64,000 nt of DNA from Centipeda artemidis DSM 19719 (GTDB taxonomy: Bacteria; Bacillota; Negativicutes; Selenomonadales; Selenomonadaceae): the NCBI RefSeq assembly GCF_000426665.1, contig NZ_AUFU01000001.1:496001-560000 (forward strand), in the 5' to 3' direction. This document shows positions 1 to 64,000 of this stretch, piece by piece. Made by a program: the position numbers and the translations under genes. A model generated the notes under the pieces. The model did not search any database. It worked only from the letters and a program-made list of their open reading frames with translations, and was not told where the DNA came from. Every line of letters starts with the position of its first letter. Position 1 is the first letter of the stretch.

Positions 1-1273
1 GACGGATGCACAGCTTGCACAGCTCAAGCGAAAACGCGATCTGCACATGGTGCTCCCCGTCTTTCTCGTCTCGGTCATCGCGTGTATCGACCGCGTGAAC
101 ATCGCCTATGCAAAACTGACGATGGAGCAGGATCTGCCGTGGCTGACGCCCGAAATCTTCGGCATGGGCGCGAGCATCTTCTTCGTTGGCTACCTCATCT
201 TCGAGGTACCGGGCGCGCTCGTCGCGGCGCGGTTCTCCGCCGCAAAGTGGATCGCGCGCATCATGCTCACATGGGGCATGGTCTCGGCATCGCTCGCCTT
301 CATCGAGTCCGAGACCGGCTTCTTCGTCTGCCGCTTCCTGCTCGGCGCGGCGGAGGCAAGTCTCTATCCTGTGATCTACTCCGTTCTCTTCCCCGCATGG
401 TTTACGGAGCGCGAACGCGCACGGGCGACTTCGCTCATGCTCACATCGCTCATCATCTCGACGATCATCGGAGCGCCGCTCGCGGGGACGCTGCTGGAGA
501 TTCCGCTCTTCGGACTGCACGGCTGGCAGGTGCTCTTCGTGCTTGAAGCAGTACCGGCGGTGCTCTTCGCCTTTATCTTTTTCTTTTGGGTCAAGGATCA
601 CCCGACGCAGGTGTCCTGGCTCACCGATGAGGAAAAGACCTATCTTACAAATACCATTGCAGGAGAACTGCACACGGTACAATCCGCCCGCAAATACACG
701 GTGTGGCAGGCGATGTCCGATCCGAAGGTACTGCGGCTCTGTCTCATCTATTTCCTGTGGGTCATCGGGTTCTGGGGCTTTAACTTCTGGATGCCGACGG
801 TGCTCAAAAGCCTCTCGGGCTGGTCGACGGCATTCCTCGGTTGGGCGATCGCCATTCCGATGGCTGCGGCGCTGCTCGTTCAGGTGCTCGTCGGCATGTC
901 CTCGACGCGCACGGGCGAAAAGATTTGGCATGTGGCGGGCGTGCTCTTTGTCGGGGCAATCGGGCTTGGTTTCAGCCCCTTCGCCGAAAGCCCCGCCGCC
1001 GCGCTCTTCCTCATCTGTCTCTCCGCCGTCGGCATCTATGCGTCGATGGGCGTGTGGTGGACGATCCCGACAACATTCCTATCGGGTCCCGCTGCCGCGG
1101 GCTCGATCGCGCTCATCAACTCCTGCGGCAATCTCGGCGGCTGGGTCGGTCCCTATATGATGGGCTGGATCAAGACCAACACAGGCTCGTTCGATCTCGG
1201 CTACTACCTCATGGGCGCGTTCATGTGCGGCGCAGGGCTGCTCGTGCTCACGATCCGGCGGGGCAAGGACTAA
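1..1273 (+). CDS. MFS transporter, anion:cation symporter-like (5' partial)
   Basis: Membrane transporter of the major facilitator superfamily. The reading frame is open to the window edge with no stop before the first ATG at 47. The residues before that ATG (LKRKRDLH) resemble the usual cytoplasmic lead-in, so the true start is probably upstream of this window. DRVNIAYAKL after the first membrane segment is typical of the anion:cation symporter family (organic anion or sugar-acid uptake). About twelve hydrophobic segments follow and the protein ends RRGKD. The substrate cannot be read from the sequence. It converges on bofA, with a shared terminator hairpin between them. Confidence 0.85.
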   Translation, partial: TDAQLAQLKRKRDLHMVLPVFLVSVIACIDRVNIAYAKLTMEQDLPWLTPEIFGMGASIFFVGYLIFEVPGALVAARFSAAKWIARIMLTWGMVSASLAFIESETGFFVCRFLLGAAEASLYPVIYSVLFPAWFTERERARATSLMLTSLIISTIIGAPLAGTLLEIPLFGLHGWQVLFVLEAVPAVLFAFIFFFWVKDHPTQVSWLTDEEKTYLTNTIAGELHTVQSARKYTVWQAMSDPKVLRLCLIYFLWVIGFWGFNFWMPTVLKSLSGWSTAFLGWAIAIPMAAALLVQVLVGMSSTRTGEKIWHVAGVLFVGAIGLGFSPFAESPAAALFLICLSAVGIYASMGVWWTIPTTFLSGPAAAGSIALINSCGNLGGWVGPYMMGWIKTNTGSFDLGYYLMGAFMCGAGLLVLTIRRGKD

Positions 1274-1303
1274 TATCGGCTGTCAAATTACATAAAAGCG
1301 CAC

Positions 1304-1354
1304 AAACAGGCTGCCGCACGGAACGGAACACATTCGTGCAGCAGCCTGTTTTTA
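1304..1354. terminator. bidirectional terminator between MFS gene and bofA
   Basis: An inverted repeat (AAACAGGCTGC with GCAGCCTGTTT, extended by GCACG/CGTGC) is followed by a T-run on the plus strand and has an A-rich left flank, so it can end transcription from both convergent genes. Confidence 0.8.
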
Positions 1355-1366
1355 CGTTCTTTTTTA

Positions 1367-1612
1367 TTAATATCCCAGCGCGTGCGCGATCAGGATGAGC
1401 ACAACGCCCGGGATGCCGAATATGCCCGCAACAAGCGCCTTGAGGAAGGTGATCTTGATGCCGACGCCAAAGAGGTTAATCCCCCATAGGATGATGGCGC
1501 CAATGATGCTGTTCGTGATAAGTTTCCATAAAATATGAAACGGCAGCGCAATCAGTTTGCCCAGAATGCAGAACAAAACGATGGCAACGGCAACGCCTGC
1601 GATAATATCCAT
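1367..1612 (-). CDS. bofA: BofA family (pro-sigma-K processing inhibitor-like) small membrane protein
   Basis: An 81-residue, very hydrophobic protein with two or three predicted membrane segments and a glycine-rich C-terminal half (GIFGIPGVVLILIAHALG), matching the BofA family in size and pattern. In Bacillus BofA holds the SpoIVFB protease inactive during sporulation. Whether this organism sporulates cannot be told here; many Negativicutes keep the gene without obvious sporulation. The start ATG follows the recR TAG directly, so the two are translationally coupled as last genes of dnaX-ybaB-recR-bofA. Confidence 0.85.
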   Translation of the reverse strand: MDIIAGVAVAIVLFCILGKLIALPFHILWKLITNSIIGAIILWGINLFGVGIKITFLKALVAGIFGIPGVVLILIAHALGY

Positions 1613-2209
1613 CTAAATCTCCCTCCTGTTCTCCATCGCGCGCGAAAGCGTCACCTCGTCGGCATACTCAAGGTCGCCGCCGACCGGCAGTCCGTGCGCG
1701 ATGCGCGTAACGCGTACGCCCATCGGTTTCAAAAGTTTTGCAATATACATCGCGGTCGCCTCCCCCTCGACATTCGGGTTCGTCGCCATGATGACCTCCT
1801 GCACATCCGTAGTTCCAACGCGCGTCACCAGTTCCTTGATGCGCAGGTCGTTCGGTCCGACGCCTTCGAGCGGCGAGAGCGCACCGTGCAGGACGTGGTA
1901 CACGCCGTCGTAGTCGTTCATGCGCTCCATCGCCGCGACGTCAGGCGGCTGCTCCACGACGCAGACGACGCTGTGATCACGTTTTTCCGCTGTGCAGATG
2001 GCGCAGGGATCGGTGTCCGTGAGATTAAAGCAGGTCGAGCAAAATCCGATCTTCCGCTTTGCCTCGACAATGGCGGACGCGAGCCTTTGTGCGCGCTCCA
2101 TATCCATGTCAAGGACATGATAGGCAAGGCGCGCCGCCGTCTTTGCCCCGATGCCCGGGAGTGCACGGAACTGCTCCATGAGCTGCGTGAGCGGTGCGAT
2201 GTGCTGCAT
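1613..2209 (-). CDS. recR: Recombination mediator RecR
   Basis: Recombination and repair protein that acts with RecO to load RecA on SSB-coated gaps. At 198 residues it is of normal length. It has an N-terminal helix-hairpin-helix region ([15 protein letters not shown]), a four-cysteine zinc finger ([16 protein letters not shown]), then a Toprim domain ([24 protein letters not shown]) and a Walker-B-like C-terminal part ([16 protein letters not shown]). The ATG sits directly after the ybaB stop. Gene order dnaX-ybaB-recR is conserved across Firmicutes. Confidence 0.97.
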
Positions 2210-2536
2210 TTAGAGGAGTCCCGGCGGCAGCCCCAGCCCGCTCGTGAGCTTGCCCATCTCCGCCGCCATCATATCGTCTACCTTCTTCGTCGCCTCGTTG
2301 AATGCCGCCGAGAGAAGATCCTGGAGCATCTCGATGTCCTCAGGATCAACCGCTGCAGGTGCGATAATAAGACTCTGCACCTGTTTCTCCCCGTCCATGA
2401 CGATCTTCACCGCGCCGCCGCCGGAGGAAACCTCCACCGTACGCCGCTTGAGATCATCCTGCATCTTCTTCATCTCATTCTGCATTTTTTGAACTTTTTT
2501 CATCATACCGGCCATATTGCCGCCGCCACCAAACAT
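2210..2536 (-). CDS. YbaB/EbfC nucleoid-associated protein
   Basis: Small DNA-binding protein of the YbaB/EbfC family, 108 residues from the chosen start. The start at 2536 (MFGGGGNMAGMMKK) has an AGGAG seven bases upstream; an ATG at 2542 would sit too close to that site. The glycine-rich N-terminus, amphipathic KKVQKMQNEMKKMQDDL helix and GGGAVKIVMDGEKQV core match the family, which forms tweezer-like dimers that bind DNA. It lies between dnaX and recR, as in most bacteria. Confidence 0.93.
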   Translation of the reverse strand: MFGGGGNMAGMMKKVQKMQNEMKKMQDDLKRRTVEVSSGGGAVKIVMDGEKQVQSLIIAPAAVDPEDIEMLQDLLSAAFNEATKKVDDMMAAEMGKLTSGLGLPPGLL

Positions 2537-2593
2537 ATGCATTCTCCTTTTTTCTACCAATATGGTATAGCCTAACAAAAAGCGCGGGATGCG

Positions 2594-4447
2594 TCAAGTC
2601 TCTTCGTCGTCCGGCAGCTCGTCAAACATTTCCGCCTCCTCATCCGGCGTCGGTTCGTAGGTGTCGTACGGCACGCTGCTCTCCTCGGGTACTGCACGGG
2701 TCGGAGCAGCGGGGGGGGCAGGACGATCCTGACGCGCCGGTTTTTCGATCTCCTCGACGCGCGCTCCCGCCCCTGCAATCGAGAGCAAATCCTTCACCTG
2801 CGCGGGATATTCCGGTTGCTGCGGCGCCGCCGGGATCGGCACGCTCTCCTGTTCCTCCTCGTCTCCCGTGCAGACAACCTCCATGGCACGCCCGACAAGC
2901 TTTGTCATGACCTCTTCAAAGACGCCGCGGTGCCGTTCGCGGATAAACTTCCGCGCGATATCACGCGCAGGGCGGATGAAAAACTGCCGCTCCGTCATGC
3001 CCTCATAGGCAGCCCCTGAAAGGAGTGACGCCGCGAGTTTATCCCGCACCCCAAGCTGTGCGGAAAAGCGCTGCCAAAGCTCCATATCGAGTGTGCGCTG
3101 CACCTTTTCTGCAGCGTCGGGGGGCTTTGCCGCGGCGGCTTTTCCCCGGCTTTGCGGCGCACGTGCGGCGGGCAGCTTGACCGCCTTCGGGGAGGCGGCG
3201 GATGCAAGAGCGGCAGGAGCGGATACAGTACCGCTCCGCACTGCGGCGAGTGCCGCCGTGAGCTGCTGCACCTGCGCCTCGAGACGCGCGATGCGCCCCG
3301 TATCGACAGACGGCTGCTGCGCTGCAGGCGCAGTATGCGTTCCGCTGTCCGCCGGCGTGAGGGATTCGCGGCAAAGCGAGAGCAGCAGTGTCTCCGCCGT
3401 GATCCGCGGCTGCGGCGCCGTGCGCATCTCTTGAAGCGTTTCGCTGATGCGGCGCAGGATGTTCATAATCTCCGGCTGCGAGAAACGCGCGGCGTCTGCA
3501 CGCAGCTGCTCCGCCGCCTCCGTCCCGGAAAACTCTGCCGCAAAGGACGCGCCGCCAACGCCCGCAATCATCAGCGCCCGGAAATGCAGGGCGAGTTCTA
3601 CAAAGATGCGGTTCAGCTCCCGCCCGCTTTGCAGCAGCTCACTCAGCCCCGCGAGAAGTCCCGAGCCATCCTTATCAGCGATCTGCACAGCGAGCTGCGC
3701 AATGCGCTCCTTGCCGACGAGTCCGAGCGATTCCTGCACCTGCTCTGCGGTCAGCGTCCCCTCCGCGAGTGCGCTGCACTGGTCGAGGATGGAGAGCGCG
3801 TCCCGCATCCCGCCGTCCGCCTGCGCTGCGATGATGGCGAGCGCGTCATCATTCGCTGCGATCCCTGATTCCCTGCAGACATAGCTCAGCCGCTCCCGAA
3901 TCTCCGCGACAGTGATGCGGTGAAAGTCATAGCGTTGGCACCGTGACTGTATCGTTGCGGGGACTTTGTGCGGCTCAGTCGTTGCGAGAATGAAGAGTAC
4001 GCTCGGCGGCGGCTCTTCGAGCGTTTTGAGCAGCGCGTTGAACGCCTCCGTCGTCAGCATATGCACTTCGTCGATGATATAGATTTTGCAGCGTCCCTCG
4101 GTCGGCGCGAATTTTACCGTCTCGCGCAGATCGCGGATCTCGTCGATGCCGCGGTTCGACGCCGCGTCGATCTCAAAGACGTCCATGGACGACCCTTCCG
4201 CAATCGCGCGGCAGGACTCGCACTGCCCGCAGGGCGTGAGCGTCGGCCCTTGGGCACAGTTCAGAGAACGCGCAAGGATTTTTGCCGTGCTCGTCTTGCC
4301 CGTGCCGCGCGGTCCCGTAAAGAGATAGGCGTGACTCGTCTGTCCCGATGTCACGGCACGCGAAAGCGTCCTGCTGATATGTTCCTGCCCGACGAGATCG
4401 GCAAAGCTCGTCGGGCGCCAGCGGCGATAGAGCGCAACATAGGACAT
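2594..4447 (-). CDS. dnaX: DNA polymerase III subunits gamma/tau
   Basis: Clamp-loader ATPase of the replicase, 617 residues. It shows an N-terminal AAA+ domain with P-loop GPRGTGKTS, a zinc site (CAQGPTLTPCGQCESC), Walker B IIDEVHML and sensor motif LATTEPHK, then the helical collar domain. From about residue 360 there is an Ala/Pro-rich tau-like linker and an acidic C-terminus ending DELPDDEET. SRP RNA and tRNA-Ser lie directly upstream as in B. subtilis. An uninterrupted run of eight C residues (coding strand, 2711-2718) lies in the C-terminal part; there is no classical A-rich slippery site with stem-loop. Confidence 0.97.
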   Translation of the reverse strand: MSYVALYRRWRPTSFADLVGQEHISRTLSRAVTSGQTSHAYLFTGPRGTGKTSTAKILARSLNCAQGPTLTPCGQCESCRAIAEGSSMDVFEIDAASNRGIDEIRDLRETVKFAPTEGRCKIYIIDEVHMLTTEAFNALLKTLEEPPPSVLFILATTEPHKVPATIQSRCQRYDFHRITVAEIRERLSYVCRESGIAANDDALAIIAAQADGGMRDALSILDQCSALAEGTLTAEQVQESLGLVGKERIAQLAVQIADKDGSGLLAGLSELLQSGRELNRIFVELALHFRALMIAGVGGASFAAEFSGTEAAEQLRADAARFSQPEIMNILRRISETLQEMRTAPQPRITAETLLLSLCRESLTPADSGTHTAPAAQQPSVDTGRIARLEAQVQQLTAALAAVRSGTVSAPAALASAASPKAVKLPAARAPQSRGKAAAAKPPDAAEKVQRTLDMELWQRFSAQLGVRDKLAASLLSGAAYEGMTERQFFIRPARDIARKFIRERHRGVFEEVMTKLVGRAMEVVCTGDEEEQESVPIPAAPQQPEYPAQVKDLLSIAGAGARVEEIEKPARQDRPAPPAAPTRAVPEESSVPYDTYEPTPDEEAEMFDELPDDEET

Positions 4448-4484
4448 GGGGCATCCTCCTTCCCTTTAGGAAAAACCACAAAAA

Positions 4485-4508
4485 CAAAAAAGCAGCCTCT
4501 CGGCTGCT
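4485..4508 (-). terminator. terminator of the SRP RNA
   Basis: On the minus strand AGCAGCC, a four-base loop and GGCTGCT are followed by a run of T, just downstream of the SRP RNA and before the dnaX ribosome-binding site. Confidence 0.75.
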
Positions 4509-4529
4509 GTAACGCACGATTTCTCCCAC

Positions 4530-4652
4530 GGCAGACCGCAGTTCCCAGGTGTCCTCGCGGCACATGAGGCTGACCGCTTACCGCTGCTTCCTTCCGGACC
4601 TGACGGGGTTCACAGGGCTCCATTGCGCGAGACCAAGGCACTGCAGCCCGCC
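4530..4652 (-). ncRNA. ffs: Signal recognition particle RNA (4.5S-like small SRP RNA)
   Basis: The minus strand contains the universal SRP domain IV signature GTCAGGTCCGGAAGGAAGCA followed by GCGGTAAGC, which forms the Ffh-binding hairpin. The ends can be set by pairing GGCGGGC (5') with GTCTGCC (3'), giving a hairpin-shaped RNA of roughly 120 nt. Ends are approximate by a few bases. It lies between tRNA-Ser and dnaX, the same position as scr in B. subtilis. Confidence 0.93.
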
Positions 4653-4672
4653 CTGAGAAAAATCAATAAAAA

Positions 4673-4763
4673 TGGCGGAGAGTGAGAGATTCGAACTCTC
4701 GGTACGGTATCACCGCACACACGCTTTCCAGGCGTGCTCCTTCAACCACTCGGACAACTCTCC
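4673..4763 (-). tRNA. tRNA-Ser (GGA)
   Basis: A 91-nt class II tRNA read from the minus strand. It has acceptor stem GGAGAGT/ACTCTCC, an encoded GCCA 3' end, T arm GAGAGTTCGAATCTCTC, a long variable arm and anticodon loop CTGGAAA, giving anticodon GGA for serine UCC/UCU codons. It is the first gene of the tRNA-Ser/SRP RNA/dnaX block. Confidence 0.95.
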
Positions 4764-4802
4764 ACGTGCTCTCAAAAGCTATTCACTTCTGCAACATTGC
4801 AT

Positions 4803-4832
4803 AGTCTAGCATGGGAGGGGAAGTGTTGTCAA
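4803..4832 (-). promoter_or_regulatory. promoter for tRNA-Ser and SRP RNA
   Basis: On the minus strand there is a consensus -35 TTGACA (4827-4832), an 18-base spacer and -10 TAGACT (4803-4808), about 40 bases upstream of the mature tRNA 5' end. Confidence 0.65.
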
Positions 4833-4842
4833 GAGTAAATTA

Positions 4843-5189
4843 GACGTGACGCGGGATTTTAGGCGTACATCGTAACGCGAAAGTTTGGATGCATAGCTAG
4901 CCCCCTCCGGTGACCACCGCAAGGAAGCTACCGGCTTTACGAAATCCTATCCACCTATGCGCCCCCGTAGTGGCGCCGCGCTGCTGCGCCCTGTAACAAG
5001 TTATGGCGGCGTAACAATATGACACAGTTATGTGCCAAAAGCCCACTTTGCGTCGATGAGTAAGTGGCGCGGAAGTTTCGATGCATAACGAGGAATGAGG
5101 AGGACACAAGGGAAGGCGTAGTAAAAAGCTACGTCGACCGCAGTGTCCGACGACATGACAAAGTTAGGCGCGAAAATCCCGCGTCACGT
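4843..5189 (-). repeat. Covarying structured repeat, locus A (complex, next to pfkA stop)
   Basis: The complete copy is at about 5063-5187. Outer arms GTGGCGCGG.../...CCGCGTCAC close the element. The variable stem is GGACAC (5102-5107) with GTGTCC, and the inner hairpin is GGCGTAG/CTACGTC. Read as mRNA, pfkA's TGA is followed by GACG and then TGACGCGGG. The left part (4843-5056) carries extra arm sequences: an inverted TGACGCGGGATTTT, a left arm AAGTTTGGATGCATAGC at 4881-4897, and a right-arm-like GACACAGTTATG. These flank about 120 bases (4901-5020) that are only partly similar to the usual core, so this locus looks like a mosaic of two elements. Confidence 0.8.
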
Positions 5190-5190
5190 C

Positions 5191-6156
5191 TCACGCTAAG
5201 ACGCGGGAAAGACGTACAAGTTCCGGATCCAGCGTCTTCTTATTATTCACCGCCTCAAATAGGTTCACGCTGACGACTTGTCCCTCGTTGAAGCTGAACA
5301 CGACGTCGTTGATGCCCGAAATGACGGCGAGTGCCGCCTTTTCGCCGAGCATGGACGCCTTGATGCGATCCTCGACGGTCGGCGATCCGCCGCGTTGGAT
5401 GTGTCCGAGAACGGAGACGCGCGTGTCGATTTCAGTTTTCTCGCTGATGATCTTGCCGATCTCTATGGCGGAACCCGCGCCCTCCGCGACAACAATGATG
5501 CTGTAGCGTTTGCCGCGGTCATACATCTCCTGCAGTTCGATGCTGATCTCCTCGAGATCGTAGGCGACCTCCGGTACGAGGATGAACTCTGCCCCGCCCG
5601 CGATGCCGGACATCATGGCAAGCCAGCCCGAATGCCGCCCCATAACCTCGACGAGAATGATGCGGCGATGCGCGGATGCTGTATCGCGCAACTTGTTGAT
5701 GGCATCCACGATGGTGTTGCACGCCGTATCGCAGCCGATGGTATAATCCATGCCCCAGACATCGTTGTCGATTGTTCCCGGGAGCCCCACGATGGGCATC
5801 CCTGTTTCACGGCTCATCATCGAGCCGCCCGTGAGCGAGCCGTCGCCGCCAATGATAACGAGCCCCTCGATGCCGCGTTTGCGCAGATTTTCAAACGCTG
5901 TTTTGCGCCCCTCGGGCGTCATAAATGACTTGCTGCGTGCCGTTCCGAGAAACGTCCCGCCGCGCTGGATGAGATCACTGACGCTGCGCGTCGTGAGCTG
6001 CTCAATATCGTCGTGCACCATGCCGCTGTAGCCGTTGTGCACTCCGTAGACCTCGACACCCTCATAGACGGCAGTGCGCACCACAGCACGCGCCGCCGCA
6101 TTCATCCCCGGGCTGTCGCCGCCTGAGGTGACGACCGCAATGGCCTTTTTCAGCAT
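5191..6156 (-). CDS. pfkA: 6-phosphofructokinase (ATP-dependent)
   Basis: Glycolytic kinase making fructose 1,6-bisphosphate, 321 residues. The start MLKKAIAVVTSGGDSPGMN at 6156 fits the family and has GGGGGAT upstream; an in-frame upstream extension to 6195 is not family-like. Motifs visible: the ATP-site glycine loop TSGGDSPGMN, GGDGSLTGG, the catalytic PGTIDNDVWG segment, MGRHSGW and the C-terminal HIQRGGSPTVEDR. A bacterial PfkA would be a tetramer under allosteric control. The stop codon is four bases from structured repeat A. Confidence 0.96.
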   Translation of the reverse strand: MLKKAIAVVTSGGDSPGMNAAARAVVRTAVYEGVEVYGVHNGYSGMVHDDIEQLTTRSVSDLIQRGGTFLGTARSKSFMTPEGRKTAFENLRKRGIEGLVIIGGDGSLTGGSMMSRETGMPIVGLPGTIDNDVWGMDYTIGCDTACNTIVDAINKLRDTASAHRRIILVEVMGRHSGWLAMMSGIAGGAEFILVPEVAYDLEEISIELQEMYDRGKRYSIIVVAEGAGSAIEIGKIISEKTEIDTRVSVLGHIQRGGSPTVEDRIKASMLGEKAALAVISGINDVVFSFNEGQVVSVNLFEAVNNKKTLDPELVRLSRVLA

Positions 6157-6330
6157 AAAACATCCCCCGTCCCATATCCAAACTGCCCTGCGCACGCAGA
6201 GCCGATGATTCCTGCTCCTATTCTACGAAAGGAGGCACAAAAAGTAAAGGCTTTCACAGAAAAAACCTTTCTATGTCAGTCCGAACCGAATTATTTTCAA
6301 CTCATTATGCCGAAACTGCCTTTTAGGTAC

Positions 6331-6361
6331 TTGACTTATAGTTTGCTCCATCGCTTATAAT
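6331..6361 (+). promoter_or_regulatory. MerR-type promoter with 19-bp spacer
   Basis: TTGACT (6331-6336) and TATAAT (6356-6361) are separated by 19 bases. That over-long spacer is the hallmark of promoters that MerR-family activators untwist. A partial dyad lies between the hexamers. It is placed to drive the merR gene starting at 6404, which suggests autoregulation. Confidence 0.6.
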
Positions 6362-6403
6362 CCCCATAATAAAGGAATTTTTTGCGCGGAAAGGATTGGT
6401 TTC

Positions 6404-6763
6404 ATGACAATAAAAGAAGTCAGTAAGAAGTACGGCATCTCAACGGATACGCTGCGATACTATGAACGCATTGGACTTTTGCCGCGCATCAAACGAACGG
6501 AAAGCGGCATCCGCAATTTTGATGAAGAGGCGTGCGAATGGATTGCGTTCATCAAGTGCATGCGTGACTGCGGCGTGCAGATCGCATCGCTCACGCAGTA
6601 TGTGGCGCTGTCTTTTGTCGAGGGAACGGAGCTCGAGCGGCTCAACATTCTAAAAGAGCAGCGCACCCGGCTCCATACCCAACGGGATGAGCTGGATGCG
6701 ACGATTGAACGGCTCAATAAAAAGATACAGCATTATGAGGATGTGCTGAACGCACAGCGCTGA
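6404..6763 (+). CDS. MerR family transcriptional regulator
   Basis: A 119-residue DNA-binding activator/repressor. The N-terminal winged helix is typical (TIKEVSKKYGISTDTLRYYERIGLL, quoted in part: SKKYGISTDTLRYYERIG), with FDEEACEWIAFIKCMRDCGV next and then a coiled-coil dimerisation helix (LKEQRTRLHTQRDELDATI). No metal-binding cysteine cluster is present at the C-terminus, so it resembles the AdhR/YfmP-like group responding to small molecules or electrophiles more than metal sensors. It appears monocistronic, ending in a strong hairpin. The target genes are not evident. Confidence 0.9.
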   Translation: MTIKEVSKKYGISTDTLRYYERIGLLPRIKRTESGIRNFDEEACEWIAFIKCMRDCGVQIASLTQYVALSFVEGTELERLNILKEQRTRLHTQRDELDATIERLNKKIQHYEDVLNAQR

Positions 6764-6812
6764 GGATAGCTCTCGTGTGTGAAACGCCGGCATTCGCCGG
6801 CGGGCACAGATG

Positions 6813-6851
6813 AAAAATATCGGCAGGAACATTGTTCCTGCCGATATTTTT
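6813..6851. terminator. bidirectional terminator
   Basis: A near-perfect palindrome AAAAATATCGGCAGGAAC with GTTCCTGCCGATATTTTT lies between the convergent merR and chemoreceptor-like genes; both strands end in a T-run. Confidence 0.88.
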
Positions 6852-6855
6852 ATTG

Positions 6856-8064
6856 CTATACCTTAAATTTCCCAACCAGCCCGTCAAGCTTTGCAGAAAG
6901 TCCCGATAGATGCTCTGCAGCGGCGGCAAACGCCTGCAGTGAAGCGCTCTGCTCTTCAATGGCTGCCGCCCCCTCTTCGGTGCAGGAGGCAATATGCTGT
7001 GCCGCCTCAGCGATATCGTTCGTTGCGGCCGACGCGCTGTCTGCGCACGCACGCGTCAGCTCGGCGGCGGTGATAAGAGCGCCGCTCCGTGCGGCTGCTT
7101 CGATACCGCCGATCTGCTCCTGCATCAGTTTGACCTGCGCGGCAATCCCCGATACGCTCGATGCGAGCGTTCGAATGTCGTCGTTCTGTTTCTGCGTGCT
7201 GTCCGCCATATCCGTGACCGCTGCAGCCGCATATTCCACGGCGCTGCTGTTTTCGATGCTTGCCTTCCAGAGATTTTCAGCAAGCGCAGAGACCTCCGCA
7301 GAGCATTCCTGCGCCTCCTTCACGATGCGGCGCAAATCGGCAACGAAATTGTTAAAGCAGCTGACGATACGTCCAATTTCATCCTCCCGATCCGCGTGGA
7401 GCTTCTGCCGCAGATCGCCCTCGCGTCCCGCAACCCTCGCAAAGGAAAGCGTAAGCGCCGCGAGCGGGCGGAGCATCTGCGTGATAATGAGATAAGAAGC
7501 TCCGGCAAAGATGATAAGTGCCGCGACGAGTATACCGAGTCCAATATTCTCCGCCAGTACGATCTTCGTGCGGTTTGCCTCATCATAGGCGCGCACCAGC
7601 TCGTTCACCTGTTCTGCATATCCGTTGACCTCAACGGCAACCTTCATCTCCGCCGCCGCGCGCGCTTCGGGTGCTGCGGCATCCGCCACGGCGAGCACAT
7701 CGGCGCGGTAGGATGTCCAAATCGACTTGACATGCGCGAGCTCCCTCTGTACATCGGCATCGGCGGCGGGACGGAGGCGCAGCTCCTCATCGCCATGCTC
7801 CAGCCCCTCAAGTGTACGGTCACACTCGCCAATATACCGAAGCATCTCGCCCCGAATCCCCGCCGCCTCTATAACGTCGGCATGAACAAGACGCGATGAG
7901 AGCCACGCAAGCCGATAGACGCGCATACGGAGGACGCCCGCGTTATTCACCGAGGGCGAATCCGATTTTAACTGCTCTAATACGAAAAAATTAAGCCCCA
8001 CGAGTCCTACAATGAGTGCAAATAAGATAACAAGCGTCGCCCGAAGCTTACTTCGTATCATCAT
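6856..8064 (-). CDS. Chemoreceptor-like membrane protein with PilJ-type sensor, lacking the MCP signalling tip
   Basis: A 402-residue membrane protein. An N-terminal membrane segment (about residues 8-28) is followed by an extracytoplasmic helical sensor starting NNAGVLRMRVYRLAW, as in PilJ/NarX-type four-helix domains. A second membrane segment (about 175-200) and a HAMP region (LRPLAALTLSFARVAGREGD) follow. The C-terminal coiled coil resembles methyl-accepting proteins (ASAATNDIAEAAQHI) but ends GLVGKFKV. The conserved hairpin tip that binds CheA/CheW (NLLALNAAIEAARAGE in normal receptors) cannot be found: the helix passes from KLMQEQIGGIEAAARSG straight into RACADSASAAT. It may signal by another route or be degenerate. 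Confidence 0.75.
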   Translation of the reverse strand: MMIRSKLRATLVILFALIVGLVGLNFFVLEQLKSDSPSVNNAGVLRMRVYRLAWLSSRLVHADVIEAAGIRGEMLRYIGECDRTLEGLEHGDEELRLRPAADADVQRELAHVKSIWTSYRADVLAVADAAAPEARAAAEMKVAVEVNGYAEQVNELVRAYDEANRTKIVLAENIGLGILVAALIIFAGASYLIITQMLRPLAALTLSFARVAGREGDLRQKLHADREDEIGRIVSCFNNFVADLRRIVKEAQECSAEVSALAENLWKASIENSSAVEYAAAAVTDMADSTQKQNDDIRTLASSVSGIAAQVKLMQEQIGGIEAAARSGALITAAELTRACADSASAATNDIAEAAQHIASCTEEGAAAIEEQSASLQAFAAAAEHLSGLSAKLDGLVGKFKV

Positions 8065-8183
8065 ATTTTACTTCCCCCAAAATCATTCTGATTCAATGAC
8101 TTTCTCTATGAACTGCATTATAGCATAAAAAGTATGTATTGTGATGCTATTTTATAATAATTGCGCGCATATCATATAGAAAA

Positions 8184-8216
8184 ACGGTCATAGAAGCGCA
8201 TATCTTCTATGACCGT
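8184..8216 (-). terminator. terminator of the mut operon
   Basis: On the minus strand ACGGTCATAGAAG, a seven-base loop and CTTCTATGACCGT are followed by TTTTC, just downstream of the MsrA-like gene, the last gene of the mutA-mutB-meaB cluster. Confidence 0.8.
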
Positions 8217-8232
8217 CGTATTACATTATAAT

Positions 8233-8799
8233 TTAGAGTGAAACGAGTTCCCGCAAACGTCCGAAATCGATGTAGGTCTCCGTCTCCGGATGCTTCTTCA
8301 AATACCCTTGGTGAGAGTCGTCCGCCGGCTGAAAGGAGGTCAGGCGCTCCATTGTCGCGTGCATGACGCGCCGCGCGTCGGCGTTGTGGTTCGGATCGTT
8401 GAGCACAAGCGCTTCGCCCGTGTCGGGGCAGCGTCCGCGCCCCGCGAGAAAAGTCATATGGAGCGCGACCAGCGGTTCATCCTCGGCGCTCTCGTAGAAC
8501 ACGCCGGCACGGTACGCGGCGCCGCGCACATAGCCCTGTCCGTCAATGCTGTACGGGGTGACGACGGCAAAGAGGAGGTCGAGGATCTGCGAGATGTCGA
8601 TCTTCTTTGGATCGAACGCGATCTCGATGCCCATGCGCCCCCCTGCCGCGCCGGTCGCGACGTCCTCGTGACGCGCATTCTCCGCCGCATTGATATAGCC
8701 CGTGCGGACGGAGATGATGCCGCGCCGCCCGGCGAATACTTCCTCCAGCTCGTACATATCCGCGCCGGAAAGACAGATGCGTTTGGTCACGGTGTTCAC
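8233..8799 (-). CDS. MsrA-like protein lacking the catalytic cysteine
   Basis: A 188-residue protein with the overall pattern of peptide-methionine (S)-S-oxide reductase: a GYINAAENARHEDV segment, DISQILDLLFAVVTPYS, the GQG...AAYRAGVFYES segment that normally reads QGND-G-QYRSGIYY, and SHQGYLKKHPE near the end. In MsrA the reaction centre is GCFWG near the N-terminus. Here the same place reads SGADMYELEE, so the nucleophilic cysteine and the tryptophan are gone, and the usual glutamate of the GHAE motif is also absent (GGRMG). There is no in-frame TGA that could encode selenocysteine. It ends the methylmalonyl-CoA mutase cluster, six bases after meaB. Catalysis as MsrA is unlikely; its role is unknown. 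Confidence 0.8.
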   Translation of the reverse strand: MNTVTKRICLSGADMYELEEVFAGRRGIISVRTGYINAAENARHEDVATGAAGGRMGIEIAFDPKKIDISQILDLLFAVVTPYSIDGQGYVRGAAYRAGVFYESAEDEPLVALHMTFLAGRGRCPDTGEALVLNDPNHNADARRVMHATMERLTSFQPADDSHQGYLKKHPETETYIDFGRLRELVSL

Positions 8800-8805
8800 C
8801 TCCTT

Positions 8806-9993
8806 TTAGTTCGTAAACAGATCGACCTGCCGCGATGCCGCGCGGTGAACGTCAAAGACGCCGAGGAGTTCGGCGACCGCCTGTGTCGGCGAAATCTCCC
8901 CGGAGATGACAGCATCCTTGATTTCGGGCATACGGCCGCGCACCACGGCATCCTCGAAGAAGAGATTGTGCAGATGCTCGTCGATCATGCTGTTCATCCA
9001 GTCGAGGAGCTGCCCCTCGCGTCGTTTTTTCCATACGCCGCTCTTTTCGGTGCGCTCGCGGAAGGCACGAATGACCGTCCAGAGTTCGGCGAGCCCCGTC
9101 TTTTCGATCGCCGAGGCGAGGTAGGCGTGCGTCTCCCAGCCCGGGGTCGCGGGACGGATGAACTCGATCATGCGCTCATACTGCCCGCGCGCAACACGCG
9201 CCTTGAGGAGGTTGTCGCCGTCCGCCTTGTTGATGACGATGGCATCCGCAAGCTCCATGATGCCCTTTTTGATGCCTTGGAGCTCGTCGCCCGCGCCCGT
9301 CAGCACGACGAGCAGGAAGAAGTCAACCATGGAGCGCACGGTTGTCTCGGACTGTCCGACGCCGACCGTCTCGATGATGATGACGTCGTAGCCCGCCGCC
9401 TCGCAGAGCAGCATGGTCTCGCGGCTCTTGCGCGCGACACCGCCGAGGGTGCCGCCCGCAGGCGAGGGGCGAATGAACGCCTCGGGACGCCGTGAGAGCG
9501 TTCCCATGCGCGTCTTGTCGCCGAGGATAGAGCCTTTGGTCACGGAGCTGGTCGGGTCGACCGTGAGGACGGCAACACGATGCCCCGCGTCGCAGAGCAT
9601 GTTGCCGAATGCCTCGATCATGGTCGATTTGCCCGCGCCCGGCACACCGGTGAAGCCGACGCGCAGTGCCTTTCCTGTGCGCGGCAGAAGCCGCTGGAGC
9701 ACGCGCTGAGCGAGCTTAAAATGCTTGCTGCTGTTGCTTTCGATGAGGGTGATGGCGCGCGAGAGCGTCATGCGGTCGCCCTTCTCGACGCCTGCAACAT
9801 AGTCGTCCTCGGTCATGACGAGACGGCGGCGCGGTCGCGCCTCTCCGCTCATGAGCTTCGGGTTGATATTGCCGACCGTGAGATCCTTGATGCCCTCGAT
9901 GCCGCCCATGACCGTGGTCGTGAACTTCTCATCGGCGCCCTCGGGTACCCAGTCGGGACGTTCGGTAGTATAGCCGTGATGTTCGTCGCTCAT
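8806..9993 (-). CDS. meaB: Methylmalonyl-CoA mutase-associated GTPase MeaB
   Basis: G-protein chaperone that gates adenosylcobalamin delivery to methylmalonyl-CoA mutase and protects it from inactivation; 395 residues from the start at 9993, which has AGGAGG upstream. Motifs: P-loop GFTGVPGAGKST, switch region VDPTSSVTKGSILGDKTRM, ETVGVGQSE (G3-like) and the base-recognition motif NKADGDN. The family is homologous to ArgK. It is the third gene after mutA and mutB; structured repeat B lies between mutB and meaB. Confidence 0.95.
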   Translation of the reverse strand: MSDEHHGYTTERPDWVPEGADEKFTTTVMGGIEGIKDLTVGNINPKLMSGEARPRRRLVMTEDDYVAGVEKGDRMTLSRAITLIESNSSKHFKLAQRVLQRLLPRTGKALRVGFTGVPGAGKSTMIEAFGNMLCDAGHRVAVLTVDPTSSVTKGSILGDKTRMGTLSRRPEAFIRPSPAGGTLGGVARKSRETMLLCEAAGYDVIIIETVGVGQSETTVRSMVDFFLLVVLTGAGDELQGIKKGIMELADAIVINKADGDNLLKARVARGQYERMIEFIRPATPGWETHAYLASAIEKTGLAELWTVIRAFRERTEKSGVWKKRREGQLLDWMNSMIDEHLHNLFFEDAVVRGRMPEIKDAVISGEISPTQAVAELLGVFDVHRAASRQVDLFTN

Positions 9994-10125
9994 AATTCCT
10001 CCTTTCTTTGGGCGGGACGCGATCTTTCGCCCCGCCTTCATATCTCTATACGAGATATATGGTATGTGCTTCTCATGATTCTTTTGGTATGATCCCCCTT
10101 CGCACCCCTGCCGCCGTCGCTTGAT

Positions 10126-10248
10126 CCGGGGCGGAATCTTTGATGCATCGCGCGAAATGAGGAAAACGCGAGGAAGGCGTAGTCAAAAGCCTACGTCGAC
10201 GAAGCGTTTGACGAAATGACAAAGCGAGGCGCAAAGATCCCGCCCCGG
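10126..10248 (-). repeat. Covarying structured repeat, locus B (mutB-meaB spacer)
   Basis: A copy with a strongly changed outer stem: CCGGGGCGG...ATCTTTG pairs with CAAAGAT...CCGCCCCGG, instead of TGACGCGG/CCGCGTCA in the other copies. The variable stem is AAACGC/GCGTTT and the inner hairpin GGCGTAG/CTACGTC is unchanged. The complementary replacements are direct evidence for selection on base pairing. It lies after the mutB terminator and before meaB. Confidence 0.8.
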
Positions 10249-10255
10249 TCGAATG

Positions 10256-10295
10256 CGAAAAAGGCTATTGCACGATATCACCTCGTGCAACAGCC
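10256..10295 (-). terminator. hairpin after mutB
   Basis: Minus strand GGCTGTTGCACGA and TCGTGCAATAGCC form a stem with a short loop, followed by a T-run (A-run 10257-10262 on the plus strand). Since meaB lies downstream, it may only partly end transcription. Confidence 0.75.
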
Positions 10296-10309
10296 CCCTT
10301 CCGCTGCGG

Positions 10310-12508
10310 TCAGCCCGCAGCTTCTTCCTTCGCCCGATCGATGAGGAGCGTCAGAAGTTTAATCCCTGCTTCCGGAATATTAGTGCCCGGCGCGAAGATC
10401 GCGACGGCGCCGTGTTCGTAAAGGTTGTCATAATCCTGCACCGGAATAACGCCGCCGATGCAGACCATGATATCGTCGCGTCCAAGTTTGTGGAGTTCGT
10501 CAACCAGCTGCGGCAGGAGTGTGTTGTGGCCTGCAGCGAGCGAGCTGAACCCGACCATGTGAACGTCGTTGTCGACCGCGTCCTGTGCAGTCTCCTCCGG
10601 CGTCTGGAAGAGCGGCCCCACGTCGACGTCCCAGCCCATGTCGGCGAAGGACGAGGCGATGACCTTCTGTCCGCGGTCGTGTCCGTCCTGTCCCATCTTC
10701 GCGACGAAGATACGCGGACGGCGACCGGTGAGCTCTTCGAACTCGTCCGCCATCTCGCGGGCGCGCTCGAGCTCGCTCTTGTCGGTGAACTCGGAGGAAT
10801 AGACACCCGAGATGGTGTGAATGACCGCCTGGAATCGCCCGGAGACCTTCTCGACAGCATCGGAGATCTCACCGAGCGATGCGCGGACGCGTGCCGCGTC
10901 GACAGCCGCTTCAAGCAGGTTGCCGTTGTCGCGGGATTCCGCCGCCTTTGTGATACCCTCGAGAGTGCGGCGCACATCGTCCTCGTTGCGCTCGCGGCGC
11001 AGTTTTTCGAGACGCTCGATCTGTGCCTGACGCACCGCCGTGTTGTCGATCGCGAGGATCTGCAGCGGGTCTTCCTTCTCGAGACGGTACTTGTTCACGC
11101 CGACGATGCTCTCGATACCGGAGTCGATCTGCGCCTGGCGGCGTGCGGATGCCTCTTCGATACGCATCTTCGGCAGCCCTGTCGAGATCGCCTTTGCCAT
11201 GCCGCCGAGTGCTTCGACTTCCTGGATATGCGCCCATGCACGGCGGATGATCTCGTTTGTAAGAGCCTCAACGTAGTAGGAACCGCCCCACGGGTCGATG
11301 ATCTTGCAGACGCTCGTCTCGTCCTGGATGTAGAGCTGCGTGTTGCGTGCAATACGCGCGGAGAAGTCGGTCGGCAGCGCGATCGCCTCGTCGAGTGCGT
11401 TCGTGTGCAGTGACTGGGTATGTCCGAGCGCCGCGCCCATCGCCTCCATCGCCGTGCGGGCGATGTTGTTGAACGGATCCTGCGCTGTGAGCGACCAGCC
11501 GGATGTCTGGCTGTGTGTACGCAGCGCCATGGACTTGTCGTTCTTGGCGTCGAAGGACTTGACGATCTTCGCCCAGAGCACGCGCGCCGCGCGCATCTTT
11601 GCAATCTCCATGAAGTAGTTCTTGCCGATCGCCCAGAAGAACGAGAGACGTTTTGCAAAGTCGTCAACGGCAAGCCCTGCCTTGATGCCCGTACGGATGT
11701 ACTCGAGACCGTCGGCGAGCGTGTAGCCGAGCTCGATGTCCGCAGGCGCGCCGGCTTCCTGCATATGGTAGCCGGAGATGGAGATGCTGTTGAACTTCGG
11801 CATGTACTTCGTCGTGTACTCGAAGATGTCGCCGATGATGCGCATCGACATATCCGGCGGGTAGATGTAGGTGTTGCGAACCATGAACTCTTTCAGAATG
11901 TCGTTCTGAATCGTTCCCGCCATGATCTTCTTGTCAACGCCCTGCTCTTCACCCGAGACGATGAAGAATGCGAGAACGGGCAGAACCGCGCCGTTCATCG
12001 TCATGGAGACGGACATCTGGTCGAGCGGGATGCCCGAGAACAGGATGTTCATATCCAGCATGGAGCAGACCGAAACGCCCGCCTTGCCGACGTCGCCGAC
12101 AACGCGCGGGTTGTCCGCGTCATAGCCGCGGTGGGTCGGGAGGTCAAACGCGATGGAAAGACCTTTCTGACCTGCGGCGAGGTTGCGGCGATAGAATGCA
12201 TTGGATTCCTCCGCCGTGGAGAAACCTGCGTACTGACGCACCGTCCACGGACGGAACACATACATCGTGGAGTAAGGTCCGCGCAGGCACGGCGGAATGC
12301 CGCTCGCGAAGTCGAGGTGACTCATATGCGCGTATTCATCGTGATCGTAATACGGTTTTACAGGCACGCGCTCCATCGTCTTGTGCGTGAGCGCGTCGAA
12401 GCTGCGTCCGGTCGATCCCTCAAAGAGGGCGCGCCACTCCTTGGAATCTGCGGAGGGGCTTTCGCCGAGGCTCATGCCTGTAAAATCGGGATTCGTAAAT
12501 CCGGCCAT
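10310..12508 (-). CDS. mutB: Methylmalonyl-CoA mutase large (catalytic, B12-binding) subunit
   Basis: Interconverts succinyl-CoA and methylmalonyl-CoA using adenosylcobalamin, the key step from succinate to propionate. It is 732 residues with an N-terminal TIM-barrel domain ([18 protein letters not shown], substrate-binding [12 protein letters not shown]) and a C-terminal cobalamin-binding domain with the base-off motif DGHDRG, then GFSSLAAGH and IGGVIP. The start ATG overlaps the mutA stop (TAATG), so the two subunits are translationally coupled. Confidence 0.97.
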
Positions 12509-14694
12509 TAGGCAATCATCCCTTTCTTCTTCTGGAGGCGCTCAAGCGTCTCATAGCAGTTTGCCTTCACGGAGATGTACTCGTCGATGCCCGCGTTGTT
12601 GTAGGTCTCGAGGAGATCCTTCGGCGCAGCGCCCGCAAGGAACACGCGCGCGTTCGGGAGTACTTCGTGGAGCTTCGGTGCGAGTGCGGGAACGATCTCG
12701 GGATAGGTCGCATCCGTCGAGCAGATGACGACCGCGTCCGCGCCGCTCTTGCCTGCAGCTTCCGCCGCCTCTTCGACCGTCTTAAAGCCGTCGTTGCCGA
12801 GCACTTCGAATGCGCCGACCTGCAGGAAGCCCGTGGTGAAGTCTGCACGCGCCTTGTGCTGCGGGATGGGTCCCATGTTCGCGAGGAAGATCTTGACGTT
12901 GTCGTTCTTCTCCGCCTTGTAGTCCTCAGTGCGGCGGCGCAGCGCCTCGAAGCGCTCGCTCCAGCGGTGCGGCGCGATAGCGTCGACCTCTTCGGACGCC
13001 GGTTTGCCCTCGATGACCGCAGCCATGAGTTCCGCGATGGTCGCGCCGGCAAATGCCGCCTCGACGCCGTTCTCGACGGTAGGCGCGCTCCTGAGCGCTG
13101 TCAGCGCGTCTTTGCAGTGCTTCACATCAATGTCGGCGAGATATGCGTCGATATCGGCGGCACGCTGCTGTTTCAGCGCCACCGTATCCTCTTCGCGGCG
13201 GTCGAGCAGGGTCTCCGTCATGTTCGGATACATGTTGTTGCCGACGATGCGATCCTTGCGCACATCCGCCTTCTTGAAGCGGTCGGCAAGGATCTTCGCG
13301 ATCTCTTCCTGCACATAGCCGCTCTTTAAGGCCTCGACGATCCCGCCTTTGCCCTCGATGGTCTGGAACTCCGCCCAGATGCGTTCTTTCATCTGGCGCG
13401 TCAGCGATTCGACCGCCCACGATCCGCCTGCGGGATCGATCGGCTGGAGCATCCCGAACTCCTCCTGGAGCATGATCTGGATGTTGCGCGCAATGCGCCG
13501 GGAGAATTCGTCACCCTTACGGATCGGTTCGTCAAACGGTGCGCTCTCGAAGGAATCGATGCCGCCGACAACGCCCGAGAAGATCTCCGTCGTATTGCGG
13601 AGCATGTTGACGTACGGGTCGTAAACGGTCTTGAAGAAGAGCGCGGGGCGCGCGTGAATGCGCATCTTCTGCGATTCCGCGTTCCCGCCGAACGCCTTGA
13701 CGATCTGCGCCCAAATCGGACGCACCGCGCGCAGTTTCGCAATCTGGAGGAAGAAGTTCGCGCCCATGGAGAACCCGAACATGATCTGCGACGCCGCGTC
13801 GTCAACCGTGAGCCCGCGCTCACAGAGCGCACGCAGATACGCCGTCGCCGTTGCGAGCGAGGAGGCAATCTCCTGCACGTCGTTCGCACCGCCGTTGCTG
13901 TAAACATCGCTGCGTACAAATACGGTTTTGACATGCGGCGCGTTCTCCACCGCCCATTTTGCCGCCGCCGCCATTGCATCATACTGTGCGCTGAGCGACG
14001 CGCCGATCTTGCCGCGTGCGGCGAGCTCGCCGATGGGGTCGGCGCCGATGACGCCGCGCACGCCCGACATATCCTCCCCTGCCGCACGGCGTGCCGCCGC
14101 GATGAGCGAGAGGATCGGGAGCACCGCCGCGCCTGCATAGACATAGAGCGGAAACTTCCCGAGATCGAGCCCCTCGAGCAGCGTGTGCATATCGTCGACT
14201 GTCGTCACGCTCGTGCCGAGGTCACCGACATGTTCCGCCTCGCGCGCGTCGACGCCTTTGCGTGACGCACTGTCGAGGACGATGTGGTAGATGGTCGAGC
14301 CCTTGTCATTCTCATGGCGGAGCAGCTCGTTGTTCTCCTTGGGCAGCGTCTCATCGCAACCCTGCGCGATTCCCCAAGGCTTTCCGATGTACCCCGCTGC
14401 GTCCACACCGCGCAGGAAATCGCCCATCCCCGGCATAACGCTCTTGGGCAGGATTTCCTCCGTGTGCTTCTTCGTGTACATAGGCTCGAATGTGATGCCC
14501 TCGTAGGTTTTCGTGAACATCACCTTTTCGAACGGAGCTCCCTTGAGCAGAGCTTCGCACGCAGCTTTCCACTCCTCGTCGGTCGGCGGAGTGAATTCAT
14601 CGAGCGGAACGTCGGGGAAATCCTCGACCTCAGCCGATTTCTTCAGAAGCTGCTGAAGTTCTTCGTCGCTTGAGCGCTCTTTTTCTTCCGGCAT
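12508..14694 (-). CDS. mutA: Methylmalonyl-CoA mutase small subunit
   Basis: Partner subunit of MutB, 728 residues, homologous along its whole length. It keeps the barrel region ([27 protein letters not shown]), but the C-terminal flavodoxin-like domain has no DxHxxG cobalamin motif: the equivalent stretch reads [12 protein letters not shown], as expected for the non-catalytic subunit. The start has a GGAGG-type site (plus strand ctcctt at 14702-14707). It is the first gene of the mut operon, behind a long leader with a cobalamin riboswitch and two terminator-like hairpins. Confidence 0.95.
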
Positions 14695-14746
14695 AGTACG
14701 TCCTCCTTTGTATGATAAGGGAAGCTGATGAACTCAAACTTCTCTT

Positions 14747-14807
14747 AAAAACTGCGGTGAGGCAGTTTTTTATAAAAAAAACACCCCGAGCTTCCACCCT
14801 CGGAGTG
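14747..14807 (-). terminator. two tandem terminator-like hairpins in the mutA leader
   Basis: On the minus strand, CACTCCGAG/CTCGGGGTG with an eight-T tail (14774-14807) is followed by AAAAACTGC/GCAGTTTTT (about 14747-14770), the latter about 50 bases before the mutA start. They can end the upstream leader RNA or act as attenuators controlled by it. Confidence 0.7.
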
Positions 14808-14826
14808 ACCTCCATAACGGAGATAA

Positions 14827-15026
14827 ATGAGAACTGAAAAGATGAGCAATGTTTCCCCAAGGGGTGTATACCGCCCCTTCATCCCGGGGAAATCGCTATG
14901 CACGGAAGCTCATCTTCCCATGCACACCGATCTCCTCGGGACATGCTCACGCACCGTATGGCAAGCGAAAAGCCCGCCCCACACGTTGTGCAGGACGGGC
15001 TTCCGATATCGTCACTCAGTTCTCAT
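14827..15026 (-). ncRNA. Candidate structured leader RNA of unknown class
   Basis: About 200 nt on the minus strand closed by an exact 11-bp long-range stem (ATGAGAACTGA at 15016-15026 with TCAGTTCTCAT at 14827-14837). Inside lie three strong hairpins: GCCCGTCC...GGGCGGGC (14973-15001), TGCATGGGAAG...CTTCCGTGCA (about 14898-14924) and TTTCCCC...GGGGAAA enclosing AAGGGG/CCCCTT (about 14850-14893). The second hairpin loop can pair with GCTCATC (14841-14847), suggesting a pseudoknot. A T-tailed terminator follows at once. I do not recognise the class; a 6S-like or second riboswitch identity cannot be excluded. Confidence 0.55.
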
Positions 15027-15099
15027 CTAATCCGATCTCTTGGCTGCGCCGGATTTTCGTTTTGAAGCGAACGATTCGTAATCCCCATCCCCATCACTC

Positions 15100-15335
15100 G
15101 TAGGTCAAACGGTGATTGTCAATCAGGCAGTTCTCCTGGCTTCAGTTCATCGCTCGCCTGCGCCTTCCCAAGGATGTTATCCCCAGTGACTGTAGATGTG
15201 TCCCATCTACCTTGCAGGTTCACTCGCTGTTACAGTGGCGTGACCGCTCCGGCTTATACCGGATTCCCTATTAAGTTCGGTTGATGTCCGCATATATGCG
15301 ACGCATCTCCCTACACCTGATCCAATCCATATGAA
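15100..15335 (-). promoter_or_regulatory. Cobalamin riboswitch
   Basis: The minus strand carries the conserved cobalamin aptamer in order: AGGGAATCCGGTATAAGCCG, GAGCGGTCACGCCACTGTAA, the CACTGGG...TTGGGAAGGC segment, and the B12 box GCCAGGAGAACTGCCTGATT. Ends are approximate. It is transcribed from the promoter at 15355-15383 toward mutA, the first gene downstream. Control of a B12-dependent enzyme, rather than of B12 synthesis, import or a B12-independent substitute, is not the usual arrangement. Confidence 0.92.
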
Positions 15336-15354
15336 GTTTTTATCGTACGATAGT

Positions 15355-15383
15355 ATAGTAGCACTGATGAACGCTCTTGTCAA
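15355..15383 (-). promoter_or_regulatory. promoter of the riboswitch-mut transcript
   Basis: Minus strand TTGACA (15378-15383), 17-base spacer, TACTAT (15355-15360), placed a short distance before the riboswitch 5' end. Confidence 0.7.
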
Positions 15384-15384
15384 T

Positions 15385-15421
15385 AAAAAATCGCGCGATT
15401 TTTGTGTCGCGCGAAAATTTT
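15385..15421 (-). terminator. terminator after the 3D-domain gene
   Basis: CGCGCG arms separated by a short A-rich loop, followed on the minus strand by ATTTTTT, directly after the stop codon at 15423. Confidence 0.75.
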
Positions 15422-15422
15422 A

Positions 15423-16232
15423 TTATTCGAGTACGTAGACCTCGACGTTGCGCCGTCCAAATTGGATTGCTTCGTCGTAGCTCTCCATGCAGAGATCAAT
15501 TTTTTGTCCGACGATGGCGCCGCCCGTATCCGCGGCGATCGCCTCGCCGTAGCCCGGGATGTAGAGGCGCGATCCGAGCGGGATCACGTTCGGATCGACC
15601 GCGACGACACCGCGCCGCGCCGGGATGCCGCTGGCCGTGATGCCGCTGCCGCCGCCGTCGCTCGGCAGGTATGCCGAGGCATGCATGGTATATGCCGCAC
15701 GGTAGCGCGGGATGCCGCGGCTGACACGCTCTGCCTCGCGTTCACGTGCGCGGCGGGCTTCGGCTGCCTCCGGCTTTTCCGTCAGCATAATCGCAAGATG
15801 TTCCGTGACAGGGGCATCCACACCCGGTGCCGCGTCGATCTCGTTCATATTATAGCCGTACTCCGCCATGACGTCGCCGACCGTGCGGCTGCTCGTCATG
15901 ACCTCCTGCGTATCACCCCAAAACGAAATTGTCACAGGCACCGCACGGCGCACTTCGATTTCGGTGCGGCGCCGGTCCTCGCTTCGAAACACCTCGTAGG
16001 TGTCCTTCTCACCGAGTTTTACGCCGAGTTTGGCAAAAATATCCTTGGGTTTCGTCTGTACCGTCATATCGGTGAGGGTCTGCCCGTCAACATGCACGCT
16101 GACGCGGTGCATGTTCTTCGGAAAGCCGTTCATCGTGAATCCACTCGAGAGCAGCATCATGCCGCCGAGCATGGCACAGAGCATCGTGTTTTTCTTAGTT
16201 TGAATGAAATTCCCTACTGATTTCAAACGCAT
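15423..16232 (-). CDS. Exported 3D-domain protein with DUF348-like region (cell-wall active)
   Basis: A 269-residue protein with an N-terminal membrane/signal segment (TMLCAMLGGMMLLSSGFTM), one or two DUF348-type ubiquitin-like segments (RVSVHVDGQTLTDMTVQT; VPVTISFWGDTQEV), a charged Ala/Glu/Arg linker, and a C-terminal 3D domain. The three aspartates that name the domain are visible in GVVAVDPNVIPLG, AIAADTGGAI and KIDLCMESYDEA. Such proteins resemble B. subtilis YabE/YuiC and the MltA/RlpA double-psi barrel, acting on or binding peptidoglycan. There is no G5 domain. It is a single gene divergent from nothing obvious; 190 bases separate it from tatD. Confidence 0.85.
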   Translation of the reverse strand: MRLKSVGNFIQTKKNTMLCAMLGGMMLLSSGFTMNGFPKNMHRVSVHVDGQTLTDMTVQTKPKDIFAKLGVKLGEKDTYEVFRSEDRRRTEIEVRRAVPVTISFWGDTQEVMTSSRTVGDVMAEYGYNMNEIDAAPGVDAPVTEHLAIMLTEKPEAAEARRAREREAERVSRGIPRYRAAYTMHASAYLPSDGGGSGITASGIPARRGVVAVDPNVIPLGSRLYIPGYGEAIAADTGGAIVGQKIDLCMESYDEAIQFGRRNVEVYVLE

Positions 16233-16424
16233 AGAATGCCCCCTTTGTTTGAAAGCATTTTCCCACTTTAAGCTGAATTTTTCATGAAGAATGGGATGCG
16301 GATGCGAATTGATAGCAATTTTCTGTTCTTACTCTCCACAATCTAGGATTTTCTTCCCAATACAAAAGCCCCACACCACCGTTTTTGCAGCGACGCAGGA
16401 CTTATAAATCGGATAAAACAATAT

Positions 16425-17210
16425 TTAGTTGTTCAGTTTCGGATAAAGCCGCAGGGCGTTTTCCGTCGTGTAACGCGCGACCTCCTCGATACTCTCGCCG
16501 CGCACTTCTGCGATCTTTGCCGCCACATGAACGACGTAGGCGGGCTCGTTGCGCTTGCCGCGCAGTGGAACGGGTGCGAGGTAAGGGCTGTCCGTCTCGA
16601 TGAGGAGGCGGTCGCGCGGTGCTTCGCGCACGATGTCGGGCAGCTTTGCCGCGTTCTTATAGGTGAGCGGGCCGTCAATGCCGATGTAAAAGCCCATCTT
16701 CCAGAGTTCCCGCGCCATCTCGAGACTGCCGGAGTAACAGTGCAGGACGCCCGTCAGCCCTTGCCCCTCCTCCTCTAGAATCCGCAGCGTATCACCGTGT
16801 GCCTCGCGGTCATGGATGCAGACGGGGAGCTGCGCCTCACGCGCGAGATGCAGCTGCGCGGCGAAGAGTTCGCGCTGGGTGAGACGCCGGTCGGCGTCCT
16901 TTTCCCAATAGTAGTCGAGACCGATCTCGCCGATGGCGACGACCTTCGGGCGCCGCGCCCACGCGAGGAGACGGTCGCGCATCTCATCCGTCAGCGGAGC
17001 GGCGTTCTCGGGGTGAATGCCGACAGCGGCGTAGAGTGCGGGATGTGTCTCGGCATCCGCCACGACCTGCGCGGACGCTTCCATGGAGTCCCCCATGCTG
17101 ACGATGCGCGTCACGCCCGCCGCCGCCGCGCGGACGATTGTCTCCGACAGATCATCCGCGAACTTCTCATCATAGAGATGCGCATGCGTGTCGATGAATG
17201 CGGCGCTCAT
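16425..17210 (-). CDS. tatD: TatD family metal-dependent deoxyribonuclease
   Basis: Metal-dependent hydrolase of the TatD/YcfH family, 261 residues from MSAAFIDTHAHLYDEKF. Metal ligands are visible: HxH in DTHAHL, E in GEIGLDYYW, H in CIHDREAH, H in LHCYSG and D in ETDSPYLAP. The ATG overlaps the metG TGA by four bases (ATGA), so metG-tatD are coupled, a common pairing in Firmicutes. Confidence 0.94.
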   Translation of the reverse strand: MSAAFIDTHAHLYDEKFADDLSETIVRAAAAGVTRIVSMGDSMEASAQVVADAETHPALYAAVGIHPENAAPLTDEMRDRLLAWARRPKVVAIGEIGLDYYWEKDADRRLTQRELFAAQLHLAREAQLPVCIHDREAHGDTLRILEEEGQGLTGVLHCYSGSLEMARELWKMGFYIGIDGPLTYKNAAKLPDIVREAPRDRLLIETDSPYLAPVPLRGKRNEPAYVVHVAAKIAEVRGESIEEVARYTTENALRLYPKLNN

Positions 17211-18751
17211 ACGATTTCGATCCGCGGGAAGAGCTGCTCCGCCGTGCCGACCGTGTGACCGTCCGCAACGCGCCCCCAATGCGCGATGTCCGCGAGCTGC
17301 ACCGCGTCAAAATCATCGGCAAAGCCGAGCTGCGCATGGATGCGCCGCGCGGTCACGGGCATGAACGGTGCAATGAGGATACTCGTGATGTGCAGCGCTT
17401 CGACGAGATGATAAAGCACGGAGTCGAGCTGCCCCGCCTTCGCTTCGTCCTTGGCGAGCGTCCACGGCGCGGTCTCGTCGATGTATTTGTTCGTACGTGC
17501 GATAAACGCCCACACGGTGCGAATCGCCGGGGACAGCTCCATCGCTTCCATCTGCGCGGTATACATTTTGACCGTCTCCGCCGCCATCTCCTCCAGCGAC
17601 GCGTCGAACGCCGTCTCTCCCGTACCTTTCACAATCACGCCGCCGCGATATTTTTTCGCCATGGAGAGCGTTCGATGGAGCAAATTGCCCAGGTCGTTCG
17701 CCAGATCGGAGTTGATACGGTTGATGAGCGCGTCGCGCGAGATATTGCCGTCCTGCCCGAGTGTGATTTCACGCAGGAGGAAGTACCGGATCGCATCCGC
17801 GCCGAATTCCTCGATGAGTGCGATCGGGTCGACGACGTTGCCGACGGATTTTGACATCTTCGCACCGTCGACGATGAGCCATCCGTGCCCGTAGACCTTT
17901 TTCGGCAAATCCAGCCCGAGCGCCATGAGCATACATCCCCAGATGATCGTATGGAATCGTACGATCTCCTTGCCGACGAGATGCACGTCGCACGGCCAGT
18001 ATTTCCGGAATGTTTCTTTATCGTGCATATAGCCGATCGGTGTCAGATAGTTCGTAAGCGCGTCAAACCACACATAGACAACGTGCTTCGGATCAAACGG
18101 CACGGGAATCCCCCAGTCGAACGACGTGCGCGAGACGCACAGATCCTCGAGTCCCTGCTCGATGAAGCTGATCATCTCGTTGCGCCGCGAGACGGGTTGG
18201 ATAAAATCGGGGTGCTCCTTGATATACGCAAGCACGCGATCCGCGTACTTGCTCATGCGGAAGAAGTACGCCTCCTCGGAGACTTCCTGCACGGGGCGGT
18301 GGCAGTCGGGGCAGTTGCCGTTCTCGTCGAGCTGCAGCTCCGTCCAGTAGCTCTCGCATGGCGTGCAGTAGAGCCCCTTGTACTCCCCCTTGTAAATATC
18401 TCCCTGATCGTATATCTGTTGGAAAATATTCTGCACAAGCTCATGATGGCGCTCCTCCGACGTGCGGATGAAATCGTCGTAAGAGATGCCGAGCAGCTGC
18501 CACAGTTCTTGAAAGCCTGCGACGATGCGGTCGACATACGCCTGCGGCGTGACGCCCTCCTTCTCCGCCGCCTGCTGAATCTTCTGCCCGTGCTCATCAG
18601 AGCCGGTCAGGAAGAACACATCATAGCCCGCGAGCCGCTTGAACCGCGCGATCGTATCCGCGACGGTCGTGCAGTACGCGTGACCGATGTGGAGCTTTGC
18701 GCTCGGGTAGTAAATGGGGGTGGTGATATAAAACGGCGTCTTTTCACTCAT
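17207..18751 (-). CDS. metG: Methionyl-tRNA synthetase
   Basis: Class I synthetase, 514 residues from MSEKTPFYITTPIYYPSAKL; the open frame upstream to 18850 is not family-like. HIGH-type motif HIGHAY, zinc-binding insert (CTPCESYW...CPDCHRP), substrate pocket residues WFDALTNYL, KMSKS motif KMSKSVGNV, and an anticodon-binding domain with NKYIDETAPW. It lacks the C-terminal tRNA-binding (Trbp111-like) domain found in longer forms. It is cotranscribed with tatD. Confidence 0.97.
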   Translation of the reverse strand: MSEKTPFYITTPIYYPSAKLHIGHAYCTTVADTIARFKRLAGYDVFFLTGSDEHGQKIQQAAEKEGVTPQAYVDRIVAGFQELWQLLGISYDDFIRTSEERHHELVQNIFQQIYDQGDIYKGEYKGLYCTPCESYWTELQLDENGNCPDCHRPVQEVSEEAYFFRMSKYADRVLAYIKEHPDFIQPVSRRNEMISFIEQGLEDLCVSRTSFDWGIPVPFDPKHVVYVWFDALTNYLTPIGYMHDKETFRKYWPCDVHLVGKEIVRFHTIIWGCMLMALGLDLPKKVYGHGWLIVDGAKMSKSVGNVVDPIALIEEFGADAIRYFLLREITLGQDGNISRDALINRINSDLANDLGNLLHRTLSMAKKYRGGVIVKGTGETAFDASLEEMAAETVKMYTAQMEAMELSPAIRTVWAFIARTNKYIDETAPWTLAKDEAKAGQLDSVLYHLVEALHITSILIAPFMPVTARRIHAQLGFADDFDAVQLADIAHWGRVADGHTVGTAEQLFPRIEIV

Positions 18752-18833
18752 TATAATTCCTCGTTTCGCTCTGTTTTCTTTATAATAGTACCACAGCAGA
18801 CATTGTCCCGCAAGTGAGCCCCGACCGCCATGT

Positions 18834-19625
18834 TCATATCTGTTTTGCACCCGCCCCCGTCAGGTTTTCCACCGTCACACTGCTGAGAGTCTCCTCTATG
18901 AGTGCGTCCATGTTCTCCGCCGATGCCGGATAATAGGCGGTCACCATCCACATGACGGGCTCCCGCATCACGACAAGGGCAATCTCGCGCACATCGCCGT
19001 CCTTCGTCCGGACGGTGCTGTCAAATTCCCGTGCAAAATTGCCAAGATCCGTGCGGTTCTTCGTCTCCATGCTAAACCCGCCGCCGACGCCCTCCCGTTT
19101 CTGACGCGCCGCGTCGGCAAGCATCATGGCGAACCCGTACGCTGATTGGACGATAGATTCCTCGTTTCCGCGTATATGCGCCGCGTAGAAATCCTCATCC
19201 ATATGCATACAGGCGACGCAGAAAACGAGAGGAGCATCTTGATTGAACGATATATAAACGTCGAGTTTTTCCCCATTCCCCCGCGCAGCGAACTCCTTTG
19301 AGGAGAGATCGAGCCGGTAAGGCTTCGTGAGCGCAATCTTCGGCACGAATCGCAGCACGTGCCGCTCCGATACGATGCGCAGAGACGTCCCCGCAGGTTC
19401 GACGGGAAGTTGCTCGCCGGCGCCGACCGGCGCTGAGGAGGCGCCATGTCCCTCCCCTGCCGCCGCAGGGGACGGCACATCCCTTTCCGTCGCCTGTGCC
19501 GCAACGTAAGCGTCAAGATGAGGGACGTTTTCCAGCCACGGCGGGCGCGCCGCGTTCGCCGTGGGAGGCGCGCACACAAGATAAAACGCCGCCGCGGCGG
19601 ATAAAATATGTCGTATGTCGTACAT
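18834..19625 (-). CDS. Exported protein of unknown function (paralogue of the next gene)
   Basis: A 263-residue protein not recognised as a named family. The start MYDIRHILSAAAAFYLVC at 19625 has AAGGGGAAG upstream and gives a clear signal peptide ending about PPTANA. An Ala/Pro-rich linker is followed by a compact beta-rich-looking domain with FYAAHIRGNEESIV, and a C-terminal part MREPVMWMVTAYYPASAEN. The neighbouring upstream protein (19640-20326) shares FYAQHVRGNE and a matching AQDPVLWVVEASCPVGT end, so they are tandem paralogues, probably an envelope pair cotranscribed with rsmI. Confidence 0.75.
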   Translation of the reverse strand: MYDIRHILSAAAAFYLVCAPPTANAARPPWLENVPHLDAYVAAQATERDVPSPAAAGEGHGASSAPVGAGEQLPVEPAGTSLRIVSERHVLRFVPKIALTKPYRLDLSSKEFAARGNGEKLDVYISFNQDAPLVFCVACMHMDEDFYAAHIRGNEESIVQSAYGFAMMLADAARQKREGVGGGFSMETKNRTDLGNFAREFDSTVRTKDGDVREIALVVMREPVMWMVTAYYPASAENMDALIEETLSSVTVENLTGAGAKQI

Positions 19626-19639
19626 TGTCTTCCCCTTCG

Positions 19640-20326
19640 TTAGAGTTTGCCGTCCGAGGCGTCTCCAACACGCACCGTCGTAAATATATCGCGCACGCGC
19701 GCAAGATCCTCCGCCGATGTGCCGACGGGGCAGGACGCCTCGACAACCCACAGGACAGGATCTTGTGCGATAAAGAAAATATAGTTATGATCGTCGACTT
19801 TCTTTTTATGATCCGTCACATCATATTCAAAGAGGAGCGCCCCGTCGCCGACCTGTGCCTGGCCGACCGGGACTGGGCTGAACGCGCGCAGCGTCGCCCC
19901 CGATTTTGGATCGTCCTCTATGGAGCGCATACGGAAGACGTAGTACGCTCGGATGAAGCGCATCTCATTGCCGCGTACATGCTGCGCATAGAATTTCTCA
20001 CCAAATGAGATATGGAACACGCCGAACTCGACGCTTCCGGGGATCTCCGTCGTATAGCCGATCGTTTTCGGCATATCTTTCCCGTCGGATATCGTGTGTT
20101 TCCGAAGCGGCGGAAAAGGAATCGCTGACCGCAGACTAAGAACGCGGTGATCCTCCACCACACGGAAAGACTTCTCGGCATTCTTGTCCGCCGCGGGAGC
20201 CGCGCTCGCTTCTTCAATACCGGGCGCGACCGCCTCTGCAGCGGAACCATTGGCGAATGCCGCCGTCGGCGTAAATACGAGTGCGACAAAGAGCGCAGCA
20301 ATTCGTAATGCCCCTGTGTTCATCAT
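19640..20326 (-). CDS. Exported protein of unknown function (paralogue of the previous gene)
   Basis: A 228-residue protein with signal peptide (MNTGALRIAALFVALVF...AAFA) and a domain containing FGEKFYAQHVRGNEMRFIRA. The start ATG (20324-20326) overlaps the rsmI TGA and is seven bases from GGAGG; a TTG three bases upstream is less likely. Only 14 bases separate it from the paralogue downstream. No known catalytic motif is seen. Function unknown. Confidence 0.75.
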   Translation of the reverse strand: MMNTGALRIAALFVALVFTPTAAFANGSAAEAVAPGIEEASAAPAADKNAEKSFRVVEDHRVLSLRSAIPFPPLRKHTISDGKDMPKTIGYTTEIPGSVEFGVFHISFGEKFYAQHVRGNEMRFIRAYYVFRMRSIEDDPKSGATLRAFSPVPVGQAQVGDGALLFEYDVTDHKKKVDDHNYIFFIAQDPVLWVVEASCPVGTSAEDLARVRDIFTTVRVGDASDGKL

Positions 20327-21237
20327 CAACCATCCTCCTCTTTCTCTCCAAACGAACCAACCGCACCGATCTGATCCGTCGTATGCGTCCCTATTTTTTT
20401 CTCTAAGAGCGTCTTGTAAACGTCACGCCGCGCAATGCCTAGCTCCTGCGCCGTGCGGCGCATCGCTTCCTTTTTATCAAGCCCCGCCGCCAAATGCGCC
20501 GCATAGCGTGCGTGCAGATCGGGTATGTCCGTGCCGTTTTCTTCCGCCGCCCTCGCATCCGCTCCCGCGACGACGATGACGAATTCCCCGCGCGGTTCGT
20601 TTTCCTTATAATATAGCTCAAGTTCTCCAAGCGTCATGCGGCGGAACTCCTCAAACTTCTTCGTGAGTTCGCGCGCGGCGCATACCCTGCGCGCCGCCCC
20701 GAGCTCCGCTGCGAGCAGTGCGAGTGTCTCGCGCAGGCGGTGCGGCGCCTCGTAAAAGACGAGCGTCTCCGGATAGGTGCGTACGCGCGCAAGGAGTTCC
20801 TTGCGATGCTTTGCCCTGCGCGGGAGGAATCCGACAAAGGTGAAGCCCTCGAGCGGAAGTCCCGCGCAGATGAGCGCCGAGAGCGCGGCGTTCGCCCCCG
20901 GCAGCGGGGTCACCGCGATCCCCTCCGCGATGGCACGCCGCGCGAGATCGGCACCGGGGTCGGCGATGCCGGGCAGTCCCGCATCGCTGACGCAAACGAT
21001 GTTTTTGCCCGCCTTCAGCGCCTCGATGAGGAGCGTCCCTTTTTCCGCCTTGTTGTGCTCGTGATAACTCGTCACCCTCACATGAATGTCGTAGTGCGCG
21101 AGCAGCGTGCGCGTATGCCGTGTGTCCTCTGCCGCGACGAGATCTGCCGCGCGCAGCGTCTCCACCGCACGGTACGTCATATCGCCGAGGTTGCCGATGG
21201 GCGTCGCGCAAAGGTAGAGCGTTCCCGTTTCTGCCAC
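20326..21237 (-). CDS. rsmI: 16S rRNA (cytidine-1402-2'-O)-methyltransferase
   Basis: SAM-dependent ribose methyltransferase modifying C1402 of 16S rRNA, 303 residues. The tetrapyrrole-methylase fold shows LYLCATPIGNLGDMTYRAVE, AAEDTRHTRTLLAHY, SYHEHN, VSDAGLPGIADPG and PLPGANAALSALI. A C-terminal helical extension (DKKEAMRRTAQELGIARRDVYK) is also normal for RsmI. A strong promoter lies just upstream and the two exported-protein genes follow. Confidence 0.96.
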   Translation of the reverse strand: MAETGTLYLCATPIGNLGDMTYRAVETLRAADLVAAEDTRHTRTLLAHYDIHVRVTSYHEHNKAEKGTLLIEALKAGKNIVCVSDAGLPGIADPGADLARRAIAEGIAVTPLPGANAALSALICAGLPLEGFTFVGFLPRRAKHRKELLARVRTYPETLVFYEAPHRLRETLALLAAELGAARRVCAARELTKKFEEFRRMTLGELELYYKENEPRGEFVIVVAGADARAAEENGTDIPDLHARYAAHLAAGLDKKEAMRRTAQELGIARRDVYKTLLEKKIGTHTTDQIGAVGSFGEKEEDG

Positions 21238-21270
21238 ATAGATCCCTCGATTCTCTATAGTCTCCTCTGT

Positions 21271-21299
21271 GTTATAGCTGACGCGCCGCCCCTTGTCAA
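21271..21299 (-). promoter_or_regulatory. promoter of rsmI
   Basis: Minus strand TTGACA (21294-21299), 17-base spacer, TATAAC (21271-21276), about 35 bases upstream of the rsmI start. Confidence 0.75.
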
Positions 21300-21694
21300 G
21301 CGGAAACTACGGCTCCCGGCAGTTGTTATGCGCCTGCCGGCGCCGTGCAAGCGCCAAATAAAAGGCAGCTTCCAGCGAGAGCGGACATCTGCAAAAGGGG
21401 TTCCGAATCTATTTACTTCAGCCTGAGTTCTGTGCCCGACGTTCTAACTAAGTAAAAATTAAACTTATTCATAATCATTCGATACCACGTAAATTTTTCT
21501 CTGCTAATTTTATCAATATTATCTGTTTTCTTTAACCTCTACAAAAGAGGCGTCAAAACCTCTTAGACCTAGGTAAGATATAGAAATGGATATTATTTTT
21601 CAATTAAATCCCCCGTTTTCATCTTTTAATTTTTACTTTCTTCCCTTATAGTAGGGGCATCAAATCATAAAAAAACAGATTAGGTGGTGCACCA
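21300..21694. other. Intergenic region without recognised gene
   Basis: About 395 bases between divergent rsmI and the response regulator gene. The left part has a weak inverted repeat (CCGGCAG/CTGCCGG near 21314-21340). The right part (about 21430-21690) is AT-rich with small CCTCT/AGAGG inverted repeats (21535-21550), and presumably holds the response-regulator promoter, but no hexamer pair is convincing. I see no ORF or RNA gene here. Confidence 0.5.
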
Positions 21695-22381
21695 ATGGAT
21701 GAAAAGACCCGTGTCCTCATCGTTGAGGACGAGGCTCGCATTGCACGTTTCCTGCAGATGGAGCTGGAGCATGAAGGCTTCGAAGCAGAGACGGAGAGCA
21801 ACGGCACTCGTGCCTACGAGCGCATCATTCAGGAAAAATTCGACATCGTTCTGCTCGATGTGATGCTGCCCGGCATGGACGGCATCGAGATCTGCCGCCG
21901 CGTGCGTGAAATCTCGAACGTTCCTATCATCATGCTGACGGCGCGCGATGCCGTGGAGGATCGCGTCGAGGGCCTCGACATCGGTGCGGACGATTACATG
22001 ACGAAGCCGTTCGCGGTGCCCGAGCTCATCGCACGTTTGAACAACGCGCTGCGCCGCCGCGATCTTGCCGAGGGCGATCCGAGCGACCGCCTGACGGTGA
22101 AGAACCTCGTCATGTTCCTCTCGCGCTACGAGGTGCAGGTGGACGGCGAGATTGTCGCCCTCACAAAACGCGAATACGATCTTCTCGAGTATCTCCTGCG
22201 CAACAAGCGCACAGTGCTGACGCGCGATCAGATCCTGCAGGAGGTCTGGGGATTCGATTACACGGGTGAGACGAATGTGGTCGACGTCTACATTCGCTAT
22301 CTCCGTGCAAAGCTGGACGACCGCTTCCACCAGAAGTATATCTACACGGTGCGGGGCGTCGGCTATGTGGTACGCGACTAA
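21695..22381 (+). CDS. OmpR/PhoB-family response regulator
   Basis: A 228-residue two-component regulator. The receiver domain shows EDEARIARFLQ (acidic pocket), the phospho-acceptor aspartate in DIVLLDVMLPGMDG, T in IIMLTARD and K in DDYMTKPF. A C-terminal winged helix follows (LTKREYDLLEYLLRNKRTVL, VYIRYLRAKLDD, VRGVGYVVRD). Closest in style to ArlR-type regulators of Firmicutes. It overlaps the sensor kinase gene by 17 bases. Target genes are not apparent. Confidence 0.95.
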   Translation: MDEKTRVLIVEDEARIARFLQMELEHEGFEAETESNGTRAYERIIQEKFDIVLLDVMLPGMDGIEICRRVREISNVPIIMLTARDAVEDRVEGLDIGADDYMTKPFAVPELIARLNNALRRRDLAEGDPSDRLTVKNLVMFLSRYEVQVDGEIVALTKREYDLLEYLLRNKRTVLTRDQILQEVWGFDYTGETNVVDVYIRYLRAKLDDRFHQKYIYTVRGVGYVVRD

Positions 22382-23804
22382 GGCAAAACTTGCCCGCTGG
22401 ATCGACCGCTACTTCTACATACGCATCTCAACGAAGATCACTCTGCTGTACGCGGCAATCCTCTTTTTCGTCCTCATTCTCTCAACGGCGATATTGGGGG
22501 TTGGCGCGTACGTCTATTTTTACCGGCAGGCAGAGGTGGATCTTGACCGCAGTATCCGCCATGTGATGGACAACATTGAGAACGGTCATGCCTCCGATGT
22601 GAAATTCTGGTTCGAGGGCCCCGTCATCCCCGGTGTCATTGTCCGCATCACAGACGCAGACGGCCGCGTTGTGCTCGATACGGACGCACATTTCCCCTCG
22701 ATTGAGACGATTGAGGCGGGGCGCATCGCAGCGCCGTTTTGGGCAAATCCTGAGATGGAGGTCTCCTCGTTTCGCAACGGTACGGTCTACCACGCGATGC
22801 GCGACGTGACCTATGCGGGGGTTCCCTATCGGATTCACTTTTTCCGCACCATCACGACGGAAAAGGACTTTTTTTACTCCCTGCAGCGGCTGATTTTCTA
22901 CACGGTCGCTATCTGTTTTGTGCTGGCACTGATCGCAGGGCACTTCCTCAGCAATCGTATCCTAAAACCCATACGAGAGATTACATGGACGGCGCGCAGC
23001 ATTGAGGTGGAACGTCTCGGCAGGCGTCTCGACGAACCGCGCGCACGCGACGAGCTCTCCGAACTCGCGCGCACGTTCAACCGCATGCTCGACCGCCTGC
23101 AGGAAGGATTCACGCAGCAGCAGCGTTTCGTCTCGGACGCCTCGCACGAACTGCGCACGCCGCTGACGGTCATCCTCGGCTACTCGGACATCCTCTCCCG
23201 TTGGGGGCGTGAGGACAAGGCGATCCTCGAGGAGAGCCTGACCTCCATCCGCTCCGAGGCGGATAATATGCAGCAGCTCATCGAGAAACTGCTCTTCCTC
23301 GCGCGCGCCGATCAACGGCGTCTTGCCGTCAATATGGAGGACGTGGATCTGGAAGAGCTGCTCGCGGACACCATGGAGAAGATGCACACGGTCACGACCA
23401 CGCACGAGGTCTCGCTTGGCAGGAACGATCCTGCAATCGTCCGGGCAGACCCCGTTCTCCTGCGTCAGCTCCTGCGCATCTTCCTCGAGAACAGCGTCAA
23501 ATATACCCCTCCCGGCGGTCACATCAGCGCGGAATCGATACGCTCGGAGGACGGCAAAAGCGTCACCGTGCAGCTCTCCGACGACGGTATCGGCATCGCC
23601 CCCGAACATCAGCCGCACATCTTCGATCGGTTCTATCGCGTCGATTCCTCGCGTACGAAGGAGACGGGCGGCTCGGGGCTGGGACTTTCGATCGCGCGCT
23701 GGATCGCCGATCAGCACGGCATCGCAATTGCGCTGAAAAGTGTAGTCGATCAAGGCACGACGATCATCCTTCGGATTCCGACCATCACACCCGAAGCGCA
23801 ATAA
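22365..23804 (+). CDS. Sensor histidine kinase
   Basis: Partner kinase, 479 residues from MWYATKAKLARW at 22365. Membrane segment 1 (ITLLYAAILFFVLILSTAIL), an extracytoplasmic sensor of about 130 residues, membrane segment 2 (FYTVAICFVLALIAGHFL), HAMP, then HisKA with the phospho-histidine in SDASHELRTPLTVILGYSD. The ATPase domain has N box NSVKYTP, G1 DDGIGIAPEH, F box FDRFYRVD and G2 GSGLGLSIA. The start lies inside the 3' end of the regulator gene, giving tight coupling. The signal sensed is unknown. Confidence 0.95.
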   Translation: MWYATKAKLARWIDRYFYIRISTKITLLYAAILFFVLILSTAILGVGAYVYFYRQAEVDLDRSIRHVMDNIENGHASDVKFWFEGPVIPGVIVRITDADGRVVLDTDAHFPSIETIEAGRIAAPFWANPEMEVSSFRNGTVYHAMRDVTYAGVPYRIHFFRTITTEKDFFYSLQRLIFYTVAICFVLALIAGHFLSNRILKPIREITWTARSIEVERLGRRLDEPRARDELSELARTFNRMLDRLQEGFTQQQRFVSDASHELRTPLTVILGYSDILSRWGREDKAILEESLTSIRSEADNMQQLIEKLLFLARADQRRLAVNMEDVDLEELLADTMEKMHTVTTTHEVSLGRNDPAIVRADPVLLRQLLRIFLENSVKYTPPGGHISAESIRSEDGKSVTVQLSDDGIGIAPEHQPHIFDRFYRVDSSRTKETGGSGLGLSIARWIADQHGIAIALKSVVDQGTTIILRIPTITPEAQ

Positions 23805-23807
23805 CAA

Positions 23808-23845
23808 CAGCGGACAGTCGCCGAAAAGGCTGCTGTCCGTTTTTT
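23808..23845 (+). terminator. terminator after the two-component operon
   Basis: CGGACAG and CTGTCCG arms with a roughly 15-base loop, followed by six T, four bases after the kinase stop. Confidence 0.85.
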
Positions 23846-23951
23846 GCGCGTACATTCCAACGATTGTTTCCATATGAAAACCGGTTCAAAAATGGTATAA
23901 TATAAAATAACAGATATTATCAAATCAGCACGCCTGTAAAAGGAGAAAATC

Positions 23952-24420
23952 GTGCACGACAGCAGAGCGTTCATATTAACAAATGAAGATCGGACGCATT
24001 TGGGGCTCAACCCGATTGAAGACGATTGGTTCGGATTTTGTGGATGCAATGATTTCAACATCCCCAAGCATCAGCGCTGACGATCCTGATATCGCCTACC
24101 TGCAATACGGATGGATCTATCGGGAAATGCCGTTAGCGAAATATCAAGCACTTTTTGATCAACCGTGGTCGGGCGCATTGGATCAATATAGAGCGGAAGA
24201 GGTCAGCTTTTCACCGGATCTCTATCAATTCGAAGCCTGTATAGCAACGGGGAGTAATTTGCCTTTCTACGAGGGAAGAGCACATGATCTCAACGATCCC
24301 CGACACCATACCGATAAAAAAGCCGTGTTCGAGGCCTTCGGGCTGAACAGGGATTTAAATTACGAGGAGGACTTAAAGCTGCACCTCGCTTCCGATTGGA
24401 AGATGAAATACCAACTATAG
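23952..24420 (+). pseudogene. Small accessory gene, apparently frameshifted
   Basis: A good ribosome-binding site (AAAGGAG) precedes a GTG at 23952 whose frame reads AFILTNEDRTHLGLNPIEDD before stopping at 24078-24080. That segment looks like a genuine protein start. The longer downstream frame from an ATG at 23983 (145 residues, IAYLQYGWIYREMPLAKYQ...DLNYEEDLKLHLASDWKMKY) has no ribosome-binding site. A +1/-1 shift between 23983 and 24078 would join the two into a protein of about 156 residues. The region is lower in GC than its neighbours. Function is unknown; it could be an immunity-type gene. A sequencing error is possible. Confidence 0.5.
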
Positions 24421-24462
24421 CCGAATGTATTTTTTAATTGCACAGACGTGGAGGACATACCA

Positions 24463-25194
24463 ATGGGATTTTTAAGCGATGCCGGCAGCCGGAACCTTTG
24501 GATCGAACACCTCGCCGTCGATACGGGAAATTGGTTTCATGTTTTCTCGGCCTGCTTAGGCAAAATGATGGCGGTGCAGACAGCCTGCCGCGATCAGGTG
24601 GTCAAGGAACAAGACTGGAACGTCGATTTTGAGGAGGGCAGCATCCGCTTCGGCACCCAAAAATATCCACTTCAATTTATTGGAAGTGAGTCCACGAAAA
24701 GCAACACATGGCTATGGGGCTGGGAGAATATCAACGGCTTTTCCGAAGAAATTCTCCGGCTTGCCGATCACACAAAAGAAGTCGGCGAACGCTGGAGATT
24801 AGAGCCTCTGACAACCGCAGAATTTAGATTGAACGATACGTTCAGCGGACATAACCTATCGATCGTCACTTGCGGCATCGCCGGCAACTATTGTTATTAC
24901 AGGGGATCACATGACGGCGGAGCAATTTTCGTCGCATTTTCAGGAGTTTCCGATCGCATATTCGCTCCCGTCGACGTTCAAAATTTCGTATCCATCACAA
25001 CGCGATGTATTCAACAATTCCACATCGACCATAAGATTTTTACAGAGGGATTTCTGACATGGAACAATACGGAATATGAATGGAGCGATCAAACGCTCAT
25101 CGCGCATTTTCCGCAGGATTTGAACATTACATTTGAACGCGTCGACAACTTTTTACGTATTTGTTCTATCAATAGTATTTCGTCTGCAAGCTAA
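24463..25194 (+). CDS. DUF6882-like protein
   Basis: A 243-residue soluble protein from the start at 24463, eight bases after GGAGG. The central block (DFEEGSIRFGTQKYPLQFIG then SNTWLWGWENINGF) matches what I recall of DUF6882, a domain common in bacterial accessory genes. GC content is lower than in flanking genes. Together with the broken gene upstream it forms an accessory patch between the two-component operon and rfbD. Function unknown. Confidence 0.65.
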   Translation: MGFLSDAGSRNLWIEHLAVDTGNWFHVFSACLGKMMAVQTACRDQVVKEQDWNVDFEEGSIRFGTQKYPLQFIGSESTKSNTWLWGWENINGFSEEILRLADHTKEVGERWRLEPLTTAEFRLNDTFSGHNLSIVTCGIAGNYCYYRGSHDGGAIFVAFSGVSDRIFAPVDVQNFVSITTRCIQQFHIDHKIFTEGFLTWNNTEYEWSDQTLIAHFPQDLNITFERVDNFLRICSINSISSAS

Positions 25195-25251
25195 CGACGT
25201 GCATCTTTGCGCAGAGGGAAATCAAAGCAATGACAAGAAAGGCGGTACGCT

Positions 25252-26109
25252 ATGAAAATCCTCATCACCGGAGCAACGGGACAGCTCGGAAGCGACTGCG
25301 CAACAGAGTTCAAGGCGCGTGGTCACGAAGTCTACGGTGTCTCCTCGCACATGTTCCCACTCTCGGACGAGCGGGCGATGCGCGCCGTCCTCGAGGAGTT
25401 CGAGCCGGACTCCATCCTCCACGCGGCAGCATACACGGCGGTCGACGCGGCGGAGGACGAACCTGATCTCTGCCGCCTCGTCAATGCGGCGGGAACAGAG
25501 ATCGTCGCGAAACTTGCGGCGGAATACGGATGCAGGCTGCTCTACATCAGCACGGACTATGTGTTTCCCGGCACGGGGGATACGCCCTATGAGACGGACG
25601 ATCCGAAGGGGCCAAAAAATGTCTACGGCGCGTCGAAACTCGCGGGTGAGGAGGCGGTCGCCGCACATCTCACGGACTATTTTATCGTCCGCATCTCGTG
25701 GGTGTTCGGCACGCATGGCAAGAATTTTGTCAAAACAATGCTCTCCCTCGCGGATACGCACAAAATCCTCTCCATCGTCAGCGATCAAATTGGTTCGCCG
25801 ACCTACACGCGTGATCTCGCGCCGCTGCTCGCCGACATGATTGTCTCCGACCGGTACGGCGTCTACCATGCGACGAACGAAGGATTTTGCTCGTGGGCGG
25901 AGTTTGCGCGCGAGATCTTCCGCGCCGCCGGCAAAGACGTCGCCGTCACCTCCGTGCCGAGCCGCGCCTACCCGACCAAGGCGGCGCGCCCGAAGAACTC
26001 GCGGCTCTCGAAAAAGAGTCTCGACGCCGCAGAGTTCCGGCGCCTCCCGCCGTGGCAGGATGCCGTTGCACGTTTCCTCGCGGAACTAAAACAAGACGCA
26101 CAGGCATAG
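25252..26109 (+). CDS. rfbD: dTDP-4-dehydrorhamnose reductase
   Basis: Last step of dTDP-L-rhamnose synthesis for surface polysaccharide, 285 residues. Nucleotide-binding GATGQLGSD, catalytic YISTDYVFPG with YGASKLAGE (Tyr/Lys pair), RISWVFGTHGKNFV and the substrate-domain end RPKNSRLSKK. GAAAGG-type spacing before the ATG supports the start. No other rml genes are adjacent in this window. Confidence 0.95.
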   Translation: MKILITGATGQLGSDCATEFKARGHEVYGVSSHMFPLSDERAMRAVLEEFEPDSILHAAAYTAVDAAEDEPDLCRLVNAAGTEIVAKLAAEYGCRLLYISTDYVFPGTGDTPYETDDPKGPKNVYGASKLAGEEAVAAHLTDYFIVRISWVFGTHGKNFVKTMLSLADTHKILSIVSDQIGSPTYTRDLAPLLADMIVSDRYGVYHATNEGFCSWAEFAREIFRAAGKDVAVTSVPSRAYPTKAARPKNSRLSKKSLDAAEFRRLPPWQDAVARFLAELKQDAQA

Positions 26110-26136
26110 GATTGCGGGGCGAATGTGATTTTCTCC

Positions 26137-26166
26137 TTTACACATCCGTCCTCTCTCGGCTATAAT
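26137..26166 (+). promoter_or_regulatory. promoter of the ptsG-like gene
   Basis: TTTACA (26137-26142), 18-base spacer, TATAAT (26161-26166). Transcription would start near 26173, leaving a leader of about 150 bases. Confidence 0.65.
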
Positions 26167-26185
26167 CAAGACGCAACAGTTCAAT

Positions 26186-26266
26186 AGGATTTTCCGTGTC
26201 CGCAGATGAAAAGGCAGCGCAGAGAGGAGAGCATCGTATCGGTACTCTTTGCGGCTGCCTTTTTTC
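26186..26266 (+). promoter_or_regulatory. Candidate ribonucleic antiterminator (RAT) overlapping a terminator
   Basis: AGGATTTTCCGTG...CGCAGATGAAAA (26186-26212) resembles the RAT sequence bound by BglG/LicT/GlcT-type antiterminators. It abuts or overlaps the first arm of a terminator (GGCAGC...AGAG with CTCTTTGCGGCTGCC and six T, about 26212-26265). Mutually exclusive folding would give sugar-dependent antitermination. The match to RAT is by eye. Confidence 0.5.
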
Positions 26267-26321
26267 ACAGTGTCTTTGGGGGAACGTGCAGACTGCGGCG
26301 CGGTGGAAAGGGGTCACAAAT

Positions 26322-28484
26322 ATGAAAGATGAGATTTTCAGTGTGCTCCAGCGGGTTGGCCGCAGCTTCATGCTGCCCGTCGCTATTCTGCCGATCGCAG
26401 GCATCCTGCTCGGCATCGGCGCGTCGTTCACCAACCCCACGACGATAGAGACGTACGGTCTCGGCGGCATCCTCGGAAGCGGTACGGCGCTGCACTCCCT
26501 GCTCACCATCATGGCGAGCGCGGGCAGCACCATCTTCGGCAATCTGCCGATCATCTTCGCCGTCGGCGTCGCCATCGGCATGGCAAAGGCGGAAAAGGAG
26601 GTCGCCGCGCTCTCCGCGATGATCGCGTTCTTCGTCATGCACTCCGCGTGCAACGCTATGCTGAAGCTTGGCGGGCAGATTCTGCCGGACGGGAGCATCG
26701 CGCCGCATGTGCTCGAAGGCACGATCGCGGCGTCCTGCGGCATCATGTCGTTCCAGATGGGCGTCTTCGGCGGCATCATCGTCGGTATCGGCGTCGCGTG
26801 GCTGCACAATAAGTACCACAAGATCGTCCTGCCGAATGCGCTCTCCTTCTTCGGCGGATCGCGCTTCGTCCCGATCATCTCGACGGTGGTCTTTCTCTTT
26901 GTCGGTATCGCCATGTACTTCATCTGGCCGCTCGCCCAGCAGGGCATCTTCGCCCTCGGCGGTCTCGTTACGGGGACGGGCTACATCGGTACGCTCATCT
27001 TCGGCATCATCAAGCGCGCGCTCATTCCGTTCGGTCTTCACCACGTCTTCTACCTCCCCTTCTGGCAGACGGGTGTCGGCGGCTCCATGATGATCGACGG
27101 ACAACTCATCCAGGGTGGTCAGAACATCTTCTTCGCGCAGCTCGCCTCCCCGAATGTCGTTCATTTCAGCGCCGATGCGACGCGCTACTTCTCGGGCGAG
27201 TTCATCTTCATGATCTTCGGTCTGCCGGGCGCGGCGCTCGCCATGTACCATACGGCGCGCCCCGAAAAGAAAAAAGTCGCGGGCGGTCTCCTGCTCTCGG
27301 CAGCACTCACCTGTATGCTCACGGGCATCACCGAGCCGATCGAGTTCTCCTTCCTCTTCGTCGCACCCGCCCTCTTTGCCGTGCAGGTCGCGCTCGCAGG
27401 CGCTGCGTACATGATCGCGCACATGCTGAACATCGCGGTCGGACTCACATTCTCCGGCGGGCTGCTCGACTTTTTCATCTTCGGCATATTGCAGGGCGAG
27501 GACAAAACGAGCTGGATGTACGTCATCCCCGTCGGCATCGTCTACTTCTTCCTCTACTATTTCATCTTCCGTTGGATGATCACGCATTTCAACTTCAAGA
27601 CCCCCGGACGTGAGGACGACGACGAGGAGACAAGGCTCTTCACGAAGGCGGACTACAAGGCACGCGAGGGCGGCAGTGCGGCATCGGGCGACGCGCCCAC
27701 GGCGGACGAAAAGAGTGCGGCGATTGCGCGCGGGCTCGGCAGCAAGCACAACATCACCTCCGTCGACTGCTGTGCGACGCGCCTGCGCTGCTCAGTCGCC
27801 GACGCCTCACTCGTCAATGAAAAACTGCTCAAGGCGACGGGCGCCGTCGGCGTCATCGTCAAGGGCACGGGCGTACAGGTCATCTACGGGCCGCAGGTCG
27901 CCGTCATCAAGTCGAACCTCGAGACCTATCTGATGACCGCCCCGGAGGTCGAGCCGGAACCGGATGCCGCGCCCGCGCCTGTAGAGAGCGCGACGCCCGC
28001 AGCAGAAAAAACCGCCGCCCCCGCGGCAAATGCGGGCAGGCATACGCTCTGCGCGCCCGTCACGGGGACGGTGCATCCCATCACCGAAGCCCCCGACGAA
28101 GCCTTCGCGGGCAAGATGATGGGCGACGGCTACTTCATCTATCCGAGCGTCGGCGAGGTCGTCGCCCCTGCGGACGGCGAAGTCGTCTTTGTCTTTGACA
28201 CGAAGCACGCCATCGGTATGAAGAGCGCGGACGGCACGGAATACCTGCTCCACATCGGCGTCGATACCGTCGCGCTCGGCGGCAAGGGATTCGAAGTCTT
28301 TGTCGAATCCGGACAGCAGGTGAAAAAGGGAGATAAGCTCATGACGTTCGACATCGATTACATCAAAGAGAACGCCAAATCCGACGCGTGTCTCGTCATC
28401 TTCACGGGACTCGGCGAAGGACAGTCCATCACCATGGAAGCCTCAGGCGAAGTGAAGGCGCTCGATCCCGTCGCGTCGTTCTGA
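26322..28484 (+). CDS. PTS transporter subunit IICBA, glucose/N-acetylglucosamine type
   Basis: Single-chain phosphotransferase permease, 720 residues from MKDEIFSVLQRVGRSFMLPV. The IIC domain occupies about 1-400 (GIITEPIEFSFLF region seen as TGITEPIEFSFLFVAPALF). IIB has the phosphocysteine in SVDCCATRLRCSV, and after an Ala/Pro/Glu linker the C-terminal IIA has the phosphohistidine context YLLHIGVDTVALGGKGF. Domain order C-B-A is complete, so it needs only EI and HPr. Glucose or GlcNAc is the likely substrate; the two cannot be separated by eye. Ribosome-binding site AAAGGGG precedes the ATG. Confidence 0.92.
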   Translation: MKDEIFSVLQRVGRSFMLPVAILPIAGILLGIGASFTNPTTIETYGLGGILGSGTALHSLLTIMASAGSTIFGNLPIIFAVGVAIGMAKAEKEVAALSAMIAFFVMHSACNAMLKLGGQILPDGSIAPHVLEGTIAASCGIMSFQMGVFGGIIVGIGVAWLHNKYHKIVLPNALSFFGGSRFVPIISTVVFLFVGIAMYFIWPLAQQGIFALGGLVTGTGYIGTLIFGIIKRALIPFGLHHVFYLPFWQTGVGGSMMIDGQLIQGGQNIFFAQLASPNVVHFSADATRYFSGEFIFMIFGLPGAALAMYHTARPEKKKVAGGLLLSAALTCMLTGITEPIEFSFLFVAPALFAVQVALAGAAYMIAHMLNIAVGLTFSGGLLDFFIFGILQGEDKTSWMYVIPVGIVYFFLYYFIFRWMITHFNFKTPGREDDDEETRLFTKADYKAREGGSAASGDAPTADEKSAAIARGLGSKHNITSVDCCATRLRCSVADASLVNEKLLKATGAVGVIVKGTGVQVIYGPQVAVIKSNLETYLMTAPEVEPEPDAAPAPVESATPAAEKTAAPAANAGRHTLCAPVTGTVHPITEAPDEAFAGKMMGDGYFIYPSVGEVVAPADGEVVFVFDTKHAIGMKSADGTEYLLHIGVDTVALGGKGFEVFVESGQQVKKGDKLMTFDIDYIKENAKSDACLVIFTGLGEGQSITMEASGEVKALDPVASF

Positions 28485-28497
28485 TCGTCATACGACA

Positions 28498-28541
28498 GAG
28501 CCCCCACGGCGATGCAAATGCATCGCCGTGGGGGCTCTTTT
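28498..28541 (+). terminator. strong terminator after the IICBA gene
   Basis: Long perfect inverted repeat GAGCCCCCACGGCGATGCA / TGCATCGCCGTGGGGGCTC followed by TTTTC; it also protects the convergent regulator gene. Confidence 0.93.
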
Positions 28542-28565
28542 CTTGTGCAGAAATACATAAGACGT

Positions 28566-30458
28566 TCAGTCCAGCACACATGCGTCATCCGAGAGTGCGG
28601 AGAAAATGGCAATCATATTCTCAAACGTCTGCTGTTTGATCAGACGACGCACGATTGTCTTGTTGGTCAAAAACCGGCTGATCATCTTATAAAAAAGCGG
28701 CAGATTACGATCACCTCCGACCTTCATAGAGAGCAGGAAAATGATCTGCACATCCTCTTGATCCCATGGAATAGGTGTATCCAATATGCCGATAACCACC
28801 AGGCTCCGCTCTCCAAGCGGCCGATCCGGATGCGGGGTTGCCACGCCGTTGCCGAGTGCAGTTCCACCGATGCGCTCTCTTTGCAGCACATGCTCATAGA
28901 AGTCTTCGGGAATGGTTTCGTGTGCGGCAGCCTTTCGGCACATCTGCCGCAGCGCATCCTCTTTTCCACCGGCTGACATGTGGGGCAGAAACAGCGCTTG
29001 AGAAAAATAGCCCAGAAGCGTTTTTTGCTGCTCCCGCTTCAGGTGTTCCCGGATATCCTGATCCTTATTCCACGGGAAGCCGTGCCCCAGCTCAATGACA
29101 GGGATGGGAAGCTCTTTTTTGATGGGGGTTGTAGAGAGAATATAATCGGCAGTCTCCAGATCTCTATCGATGAAATCTGCCGACTCGTACATGCCGACCA
29201 CATTGAGGTGTTTTCCGTAGGCATCTTTGATTTTATAGGCCAACAATGCCGCCGCACTTTTTCCTGTTCCGCAGACGATCAGGACATTTTTTCTGCGCTG
29301 CGCCCTGCTGCGTTCCAACGCCACATGGAAATAGAGCGCAATGTACCCCGTCTCGTCAGCCGGTATCTCCTTCTCGTACTTTCTTTGCAGTACGCCGCAG
29401 GCGACGTTTGCCATCTCGTATGCGAGCGGTTCGGTTTCACGGATCTCCTGCATCATAGGGTTGTCGAGCGGCATATCGTAGAGAAGACGCGTACGCATAG
29501 GGATCAAATGCGTGTAGAGACCGGCGATCAGCTCAAAGTCATGAGAAAAATTATAGCAGAATACATTTTCCACGGACTGCAGCATCTGCCTGACCAGCTC
29601 GTAGCTTTCGGACGCAGCGAGCGAGACCTGCTTCCATGAAATGATCTTCTTGCATTCCAAATGCAGCAGGATGTACTGATATTCGCTCCGGGTAAACCGT
29701 ATACCGTATGCCTCCGCCAATACGGAGCTCACATCCTTTGCAAGTCCGCATACCTGTGGGTCGGCAGGTTCATGGCGCAGGAGTTCCCGCGCGACCTCCC
29801 GTCCGAGTCGGATCCTGCAAATTGAAACGTACATATGCAGAACAAAGCTCTGGAACGAATACGCCGCCATGCGATATGCATGCCGGCGGAAAATATCCTG
29901 CAGCAATATCGCCAGCTTTTGAATATTCTCGCTCAAAAATTCCCCGTCGTTTGCAATCATATTCCGACCAAGCTTCGCCATACACCGGCGGATATTCTTT
30001 TCCGTTCCGGCGATATGCAGCCCCGCATACGGTTGATGCAAGAGCTGCAGATCATAATGGCTCAGGATCGGGCGGATCATACGGAGATCTTTCTTGAGTG
30101 TCGAGCGGCTGACGTGCAGCATATCGCAAAGATCATCACTTTTGACACCCGCATCGTTCTGAAGAAGTACCCGGATGATCTTGTTGATACGGGACTCTGC
30201 GGTCTCACCTCGAAGTGTGCCATCCGCTTCCAGCGCATCCAAAAAACTGAGGAACCGGGTGCGATCCGTCACCGCCAGTTTCACCCCGTGATAAGGTCTC
30301 GCCTCAAGCTGTGCGCCATGCGGGAGCATCATCCGGTTCAGCTGCAGAATGTCATCGTAGATCGTCCGCGTGGAGACACCAAGAGCCTCGGCGAGTTCCT
30401 TGTAAGTGATGCGCTCATTCTCGGGCATGAGAAGGATGAGCTGCAGCCATCGATCCAT
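28566..30458 (-). CDS. PRD-domain transcriptional regulator with PTS IIB- and IIA-like domains (MtlR/LicR type)
   Basis: A PTS-controlled activator, 630 residues from MDRWLQLILLMPEN (AGGAGG eight bases upstream). N-terminal HTH (YKELAEALGVSTRTIYDDI), a second HTH-like segment, two PRD domains in the middle, an EIIB-like domain with a cysteine in NVLIVCGTGKSAAALLAYKI, and a C-terminal EIIA-like domain with histidine in GNGVATPHPDRPLGE. Phosphorylation at PRD histidines and the IIA/IIB sites would report sugar flux. It is divergent from the fructose-type IIA-IIBC operon, which it most likely controls through the palindrome at 30597-30617. Confidence 0.9.
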   Translation of the reverse strand: MDRWLQLILLMPENERITYKELAEALGVSTRTIYDDILQLNRMMLPHGAQLEARPYHGVKLAVTDRTRFLSFLDALEADGTLRGETAESRINKIIRVLLQNDAGVKSDDLCDMLHVSRSTLKKDLRMIRPILSHYDLQLLHQPYAGLHIAGTEKNIRRCMAKLGRNMIANDGEFLSENIQKLAILLQDIFRRHAYRMAAYSFQSFVLHMYVSICRIRLGREVARELLRHEPADPQVCGLAKDVSSVLAEAYGIRFTRSEYQYILLHLECKKIISWKQVSLAASESYELVRQMLQSVENVFCYNFSHDFELIAGLYTHLIPMRTRLLYDMPLDNPMMQEIRETEPLAYEMANVACGVLQRKYEKEIPADETGYIALYFHVALERSRAQRRKNVLIVCGTGKSAAALLAYKIKDAYGKHLNVVGMYESADFIDRDLETADYILSTTPIKKELPIPVIELGHGFPWNKDQDIREHLKREQQKTLLGYFSQALFLPHMSAGGKEDALRQMCRKAAAHETIPEDFYEHVLQRERIGGTALGNGVATPHPDRPLGERSLVVIGILDTPIPWDQEDVQIIFLLSMKVGGDRNLPLFYKMISRFLTNKTIVRRLIKQQTFENMIAIFSALSDDACVLD

Positions 30459-30596
30459 AAGCGTATCCTCCTGTCTTGTCATAGCTGCCGCGCCGCGCAG
30501 ACGCGTCCCTCCCCCACCTCATTATAGCCGAAAATCCGCCGCTGTAAACCCGTAGACCCTTCCGCCATTCCTCCGCCACATACGCAGCGATCTCGT

Positions 30597-30617
30597 CTGC
30601 GGCATAATATGCCGCAG
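30597..30617. promoter_or_regulatory. Palindromic operator candidate
   Basis: CTGCGGCAT and ATGCCGCAG are perfect 9-bp arms around AAT, in the divergent spacer between the PRD regulator and the fructose-type PTS operon. A -10-like TATACT follows at 30649-30654, so the palindrome sits about 32 bases upstream of it, suitable for an activator site. Confidence 0.5.
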
Positions 30618-30714
30618 TTTAGAGACTGGATGTTTCCGCATTCAATGGTATACTGATTTCTATAAGATCCGGCGGCAGGATACCGGAATGTAGTCAGGAA
30701 AGGAGTGATATGCT

Positions 30715-31173
30715 TTGTTTGACGAGAAACGAATTATTTTGCTCACAGAGCCGCTTGCGACAAAAGAGGAGGTCATCCGACATTTAACGCACATGGAGAA
30801 CGACTGCGTGCTGGATGCGGATCTCTACGAGCAGGCTGTCAGCAACAGAGAGGTGTCGTTTACCACCTACACGATCGACGGCGTAGCCATACCGCACGCC
30901 AAATCAAGCGCCGTAGAGACGCCGTTTGTTTCCTTTGCGCGCTTGAAAGCTCCTATCCCTTGGGGGACGGAACCCGGCGAAGACGCTCGGATGGTCTTCC
31001 TCATCGGTGTTCCGGAGGCTGCCGGAGGCACCGACACCAATCTTCATTTGAAGATCCTGGCGGCACTCAGCAAAAAGCTGATGCACGCATCATTTCGGCA
31101 TCGGCTGGAAGAAGCATCTTCGACGAAAGAACTCTATCAAATTCTGCAGGAAATTGAGGAGGAACTAAAATGA
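30715..31173 (+). CDS. PTS IIA component, fructose/mannitol family
   Basis: A 152-residue phosphocarrier. The active histidine lies in GVAIPHAKSSAVETP, and FLIGVPEAAGGTDTNLHLK is typical of the PTS_EIIA_2 family. The start is a TTG at 30715, nine bases after GGAG; the nearby ATG at 30710 is in another frame that stops early. The 3' end overlaps the IIBC start (ATGA), so phosphate passes from this IIA to the IIB fused in the next protein. Confidence 0.92.
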   Translation: MFDEKRIILLTEPLATKEEVIRHLTHMENDCVLDADLYEQAVSNREVSFTTYTIDGVAIPHAKSSAVETPFVSFARLKAPIPWGTEPGEDARMVFLIGVPEAAGGTDTNLHLKILAALSKKLMHASFRHRLEEASSTKELYQILQEIEEELK

Positions 31174-32546
31174 AAATCGTAGCGGTATCCGCCTGCACGG
31201 CCGGCATTGCCCATACCTATATGGCACAGGAGGCCATCGAACAGGAATGCAAAAAGCGCGGGATCGACTGCAAGGTCGAAACGCAGGGCGGCATGGGCAT
31301 CGGCAACGAACTCACACAGGCAGAAATCGACGCGGCGGACGTCGTCATCCTTGCCGTGGCAGTCAGCGTCGAGATGAGCGAGCGCTTCGACGCGAAGCGC
31401 GATGCGGGGAAGATTCTGGACGTCAGCCCTTCGGAAGCGATCAAAAATACGGCGGGGCTCATCGATCGCGCCGAAAATATAGCGACGGCAGAAAAGCAGC
31501 ACACGAACCTTGGTGCGGAACTCTTTCGCTATTTCAACACGGGTATTTCCTATTTCCTCCCCGTCATTATTGCGGGCGGTATGCTGTTCTCCTTCACACT
31601 GATTACGGGACATGTCGAAGACGGGCGCATTGTTCCCAGCAGCCCGTTCTGGCAAAACGTATATGACCTTGGGATGGCCGGCTTTTCCATGATGGTTCCC
31701 GTGCTGTGCGCATATATCGCCTATGCCATTGGCAGCAAAGCAGCCATTGCCCCGGGCTTTATTCTCGGCCATGCTGCCAATACGCCAATGGGTGAGTCTC
31801 ACATTGCGACCGGCTTTCTCGGCGCCCTGATCCTGGGGTTCCTTGTCGGTTATCTCGTCCGATGGACGAAAAAGCTGCCCGTACCGGCACTTCTGCAGCC
31901 GATGATGCCGACATTCCTCGTGCCGCTCTTTACGACGCTGATCCTCGGTCTGTTTTACATCTATATCCTAACCATTCCGCTGAATGCATTCGTCCAGTTC
32001 ATGATTCAGTGCATGTATCAGCTGAACGGAACGAGTGCGATGGCACTAGGGCTTGGCATCGGTCTGCTCGCAGCGGCCGACTTTGGCGGTGCGTGCAGCA
32101 AGGCAGCCACAGCCTTTACACTGGCGCTCATGGCGGAAGGAATCCTCGGGCCGAACGGTGTCTTCCGTATGTGCTGCGCGATTCCCCCGCTCGGTATGGG
32201 ACTCGCTTCGTTCCTACTGCGCAGCCGCTTCGATGCCGCCGACAGGCAGCTCGGCATATCCGCGCTCTTTCTTTCCTCTGCCGGCATTACGGAAGGAGCG
32301 ATCCCCTTCGCCGGAAAGGATTTTCGACGGACATGGATCGCCTGTGCAGTCGGAACCTCCATTGCCGGCGCCGTCGGCATGATGCACGGCATAACGTCCA
32401 TCGTCGCATTCGGAGGTATTGTCGCCATTACGGGTGTCGTGGACGGAAAGCTTTGGTATGTGCTGGATATGCTGCTGGGTGCCGGCATTATCGTCCTGAT
32501 CCTCTTCCTGTGGAAGCCCAAACTCGACGCAGAAACAACACACTAA
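31170..32546 (+). CDS. PTS IIBC components, fructose family
   Basis: Permease of 458 residues. The N-terminal IIB domain (about 1-100) has the phosphocysteine in VSACTAGIAHTYMAQEA, typical of fructose-type IIB. A linker leads into a IIC domain of eight or more membrane segments (GISYFLPVIIAGGMLFSF, AIAPGFILGHAANTPMGES, ITEGAIPFAGKDFRR). Paired with the IIA gene upstream by a four-base overlap. The sugar could be fructose or a related hexose such as mannosylglycerate or 2-O-alpha-mannosyl compounds; this cannot be told by eye. Confidence 0.93.
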   Translation: MKIVAVSACTAGIAHTYMAQEAIEQECKKRGIDCKVETQGGMGIGNELTQAEIDAADVVILAVAVSVEMSERFDAKRDAGKILDVSPSEAIKNTAGLIDRAENIATAEKQHTNLGAELFRYFNTGISYFLPVIIAGGMLFSFTLITGHVEDGRIVPSSPFWQNVYDLGMAGFSMMVPVLCAYIAYAIGSKAAIAPGFILGHAANTPMGESHIATGFLGALILGFLVGYLVRWTKKLPVPALLQPMMPTFLVPLFTTLILGLFYIYILTIPLNAFVQFMIQCMYQLNGTSAMALGLGIGLLAAADFGGACSKAATAFTLALMAEGILGPNGVFRMCCAIPPLGMGLASFLLRSRFDAADRQLGISALFLSSAGITEGAIPFAGKDFRRTWIACAVGTSIAGAVGMMHGITSIVAFGGIVAITGVVDGKLWYVLDMLLGAGIIVLILFLWKPKLDAETTH

Positions 32547-32585
32547 CCGCCTCACGGCAGGAACATATTCCTGTATTGCAAGCCT

Positions 32586-32634
32586 AAATCAAACACGGAG
32601 ATGTTGTACATGACAACATCTCCGTGTTTGATTT
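32586..32634. terminator. bidirectional terminator-like inverted repeat
   Basis: AAATCAAACACGGAGATGTTG is mirrored by CAACATCTCCGTGTTTGATTT with a seven-base loop. It lies between the convergent PTS operon and the repeat C/rhodanese unit. Confidence 0.85.
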
Positions 32635-32650
32635 TACAATTAGAATACCG

Positions 32651-32819
32651 TGCGTCAAAATCCCGCGTCACGCCCCTTCTATAGGCAACACTAAGTGACG
32701 CGGAAGTTTGGATGCAGAACAAGGAACAAGAAAAATACAAGCGAAGGCGTAGTTAAAGAGCTACGTCGAGCGCAGTATTTTTCGCAGTGACACAGTTATG
32801 CGCCAAAATCCCGCGTCAC
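32651..32819 (-). repeat. Covarying structured repeat, locus C (after the rhodanese gene)
   Basis: The complete copy is at 32695-32819: outer arms GTGACGCGG.../...CCGCGTCAC, TTTGG/CCAAA, variable stem AAAAATAC/GTATTTTT (8 bp), inner hairpin GGCGTAG/CTACGTC. A second right-arm fragment (TCAAAATCCCGCGTCA, 32655-32670) precedes it. On the mRNA strand the rhodanese stop TAA is followed by GACG and then TGACGCGGG, the same junction as at pfkA. Confidence 0.8.
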
Positions 32820-32822
32820 GTC

Positions 32823-33233
32823 TTACTTTACGACCTCTCCATGCCAGTCCTTAATCCCCCCCATCTCAACGATATTCGTATACCCCATCTGCGCGAGCTT
32901 ATTCGACGCGGTCATGCTGCGCGCGCCGCTGCGGCAGTAGACGAAAATCATCTGCGCTTTGTCGGGGAGCTCGGCGGGGGGATTCGTCCCGATGGTATCG
33001 AGGGGAACATTGATCGCGTGCGGGATATGCCCTTCGGCGTATTCCTGCGGGGTTCTTACATCCACGATCAGATAGCCCGTCTCGCTCTCCATCATTTTCT
33101 GTGCCTCGTCCCCCGTGACGCGGCGAAATGCAGTCTGCCCGCCGTCGCTGCCTGTGGCGGCGGAGCTTTGTCCGCACCCAAATGCTGTGACCGCCGCCGC
33201 TGCGAGCAGAACTGCCGCAACAAATTTTTTCAT
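32823..33233 (-). CDS. Rhodanese-like domain lipoprotein
   Basis: A 136-residue exported protein. The signal peptide MKKFVAAVLLAAAAVTAFGC ends in a lipobox-like TAFGC, so it is probably lipid-anchored. A single rhodanese domain has IVDVRTPQEYAEGHIPHA and active-site loop VYCRSGARS with its cysteine, so it may transfer sulfane sulfur or act as a thiol redox protein outside the cytoplasm. It lies 45 bases downstream of the TauE/SafE gene, which fits a sulfur-compound theme. Confidence 0.9.
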   Translation of the reverse strand: MKKFVAAVLLAAAAVTAFGCGQSSAATGSDGGQTAFRRVTGDEAQKMMESETGYLIVDVRTPQEYAEGHIPHAINVPLDTIGTNPPAELPDKAQMIFVYCRSGARSMTASNKLAQMGYTNIVEMGGIKDWHGEVVK

Positions 33234-33278
33234 GTAAATTCTCCTTTGTATAAATTACGCGGCACAACCTGCCGCAGT

Positions 33279-34037
33279 CTACCGAAACAAAACCATAATC
33301 AAGCCGCCCACCGCGGGGAGCGCAACGATAAAGAACCTCAGGACGGCACGCGGAGCAAGGTGTGTCAGCTTTGCCCCAAAATATGAGCCGACGGAGAGCG
33401 CGACGAGCGTCTGCAAAAAGATCACAGGCTCGAACTGTCCATAGAGGAGGTAACCGATGCCTCCGCTGATGGAGATCGGGACGATGATCATCATGGTCGT
33501 CCCGATCGCCTGCAGGAGCGGCACGCCGAACACAACCATGAGCGCGATCTGAATGTACGCCGCCGAGCCGATGCCGAACGCGCCCGCAAGGATGCCGCAG
33601 ACGAGTCCGGTGAGACTGCCGTAGATATAAAGCGGGCGTCCGGTGAGGAGTTCGGCACGCACATGGATGTGCTGTTCGAGCCACGAGGATTGATAGATGC
33701 GCAGGTAGAGCAAAAATGCACTCGACTCGAGCATCAGCCCCGTGAAGAGGCTGAGGTTTCCTGATTCGATATGATTTGAAATCACTGCGCCGATGAGTGC
33801 GCCGACGAGTCCGCCTGCACCGATCACAAATCCCGTGCGCGGAACGACTTCGCCCTCACGGTAGTGGCTGACCGCACCCGAAAGCGTCGTGAACGCCATC
33901 GAACCGAGGGCAACGGCGAGCGCCTGATGGATCGGCACGCCAAATCCCACAACGAGCAGGGTGATGACAACGCCGCCCCCGCCCGCACCGACAAAACCGA
34001 TGATGCCGCCAAGAACGAGCATGGACAGGAAAAGCAT
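33279..34037 (-). CDS. TauE/SafE family sulfite/anion exporter-like permease
   Basis: A 252-residue membrane protein with about eight hydrophobic segments. The N-terminal GGIIGFVGAGGGGVVITLLV and the internal repeat GLVCGILAGAFGIGSAAYIQ carry the glycine-rich motif repeated in both halves of TauE/SafE proteins. These export sulfite, sulfoacetate or related anions. Context with the rhodanese lipoprotein favours a sulfur compound; the substrate is inferred only. Confidence 0.88.
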   Translation of the reverse strand: MLFLSMLVLGGIIGFVGAGGGGVVITLLVVGFGVPIHQALAVALGSMAFTTLSGAVSHYREGEVVPRTGFVIGAGGLVGALIGAVISNHIESGNLSLFTGLMLESSAFLLYLRIYQSSWLEQHIHVRAELLTGRPLYIYGSLTGLVCGILAGAFGIGSAAYIQIALMVVFGVPLLQAIGTTMMIIVPISISGGIGYLLYGQFEPVIFLQTLVALSVGSYFGAKLTHLAPRAVLRFFIVALPAVGGLIMVLFR

Positions 34038-34092
34038 ACATATCCCCCTACATACACAAAAGGAGCTGCAGAGCAGCTCCCGAATAGACGAA

Positions 34093-34167
34093 TGGTGACG
34101 CCTATGGGATTCGAACCCATGAACCCGCCGTGAGAGGGCGGTGTCTTAACCACTTGACGAAGGCGCC
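34093..34167 (-). tRNA. tRNA-Glu (CTC), copy 2
   Basis: 75 nt with encoded CCA, read on the minus strand. Acceptor GGCGCCT/AGGCGTC, anticodon loop CTCTCAC giving CTC (glutamate GAG), T arm CATGGGTTCGAATCCCATA. Identical to the tRNA six bases upstream. Confidence 0.94.
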
Positions 34168-34173
34168 GATTTT

Positions 34174-34248
34174 TGGTGACGCCTATGGGATTCGAACCCA
34201 TGAACCCGCCGTGAGAGGGCGGTGTCTTAACCACTTGACGAAGGCGCC
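34174..34248 (-). tRNA. tRNA-Glu (CTC), copy 1
   Basis: 75 nt, identical to copy 2, minus strand. It lies about 80 bases downstream of gltX, the gene for its cognate synthetase. The plus-strand repeat seen by eye at 34093-34248 is fully explained by these two tRNA genes. Confidence 0.94.
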
Positions 34249-34328
34249 ACATATGTCAACAGGAGATACTATAGCATAGAGATTGGCAAAAATCAAGCGT
34301 TTTTTCTTCGTTCCTCCCCCGCAGGAGC

Positions 34329-35807
34329 TCAGTGCAATTCGTTCAGACGATCAAGTGCCGCGTGCAGTCGTGCAAGCCCTGTCTCGCGTCCAAGAATCGA
34401 CAGAATCTCCGTTGCGCCGCCCGGTGTGACCGCCTGTCCCGCCGCCGCAATGCGCAGCACCCACATGACCGTCCCCTTGCGCCATCCCTCACGCTCAATA
34501 CACTCTTCGAGGAGGGCATAGAGGAGGTCGTTCTCCCAGTGCTCCGCGGGGAGTGCCGCGAGGATCTCGATGAGCATGGGCAGCAGCTCCGCCGCCGCCG
34601 CGGGTGTGACCTTGTTTCGCTTATTCTCATAAAGGCTAGGGTCAAAGGCAGGCGCTTCGATAAGGAAGGCAATCGCGGGGCGCACGTCGCCGAGTTTTGC
34701 AACGCGGGTTTTGAGCAGCTTTGCGATCTGCCCCCACCGCTCCTCAAGACCGGCGGGCAGCTCTCCTGCAAAGGGGCGCGCGGCTTCCGCGAACTCCTCG
34801 TCCGTCATCGCCTTGAAATATTCGCCGCTCATCCAGCCGAGCTTCTCATAGTCAAAGACGGCGGGCGATTTCGAGAGCCCCTCGAGCGAGAAGCATTCGA
34901 TCAGCTCGTCCATCGAAAAGACTTCCTGATTCGTCGTCTTCGGGCTCCAGCCGAGCAGCGCCACATAATTGACGATAGCGGCGGCGGGGTACCCTGCCTC
35001 TACGAGGTCGTTGAAGCTCGTCGCGCCGTGGCGTTTCGAGAGTTTGCTCGTCTTGCCCGTCTCCTCATCGCGCCCCATGACGGGTGCGAGATGAACGAAC
35101 ACGGGCGGCTCCCAGCCGAACGCTTCGTAAAGCAGGACATGTTTCGGCGTCGAGGTGATGAACTCCGTGCCGCGGATGATGTGCGAGACCTTCATGAGAC
35201 GGTCGTCGATGACATTGGCAAAGTTATAGGTCGGCATACCGTCGCTCTTTAAGAGCACCTGATCCTCGAGCTCCGTGTTTGGGATCGTAACGTTGCCGTG
35301 CAGCACATCATAAAATGTCGTCTCGCCCGTGAGCGGCATCTTTTGCCGGATGACGTACGCCTCGCCCCGTGCGAGACGCGCCTCTATCTCTTCAGGCGGG
35401 AGATCACGGCAGGTGCGCGGATAGCCGCCGAAGGTCTTTTCTCCCTCTGCGGCGGGCTGTTCCTCGGCATGATTGCAGAAACAGCGATAGGCATGTCCCG
35501 TTTCGACGAGCTGCTCGGCGTATTTTTTGTAGATCTCCGTCCGCTCGCTCTGAACATAGGGACCGTAGTCGCCGCCAATATCGTCAGGCCCCTCGTCGGG
35601 AACGATGCCCGCAGCGTCGAGCGTGCGGCGGATGAAGTCGACGGCGTCTGCGACGTAGCGGCTGCGGTCGGTGTCCTCGATGCGCAGGATGAACGTCCCG
35701 TCGTTCGCGCGCGCAAATAGGTACGCATAGAGCGCCGTGCGCAGATTTCCGATGTGCATGTAGCCTGTGGGGCTCGGTGCAAAACGGGTGCGAATCGCAG
35801 TGTTCAT
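34329..35807 (-). CDS. gltX: Glutamyl-tRNA synthetase
   Basis: Class I synthetase, 492 residues from MNTAIRTRFAPSPTGYMHIG; GGGAGG is nine bases upstream and the open frame beyond is not family-like. Motifs: HIGH-type FAPSPTGYMHIGNLRTALY, a cysteine/histidine segment YRCFCNHAEEQ, PTYNFANVIDD, KMSKS-type KLSKRHGATSF and the C-terminal helical anticodon domain. Followed by two tRNA-Glu genes. Confidence 0.97.
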   Translation of the reverse strand: MNTAIRTRFAPSPTGYMHIGNLRTALYAYLFARANDGTFILRIEDTDRSRYVADAVDFIRRTLDAAGIVPDEGPDDIGGDYGPYVQSERTEIYKKYAEQLVETGHAYRCFCNHAEEQPAAEGEKTFGGYPRTCRDLPPEEIEARLARGEAYVIRQKMPLTGETTFYDVLHGNVTIPNTELEDQVLLKSDGMPTYNFANVIDDRLMKVSHIIRGTEFITSTPKHVLLYEAFGWEPPVFVHLAPVMGRDEETGKTSKLSKRHGATSFNDLVEAGYPAAAIVNYVALLGWSPKTTNQEVFSMDELIECFSLEGLSKSPAVFDYEKLGWMSGEYFKAMTDEEFAEAARPFAGELPAGLEERWGQIAKLLKTRVAKLGDVRPAIAFLIEAPAFDPSLYENKRNKVTPAAAAELLPMLIEILAALPAEHWENDLLYALLEECIEREGWRKGTVMWVLRIAAAGQAVTPGGATEILSILGRETGLARLHAALDRLNELH

Positions 35808-35841
35808 CAAATATTTCCTCCCAAAATACAATCTCTCGTGT

Positions 35842-36465
35842 TCAGCCGCGCAGATAGCTGCACAGTGCACGGAACATTATGAGCGAGCTCATCGCGCCCG
35901 GATCCTCAATGCCGATGCTGCGCTCGCCGATGAGCGCGGCACGCCCGCGCCGCGCGACAATCGTCTTCGTATACTCTGCACCCGCGCGCCCCGCGTCAAG
36001 AGCCTCCTCGAGGCACTCGCGCAAGCTCTTGCCCTCTGCCTGCGCGGGCAGGAAGGCATCGCGGATCGGGATCAGCGTATCGAGCATGGTCTTATCGCCG
36101 CGCTGTGCACGCCCGCGCCGCTCAATCGCCTCAATGCCGCAGGTAAACAACTTTTCGAAACTCCGCACGTCAAGCCGTGTCTCGGCGTTCACCGCCTCGC
36201 CTGCACGTACGAACGCGATGCCGTACAGAGGCCCCGCCGCACCGCCGACATTCTCGATGAACGCGCGCCCGATCTGCCGGAGGACGTCTCCGAGCGGCGC
36301 ATCCGGCGGCAGCTCCGCCAGCCGATCCTGTGCCTCTGTAAAACCGCGCGCCATGTTCAGCCCGTGATCACCGTCCCCGGTTTTCGCATCCACCGCCGTG
36401 AGGTAGTCCTTCTGCGCCATAACCGCAGCGACGACCGCATTTACCGCATCACGAACATTTGCCAT
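35842..36465 (-). CDS. DhaL-family (dihydroxyacetone kinase L subunit-like) protein
   Basis: A 207-residue all-helical ATP-binding protein. The metal/ATP loop TAVDAKTGDGDHGLNMARGF has the aspartates typical of DhaL, and AAGPLYGIAFVRAG and GAEYTKTIVARRGRAALIGERSIG (in part: GRAALIGERSIGIEDPGA) complete the family pattern. The start at 36465 fits family length, but an upstream ATG at 36507 is in frame. No DhaK or DhaM gene is adjacent, so its partner and substrate are unknown. It lies 34 bases upstream of gltX. Confidence 0.85.
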   Translation of the reverse strand: MANVRDAVNAVVAAVMAQKDYLTAVDAKTGDGDHGLNMARGFTEAQDRLAELPPDAPLGDVLRQIGRAFIENVGGAAGPLYGIAFVRAGEAVNAETRLDVRSFEKLFTCGIEAIERRGRAQRGDKTMLDTLIPIRDAFLPAQAEGKSLRECLEEALDAGRAGAEYTKTIVARRGRAALIGERSIGIEDPGAMSSLIMFRALCSYLRG

Positions 36466-36634
36466 CTCCGTCACACCATCTTTCTCATGAAATTGAGAAT
36501 TTTCCATATTACCGCTCATATTATAGCACGGGAACCCGCACAGGAAAAGGGGGGCTCGCAATTTCCGGCGAGTTTTTGTGCAAAGTCGGGTTTCATATTG
36601 TTGTTACAAATTTTGATTCTTTATTTGTCAAGTC

Positions 36635-36663
36635 TTGCGGGTCATTTTTTTTTATGCTATCAT
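36635..36663 (+). promoter_or_regulatory. promoter of the 6S-like RNA
   Basis: TTGCGG (36635-36640), 17-base spacer, TATCAT (36658-36663), in front of the RNA predicted to start near 36672. Confidence 0.45.
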
Positions 36664-36671
36664 AATATAAA

Positions 36672-36856
36672 AGAGCGGACGCCTTCGATGTGCGTATGTC
36701 TTAGCAATGTCTAACCTACAGATCTTTTAGGGAACCCGACTTGATTTCGGTGAACGCGAAGTGCTCCGCACAGGCGGAAGCCGGACTTAGGGTACCCACC
36801 TGCTTTACGCAGGTCTAGACATATAAGGCATACGGCATTTCAGACCCCTCTCTTCC
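36672..36856 (+). ncRNA. Stand-alone structured RNA, possible 6S RNA
   Basis: About 185 nt with its own promoter and terminator and no ORF. The ends pair over a long stem (ATGTGCGTATGTCTT 36688-36702 with AAGGCATACGGCAT 36825-36838, then TGTCTA/TAGACA). Inside, GGGAACCC pairs with GGGTACCC and encloses a rod with AAGTGCTCCGC/GCGGAAGCCGGACTT. A small hairpin ACCTGC/GCAGGT lies on the 3' side. The long closing stem, central unpaired part with a 3'-side hairpin, size and isolated transcription fit 6S (SsrS) RNA, which binds sigma-70 RNA polymerase. A model search is needed to confirm the class; that an RNA exists is more certain than its name. Confidence 0.6.
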
Positions 36857-36902
36857 GGTCAGGACGGATCTGCCCGCGCGGCAGCTGCGTTCTGACCTTT
36901 TT
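36857..36902 (+). terminator. terminator of the 6S-like RNA
   Basis: GGTCAGGACG and CGTTCTGACC arms followed by TTTTT, about 20 bases after the RNA closing stem. Confidence 0.85.
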
Positions 36903-37004
36903 GTGTGCGGAGATACGGAGTACACAGCAGGATTTTTGCAAAAGAACACGAATTAAATCAAATAGTATACTTTAGTTTACATTGATTGGTCAGGGGAGAC
37001 AGAA

Positions 37005-39596
37005 ATGCCGGATTTGGAGAATATCAACGAAGAAGTTCCCGCCCCGGAGCAGTCCGCAAAACGGCGCGGCCGCCCCAAAAAGCGCATACAAGAGGAGCCG
37101 GAAGAGCAGCCGGCAAAGCGCCGCGGCCGCCCGAAAAAGGACGAAAGCGCACCTGCGCTCGGCACACCGCGCCGCGAGCGGCAGACAGAGCTTGTCTTTG
37201 CACTCGACATCGGCACGCGCAGTGTCATCGGCATCGTTGCCGAGCAGCGTGAGGGCGCCCTCCACATCCTTGCGACGGAGCGCATGGAGCACAAGACGCG
37301 CGCCATGCTCGACGGACAGATTCACGATGTGCCGCAGGTTGCGTCGATCATCCGCGAGGTCAAGCGGCGGCTCACCGAGCGCACGGGTGCGCTCCACAGT
37401 GCCGCCGTCGCCGCAGCGGGGCGCGCGCTCTACACGATGACCGCCGAGGCGTCGCAGGATGTCACGGGGACGATCACGCCCGCACAGCAACGCGACCTCG
37501 ACTTTGCCGGTGTACAGGCAGCACAGAAGAAGCTCGCCCAGTCGCATACCGTAGACGATCCGACGCGCTACTACTGCGTCGGCTACAGCACGATCCGCTA
37601 CACACTCGACGGCAACGACCTCAAGACGCTCGTCGGACAGCGCGGTCGGCGCGCGCAGGCAACGGTCATCGCGACTTTCCTCCCGCGCCAGGTCGTCGAC
37701 TCCATGCAGTCCGCTCTGCGCGAGACGCATCTGGAAATGCGCGCGCTCACACTCGAGCCGATCGCGGGCATCAACGTCCTGATCCCCCCCACGATGCGCC
37801 ACCTGAACCTCGTTCTCGTGGACATCGGTGCGGGCACGTCCGACGTCGCCATCACACGCGGCGGATCGGTCATCGCGTACGGCATGGTGCCGATGGCAGG
37901 CGATGAGATCACGGAGGCGATCTCGCGCGAATACCTACTCGACTTTAATATCGCGGAGGATATCAAGCGCAAAGCTTCTGCCGGCGAGGACGTCTCCTTC
38001 ACCGATATTCTCGGGATGCGGCTCTCCCTCACCGCAGATCAGGTCGTCGCCGCCATTCGTCCGAGCGTCGAAAATCTCGCGAGTGCGATCGCAAAGCAGA
38101 TTTTAGACCTCAACAGCGAGCCGCCGCAGGCGGTCATGCTCGTCGGCGGCGGTTCACTCACCCCGATGATGCCGGAACTGGTCGCGGATGCGCTCGGCAT
38201 CCCCGCGGGACGTGTTGCCGTCCGCCAGCCTGACGTCGTCGACGGCGTCGAGGATCTGCCGCCCGAGCTGCACACGCCGGATGCGGTAACGCCGCTCGGC
38301 ATCCTCAAGATCGCCTCGATCAACACACTGCACTTCCTTGCCGTGTGGATCAACGATATCGAGTACAGCCTGTTCAATTTCCGTGAGCTGAACGTCTCCG
38401 ACGCGCTGCTCGCCGCAGGCATCAGCCTGCGCAAATACAACGGGCGTCCCGGCATGGGACTCATGGTCACGGTGAACGGCGAGCGGCGCAGTTTCCCCGG
38501 TACGATGGGAACGCTTGCACAGATCACCATCGACGGCAAAAGCGCGGGGCTCGACTCCCCCATTCACGACGACTGCCGCATCAAGCTCGTGGCAGGAGAG
38601 AACGGCACGCAGCCCGAGGTGCATCTCAGCGATGTCACAGGGGCGGCAAACGACTATACGGTGCTGCTGAACGGCGCGGAAGTGCGCGTCGCTGCAAATG
38701 TCCTCGTCAACGAAGCAGCCCCTGAGGGCGACCCGCTCCTATGCGACGGCGACGTCATTACCTCACGGCGGGAGCGTACGCTCGGCGAGCTGCTGCGCGC
38801 CGAGGATCTGCCGCCGGCAGGACGACACATCGCCTATACGCTGAACGGAGAGCCCCGCCGCTTTACCGCGCAGCCAAAGATCACACTGAACGACGCGCCC
38901 GCCGCACTCTCGACCGTTCTGCGCGCGGGAGACGTCATCGAATACGAAGAGACAAGCATTCCAACCATCGCGTCCGTCATTGATCTCTCCTCTGCCTCGT
39001 ATGCAACGATTACCTATGAGGGGAAAGAACACGATGTCCCCGCCTCCGGCTTCAGCCTGACAGTCAACGGTGCGGATGCCGCCCCCGAGACCGTCCTCAC
39101 GGACGGCGCGGTGATTTCATATCAAAAGGGCACGGGCAGCGCCAATGTCAGCGAAGCGCTGCTCGCCGTAGGATTCACTCCCCCGCCTGCGACCACCCGC
39201 GTGACTTTTGCCATTCTCGTCAACGGGGTCAAGGCGGACTTTACAAGCCCCATCCGGAACGGCGACACACTCGAGGTCATCCTAACGCCAATCGTTTCAC
39301 CGGGCACATCCGCATCGTCCGTCGATACGGATGCCCCTGCCGCAAGCATGATCCTCGGCACCATTGCCGCACACGCGGGACTCCCCGACGCACCGGCAGT
39401 CCCCCTCCCCACGGTACGCCCGCATACAAAAGAAGAGATGCAGGAGCCGGCGGAAGAACTGCCTGCAGCGGAGGAAACGGTACCCGGTGAAGCAGCGCCC
39501 GCAGAATCATTTGACGCCCCGGCAACATCCCCTGCAGATCCCCCCTCTGCATCGCCCGGCACGATCACCATCGAGTCGCTGATGCGGTACGATTGA
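37005..39596 (+). CDS. FtsA-like actin-fold protein with two N-terminal AT-hook motifs and a long C-terminal extension
   Basis: An 863-residue protein. Residues 19-27 (KRRGRPKKR) and 38-45 (KRRGRPKK) are two AT-hook-like motifs in an otherwise acidic, Pro/Glu-rich N-terminus. From about residue 62 an FtsA/PilM-type ATPase domain begins: phosphate 1 FALDIGTRSVIGIV, phosphate 2 VDIGAGTSDVAITRGG, adenosine motif AVMLVGGGSLTPM. After about residue 440 comes a region of repeated small beta-grasp-like units (VTVNGERRSFPGTMG, YTLNGEPRRFTAQPKITLND, LTVNGADAAPET, ILVNGVKADF), then an Ala/Pro/Glu-rich tail. FtsA is normally about 420 residues with a C-terminal amphipathic membrane helix; here the end is IESLMRYD. 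Long FtsA-like paralogues occur in other Firmicutes; their function is not established. Confidence 0.85.
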   Translation: MPDLENINEEVPAPEQSAKRRGRPKKRIQEEPEEQPAKRRGRPKKDESAPALGTPRRERQTELVFALDIGTRSVIGIVAEQREGALHILATERMEHKTRAMLDGQIHDVPQVASIIREVKRRLTERTGALHSAAVAAAGRALYTMTAEASQDVTGTITPAQQRDLDFAGVQAAQKKLAQSHTVDDPTRYYCVGYSTIRYTLDGNDLKTLVGQRGRRAQATVIATFLPRQVVDSMQSALRETHLEMRALTLEPIAGINVLIPPTMRHLNLVLVDIGAGTSDVAITRGGSVIAYGMVPMAGDEITEAISREYLLDFNIAEDIKRKASAGEDVSFTDILGMRLSLTADQVVAAIRPSVENLASAIAKQILDLNSEPPQAVMLVGGGSLTPMMPELVADALGIPAGRVAVRQPDVVDGVEDLPPELHTPDAVTPLGILKIASINTLHFLAVWINDIEYSLFNFRELNVSDALLAAGISLRKYNGRPGMGLMVTVNGERRSFPGTMGTLAQITIDGKSAGLDSPIHDDCRIKLVAGENGTQPEVHLSDVTGAANDYTVLLNGAEVRVAANVLVNEAAPEGDPLLCDGDVITSRRERTLGELLRAEDLPPAGRHIAYTLNGEPRRFTAQPKITLNDAPAALSTVLRAGDVIEYEETSIPTIASVIDLSSASYATITYEGKEHDVPASGFSLTVNGADAAPETVLTDGAVISYQKGTGSANVSEALLAVGFTPPPATTRVTFAILVNGVKADFTSPIRNGDTLEVILTPIVSPGTSASSVDTDAPAASMILGTIAAHAGLPDAPAVPLPTVRPHTKEEMQEPAEELPAAEETVPGEAAPAESFDAPATSPADPPSASPGTITIESLMRYD

Positions 39597-39660
39597 GCGT
39601 GTGTCGACGCGATTTTTGCATCAGGCACTACCACATAGAAAAATCAAACACATGTAAAAA

Positions 39661-39694
39661 CAGAGCTGTTGCATATACTTGTGCAACAGCTCTG
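39661..39694 (-). terminator. terminator of the exonuclease gene
   Basis: CAGAGCTGTTGCA and TGCAACAGCTCTG arms; the minus strand continues with TTTTT, so it serves the exonuclease gene ending at 39716. Confidence 0.85.
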
Positions 39695-39715
39695 CTGCAT
39701 ATTGGCGGGATTTGA

Positions 39716-40375
39716 CTACAAATTATTCTTTAGTTTCTCAAGATCCGGAAAGAGATCCCCGATCGCGTCCGAAAGCCCCTCGCTCGGCTCGAGGATCTCA
39801 AGCACGGGACGCATCGTCTCGCGGAACTTCTCATCATCCTGCATGAGCGTAAGCACAGCGCTCGTATTGATCGCGTCGGCGAGCGCAGAGTGCTGCGTCC
39901 CCTCGAACCGCCGCCCCATCGCACCGAGCGCGTGTTTGAGTGCGAGACTGTTGTGCAGCCCGAGCCGATCGTCAAACGCCTGCTGGAGATCCACCCAGCG
40001 CATATCGAGCCAGTTCACATCAAAGTCCGGCACCTTGAGGCGGCACTCCTTACGGAGTTGTTTGATGTCCGACATGCTCCACGAGTAGATTTTCGTCTCC
40101 GAAGCACCAATCCAGTCCACAAAATTTTTGAAGCTCTCGGCAAAAACGCGCTGCCCGCTGACCTGCTCCTGCGTGATGCCCGTGAGCTCCGTAATATGCT
40201 TCTTCACCAGCCCGTACTCAGGGCAGACATAACACTGAAATTTATCCTCCTGCACAAATTTGTCGCTGAGACGCACTGCGCCAATCTCAATAATCTCGCC
40301 GTTTAATTTCCGTCGTATTTCTTTGTATTCCTTGCCAATAGGATTCATCTCCAAATCGACGACAATGTGTTTCAT
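39716..40375 (-). CDS. Stand-alone DEDD-type 3'-5' exonuclease
   Basis: A 219-residue DnaQ-fold exonuclease of the KapD-like type. Exo I is HIVVDLEMNP with the DxE pair, GEIIEIGAVRL follows, and the ITELTGITQEQVSG stretch is shared with DnaQ and PolC proofreading domains. Exo II is around IYSWSMSDIKQLRKEC (an Asp follows Ser-Met-Ser), and Exo III has H and D in QHSALADAINT. The second ATG (40375) is six bases after AAGGA, so it is preferred. It could be an RNA or DNA exonuclease; given the missing PolC exonuclease domain nearby, proofreading in trans is an attractive but unproven idea. Confidence 0.88.
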   Translation of the reverse strand: MKHIVVDLEMNPIGKEYKEIRRKLNGEIIEIGAVRLSDKFVQEDKFQCYVCPEYGLVKKHITELTGITQEQVSGQRVFAESFKNFVDWIGASETKIYSWSMSDIKQLRKECRLKVPDFDVNWLDMRWVDLQQAFDDRLGLHNSLALKHALGAMGRRFEGTQHSALADAINTSAVLTLMQDDEKFRETMRPVLEILEPSEGLSDAIGDLFPDLEKLKNNL

Positions 40376-40649
40376 ACGCATTCCTTACCTTCGAAAAAAT
40401 CTGCCGTAAATGACGCGCGGCAGACAATGTTGCAGTGTTCTTTGGCGCTTTACCGGGAGCGCTTTTCATAAACCCAAAAAGTTAATGTATTTTAACTTTT
40501 TAGGACGGAATTGTTACGTTTTCGTTATCATAGCACAATGGGCGCTGAAAATCAAGAAATAGGAAAAACGTCCTGCCTCACTTATTTCTTTTTCCGAAAA
40601 AAGTGTTAGAATAGAAGCAGATATATTTTCTGAAAGGGTGTACCGCATC

Positions 40650-41852
40650 ATGAATTGGAAAGCCGCGCTCGCACTGCTGACCTGCAACGTCCTCTTTATG
40701 TCCGCCAGCTATACGATGCTCATTCCGTTTCTCCCCATGTACCTGACGCTTGAGCTCGGCGTGGACGAGGCGTCGGTCAACATGTGGGCAGGCATTACGT
40801 TCTCAGTTACCTTCCTCGTCTCGGCAGTGATGGCGCCGATTTGGGGGCGCATTGCCGACCGCAAGGGCAAGAGGCTCATGGCGATGCGCGCAAGTTTCCT
40901 CATCGCTGTCAGCTATTTCCTCGGCGGCATCGTGCAGACGCCCGAACAGCTCGTCCTCGTGCGGATCTTTCAGGGATTTGCCGCGGGGCTCTGGCCGATG
41001 GATCTTGCCATCATGACCCTCTACGCGCCGCGCGAACGTCTCGGGTTATGCCTCGGCATCATGCAGGGCACACTGACTGCGGGCGGCGTCATCGGTCCCC
41101 TCCTCGGCGGCGTGCTCGCGGAAACATTCGGTATGCGCACGAGCTTTTACATCGGCGCCGCGGCACTCTTTGTCAACTTCCTCGCATTCACATTCCTCAT
41201 CAAGGAGCCGCCCTCCCCTGCGGATGAAACGCCTCAGACGGAGGAAGACGCGAATCCGTGGCATCTGTGGCGCATTCCTATCCTGCGCACGATGATGGTT
41301 GTCAGCACGCTCGCACAGATGGTCGTCTTTATCCTCCAGCCCGTCCTCACAACCTATGTCAAATATCTCGCGGGCGATACGATCGAAAACATCGTCTTCG
41401 CCGCGGGTGTCGTCTTCTCGCTCAGCGGCATCGCGGGTGCGATCGCCGCGCCGCTCTGGGGCATCTTCGGCGCGCGGCGCAGCTATTTCGTCTCCATGTG
41501 TCTGGCGATGACGCTCGCGGGCATCGTCCTAACCCTGCAGGGGATCCCCGAGGCCCTTATCCCCTTTGCCGCCATGCAGTTCGTCATCGGACTATGCGGC
41601 GCAGGCGTGCAGCCCTCGCTCAATGCCGTCATCGCGCAGCACACCCCCGCACACCTCAAGGGCAGCGTGTTCGGTATGCTCTTCGCCGCGCAGCAGGTCG
41701 GCGGCTTTACGGGACCGCTCCTCGGCGGCATCGTCGCTACCTATCTTGGCATGCACTTCCTATTCCCGACGGCGGGCGCAATCTTGCTGACGCTTTCCAT
41801 ATTCGTTTGGGGGCGGTATATTCGGAAAGGTTATACTGCGATCGAAATATAA
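40650..41852 (+). CDS. MFS transporter, multidrug-efflux-like (DHA1 type)
   Basis: A 400-residue twelve-helix transporter from MNWKAALALLTCNVLFM at 40650. The loop 2-3 motif reads GRIADRKGKRLMAMRASF and motif C in helix 5 reads GVIGPLLGGVLAETFG, which marks drug/proton antiporters. The second half repeats the fold (GSVFGMLFAAQQVGGFTGPLL). Similar proteins export fluoroquinolones and dyes, but the true substrate is unknown. It is transcribed divergently from the exonuclease and convergently with polC. Confidence 0.9.
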   Translation: MNWKAALALLTCNVLFMSASYTMLIPFLPMYLTLELGVDEASVNMWAGITFSVTFLVSAVMAPIWGRIADRKGKRLMAMRASFLIAVSYFLGGIVQTPEQLVLVRIFQGFAAGLWPMDLAIMTLYAPRERLGLCLGIMQGTLTAGGVIGPLLGGVLAETFGMRTSFYIGAAALFVNFLAFTFLIKEPPSPADETPQTEEDANPWHLWRIPILRTMMVVSTLAQMVVFILQPVLTTYVKYLAGDTIENIVFAAGVVFSLSGIAGAIAAPLWGIFGARRSYFVSMCLAMTLAGIVLTLQGIPEALIPFAAMQFVIGLCGAGVQPSLNAVIAQHTPAHLKGSVFGMLFAAQQVGGFTGPLLGGIVATYLGMHFLFPTAGAILLTLSIFVWGRYIRKGYTAIEI

Positions 41853-41959
41853 TCCTTTGCATATTTTTCAGAAATACCGCATTCATCATATTGTCCCTCA
41901 GAATACGTTGTTCATCAAGAATTTTCCTCCGCGTATATCAGAATTGGATTCCAAAATGT

Positions 41960-42001
41960 AAAACCACATCCGAATCATTGATTAACTCGGATGTGGTTTT
42001 T
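41960..42001. terminator. bidirectional terminator between MFS gene and polC
   Basis: AAAACCACATCCGA and TCGGATGTGGTTTT arms with a 12-base loop, T-rich on both outer sides. Confidence 0.88.
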
Positions 42002-42007
42002 ATTTTT

Positions 42008-45000
42008 CTATGCAAACAGCTCCACCTGGTTGCTCTCGGTCATACCTGCGAGACATCCGTGTGCACGGAGGACTTCGATGGAGGGGGCGGGGACGTGGGC
42101 GCGCGTGGCGAGGTCCTCGATGGAGATGAATACGCCGTCTTTGCGCGCCTCGACGATTGCCTGCGCCGCCTTTTGCCCCATGCCGGGGAGCGCTGTGAGC
42201 GGGGGCAGGAGGGATTTTTCGTGCAGGATGAAGGTCTCCGCGTTGGAGGTGTAGATATCGACGGGTTCGCAGGCGAATCCGCGCAGATACATTTCCCATG
42301 CAAGCTGGAGCACGATGAGTGTGTCCTGCTTCTTGTTGTCGAGCTTCCCTCTGTGCTCGCGCGCCTCGGCGTTCAGTGCGTCGATCGCCGCCTTGATCGC
42401 GTCCCGCCCCTTTGCGATGATGTTCGCGTCGAATTCGTCGGCGCGGATGGAGAAGTACGCGGCGTAGTACGCGAGCGGGTAATGCACTTTGCAGAACGCG
42501 ATGCGGTAGCCCATCATAACGTAGGCGGTCGCGTGCGCGCGCGGGAAGAGGTACTTGATCTTTTGGCAGGACTCGACGTACCATTCGGGAATGCCGCCCG
42601 CATATAGCTTCTCTACGACATCGGGCGCGATTCCCTTGCCCTTGCGCACGTTCTCCATGGTCTTGAACGAGAGGAGCGGATCGATGCCGTTCTGCATAAG
42701 ATAGTTCATGATGTCGTCGCGCGCGGAGATGGCGTCCTTCAGCGTGCTCGTCCCCGCCTTGATGAGATCCTGCGCGTTGCCGAGCCAGACGTTCGTGCCG
42801 TGGGAAAATCCGGAGATGCGCACGAGGTCGGCGAAACAGTCGGGGTTCGAGTCGTCGATCATCTTCTGTGTAAAAGACGTGCGGAACTCGGGGATGCCGT
42901 ATGTGCCCATGTTCGCGCCAAGCTCCTCGGGCGTGATGCCGAGGGCGTCGGTCGAGGTGAAGATGGACATGGTGGCGGGATCGTCGAACGGGATGGTCTC
43001 CGGGTCGCGGTGGGTCAGCTCTTCGAGCATCTTGATGACGGTCGGATCATCGTGTCCGAGAATGTCGAGCTTGACGAGACGTTCGCTGATGGAATGGTAA
43101 TCAAAATGCGTCGTGAGTGTGTCGGATTCCATATTGTTCGCTGGGCGCTGGATCGGCGTGAAATAGTGCACGTCCATGTCGCGCGGCACGACCATGATGC
43201 CGCCCGCGTGCTGTCCCGTGGTCGCCTTGACGCCCATGCAGCCGCGCATCATGTGCTCAATGTAAGGGCGTCCCTTCTGCACGCCCATGTCCTCGTAGTA
43301 GTGCATGGCGTAGCCGTAGGCGTTCTTGTCCTGCAGTCCCGCGATCGTGCCTGCACGGAACACGTTCATCTTGCCGAAGAGGACTTCGGTGTATTTATGC
43401 GCGACGGGCTGATAGTCGCCCGAGAAGTTGAGATCGATATCGGGGACTTTGTCGCCGTCAAATCCGAGGAACACCGCGAACGGGATGTTGTGTCCGTCCT
43501 TGATGAGCGGCGTGCCGCAGACGGGGCAGTCCATGGAGGGCAGATCAAATCCGCTCCCGACGGAGCCGTCCGTGATGAATTTATTGTATTGACAGTGTTT
43601 GCAGCGGTAATGCGGCGGCAGCGGGTTGACCTCGGTGACGCCGATCATGGTCGCGACGAAGGACGAGCCGACCGATCCGCGCGAACCGACGAGGTAGCCG
43701 TCGTCGTTGGATTTCTTGACGAGACGCTGCGCGATGATGTAGAGCGCGGAAAAACCGTGCTTTAGGATGGGTTTGAGCTCAAGATCGAGGCGGTCGGAGA
43801 CGATCTTCGGCAAATTTTCGCCGTAGAGCCGCCGCGCCTTCCGATACGACATCTCTTCGATCTCGCGATCCGCGCCCGGTACCATCGGCGCGTAGAGCTC
43901 GTCGGGGATAGGCAGGAACTCTTCGACCTCGTCCGCGATGCGGCGCGGATTCGTGACGACGCACTCGTAGGCGCGTTCGGCGCCGAGGTAGTCGAACTCG
44001 GCGAGCATTTCGTCCGTCGTGCGCAGATAGAGCGGCGGCTGGCGGTCGGCGTCGCGATAGCCGTTTGCCTTTTGCAGCATGGCGCGGTAGACGGCGTCCT
44101 CGGGATTGAGAAAATGGACGTCGCAGGTCGCAATGAGCGGCTTTTCGAGTTTATCCGCGAGTTCCGAGACCTTGCGGTTGATATTGCGCAAGTCCTCGTC
44201 GTCGCGAATCGGGAAACGGTCGTCGATCTTGAGGAAGTCGTTGTTGTGGATCGGCTGTATTTCGAGGAAGTCATAGAACGCGGCGATGCGCTCAAGCTCC
44301 TCGTCGCTCTCCCCGCGCACGATGGCGCGGATCAGCTCGCCCGCTTCGCACGCGGAGCCGACGATCAGCCCATCGCGGTATTCTTCGAGGATGGCGCGCG
44401 GCACGCAGGGGCGGCCGCGCTTTTTCGACCCGCGGAAAAAGCGGATGTGCGAGATGGAGACGAGCTTGTAGAGGTTGTAGAGCCCCGTTTTATTCTTCGC
44501 CAAAAAGATGATGTGGTTCGACCGCTGCTGTGCGGGGTCGTCGATGAGGTAGCCCTCCATGCCGTAGATGATCTTGATATCGACGCCCTTTTTCTTCAGC
44601 GCGCGCGCGGTGTTCATCGCCTCGGGGAACGCCTGCACGACGCCATGGTCGGTGATGGCGACCGCGGGCCATCCCCAGCGCGCCGCCGTCTCGACGAGCG
44701 TCTTCGGCGGCACAACGGCGTCGAGCGCGCTCATCTTCGTGTGCGCGTGCAGTTCGACACGCTTTTCCGCGGCGTTATCCTCACGCTGCGGCACTTTCCG
44801 CTTCTCGATGCTGTCGATGAAAAGGACATAATCGCTGACGAATTTGTCGTATTCGATCTTCCCTTGAATGCGAACGGCGCAGCCCTTGCCAATTGCCTTG
44901 AGGATGCGCTCGACCTCGGCGTCGATCTCCTCCTGCGTAGCTTTCCCGCGGATGCCGAAAAATTTCTTGCAGGCGATGCCGTTCGTCTTGTCGGCAAATT

Positions 45001-45787
45001 TGAGCAGGAGGATGTACGCGCCGGATTTGAGCTTATTCGCCTGCGGCGCGAAGATTTCGCCCTCAAGGACGATGTTTTTGATTTCGTCCTCCACGACGCC
45101 GAGTTCGCGCGCTTCGCCCTGCACGGCACGCCCGATGATGACGTTTTCGGGGCGCGGCGCGCCTTTTTTTGCGCCGCGTGATGCACGGGACGAGGCGGGC
45201 TGTGCGGCGGATGAGTTTTTTTTCGCGAGCGCGGGCATGGGAGGCGGCGTCCATGCCGGCTGCGCCGCGTCCTCGGCGATGGCGCATTCCGCGCACACAA
45301 CGCGGCACGCACATCCTACATTCCTACGGATCGCTTCTTCGAGCCGCCGCGTCACCGTACGCGTGCCGAGCAGCTCCGCGCCGAACCGCCCCGGCGCTTC
45401 GAGCCGAAGAACGTTGCCGTCGACGGCATAGCGCGACTGGCGCAGCGTGTGAAAGAGGACGGCATCGCCCGCCGCCGCCTGATTGACGGCGCGCTCCCAG
45501 ACGGGCGCAACGGCGCGCTCGAGTGCGACGACGTTCTGCTGCAAAAAGACCTCGGCAAGACCGTAGTTCTCCGCGATCTGCACGCAGATGCGCGCAATCA
45601 GCTCCTCCGAAAGGACGGCGGATGTGCCGACAACCAGCTCCCACTCGTTCGATTCTGCGGAAACCTCGACGTGGCGCAGTGTGCTTGCACACAAAAGCTC
45701 CCGCTCCGCATCGGAGAGGGAGAGTCCGCGTATGAGCCGGAGGAGCATATCCTCGGCGCTGGGGAGAATCCGGTAGGTCTTGTTCAT
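42008..45787 (-). CDS. polC: DNA polymerase III alpha subunit, PolC type, without the exonuclease domain
   Basis: Main replicative polymerase, 1259 residues against about 1440 in B. subtilis. Order: N-terminal domain, OB-fold (about 215-330), PHP domain (VELHAHTKMSALDAVVP, AITDHGVVQAFPEA, IIYGMEGYLIDD), polymerase core with zinc motif CKHCQYNKF...CPVCGTPL and catalytic DKVPDIDLNFSGDY, and a C-terminal HhH region (TALPGMGQKAAQAIVEAR). In B. subtilis PolC a DnaQ-like exonuclease of about 180 residues interrupts the PHP region right after the YLIDD-like segment. Here residue 417 runs straight into RSNHIIFLAKNKTGLYNLYK, so that domain is cleanly missing. The frame is intact, so this is not a fragment. 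Confidence 0.96.
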   Translation of the reverse strand: MNKTYRILPSAEDMLLRLIRGLSLSDAERELLCASTLRHVEVSAESNEWELVVGTSAVLSEELIARICVQIAENYGLAEVFLQQNVVALERAVAPVWERAVNQAAAGDAVLFHTLRQSRYAVDGNVLRLEAPGRFGAELLGTRTVTRRLEEAIRRNVGCACRVVCAECAIAEDAAQPAWTPPPMPALAKKNSSAAQPASSRASRGAKKGAPRPENVIIGRAVQGEARELGVVEDEIKNIVLEGEIFAPQANKLKSGAYILLLKFADKTNGIACKKFFGIRGKATQEEIDAEVERILKAIGKGCAVRIQGKIEYDKFVSDYVLFIDSIEKRKVPQREDNAAEKRVELHAHTKMSALDAVVPPKTLVETAARWGWPAVAITDHGVVQAFPEAMNTARALKKKGVDIKIIYGMEGYLIDDPAQQRSNHIIFLAKNKTGLYNLYKLVSISHIRFFRGSKKRGRPCVPRAILEEYRDGLIVGSACEAGELIRAIVRGESDEELERIAAFYDFLEIQPIHNNDFLKIDDRFPIRDDEDLRNINRKVSELADKLEKPLIATCDVHFLNPEDAVYRAMLQKANGYRDADRQPPLYLRTTDEMLAEFDYLGAERAYECVVTNPRRIADEVEEFLPIPDELYAPMVPGADREIEEMSYRKARRLYGENLPKIVSDRLDLELKPILKHGFSALYIIAQRLVKKSNDDGYLVGSRGSVGSSFVATMIGVTEVNPLPPHYRCKHCQYNKFITDGSVGSGFDLPSMDCPVCGTPLIKDGHNIPFAVFLGFDGDKVPDIDLNFSGDYQPVAHKYTEVLFGKMNVFRAGTIAGLQDKNAYGYAMHYYEDMGVQKGRPYIEHMMRGCMGVKATTGQHAGGIMVVPRDMDVHYFTPIQRPANNMESDTLTTHFDYHSISERLVKLDILGHDDPTVIKMLEELTHRDPETIPFDDPATMSIFTSTDALGITPEELGANMGTYGIPEFRTSFTQKMIDDSNPDCFADLVRISGFSHGTNVWLGNAQDLIKAGTSTLKDAISARDDIMNYLMQNGIDPLLSFKTMENVRKGKGIAPDVVEKLYAGGIPEWYVESCQKIKYLFPRAHATAYVMMGYRIAFCKVHYPLAYYAAYFSIRADEFDANIIAKGRDAIKAAIDALNAEAREHRGKLDNKKQDTLIVLQLAWEMYLRGFACEPVDIYTSNAETFILHEKSLLPPLTALPGMGQKAAQAIVEARKDGVFISIEDLATRAHVPAPSIEVLRAHGCLAGMTESNQVELFA

Positions 45788-46362
45788 TCTTCGTACAGCC
45801 TCTTATACTGCGCTCTGTCCTCGAGCACCGCCCGCACATAGAGCCGCGTCTCCGGGTAGGGGATTGCGTCGATCTCATCGAACGCATCCGTCCACCGATA
45901 GCGCTCCATCCAGTCGCGCACGTTGCCGCGCCCCGCATTGTATGCCGCGAGCGCAAGAATTTCGTTGCCGCGGAACTCCTGCAGGAGCTCCGCCAGATAC
46001 CACGCGCCATAGCGAATGTTCAACGCAGGGTCGTAAAGGTAGTCCTCGGTAAACGGCTCGCCCAGCCGTCCCGCAATCCACGCGGCGGTCTGCGGCATGA
46101 GCTGCATCAGCCCGACCGCGCCGCCGTCGGAGGCGGCATCGCTGCGGAATTTGCTCTCGTTTTTAATCACCGCGGCAACGAGGAAGGGGTCGAGCCGCTG
46201 CTGCGCCGCGCTCGTCTCGATGTAGCTGCGGTAGTCGTAGGGGTAGATATAGCTGCGCTCGACAAAGGACCAGCCGCCCACGAGGGCAAAGGCGACTGCC
46301 ACGACGACCGCCGCGCGCAGGAGCAGCCACAGACCCCGGCGCGTATTACGAAAGGGACGCAA
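45784..46362 (-). CDS. Membrane-anchored lytic transglycosylase (SLT domain)
   Basis: A 192-residue protein with an N-terminal membrane anchor (LLLRAAVVVAVAFALVGGW) and a Slt-type domain. The catalytic glutamate is in VAAVIKNESKFRSDA, followed by GGAVGLMQLMPQTA, PALNIRYGAWYL and ALAAYNAGRGNV, all standard motifs. It cleaves peptidoglycan glycan strands. Its stop overlaps the polC start by four bases and its start lies inside the coaE 3' end, so it belongs to the polA-coaE-slt-polC run. Confidence 0.93.
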   Translation of the reverse strand: MRPFRNTRRGLWLLLRAAVVVAVAFALVGGWSFVERSYIYPYDYRSYIETSAAQQRLDPFLVAAVIKNESKFRSDAASDGGAVGLMQLMPQTAAWIAGRLGEPFTEDYLYDPALNIRYGAWYLAELLQEFRGNEILALAAYNAGRGNVRDWMERYRWTDAFDEIDAIPYPETRLYVRAVLEDRAQYKRLYEE

Positions 46363-46951
46363 GACGCTGCCTCCAAAGCTCTGCGGCGCGCCGCTCGGTA
46401 TCCATGCGCGCGCCGCCGTTGTCGATCACGACGTCTGCCAGCGCACATTTTTCCGCGAGCGGCATCTGCGCGGCGATCCGCGCGCGCGCTTCCGCCTCGC
46501 TCATCGCCGTATCGCGCGCCATCAAGCGCGCGAGCTGCACGTCCTCCGGCACGGAGACGACCCACGACTCGTCGGTCATCCGATGCCAGCCCGCCTCAAA
46601 GAGGAGCGGCACGTCGAGCACGACCGCCGCGTGCCCCTCCGCTCTCAGATCCGCGATTTTATCCGTCGCCGCAGTGCGAATCAAGGGATGCACGCGCGCG
46701 TTCACCCGATCCCGCACATGCGGATCGGCAAAGACGCGCCGCGCAATCTCGCCGCGGTCGAGCGTGCCGTCCGCAGCGAGAATATCTCCGCCAAACTCCC
46801 GCACATAGAAGTCGTAGACCGCCCCGCCCGGGCGCGAGAGTTCGTGCGCGATGGCGTCCGCGTCCACGATCGCCGCCCCTTCCCTGCGCAGCGCTTCGCT
46901 CACGGTGGATTTGCCGCAGGCGATGCCGCCCGTCAGCCCAATGACATACAT
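46346..46951 (-). CDS. coaE: Dephospho-CoA kinase
   Basis: Last step of coenzyme A synthesis, 201 residues from MYVIGLTGGIACGKST, which contains the P-loop. Further motifs are VDADAIAHELSRPGG, VLDVPLLFEAGWHRMTD and ARIAAQMPLAEKCALADVVI. The ATG overlaps the polA stop (TAATG). polA-coaE adjacency is common in Firmicutes. Confidence 0.96.
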   Translation of the reverse strand: MYVIGLTGGIACGKSTVSEALRREGAAIVDADAIAHELSRPGGAVYDFYVREFGGDILAADGTLDRGEIARRVFADPHVRDRVNARVHPLIRTAATDKIADLRAEGHAAVVLDVPLLFEAGWHRMTDESWVVSVPEDVQLARLMARDTAMSEAEARARIAAQMPLAEKCALADVVIDNGGARMDTERRAAELWRQRLASLS

Positions 46952-49632
46952 TACTTTGCCTCCGCCCAATTCTTCCCCGTATGCACATCGACGGCGAGCG
47001 GCACGGCGAGCTGTGCCGCCCCGCTCATCGCCGCCGTCAGCAGCTCCGTCACCTGTGCGATTTCGTCATTTACGACCTCGAGCACGAGCTCGTCGTGCAC
47101 CTGCAGGAGGATATGACTCTTTACCCCCGCAGCACGGAGCGCCGCGTCCGCACGAATCATCGCGATTTTAATCAAATCTGCCGCCGTCCCCTGAATCGGC
47201 GTGTTCATCGCCATGCGCTCCGCGTTCGACCGCTGCATGAAGTTGCGGCTGTTGATCGCCGGGAGCGCGCGCCGCCGCCCGTAGAGCGTCGTGACAAATC
47301 CGTTCGTGTGCGCGTCCGCGACGACGCGGTCGAGGAACGCGCGCACGCCGTGATAGCGCTCGAAGTAGCGTTCAATGTAGCCTGCCGCCTCCTTGCGCGG
47401 GATGCCGAGATCCTGCGAGAGCCCGTAGTCGCTGAGCCCGTAGACGATGCCGAAATTGACCGCCTTTGCGCTGCGCCGCTGTGCGCTCGTCACCTCGGCG
47501 AGCGGCATGCCGAACACCTCCGACGCCGTGCGCGCGTGAATGTCCTGCCCCTGCAGAAACGCGTCGATGAGCGTCTCGTCCCCCGACATATGCGCGAGAA
47601 TGCGCAGCTCGATCTGCGAGTAGTCCGCCGAGAGCAGTGCATCATAGCCCTCGCCCGGTTCGAAGAGCGCACGCACGGCGCGCCCCTCCTCTGTCCGCAC
47701 GGGGATGTTCTGGAGGTTCGGATCGGAGCTTGAGAGCCGCCCCGTCGCCGTCACCGTCTGGTTGAAACTCGTGTGCACACGCCCCGTATCGGGACGAATG
47801 AGCGCACCGATGCCCTCAAGGTAGGTCGAGCGAATCTTGCTCCACATGCGGTACGTCAGCACCCGATCCACAACGGGATGCGCCGCGCGCATCTCCTCTA
47901 GCACCTCGGCGTTCGTCGAGTAGCCCGTCTTGGTCTTTTTCATCTTCGGAGATGTCAGCCCGAGCCGGTCAAAGAGGACTTCGCCGAGCTGCTTGGGTGA
48001 GCTGATGTTGAACTCCGTCCCTGCGAGCGCATAGATGTCCTGCTCGATCTCCGCGATGCGCGCGTTCGCCGCCGCAAGCGCGCGCCCGAGCGCCGCACGG
48101 TTCACCGCGACGCCCGTCCGCTCCATCGCCGCGAGGATGGGGACGAGAGGAAGCTCTATTTCTTCATATAGCTTGGTCAGCTTCGCATCGGCGAGCGCCG
48201 CCGACATCGGCGCATAGAGCCGCGCCGCAAGAATCACCTCATAGACGGAAATCTGCTCGTTATGCAGCGGCGCGCCGTTTGCGAGGTGCGAATACGCCGC
48301 AGAGAGCGTGCGATCCTCCGCCGTCTGCGGCGCGGAAAGCTCGTCCAAATAGGCGGACGCCGCACGATCAAGTGACCTCTGCCGCTCCTCGGGACACAGC
48401 AAATAGTCTACGAGTGCGAGGTCAAAAACCTCCGCTCCGAACGTCATCCCCGCCTGCACATAACGCTTCGCATCCCAAAGCACGACGGGACGCTCCGAAA
48501 GAATCGACAGCACCTCCGCAAAATGCGCGGACGATGCGTGCAGCACGCCGCGCACATCCCCATAGGAAAGCACCAGCGCCGCGAGATTCAGGAACGGCGC
48601 CGTTCCCTCAAACACGCCCGCCACAGTGATCCGCTCCGCAGAGCGCAGCGACGCCGGATCGAGCGACGCGTCAAGCTCGAGCGGCGTGAGGTCAATCTCC
48701 GTCTCTTCGTCCTCTGCCGCCACAAAGAGCGACTGCTCCACATGCATCTCCTGCGCCGCGGGCGCAAGGAACTCCGAGAGACTGCGCCACACGGAGCGCA
48801 GCTCGTACGTCCTGCAAAACGTCTCGAGCGCCGCGCGGTCGGGCTGCATACGAAAGCCCTCCGCCGTATAGCGGAGTTCCGGCACATCGCATTTGATCGT
48901 CGCAAGCTCCTTCGAGAGGAGCGCCTGATCGCGATACTCTATGAGTGACGCGCTCAGTTTCTTCCCCGCGACCTCTCCCGCATGGTCGAGCACAGATTCG
49001 ATCGTCCCGTAGGAGAGCAGGAGCTTCGTCGCGGTCTTTGGCCCGATGCCCGGAACGCCCGGAATATTGTCCGAGCTGTCCCCCATGAGCCCCTTCAGGT
49101 CGATCAGGCGGAGCGGCGCGAAGCCGTACTCCTCCTCGAACGCCGCCGTATCGTAGCGGCGTGTGTCGCTGATGCCCTTTTTCGTCAGCAGCACGTCGAG
49201 TCCCGGGCGGATGAGCTGGAGCGCGTCGCGGTCGCCCGTCACGACGATCGCCGCCGCCCCCGCTGCCGCCGCCTGCGTCCCGAGCGTGCCGATGATGTCG
49301 TCCGCCTCGTAGTCGTCGAGCTCGACGAAGGGAATGCCGAGGCACGCCGCGAGCTCCTTCAGCAGGGGAATCTGCGCGATCAGCTCCTCGGGCGTCTTGT
49401 CCCGCGTGCCCTTGTAGTCGGGGTACAGCGCCGTGCGGAACGTCGTGCGGCTCTTGTCGAACGCGATGACGATCTGCGAGGGCGCGTGCTCCTTCAGGAG
49501 TTTCACGAGCATCATCGCAAAGCCGTGAATCGCGTTCGTATGGACGCCGTGGGCGTTCGGCGGGAGCTGCAGCGCGTAGAACGCACGGAAAAAGAGACTG
49601 CTCCCGTCGATGACTGCAAATTTTTCCGTCAC
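46951..49632 (-). CDS. polA: DNA polymerase I with inactive-looking 3'-5' exonuclease domain
   Basis: Repair and Okazaki-fragment polymerase, 893 residues. The N-terminal 5'-3' nuclease has VIDGSSLFFRAFYALQ, DDYEADDIIGT, VTGDRDALQLI and GDSSDNIPGVPGIGPKT. The middle domain (about residues 315-500) sits where proofreading resides in E. coli, but the strand that should carry the DxE metal ligands reads ERITVAGVFEGT, with no such pair, as in Taq and Bacillus Pol I. The polymerase domain is complete: DYSQIELRILAHMSGD, KAVNFGIVYGLSDYGLS and QVHDELVLEV. The start overlaps the adenosyltransferase stop (ATGA). Confidence 0.96.
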   Translation of the reverse strand: MTEKFAVIDGSSLFFRAFYALQLPPNAHGVHTNAIHGFAMMLVKLLKEHAPSQIVIAFDKSRTTFRTALYPDYKGTRDKTPEELIAQIPLLKELAACLGIPFVELDDYEADDIIGTLGTQAAAAGAAAIVVTGDRDALQLIRPGLDVLLTKKGISDTRRYDTAAFEEEYGFAPLRLIDLKGLMGDSSDNIPGVPGIGPKTATKLLLSYGTIESVLDHAGEVAGKKLSASLIEYRDQALLSKELATIKCDVPELRYTAEGFRMQPDRAALETFCRTYELRSVWRSLSEFLAPAAQEMHVEQSLFVAAEDEETEIDLTPLELDASLDPASLRSAERITVAGVFEGTAPFLNLAALVLSYGDVRGVLHASSAHFAEVLSILSERPVVLWDAKRYVQAGMTFGAEVFDLALVDYLLCPEERQRSLDRAASAYLDELSAPQTAEDRTLSAAYSHLANGAPLHNEQISVYEVILAARLYAPMSAALADAKLTKLYEEIELPLVPILAAMERTGVAVNRAALGRALAAANARIAEIEQDIYALAGTEFNISSPKQLGEVLFDRLGLTSPKMKKTKTGYSTNAEVLEEMRAAHPVVDRVLTYRMWSKIRSTYLEGIGALIRPDTGRVHTSFNQTVTATGRLSSSDPNLQNIPVRTEEGRAVRALFEPGEGYDALLSADYSQIELRILAHMSGDETLIDAFLQGQDIHARTASEVFGMPLAEVTSAQRRSAKAVNFGIVYGLSDYGLSQDLGIPRKEAAGYIERYFERYHGVRAFLDRVVADAHTNGFVTTLYGRRRALPAINSRNFMQRSNAERMAMNTPIQGTAADLIKIAMIRADAALRAAGVKSHILLQVHDELVLEVVNDEIAQVTELLTAAMSGAAQLAVPLAVDVHTGKNWAEAK

Positions 49633-50138
49633 TTGTCCCGCACATCCTGTTCTTCGAGGCGCATGAGGAGGAAAATATAATCCGACATGCGGTTGAGGAA
49701 GCGGATGTCGATCTCATGAACATCCTCTTCGCGGCGCAGCGACCACGCGCGCCGCTCCGCCGTGCGCGCCGTCGTGCGCGCAAAATCGAGCATCGCGCCG
49801 CCCTTCGTCTCGCCCGGGATGAGGAACACGCGCAGAGGCGGCAGGCTCTTTTCGATGGCTTCTTCATCCGCCTCGAGCTCCGCCAGCATCTCGGCAGTAA
49901 TCATTGGCTCTTTTCCGATACTTGCAAAATCCGCCATGAGCATACCGAGCTTCTTTTGGAGATTCAGAACGCGCTCCCTGACGCTCTCGTTCTCAACGAA
50001 CGCCCGCGCCATGCCGAGCGCGGACGCGAGCATGTCCACGTTGCCGTAGACCTCGACGCGGCGGTGATCCTTATCCACGCGCTCGCCGGTGAAGAGGCTC
50101 GTCTGCCCTTTATCGCCTGTTTTCGTTGTGACGCCCAT
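49629..50138 (-). CDS. Cob(I)alamin adenosyltransferase, PduO type
   Basis: Makes adenosylcobalamin from ATP and cob(I)alamin, 169 residues from MGVTTKTGDKGQTSLFTG, which is the family signature (start has AAGGAGG upstream). The C-terminal RTTARTAERRAW and FLNRMSDYIFLLMR carry the conserved arginine and asparagine of the active site. The product is the cofactor of the methylmalonyl-CoA mutase encoded elsewhere in this window. It is translationally coupled to polA, a physically odd partner. Confidence 0.94.
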   Translation of the reverse strand: MGVTTKTGDKGQTSLFTGERVDKDHRRVEVYGNVDMLASALGMARAFVENESVRERVLNLQKKLGMLMADFASIGKEPMITAEMLAELEADEEAIEKSLPPLRVFLIPGETKGGAMLDFARTTARTAERRAWSLRREEDVHEIDIRFLNRMSDYIFLLMRLEEQDVRDK

Positions 50139-50215
50139 TACAGTTTCCTCCTTATATAGATGCATGTGCCCGGCCGCGCAAAGGCACGGTCGGGCGATCG
50201 CTTCCGCTATATTTT

Positions 50216-50629
50216 TTAGAAAATCTCCGTCTCGCTGAAGAAGATGTGAATCTCGCGCGCTGCGCTCTCGGGACTGTCGGAGGCATGCACCGCGTTCTCG
50301 CTTCCATCCTTTGCAAAACGCTTGCGAATGGTTCCCTCAGCCGCGTTCGCAGGGTTCGTCGCGCCGTGCAGCTCGCGCACGCGCGCAATCGCGTTCTCCC
50401 CGGCGAGCACTATCGCAACGAGCGGCGCGGAGGTCATGAACGCGGAGAGCTCGCCGTAGAACGGCTTCGTCAGATGCTCTTCGTAATGAATGCGCGCGAT
50501 GCGATCCGTCATCTGCATCATCTTCATCGCGCGGATTGTGAGCCCCGCATCCTCGTATGCCTTCGTGATGTCGCCGATGTGATGTGCCTTAACGGCGTCC
50601 GGCTTAATGAGAACCAGTGTCTGTTCCAT
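50216..50629 (-). CDS. ndk: Nucleoside diphosphate kinase
   Basis: Equilibrates NTP and dNTP pools, 137 residues. Begins EQTLVLIKPDAVKAHHIG, with YYGELSAFMTSAPLVAIVLAG-like core (FYGELSAFMTSAP) and the catalytic histidine in ENAVHASDSPESA. The ATG overlaps the stop of the carbonic anhydrase gene (TAATG). Confidence 0.97.
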   Translation of the reverse strand: MEQTLVLIKPDAVKAHHIGDITKAYEDAGLTIRAMKMMQMTDRIARIHYEEHLTKPFYGELSAFMTSAPLVAIVLAGENAIARVRELHGATNPANAAEGTIRKRFAKDGSENAVHASDSPESAAREIHIFFSETEIF

Positions 50630-51159
50630 TACTTCAACTCCTCAATGATCTTTTGATACTCTGCCGCGAGGTCGGCGTAGTTTTCCGCTGCATTTTGCAG
50701 CGCCTCGATTTCGTCGTCGCGCAGCGCGCGCACGATCTGTGCAGGGGAACCGAACACGAGCGAGTTCGAAGGGATCTTCTTGTGCTGCGGCAGGAACGTC
50801 CCCGCCCCGATGACCACGTTCTCGCCGATCTCGGAGTACCCCATCACGATCGAGCCCATGCCGATGAGCGTATTGCTGCCGATCTTGCTGCAGTGCACGA
50901 CCGCGTTGTGCCCGATGAGCACATGATCCCCGATCTCTACCGGCACGTCACGCATGACGTGAATTGTCGCGTTCTCCTGGATGTTCGTGTTGCTGCCGAT
51001 CCGAATCGGCTGAAAGTCGCCGCGCACGACAGCGCCGAACCAAACGCTCGAATGTGCGCCGATCGTCACGTCGCCGATCACCGCCGCGGACGGTGCGATA
51101 AACGCCGTCGGGTCGATCGCAGGGCTCTTTCCCCTGTAGGGCAGAATGACCTTGTCCAT
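50629..51159 (-). CDS. Gamma-carbonic anhydrase family protein
   Basis: A left-handed beta-helix protein of 176 residues from MDKVILPYRGKSPAIDP (GGAGG nine bases upstream). Hexapeptide repeats run through AFIAPSAAVIGDVTIG and HSSVWFGAVVRGD; zinc-ligand type histidines are in NATIHVM and IGHNAVVHCSKIG. Members include CamH/YrdA-like enzymes, with carbonic anhydrase activity shown only for some. Encoded between cca and ndk. Confidence 0.92.
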   Translation of the reverse strand: MDKVILPYRGKSPAIDPTAFIAPSAAVIGDVTIGAHSSVWFGAVVRGDFQPIRIGSNTNIQENATIHVMRDVPVEIGDHVLIGHNAVVHCSKIGSNTLIGMGSIVMGYSEIGENVVIGAGTFLPQHKKIPSNSLVFGSPAQIVRALRDDEIEALQNAAENYADLAAEYQKIIEELK

Positions 51160-51232
51160 CAATACGCGCCTCCTCATCATGTTCCTCTGACGTTCCTATT
51201 ATAGCATGACGGAGGCATATTTTCATCATATT

Positions 51233-52600
51233 TTATTTCTCGTTTTGAGGGACGTCCGCCCCGCTCTTCACCTCGACCGGATCATGTTCGGAAACGTTTC
51301 TCCCTGCTTTTATATCGGCGATTCTGCGGGAGAGCACCGCCATATTTTCTGCCGAATAAAAAGGATCCGCGCGGCGCTCCGCCAAAATTTTCCGCAGCGT
51401 GCGGATTCTCTCCTCGCGCAGCCATGCACCGATCTGTGCACCGACGAGATGCGCGGGCGCATCCCTGCCCGTTACGCGCAGCATGGCGGCAAGGTACTCC
51501 GCCCCGTGCGTCAGGTAATCCGGCAGCGTCCCGTGATCCGCGCGGATGACGGCGGTGAACTGCTCCATGGAGAGCCCCGACCGCCCGACGCCGAGCAGGA
51601 GATCGGCAATCTTGCCGACATGCGTGAGGCGCGGCGCGCGCATATGCTCACGGATCACGAACGACGCCGCCTTCATCCATGTGTGCGGCAGCGTCATGCG
51701 CCTGTTCCACGCGGCGAGCACATCGAGACCGACCTTCTCATGCCCGTAGTGGTGCGGCAGCATCTCCGCGGGCGTCTCCCCCTTGCCGATGTCGTGCACA
51801 AGCCCTGTGAACCGCGTTATCACGTCGTCTGTCGCCGCCGCTACCGCATCGACAATGGACATCGTATGTTCAAACGCATCTCCCTCGGGATGAAACTCCG
51901 TCGGCTGCGTCTTTCCTCTGAGCGCCGCGATCTCAGGGAAGGTCACGTCAAGCAAGCCGGCCGCATCAAGTACGCGGAAAAACATGGAGGGACGCGACAC
52001 CTCGAGCGCACGGCGCAGCTCTCCCATCGTACGCTCACTCGGCTCTTTTTGCAGTTCCTCCACGCAGGAACGCATATAGGCAAGTGTCCCCGCCTCGACC
52101 ATAAAGCCGAACGCCGCCGCCTGCCGCGCCGCGCGCAGCGCCCGCACGGGATCCTCGGTAAAATGCGCCGACACAGCGCGAATGATGCCCGCCGCAATAT
52201 CTGAGCGCCCCCCGTAGGGATCGACGAGCCGCTCCTCCGGCAGCTCCTGCGCCATCGCGTTCATCGTCGTGTCGCGCCGGTAAAGATCCTCCTCAATCGT
52301 CACCGCAGGGTCGAACGTGACGTCAAACCCGCGATAGCCCGCGCCCGTCTTAACCTCTTTGCGCGCAAAGGACACCTCCGTGCGCCGCCCGTCAATATAG
52401 ACATGGTAGACCGGGAACGCCTTTCCGATCTTCTCCGCACGCGGAAAAAGCGCGCAAAAGCGCGTCTCCTTCATCCCCGTCAGCACATAGTCCATATCGT
52501 GTGCCGCCGCCCCGCGAAAGGCATCCCGCACGCAGCCGCCCACGCGAAAAACGCGTGCGCCCGCAGACCGCACCGCCTCCACAAACAGAGATTCCGTCAT
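51233..52600 (-). CDS. cca: tRNA CCA-adding enzyme / polynucleotide adenylyltransferase with HD domain
   Basis: Class II nucleotidyltransferase, 455 residues from MTESLFVEAVRSAG (GGAGG upstream). The catalytic head has RVFRVGGCVRDAF and the DxD in HDMDYVLTG. EEDLYRRDTTMNAMAQEL and DPVRALRAARQAAAFGF are the usual neck motifs. A C-terminal HD phosphohydrolase domain has GLVHDIGKGETP. The HD domain and RRDTTMNAMA sequence favour CCA addition or repair over poly(A) polymerase, but the two classes are hard to separate by eye. A tRNA gene and terminator lie just upstream. Confidence 0.92.
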   Translation of the reverse strand: MTESLFVEAVRSAGARVFRVGGCVRDAFRGAAAHDMDYVLTGMKETRFCALFPRAEKIGKAFPVYHVYIDGRRTEVSFARKEVKTGAGYRGFDVTFDPAVTIEEDLYRRDTTMNAMAQELPEERLVDPYGGRSDIAAGIIRAVSAHFTEDPVRALRAARQAAAFGFMVEAGTLAYMRSCVEELQKEPSERTMGELRRALEVSRPSMFFRVLDAAGLLDVTFPEIAALRGKTQPTEFHPEGDAFEHTMSIVDAVAAATDDVITRFTGLVHDIGKGETPAEMLPHHYGHEKVGLDVLAAWNRRMTLPHTWMKAASFVIREHMRAPRLTHVGKIADLLLGVGRSGLSMEQFTAVIRADHGTLPDYLTHGAEYLAAMLRVTGRDAPAHLVGAQIGAWLREERIRTLRKILAERRADPFYSAENMAVLSRRIADIKAGRNVSEHDPVEVKSGADVPQNEK

Positions 52601-52623
52601 ATCCTCCCCTCCTTTCAAGAAAA

Positions 52624-52651
52624 TAAAAAAAAGCATCACCTGCGCGATGCT
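52624..52651 (-). terminator. terminator after the CAT-anticodon tRNA
   Basis: AGCATC/GATGCT arms, then a run of seven or more T on the minus strand, just before the cca ribosome-binding site. Confidence 0.8.
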
Positions 52652-52662
52652 CTTCCACTCTA

Positions 52663-52739
52663 TGGTGGGCCCACTTGGACTTGAACCAAGGACCGACCGG
52701 TTATGAGCCGGTTGCTCTAACCAACTGAGCTATAGGCCC
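52663..52739 (-). tRNA. tRNA with CAT anticodon (Met or Ile2)
   Basis: 77 nt with encoded CCA on the minus strand: acceptor GGGCCTA/TGGGCCC, D arm TAGCTCAGTTGGTTAGAGC, anticodon loop CTCATAA (CAT), T arm CTTGGTTCAAGTCCAAG. The anticodon arm GGCTCATAACC resembles tRNA-Ile2 (lysidine-modified) in Bacillus more than elongator Met, but this is not decisive. It is not initiator-like. Confidence 0.9.
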
Positions 52740-52774
52740 CTATGCAGCGAGGAACAGCACGTTCTCCGCTTTTC

Positions 52775-52799
52775 AAAAAAACCTGCGCATTGCGCAGGT
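52775..52799 (-). terminator. terminator after tRNA-Gly
   Basis: ACCTGCGC/GCGCAGGT with a three-base loop and seven T on the minus strand, directly downstream of tRNA-Gly. Confidence 0.85.
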
Positions 52800-52810
52800 C
52801 AGGTAAACAA

Positions 52811-52885
52811 TGGAGCGGAAAACGAGGCTCGAACTCGCGACCCCCACCTTGGCAAGGTGGTGCTCTACCACTGAGCTACTTCCGC
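52811..52885 (-). tRNA. tRNA-Gly (GCC)
   Basis: 75 nt with encoded TCCA end on the minus strand: acceptor GCGGAAG, D arm TAGCTCAGTGGTAGAGC, anticodon loop TTGCCAA (GCC, glycine GGC/GGU), T arm GCGAGTTCGAGCCTCGT. Confidence 0.95.
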
Positions 52886-53032
52886 AGAATGCAACGAAAA
52901 CATCGGTCAATCAACGGATATCATTCTAACAAGAAAGCGCCCGTTCTGTCAAGAAAATTTTACAAACTAAGAAAATACGCGCCCCCCCATTTCCCTTCTT
53001 TGCCGTGAAATCAGGTATACAGCCGCGTTGTA

Positions 53033-53061
53033 GTGACAAGGATTTCAAAGTCTGCTATAAT
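53033..53061 (+). promoter_or_regulatory. promoter of sstT
   Basis: GTGACA (53033-53038), 17-base spacer, TATAAT (53056-53061). This puts the transcription start near 53068, downstream of the first in-frame start codons, and so supports translation from the TTG at 53099. Confidence 0.65.
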
Positions 53062-53098
53062 GAGGAATATTTTTCTCAATCATAAAGGGGGAGTTTCT

Positions 53099-54346
53099 TT
53101 GTTTAGGAACATCAGCCGCAAGTACCGCGAGACGGCACTCATCAAGCTGATCGCTATCGGTCTCATCATCGGCATTCTCATCGCGCTCTACGCGCCCGCG
53201 ATGATTCCCGCCGTCTCCGTGCTCGGCGACATCTTCGTCCGCGCGCTCAAGGGCGTCGCGCCGATCCTCGTCTTTGTCCTCGTCATGAACGCCATGGCGC
53301 AGCGCACGGTCGGCGCGGGCGCCGCGCTCAAACCGATCGTACGGCTCTACCTCATCGCGACATTCCTCGCGTCCGTAGTCGCCGTCGCGTTCTCCTTCCT
53401 CTTCCCGACGCAGCTGCATCTCGTCGTCGCCGACACTGCAGTCGCACCGCCGAGCGGCATCGTCGAGGTCGTGCACAACCTCATCCTCAATGTCGTGGAC
53501 AATCCTCTGCACGCGATTGCAAATGCCAACTACATCGGCATCCTCGCGTGGAGCATTCTCGCAGGTCTGGCACTGCAAAAAGCGAATCCGACCACAAAGA
53601 ACACTGTGCACGATTTCGCCGTCGTCATGACGCAGATCGTCCTGTGGGTCATACGGTTCGCCCCCTTCGGCATCATGGGTCTCGTTGCGGATGCAGTTGG
53701 AACGAGCGGCGTGGACGCCCTCATCAGCTATCTGCAGCTTCTCGCCGTCCTGCTCGGCGCGTTTTTCTCCGTCGCGCTCATCATGAACCCGATCATCGTC
53801 TGGCTGCATATCCGCCGCAACCCGTTCCCGCTCGTCCTCACGACGCTGCGCGAGAGCGGCATCTACGCATTCTTCACGCGCAGCTCGGCGGCAAATATCC
53901 CCGTCAACATGGAGCTATGCAAACGCCTTGGCCTCAACGAAGAAATCTACTCCATCTCCATCCCGCTCGGCGCGACCATCAACATGAGCGGCGCGGCGAT
54001 CACGATCGCGATCCTCTCGCTCGCCGCGGCCTATACGCTCGGCATCCATGTGGATCTGCCGACCGCGCTCCTCCTCTGCCTCATCGCCACCGTCGGCGCG
54101 TGCGGCGCATCGGGCGTTGCGGGCGGCTCGCTCCTCCTCATCCCCGTCGCCTGCTCCTCGTTCGGCATCAGCAACGACATCGCCATGCAGGTCGTCGGCG
54201 TCGGCTTCATCATCGGCGTCCTTCAGGATTCGTGCGAAACCGCGCTCAACAGCTCCACCGACGTCCTCTTCACCGCAACGGCGGAATTTGCCGACCGCGC
54301 TAAGGCGGGCACACTGACGGCGGAGGATATGACGCCAAAAAACTAA
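53099..54346 (+). CDS. sstT: Serine/threonine:Na+ symporter SstT
   Basis: DAACS-family amino acid transporter, 415 residues if started at the TTG at 53099, which follows GGGGGAG by five bases and lies after the promoter. Family motifs include [20 protein letters not shown], the [20 protein letters not shown] substrate/sodium-binding segment, and [16 protein letters not shown] with [20 protein letters not shown]. The asparagines and serines of the binding site are in place. It is a single gene with its own terminator. Confidence 0.93.
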
Positions 54347-54358
54347 ATCATATGGTAT

Positions 54359-54397
54359 AATAAGGGGGATACGGGCAGCACCGTATCCCCCCTTATT
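54359..54397 (+). terminator. terminator after sstT
   Basis: AATAAGGGGGATACGG and CCGTATCCCCCCTTATT arms with a six-base loop; little T-run on the plus strand, so its strength is uncertain. Confidence 0.7.
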
Positions 54398-54428
54398 ACT
54401 TTCTCCCCTGTATAGAAAGGTGATTGCC

Positions 54429-56012
54429 GTGAACAATCTACAGCTCATCCGTGTCGGTATCCTCAGCGCTTTATTGAGCTGCACCTGCATGGGAAATACG
54501 TCGGCGGCTCCGATGAGCGGCACCGCAGGGACAGGCGCCGCAGCGGCCGCCGAGCCGAGCGTGACGTCACTTATCTTTGACCGCACAAATTATACAGACG
54601 AAGTACTGTCGCTCAACGGCACGTCCGTTGCATTCCGTGCGTACCGCAACATTCCCTATGTGTCGAGCCCCAAAGATGCCGCACATCAAAGTATGAACAT
54701 CTTTATCCCTGCCGCGTATCTGACAGGCGGCACGGTAAACGGCTATACGGCAGCGACCGCTCCTATCTTCATGCCGAACGGAGTCGGCGGCTATATGCCC
54801 GGAGAGATCGAAGAGCCTCAGGAAAAATCACGTATGTCGGGCGCCCCAAACGCAGCGCTTACCGCACTCTCCCGCGGACTGGTTGTCGCCGCTCCGGCGA
54901 TACGGGGGCGTACGAACACCGACGCACAGGGGGTGTATGTCGGCAAAGCGCCCGCGCTCATCGTGGACTATAAAGCCGCTGTCCGCTATCTGCGCTACAA
55001 CGCCGCACGTCTGCCCGCGGGAAATACGGAGCGGATCATTTCAAACGGAACAAGCGCAGGCGGCGCCTTGTCGGCGCTTCTTGGCGCAACCGGCAACAGC
55101 CCGGACTATACGGCAGCTCTTGCCGAGATCGGTGCAGCGGGTGCGCGCGACGATATTTTTGCCGCCAGCTGCTACTGCCCTATTACCAATCTCGAGCATG
55201 CCGACATGGCATACGAATGGATCTTTTCGGGCATCAACGATTATCATCAGGGAGCTCCCGCCCCTGCTCTGCACACGGAAAATCAAGAGGGCGCCACGGT
55301 AACGAACCGCCCTGCAAATGCCCCCACGGAAACCTCATCTGCAGTCCCGATGACCGCAGAGCAAATCACAGCCTCTGCACGCTTAAAAAAGGACTTCCCC
55401 CGCTACCTCAACAGTCTCAGACTGAAAGACGCTGCGGGCAGCGTGCTGCAGCTCCGCTCCGGCGGCACGGGCACCTTTGCGGAATACATCAAAGGGCTCT
55501 ACCGCACTTCTGCACAGTATGCAGTTGACAATAACGCAGCCCTGGACGACGCCGATTGGTTTACCGTACAAAACGGCCGCGTTACAGACGTCGATCTTGC
55601 CGCATATGCGCGCTGGGCGACACGTCTGAAAGCGACCCCCGCCTTTGATAAATTCGATCTTAGTTCCGGCGAAAATGATGAGTTCGGCACGGAGACAAAC
55701 GTTCCCCGCCACTTCACCAAGTTTTCCCGGAAATATGATACGACGCACGGCGCACTCGCTCCCGCTGCGAACATCCGTATGTTGAACCCGCTGAACTATA
55801 TCGGCACAAACGGCGTACGAACCGCACCACACTTCCGCATTCGGCACGGTGCCAAAGATCGTGATACAGCGCTCCCCATACCTGCTGTTCTCGCCCTGCG
55901 CCTTATGAACGCAGGAATTGATGTGGACTTTGCCGTTCCATGGGGGTACGGCCATGCCGGCGATTACGATCTGGACGAATTGTTTGCATGGATCGACCGT
56001 ATTTGTAAATAA
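54429..56012 (+). CDS. Exported subtype B tannase-like alpha/beta hydrolase
   Basis: A 527-residue secreted esterase. A GTG at 54429 about seven bases after AGAAAGG is preferred; the product starts NNLQLIRVGILSALLSC, a signal peptide, with a cysteine that might be lipidated. The nucleophile elbow is ISNGTSAGGALSALLG. The C-terminal VPWGYGHAGDYDLDELFAW supplies the histidine, with the acid in the FRIRHGAKDRDTALPIP segment. The layout (long insert of about 200 residues between serine and acid, Lid-like region) matches bacterial subtype B tannases such as TanB/TanA of lactobacilli, which split galloyl esters. Tannase activity has been reported for Selenomonas ruminantium; the substrate here is inferred. 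Confidence 0.8.
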   Translation: MNNLQLIRVGILSALLSCTCMGNTSAAPMSGTAGTGAAAAAEPSVTSLIFDRTNYTDEVLSLNGTSVAFRAYRNIPYVSSPKDAAHQSMNIFIPAAYLTGGTVNGYTAATAPIFMPNGVGGYMPGEIEEPQEKSRMSGAPNAALTALSRGLVVAAPAIRGRTNTDAQGVYVGKAPALIVDYKAAVRYLRYNAARLPAGNTERIISNGTSAGGALSALLGATGNSPDYTAALAEIGAAGARDDIFAASCYCPITNLEHADMAYEWIFSGINDYHQGAPAPALHTENQEGATVTNRPANAPTETSSAVPMTAEQITASARLKKDFPRYLNSLRLKDAAGSVLQLRSGGTGTFAEYIKGLYRTSAQYAVDNNAALDDADWFTVQNGRVTDVDLAAYARWATRLKATPAFDKFDLSSGENDEFGTETNVPRHFTKFSRKYDTTHGALAPAANIRMLNPLNYIGTNGVRTAPHFRIRHGAKDRDTALPIPAVLALRLMNAGIDVDFAVPWGYGHAGDYDLDELFAWIDRICK

Positions 56013-56024
56013 AAATTGGCATAG

Positions 56025-56065
56025 AAAAATCCCGGCATACGACGGCAGCGTATACCGGGATTTTT
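56025..56065 (+). terminator. terminator after the tannase-like gene
   Basis: AAAAATCCCGG and CCGGGATTTTT outer arms with ATACG/CGTAT inside; palindromic enough to serve both the tannase-like gene and the opposing bioY unit. Confidence 0.88.
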
Positions 56066-56106
56066 GATGCCGTATCGGCAGTCCGGTCTTCCGGGCAGCA
56101 ACTGAG

Positions 56107-56286
56107 TTTTTTGCAGTGACACAGTTATGCGCCAAAATCCCGCGTCACACTACTGTAACCCAAGTGACGCGCAAGCTTGGATGCATAGCTAGGCATGAGG
56201 AGAATCCAAGCGAAGGCGTAGTTAAGACCTACGTCGAGCGCAGGATTCGACGAATAACGACGCTAGGCGCCAAGATCGCGCGTCAC
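56107..56286 (-). repeat. Covarying structured repeat, locus D (supplies the bioY stop codon)
   Basis: The complete copy is at 56164-56286: outer arms GTGACGCGC...CTTGG pair with CCAAG...GCGCGTCAC (changed on both sides relative to the other copies), variable stem GAATCC/GGATTC, inner hairpin GGCGTAG/CTACGTC. A second right arm (GACACAGTTATGCGCC, 56118-56133) precedes it. On the mRNA strand the bioY codons end CTG TGA, and that TGA is part of the element's TGTGACGCG edge. Confidence 0.8.
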
Positions 56287-56837
56287 AGATATTTAAGGCG
56301 GCGATTCAGCGACACCCCCAACCCTGCCGCAGCCGCCGCCTTGATCATATCACCCGGCACATACTGGACAAGCGCACCGAACGCGGCGGCGATGCCGGCG
56401 AATTTGTCCCCGAAGAGAACGACGAGCCACAGCGTCGCAAAAATATAGGTCACGGGGACGCTGACGAGGACGGCGACGACTGCATAGCGCGCAAACGACG
56501 GGCGATCCCCCTTGAGGAAGCTCATCAGTGTGTAAGCGATGAGGAACCCGAGGAAGAAACCGCCGCGCGGACTAAAAATAATTGCAAGCCCGCCGACGCC
56601 GCCCGCAAAGACCGGCAGTCCAACCGCACCGAGCAGCGTATAGCCGACGAGAACGACGGCAGTCTGCGCGGGTGTTAATACGAGAGCCGTAAGACACAGT
56701 GCAAAGGTCTGCATCGTGAGCGGCGCCATGAACGGTACGGGGATCGCGATGTAGGCGCTGACGCAGATGAGCGCGATGCACAGCGCCATCCGTGTGGTAT
56801 TGCGAATCGAAAAGAATTTGTCGTCGTATTGTGACAT
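56283..56837 (-). CDS. bioY: BioY family biotin transporter (ECF S component)
   Basis: A 184-residue membrane protein with about six hydrophobic segments. SAYIAIPVPFMAPLTMQTFA and the glycine-rich GLPVFAGGVGGLAIIFSPRGGFFLGF are BioY hallmarks, as is QYVPGDMIKAAAAAGLG. It works as the substrate-binding subunit of an ECF transporter for biotin, with energising EcfA/T encoded elsewhere. Biotin is needed by methylmalonyl-CoA/oxaloacetate decarboxylase-type enzymes in propionate producers. The stop codon comes from repeat D. Confidence 0.93.
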   Translation of the reverse strand: MSQYDDKFFSIRNTTRMALCIALICVSAYIAIPVPFMAPLTMQTFALCLTALVLTPAQTAVVLVGYTLLGAVGLPVFAGGVGGLAIIFSPRGGFFLGFLIAYTLMSFLKGDRPSFARYAVVAVLVSVPVTYIFATLWLVVLFGDKFAGIAAAFGALVQYVPGDMIKAAAAAGLGVSLNRRLKYL

Positions 56838-56883
56838 AAAAATTACACTTCCTATCTATAAATTCTTTCGCTATTTTACACAC

Positions 56884-56934
56884 AAAAAAAGAGGACGTCA
56901 ACCGGTTTTTATATCCGTGTTGACGGCCTCTTTG
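56884..56934 (-). terminator. terminator downstream of rpoC and repeat E
   Basis: GAGGaCGTCAAC and GTTGACGgCCTC arms; the minus strand ends in a run of T (A-run 56884-56890). It lies beyond repeat E, so the repeat should be part of the rpoC mRNA. Confidence 0.8.
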
Positions 56935-56951
56935 TATTCTGAACCCGTAGG

Positions 56952-57134
56952 TTTTTCACGGTGACACAGCTATGCGCCAAAATCCCGCGCACATCGCCGT
57001 AACTTCAATGACGCGGAAGTTTCGATGCATAGCTAGGAATTAAGACGAACGCAAGGAAGGCGTAGATGATGAAGCCTACGTCGACGAAGCGTTCGTCGAA
57101 AATGACGACACTAGGCGCAAAAATCCCGCGTCAC
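56952..57134 (-). repeat. Covarying structured repeat, locus E (rpoC 3' UTR)
   Basis: The complete copy is at 57009-57134: outer arms TGACGCGG/CCGCGTCA, longest variable stem GACGAACGC/GCGTTCGTC (9 bp), inner hairpin GGCGTAG/CTACGTC. A second right arm (GACACAGCTATGCGCC, 56963-56978) precedes it. rpoC's TAA is separated from the element by five bases, and the terminator at 56884-56934 lies beyond it. Confidence 0.8.
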
Positions 57135-57138
57135 CTTT

Positions 57139-61161
<4,023 letters not shown>

Positions 61162-61184
61162 CAGATGTCACTCCCTTCCTAAAA

Positions 61185-64000
61185 TCAGAACTCCGAATCG
61201 TCCTCATTCGGCACGTCGATATCGTCAAGCCCGCCGTGCAGGATCGTATCCATATCATCTGACAGTTCTTCGTCCGCGCCGCCGATATGCGCGATGATGT
61301 CCTCATCGGGAATATCCTCGCCCTGCTCCGCATCATCCCCCTCGTCATATACGGGGGGCGGCGGCGGTGCGCCGTTTTCGTCAACGCCTTCCACATCGAG
61401 ATCGAGAGAACGCGCCTTCTCGCCGATATCCTCGTCCTCTTCGTCGCGGATCGCGATTTCCTTCGCATCCTCGTTGAGCACCTTGATATCAAGTCCGATC
61501 GCCTGCAGCTCCTTGATGAGCACCTTAAAGGACTCGGGGACGCCCGGTTCGGGGATATTATCTCCCTTAACGATCGATTCGTATGCTTTCACGCGCCCGA
61601 CCACATCGTCGGACTTCACCGTCAGGATCTCTTGGAGCGTGTATGCGGCGCCATATGCTTCGAGCGCCCAGACCTCCATCTCGCCGAACCGCTGTCCGCC
61701 GAACTGTGCCTTTCCGCCCAGCGGCTGCTGCGTGACGAGGGAGTACGGTCCCGTGGAACGCGCATGAATCTTATCGTCGACCAGATGATGCAGTTTCAGC
61801 ATGTAAACGCAGCCGACCGTAACGCGGTTCTCGAACGGCTCGCCCGTGCGCCCGTCATAGAGCACCGTCTTGCCGTCGGCAGGCAGTCCTGCCGCGCGGA
61901 TCGTGCCGAACACATCGTCGTCGCCCGCGCCGTCAAAAACCGGCGTTGCGATATGAATGCCCGCCTCATCCGGTTTCGGCATTCCGTTCACGTCAAAATT
62001 GTATCCAGCCGCGCGGAGGTCGCCCTCCACCGTTGGATCGCCATCCTTGATGCGCTGTCCGAGCACACGGCACGCCATGCCGAGATGCGTCTCGAGCACC
62101 TGCCCGATGTTCATGCGCGACGGCACGCCGAGCGGGTTCAGTACGATGTCGACGGGGGTACCGTCCGGCAGGAACGGCATATCCTCCTGGCGCATGATGC
62201 GCGAGACGACGCCCTTGTTCCCGTGACGCCCGGACATCTTGTCGCCGACCGAGATCTTGCGCTTCTGCGCGATGTAGACGCGCACGAGACGGTTGACGCC
62301 GGGCGGCAGTTCATCGTTGTTTTCACGCGTAAAGATCTTCACGTCGATGATCTTTCCGCCCTCGCCGTGCGGCACGCGCAGCGACGTATCGCGCACCTCG
62401 CGCGCCTTCTCGCCGAAGATTGCGCGCAGGAGGCGTTCCTCCGCCGTCAGCTCCGTCTCGCCTTTGGGCGTAACCTTGCCGACGAGGATGTCGCCGGGGC
62501 GCACATCGGCGCCGATGGAGACAATGCCCTCCTCGTCAAGATCCTTGAGTGCCTCCTCCGCAACATTCGGGATGTCGCGCGTGATCTCCTCGGGGCCGAG
62601 CTTCGTATCGCGCGCGTCGCACTCATACTCCTCAATGTGAATCGAGGTATAGAGGTCGCGCTTCACGAGGTTCTCGCTGAGGAGAATCGCGTCCTCGTAA
62701 TTGTAGCCTTCCCATGGCATATACGCCACGATGATATTGTAGCCGAGCGCGAGCTCGCCGTTGTCCGTCGAAGGTCCGTCCGCGATGGGCTGACCTTCCA
62801 CAACGCGCTCCCCTTCATAGACGAGCGGACGCTGATTGATGCAGGTCGCTTGGTTCGACCGGACAAATTTTTGGAGTTTATAGTTATCGAACGTACCCTC
62901 ATCCGTCTTGATGGTAACAGCATTCGCAGCGACATCCGTAACGACGCCGCCGCGGCGTGCAAGTACCATGACGCCTGAGTCACAGGCAGCCTTGTACTCC
63001 ATGCCGGTGCCGACAAGCGGCGCCTGTGTCTTCAGGAGTGGTACGGCCTGGCGCTGCATATTCGCACCCATGAGCGCGCGGTTCGCATCGTCGTTCTCGA
63101 GGAACGGGATCATCGCCGTCGCGATTGAAAAGACCTGACGCGGCGACACGTCCATATAGTCCACGCGGTCGCGGTGATGCAGCCCCGTTTCCTCATGGAA
63201 CCGCGCCGTGACACGCTCATTTATAAAGTACTCGTTCTCATCGAGCGGCTCGTTCGCCTGCGCGATGATGAGCTCGTCCTCCTCGTCCGCCGTAAGGTAG
63301 CGCACATCGTCCGTAACGCGGTGATGCTCCTTGTCCACGCGGCGGTACGGGGTCTCCATGAATCCGAACCGGTTGACGCGCGCATAATTCGCGAGTGAGC
63401 CGATGAGTCCAATGTTCGGACCTTCCGGCGACTCGACCGGGCACATACGCCCATAATGCGAGTTATGGACGTCACGCACCTCGAATCCTGCGCGTTCACG
63501 CGAGAGGCCGCCCGGGCCGAGCGCCGAGAGACGGCGCTTATGCGTCAGCTCCGAGAGCGGATTGTGCTGATCCATGAACTGTGAGAGCTGCGAGGAGCCG
63601 AAGAACTCCTTCACCGCCGCCACTACGGGGCGGATATTGATGAGCCCCTGCGGCGTGATACTGTCCGTCTCCTGGATCGTCATGCGCTCGCGCACGACAC
63701 GCTCCATACGAGACAGACCGATGCGAAACTGGTTCTGCAGGAGTTCTCCGACCGCGCGCACGCGGCGATTGCCGAGGTGATCGATGTCATCCGTATTGCC
63801 GAAGCCGTCCATAAGACCGAGCAGATAGCTGATCGACGCCATGACATCCTCGCGTGTGATCGTACGGTACTGATAGTCGCGCGTCGGCGCGCAGAGCATC
63901 CGGTAGACCTCGCCGTCCGCCTTCTGTACGCTGAGCGCGACGAGCTCGCCATCGCCGAAGAGCATTTTCTCACGCTCTTCACTCACGGCGTCCACCATGT
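61185..64000 (-). CDS. rpoB: DNA-directed RNA polymerase subunit beta (N-terminus outside the window)
   Basis: The gene is open to the right edge, so roughly the first quarter is missing. The rifampicin region [20 protein letters not shown] followed by [13 protein letters not shown] keeps the residues found in sensitive bacteria (D, H and S at E. coli positions 516, 526, 531). Downstream are [36 protein letters not shown] and [20 protein letters not shown]. The C-terminus carries an extra acidic, Pro-containing tail of about 90 residues ([28 protein letters not shown]), longer than in B. subtilis. Confidence 0.98.

Follow-up and report, generated by a model that had tools for sequence, protein, structure and literature searches.

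An FtsA-fold protein of Centipeda artemidis with a beta-grasp array and a lineage-specific tail carrying predicted AT-hooks

Described systems that resemble the protein

Among described proteins, the closest in structure to the one considered here is FtsA (TIGR01174 / PF14450), with which it shares the ATP-binding motifs and, along almost the entire FtsA chain, the fold. FtsA normally requires a membrane anchor. However, where FtsA has a short linker and a membrane helix, this Selenomonas protein has an array of beta-grasp units, and the core family to which it belongs sits beside a true FtsA in many genomes. PilM and the Amuc_1101-type PilM-like proteins likewise have an actin-like fold, although the structural score is lower for PilM than for FtsA (Z 32 versus 41). 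Tandem beta-grasp units are also seen in ThiS, TGS and the bacterial multi-ubiquitin proteins, but the identity in the Foldseek matches to these proteins is only ~9–17%, and here the units are fused to an FtsA-fold ATPase.

The N-terminal tail of the protein calls for comparison with AT-hook proteins. The founding AT-hook consensus, TPKRPRGRPKK, is nearly identical to the RGRPKK found here (PMC11354804), and bacterial precedents exist in CarD of Myxococcus (PMC4374960) and WhiB7 (PMC11354804). In these proteins, as in eukaryotic HMGA and in the protein described here, an RGRP core with basic flanks lies in a disordered segment (PMC4374960; PMC11354804); their hooks are, however, carried by transcription or chromatin factors, whereas those predicted here are on an FtsA-fold ATPase. 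The nucleoid-occlusion protein Noc (TIGR04285) is compared by a proposed analogy only, as a DNA-linked regulator of division. It belongs to the ParB family and has an amphipathic helix at its N-terminus (PMC4331003), shows no homology to the FtsA-like protein, and is missing where the tailed protein occurs. We found no paper in the literature that joins FtsA and AT-hooks, and, judging by titles and abstracts, none on FtsA, beta-grasp domains and actin that describes such a protein. Under the terms tried, no description of an FtsA-like protein in Clostridia was found either. These searches are consistent with the statement, in a preliminary description of this DNA, that no described protein joins these parts.

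Organization of the gene and its FtsA-fold ATPase core

The window, i.e., the whole stretch of DNA that was analysed, comprises 64,000 nucleotides of the C. artemidis DSM 19719 contig NZ_AUFU01000001.1 (positions 496,001 to 560,000). The gene encodes a protein of 863 aa, and its different parts are listed in Table 1. The frame and placement reported earlier were exact, and the two KRRGRPKK motifs as well as the ATPase motifs (DIGTRS, residues 68–73; DIGAGTSDVAI, 273–283; GGGSLTPM, 381–388) read in the ORF translation as they had been described. A Shine-Dalgarno-like sequence accompanies the start ATG in the window and in most members of the genus. As the next in-frame ATG is residue 93, which falls past the ATP-binding DIGTRS, the N-terminal tail must be translated, provided that the protein acts as an ATPase.

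Table 1. Positions in the window of the gene and of the features of its 863 aa product
Feature	Window positions	Strand	Remarks
Whole gene, encoding an 863 aa FtsA-fold protein whose two tails are disordered	37005..39596	+	
Disordered N-terminal tail, residues 1–59	37005..37181	+	pLDDT mostly <50; absent from orthologues outside Selenomonadaceae
AT-hook motif 1 (predicted), KRRGRPKK, residues 19–26	37059..37082	+	
AT-hook motif 2 (predicted), KRRGRPKK, residues 38–45	37116..37139	+	
FtsA-fold actin-like ATPase (model), residues 60–441	37182..38327	+	Z 41.3 to FtsA 7q6f; Pfam FtsA 47.8 bits
Phosphate-1 motif DIGTR, residues 68–72	37206..37220	+	Invariant in 28- and 62-row alignments
Phosphate-2 motif DIGAGTSD, residues 273–280	37821..37844	+	Near-invariant in 28- and 62-row alignments
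Adenosine motif GGGSLTP, residues 381–387	38145..38165	+	GGG and P invariant in 28- and 62-row alignments
About five ubiquitin-like beta-grasp units, residues 442–763	38328..39293	+	Models, Pfam, Foldseek
Disordered Pro/Ala/Glu-rich C-tail, residues 764–853	39294..39563	+	pLDDT <50; absent outside Selenomonadaceae
Conserved C-terminal peptide ITIESLMRYD, residues 854–863	39564..39593	+	Resembles FtsZ C-terminal peptide without proline

The AlphaFold2 model of the protein, which was built on 62 orthologues, has a mean pLDDT of 81.6; residues 61–763 were mostly predicted with confidence, and residues 1–60 together with most of 764–853 were disordered. In this model residues 60–441 are an FtsA-fold ATPase, in agreement with the earlier assignment, and 360 of the 382 residues of Vibrio FtsA align with them at an rmsd of 2.3, the Z scores for other proteins being 32.4 for PilM, 26 for EutJ and approximately 25 for MreB. 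The phosphate-1, phosphate-2 and adenosine motifs are kept across the alignment of the 62 orthologues, and the binding of ATP by the predicted fold is well supported by the model and these motifs.

The designation of the family as FtsA proper was rejected, both because of the co-presence of true FtsA in many genomes and because the score against TIGR01174 (85.8 bits for the protein and 88.5 for the genome match) is far below the curated cut-off of 175.85 bits, as it is for all of the long family members listed. Identity with PilM was also rejected: although the Pfam model PilM_2 matches the protein above its cut-off, the fold score is lower than that for FtsA, the profile TIGR01175 gives 62.5 bits versus a cut-off of 133, and the score is also under the cut-off of NF045709. 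No type IV pilus genes were seen in the inspected neighbourhood clusters of family members.

After the ATPase, the chain runs directly into the beta-grasp units, and at its ITIESLMRYD end the model contains only a 4-residue predicted helix. The C-terminal half had earlier been described as several small VNG-containing units of beta-grasp-like character. Since the Pfam models Ub-Mut7C, ThiS and TGS match 35, 28 and 26, respectively, of 62 members, and Foldseek, given a model made of this half alone, matched it to bacterial multi-ubiquitin proteins, ISG15, ThiS and TGS, these units are tandem beta-grasp domains; residues 442–763 form the repeats, each made up of a hairpin, strands and a short helix. 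Such ubiquitin-like units probably bind partner proteins.

The N-terminal tail and its AT-hook motifs

A long and usually basic N-terminal tail is restricted to the Selenomonadaceae, most members of which also have the disordered C-tail. Our survey of N-tails covered 75 distinct sequences of at least 25 residues (median 63 residues), nearly all from this family. A net charge of +3 or more was found in 68 of these tails, which are mostly K/A/T-rich and without RGRP, and a few (L017, L030, and L035) are neutral or acidic. AT-hooks are present in 21 of the 75, versus 0.3 expected from shuffling, an excess of about 70-fold, and when the 64-residue tail of the window protein was itself shuffled, two RGRP motifs arose in a fraction of 3.5e-5 of the trials.

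Within the genus of the window, all 14 members have a GRP hook and 13 have two. The RGRP core is invariant in 13/13 for hook 1 and 13/14 for hook 2, and the hook columns are 94% conserved compared to 66% in the remaining tail columns. At the same time, the basic residues flanking RGRP drift by K/R exchange, and each of the four codons for Gly and three of those for Arg occur in the cores. Because RGRP is retained while its codons change synonymously and the hooks are more conserved than the tail in which they lie, the sequence comparison indicates selection on the hook peptide. Both motifs of the window protein are located in a flexible segment, with pLDDT mostly <50, which fits the definition of an AT-hook (PMC11354804). 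The identification of these motifs as AT-hook-type, made earlier from the sequence, is upheld by their excess over shuffled tails and by this selection, and the paired hooks probably, although by no means certainly, bind AT-rich DNA.

The conservation of RGRP in orthologues, on which the preliminary description had made its reading depend, holds throughout the genus (14/14) but not beyond it, as most Selenomonadaceae tails and every orthologue seen outside this family lack RGRP. Hooks are patchy in the rest of the Selenomonadaceae, none being found in S. ruminantium, S. bovis, Anaerovibrio, Propionispira or Pectinatus, and on a tree of 112 cores their gain and loss requires eight changes. As the N-tail itself is missing in all other Bacillota that were examined, the basic function of the family cannot lie in tethering to DNA, and the putative tethering is a lineage-specific addition. 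The novelty of this protein lies in its tails and not in its core.

The reading that we favour, tentatively and with somewhat less than even confidence, is that of an ATP-driven, FtsA-like filament protein which its N-tail holds on AT-rich DNA, probably at the interface of chromosome and division. According to it, a cytosolic, ATP-binding protein of FtsA fold, which would probably form filaments, acquired in the Selenomonadaceae a disordered and usually basic N-tail upon a Bacillota-wide core. In the genus of the window this tail would have become a pair of AT-hooks, most likely tethering the protein to AT-rich minor grooves. An FtsA-like polymer placed in this manner on the nucleoid could link the position of the chromosome to the division or envelope machinery, and the C-terminal peptide possibly adds a contact to SepF/FtsZ. 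The role in chromosome organisation or division-site coupling that was suggested earlier is, on the sequence evidence, plausible. If this reading is true, a bacterial actin/FtsA homologue would possess a DNA-binding tail of its own, and the protein provides a testable hypothesis for the coordination of division with the position of the chromosome where a bacterium lacks both Noc and FtsA.

The strongest rival explanation is that the N-tail is a nonspecific, basic and disordered linker, serving for contact with polyanions or an anionic membrane or for solubility, in which the hooks would be just one of many forms rich in lysine and arginine and play no role at the AT minor groove. It is the strongest because tails in this family are as a rule basic but lack RGRP and long linkers are found in other proteins of the lineage, FtsZ and ParB among them, so that the tails may reflect a general trend; the appearance and disappearance of hooks on the tree and the lack of any visible membrane anchor in the FtsA-like protein also fit with it. 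The retention of the exact RGRP within the genus, despite the drift in its flanks and the synonymous changes in its codons, argues against a linker of this kind, as do the excess of hooks over shuffled tails and the observation that this gene is the only one in its own genome to encode RGRPKK. Taken together, we regard the nonspecific linker as a real possibility, with odds of being correct well under even.

That RGRPKK tails might be a genome-wide habit was considered and rejected, since the motif is unique to this gene in its own genome and two additional RGRPKK matches in the DNA of sister genomes lie in stop-bounded frames of 47–48 aa, which are not real genes.

Distribution of the core family among Bacillota

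Using a profile built from orthologues of the class, the core family was detected in 215 of 398 Bacillota genomes, including those of Brevibacillus, Anoxybacillus, Sporomusa and Pelosinus. A conserved actin-like core that is present in about half of the sampled genomes makes any function that it has of broad interest. The sampled members from outside the Selenomonadaceae are ~710–730 aa long, usually begin ~6–20 residues ahead of LDIGTR, and end shortly past the last beta-grasp unit. On the basis of sequence comparisons the core family is not new, and it scores as a relative of FtsA without a described function in the libraries and literature that were searched. Of the 215 carriers, 136 have a true FtsA as well, and replacement of FtsA as the reason for the existence of the family was therefore rejected.

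This co-occurrence with true FtsA is also in keeping with the view that the core works outside of division, either in the organisation of flagella or the envelope or as a scaffold through its ubiquitin-like array, with the tail only tuning localisation. FlhA is present in 202/215 carriers versus 123/183 genomes lacking the core family (odds ratio 7.6, for genomes that are phylogenetically non-independent), and the relatives without FlhA (G020, G022, and G039) also lack the core-family protein. However, 13 genomes, several of them from one family (f31), have the core protein but no FlhA, and the neighbourhood clusters that were inspected showed no flagellar genes. We consider a function of the core outside of division rather unlikely.

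The gene neighbourhood consists of DAK2/FakA-like and DegV genes within the class and of unrelated genes in Brevibacillus, and a conserved operon was rejected as a functional clue, as the neighbours are DAK2/DegV-type or unrelated and include no division genes. In many Selenomonadaceae (e.g., L111 and L120) a divergent neighbour is a DAK2/FakA-like protein with a degenerate GDTGTN motif (PGTHVLRTMGAAV), of which the Sporomusa counterpart (L156) keeps PDGDTGTNM; in the window its place is taken by a Dak2 protein at 35842–36561. Two tandem tRNA-Glu(CTC) genes, adjoining that for glutamyl-tRNA synthetase, are located at 34093–34248 of the window.

The C-terminal peptide and the absence of Noc and FtsA

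Many of the tailed members end in [IL][ST]IxD[FL][IM]RxD (RTIADFIRKD in S. ruminantium), of which the end of the window protein is a close variant, and the FtsZ of its own genome ends in IDIPAWMRQR. Scored with a profile made from the C-terminal peptides of FtsZ, the majority of the motif-bearing tail ends ranked in the top 0.1–5% of unrelated C-termini, although they lack the invariant proline of the FtsZ peptides. SepF binds the C-terminus of FtsZ in B. subtilis (PMC3418248). SepF was found in 60/60 of the genomes sampled, and FtsZ, which in the tailed lineage is ~395–434 aa long owing to a longer linker (~353–368 aa elsewhere), is present in the tailed genomes. The likeness of the two peptides provides a lead toward a possible contact of the tail with SepF. 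A second, divergent FtsZ paralogue was observed in Selenomonadaceae genomes (L090, L091, L092, L093, and L094); in the genus most of its copies are ~336 aa long and without the C-terminal peptide, and the same search found none in the own assembly.

Canonical FtsA was detected in none of the Selenomonadaceae genomes sampled. Most genomes of the class encode Noc; we counted as positive three that have a ParB of their own plus a match of 313–314 bits, slightly short of the Noc cut-off. Noc is missing from the Selenomonadaceae with the exception of Propionispira (G036, P. raffinosivorans), whose long FtsA-like protein has no tails. Among 95 loci, in which a few genomes are counted twice, 58 combine a basic tail with the lack of Noc, and another 33 carry Noc but a tail-less protein; four have neither feature by these criteria, and none has both. 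On the tree, this contrast is reduced to three independent pairs, of which one is informative, and the sign test is not significant. As about one change on the tree accounts for it, the contrast carries no statistical weight; it represents essentially one evolutionary event and serves as a lead only. The joint absence of Noc and canonical FtsA gives circumstantial support to a coupling of chromosome and division.

These observations could also be read to mean that the protein substitutes for Noc, with DNA-bound FtsA-like polymers excluding the Z-ring from the nucleoid and the C-terminal peptide acting on SepF, either as a ligand or as a competitor of FtsZ. The mutual exclusion of tail and Noc at the 95 loci, the Noc-bearing and tail-less Propionispira, the absence of canonical FtsA where SepF is present, and the ranking of the tail ends are in its favour. 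However, besides the single independent event and the missing proline, three Selenomonadaceae genomes (G020, G022, and G034) have neither Noc nor the FtsA-like protein, which for this reason is not a universal substitute for Noc, and Pectinatus, also without Noc, has only a short N-extension (with an uncertain start codon) and no C-terminal peptide. Substitution for Noc is speculative and, in our view, improbable. The same low expectation applies to the most complete form of this scenario, a doubtful one, in which the Selenomonadaceae lost FtsA and Noc and turned an FtsA-fold protein into a division regulator bound to the chromosome, where the hooks or basic tails would hold DNA, the ATPase would form filaments, and the peptide would contact SepF, amounting to nucleoid occlusion by an actin homologue.

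Two observations were made on the ParB proteins of this lineage. In a clade of rumen Selenomonadaceae (L136, L137, L138, L139, L142, L143, L147, and L152) no ParB/Noc match was obtained at E 1e-40, while other members of the family show ParB; this could be due to gaps in the MAGs or to loss of ParB, and the FtsA-like proteins of three of these loci (L136, L137, and L152) contain RGRP hooks. In the genus of the window (L221, L222, and L223), ParB contains behind its N-terminal GLGRGLGA a long low-complexity insert that is absent in the outgroups of the class, and which is A/K-rich in L221 and L223 and more acidic in L222.
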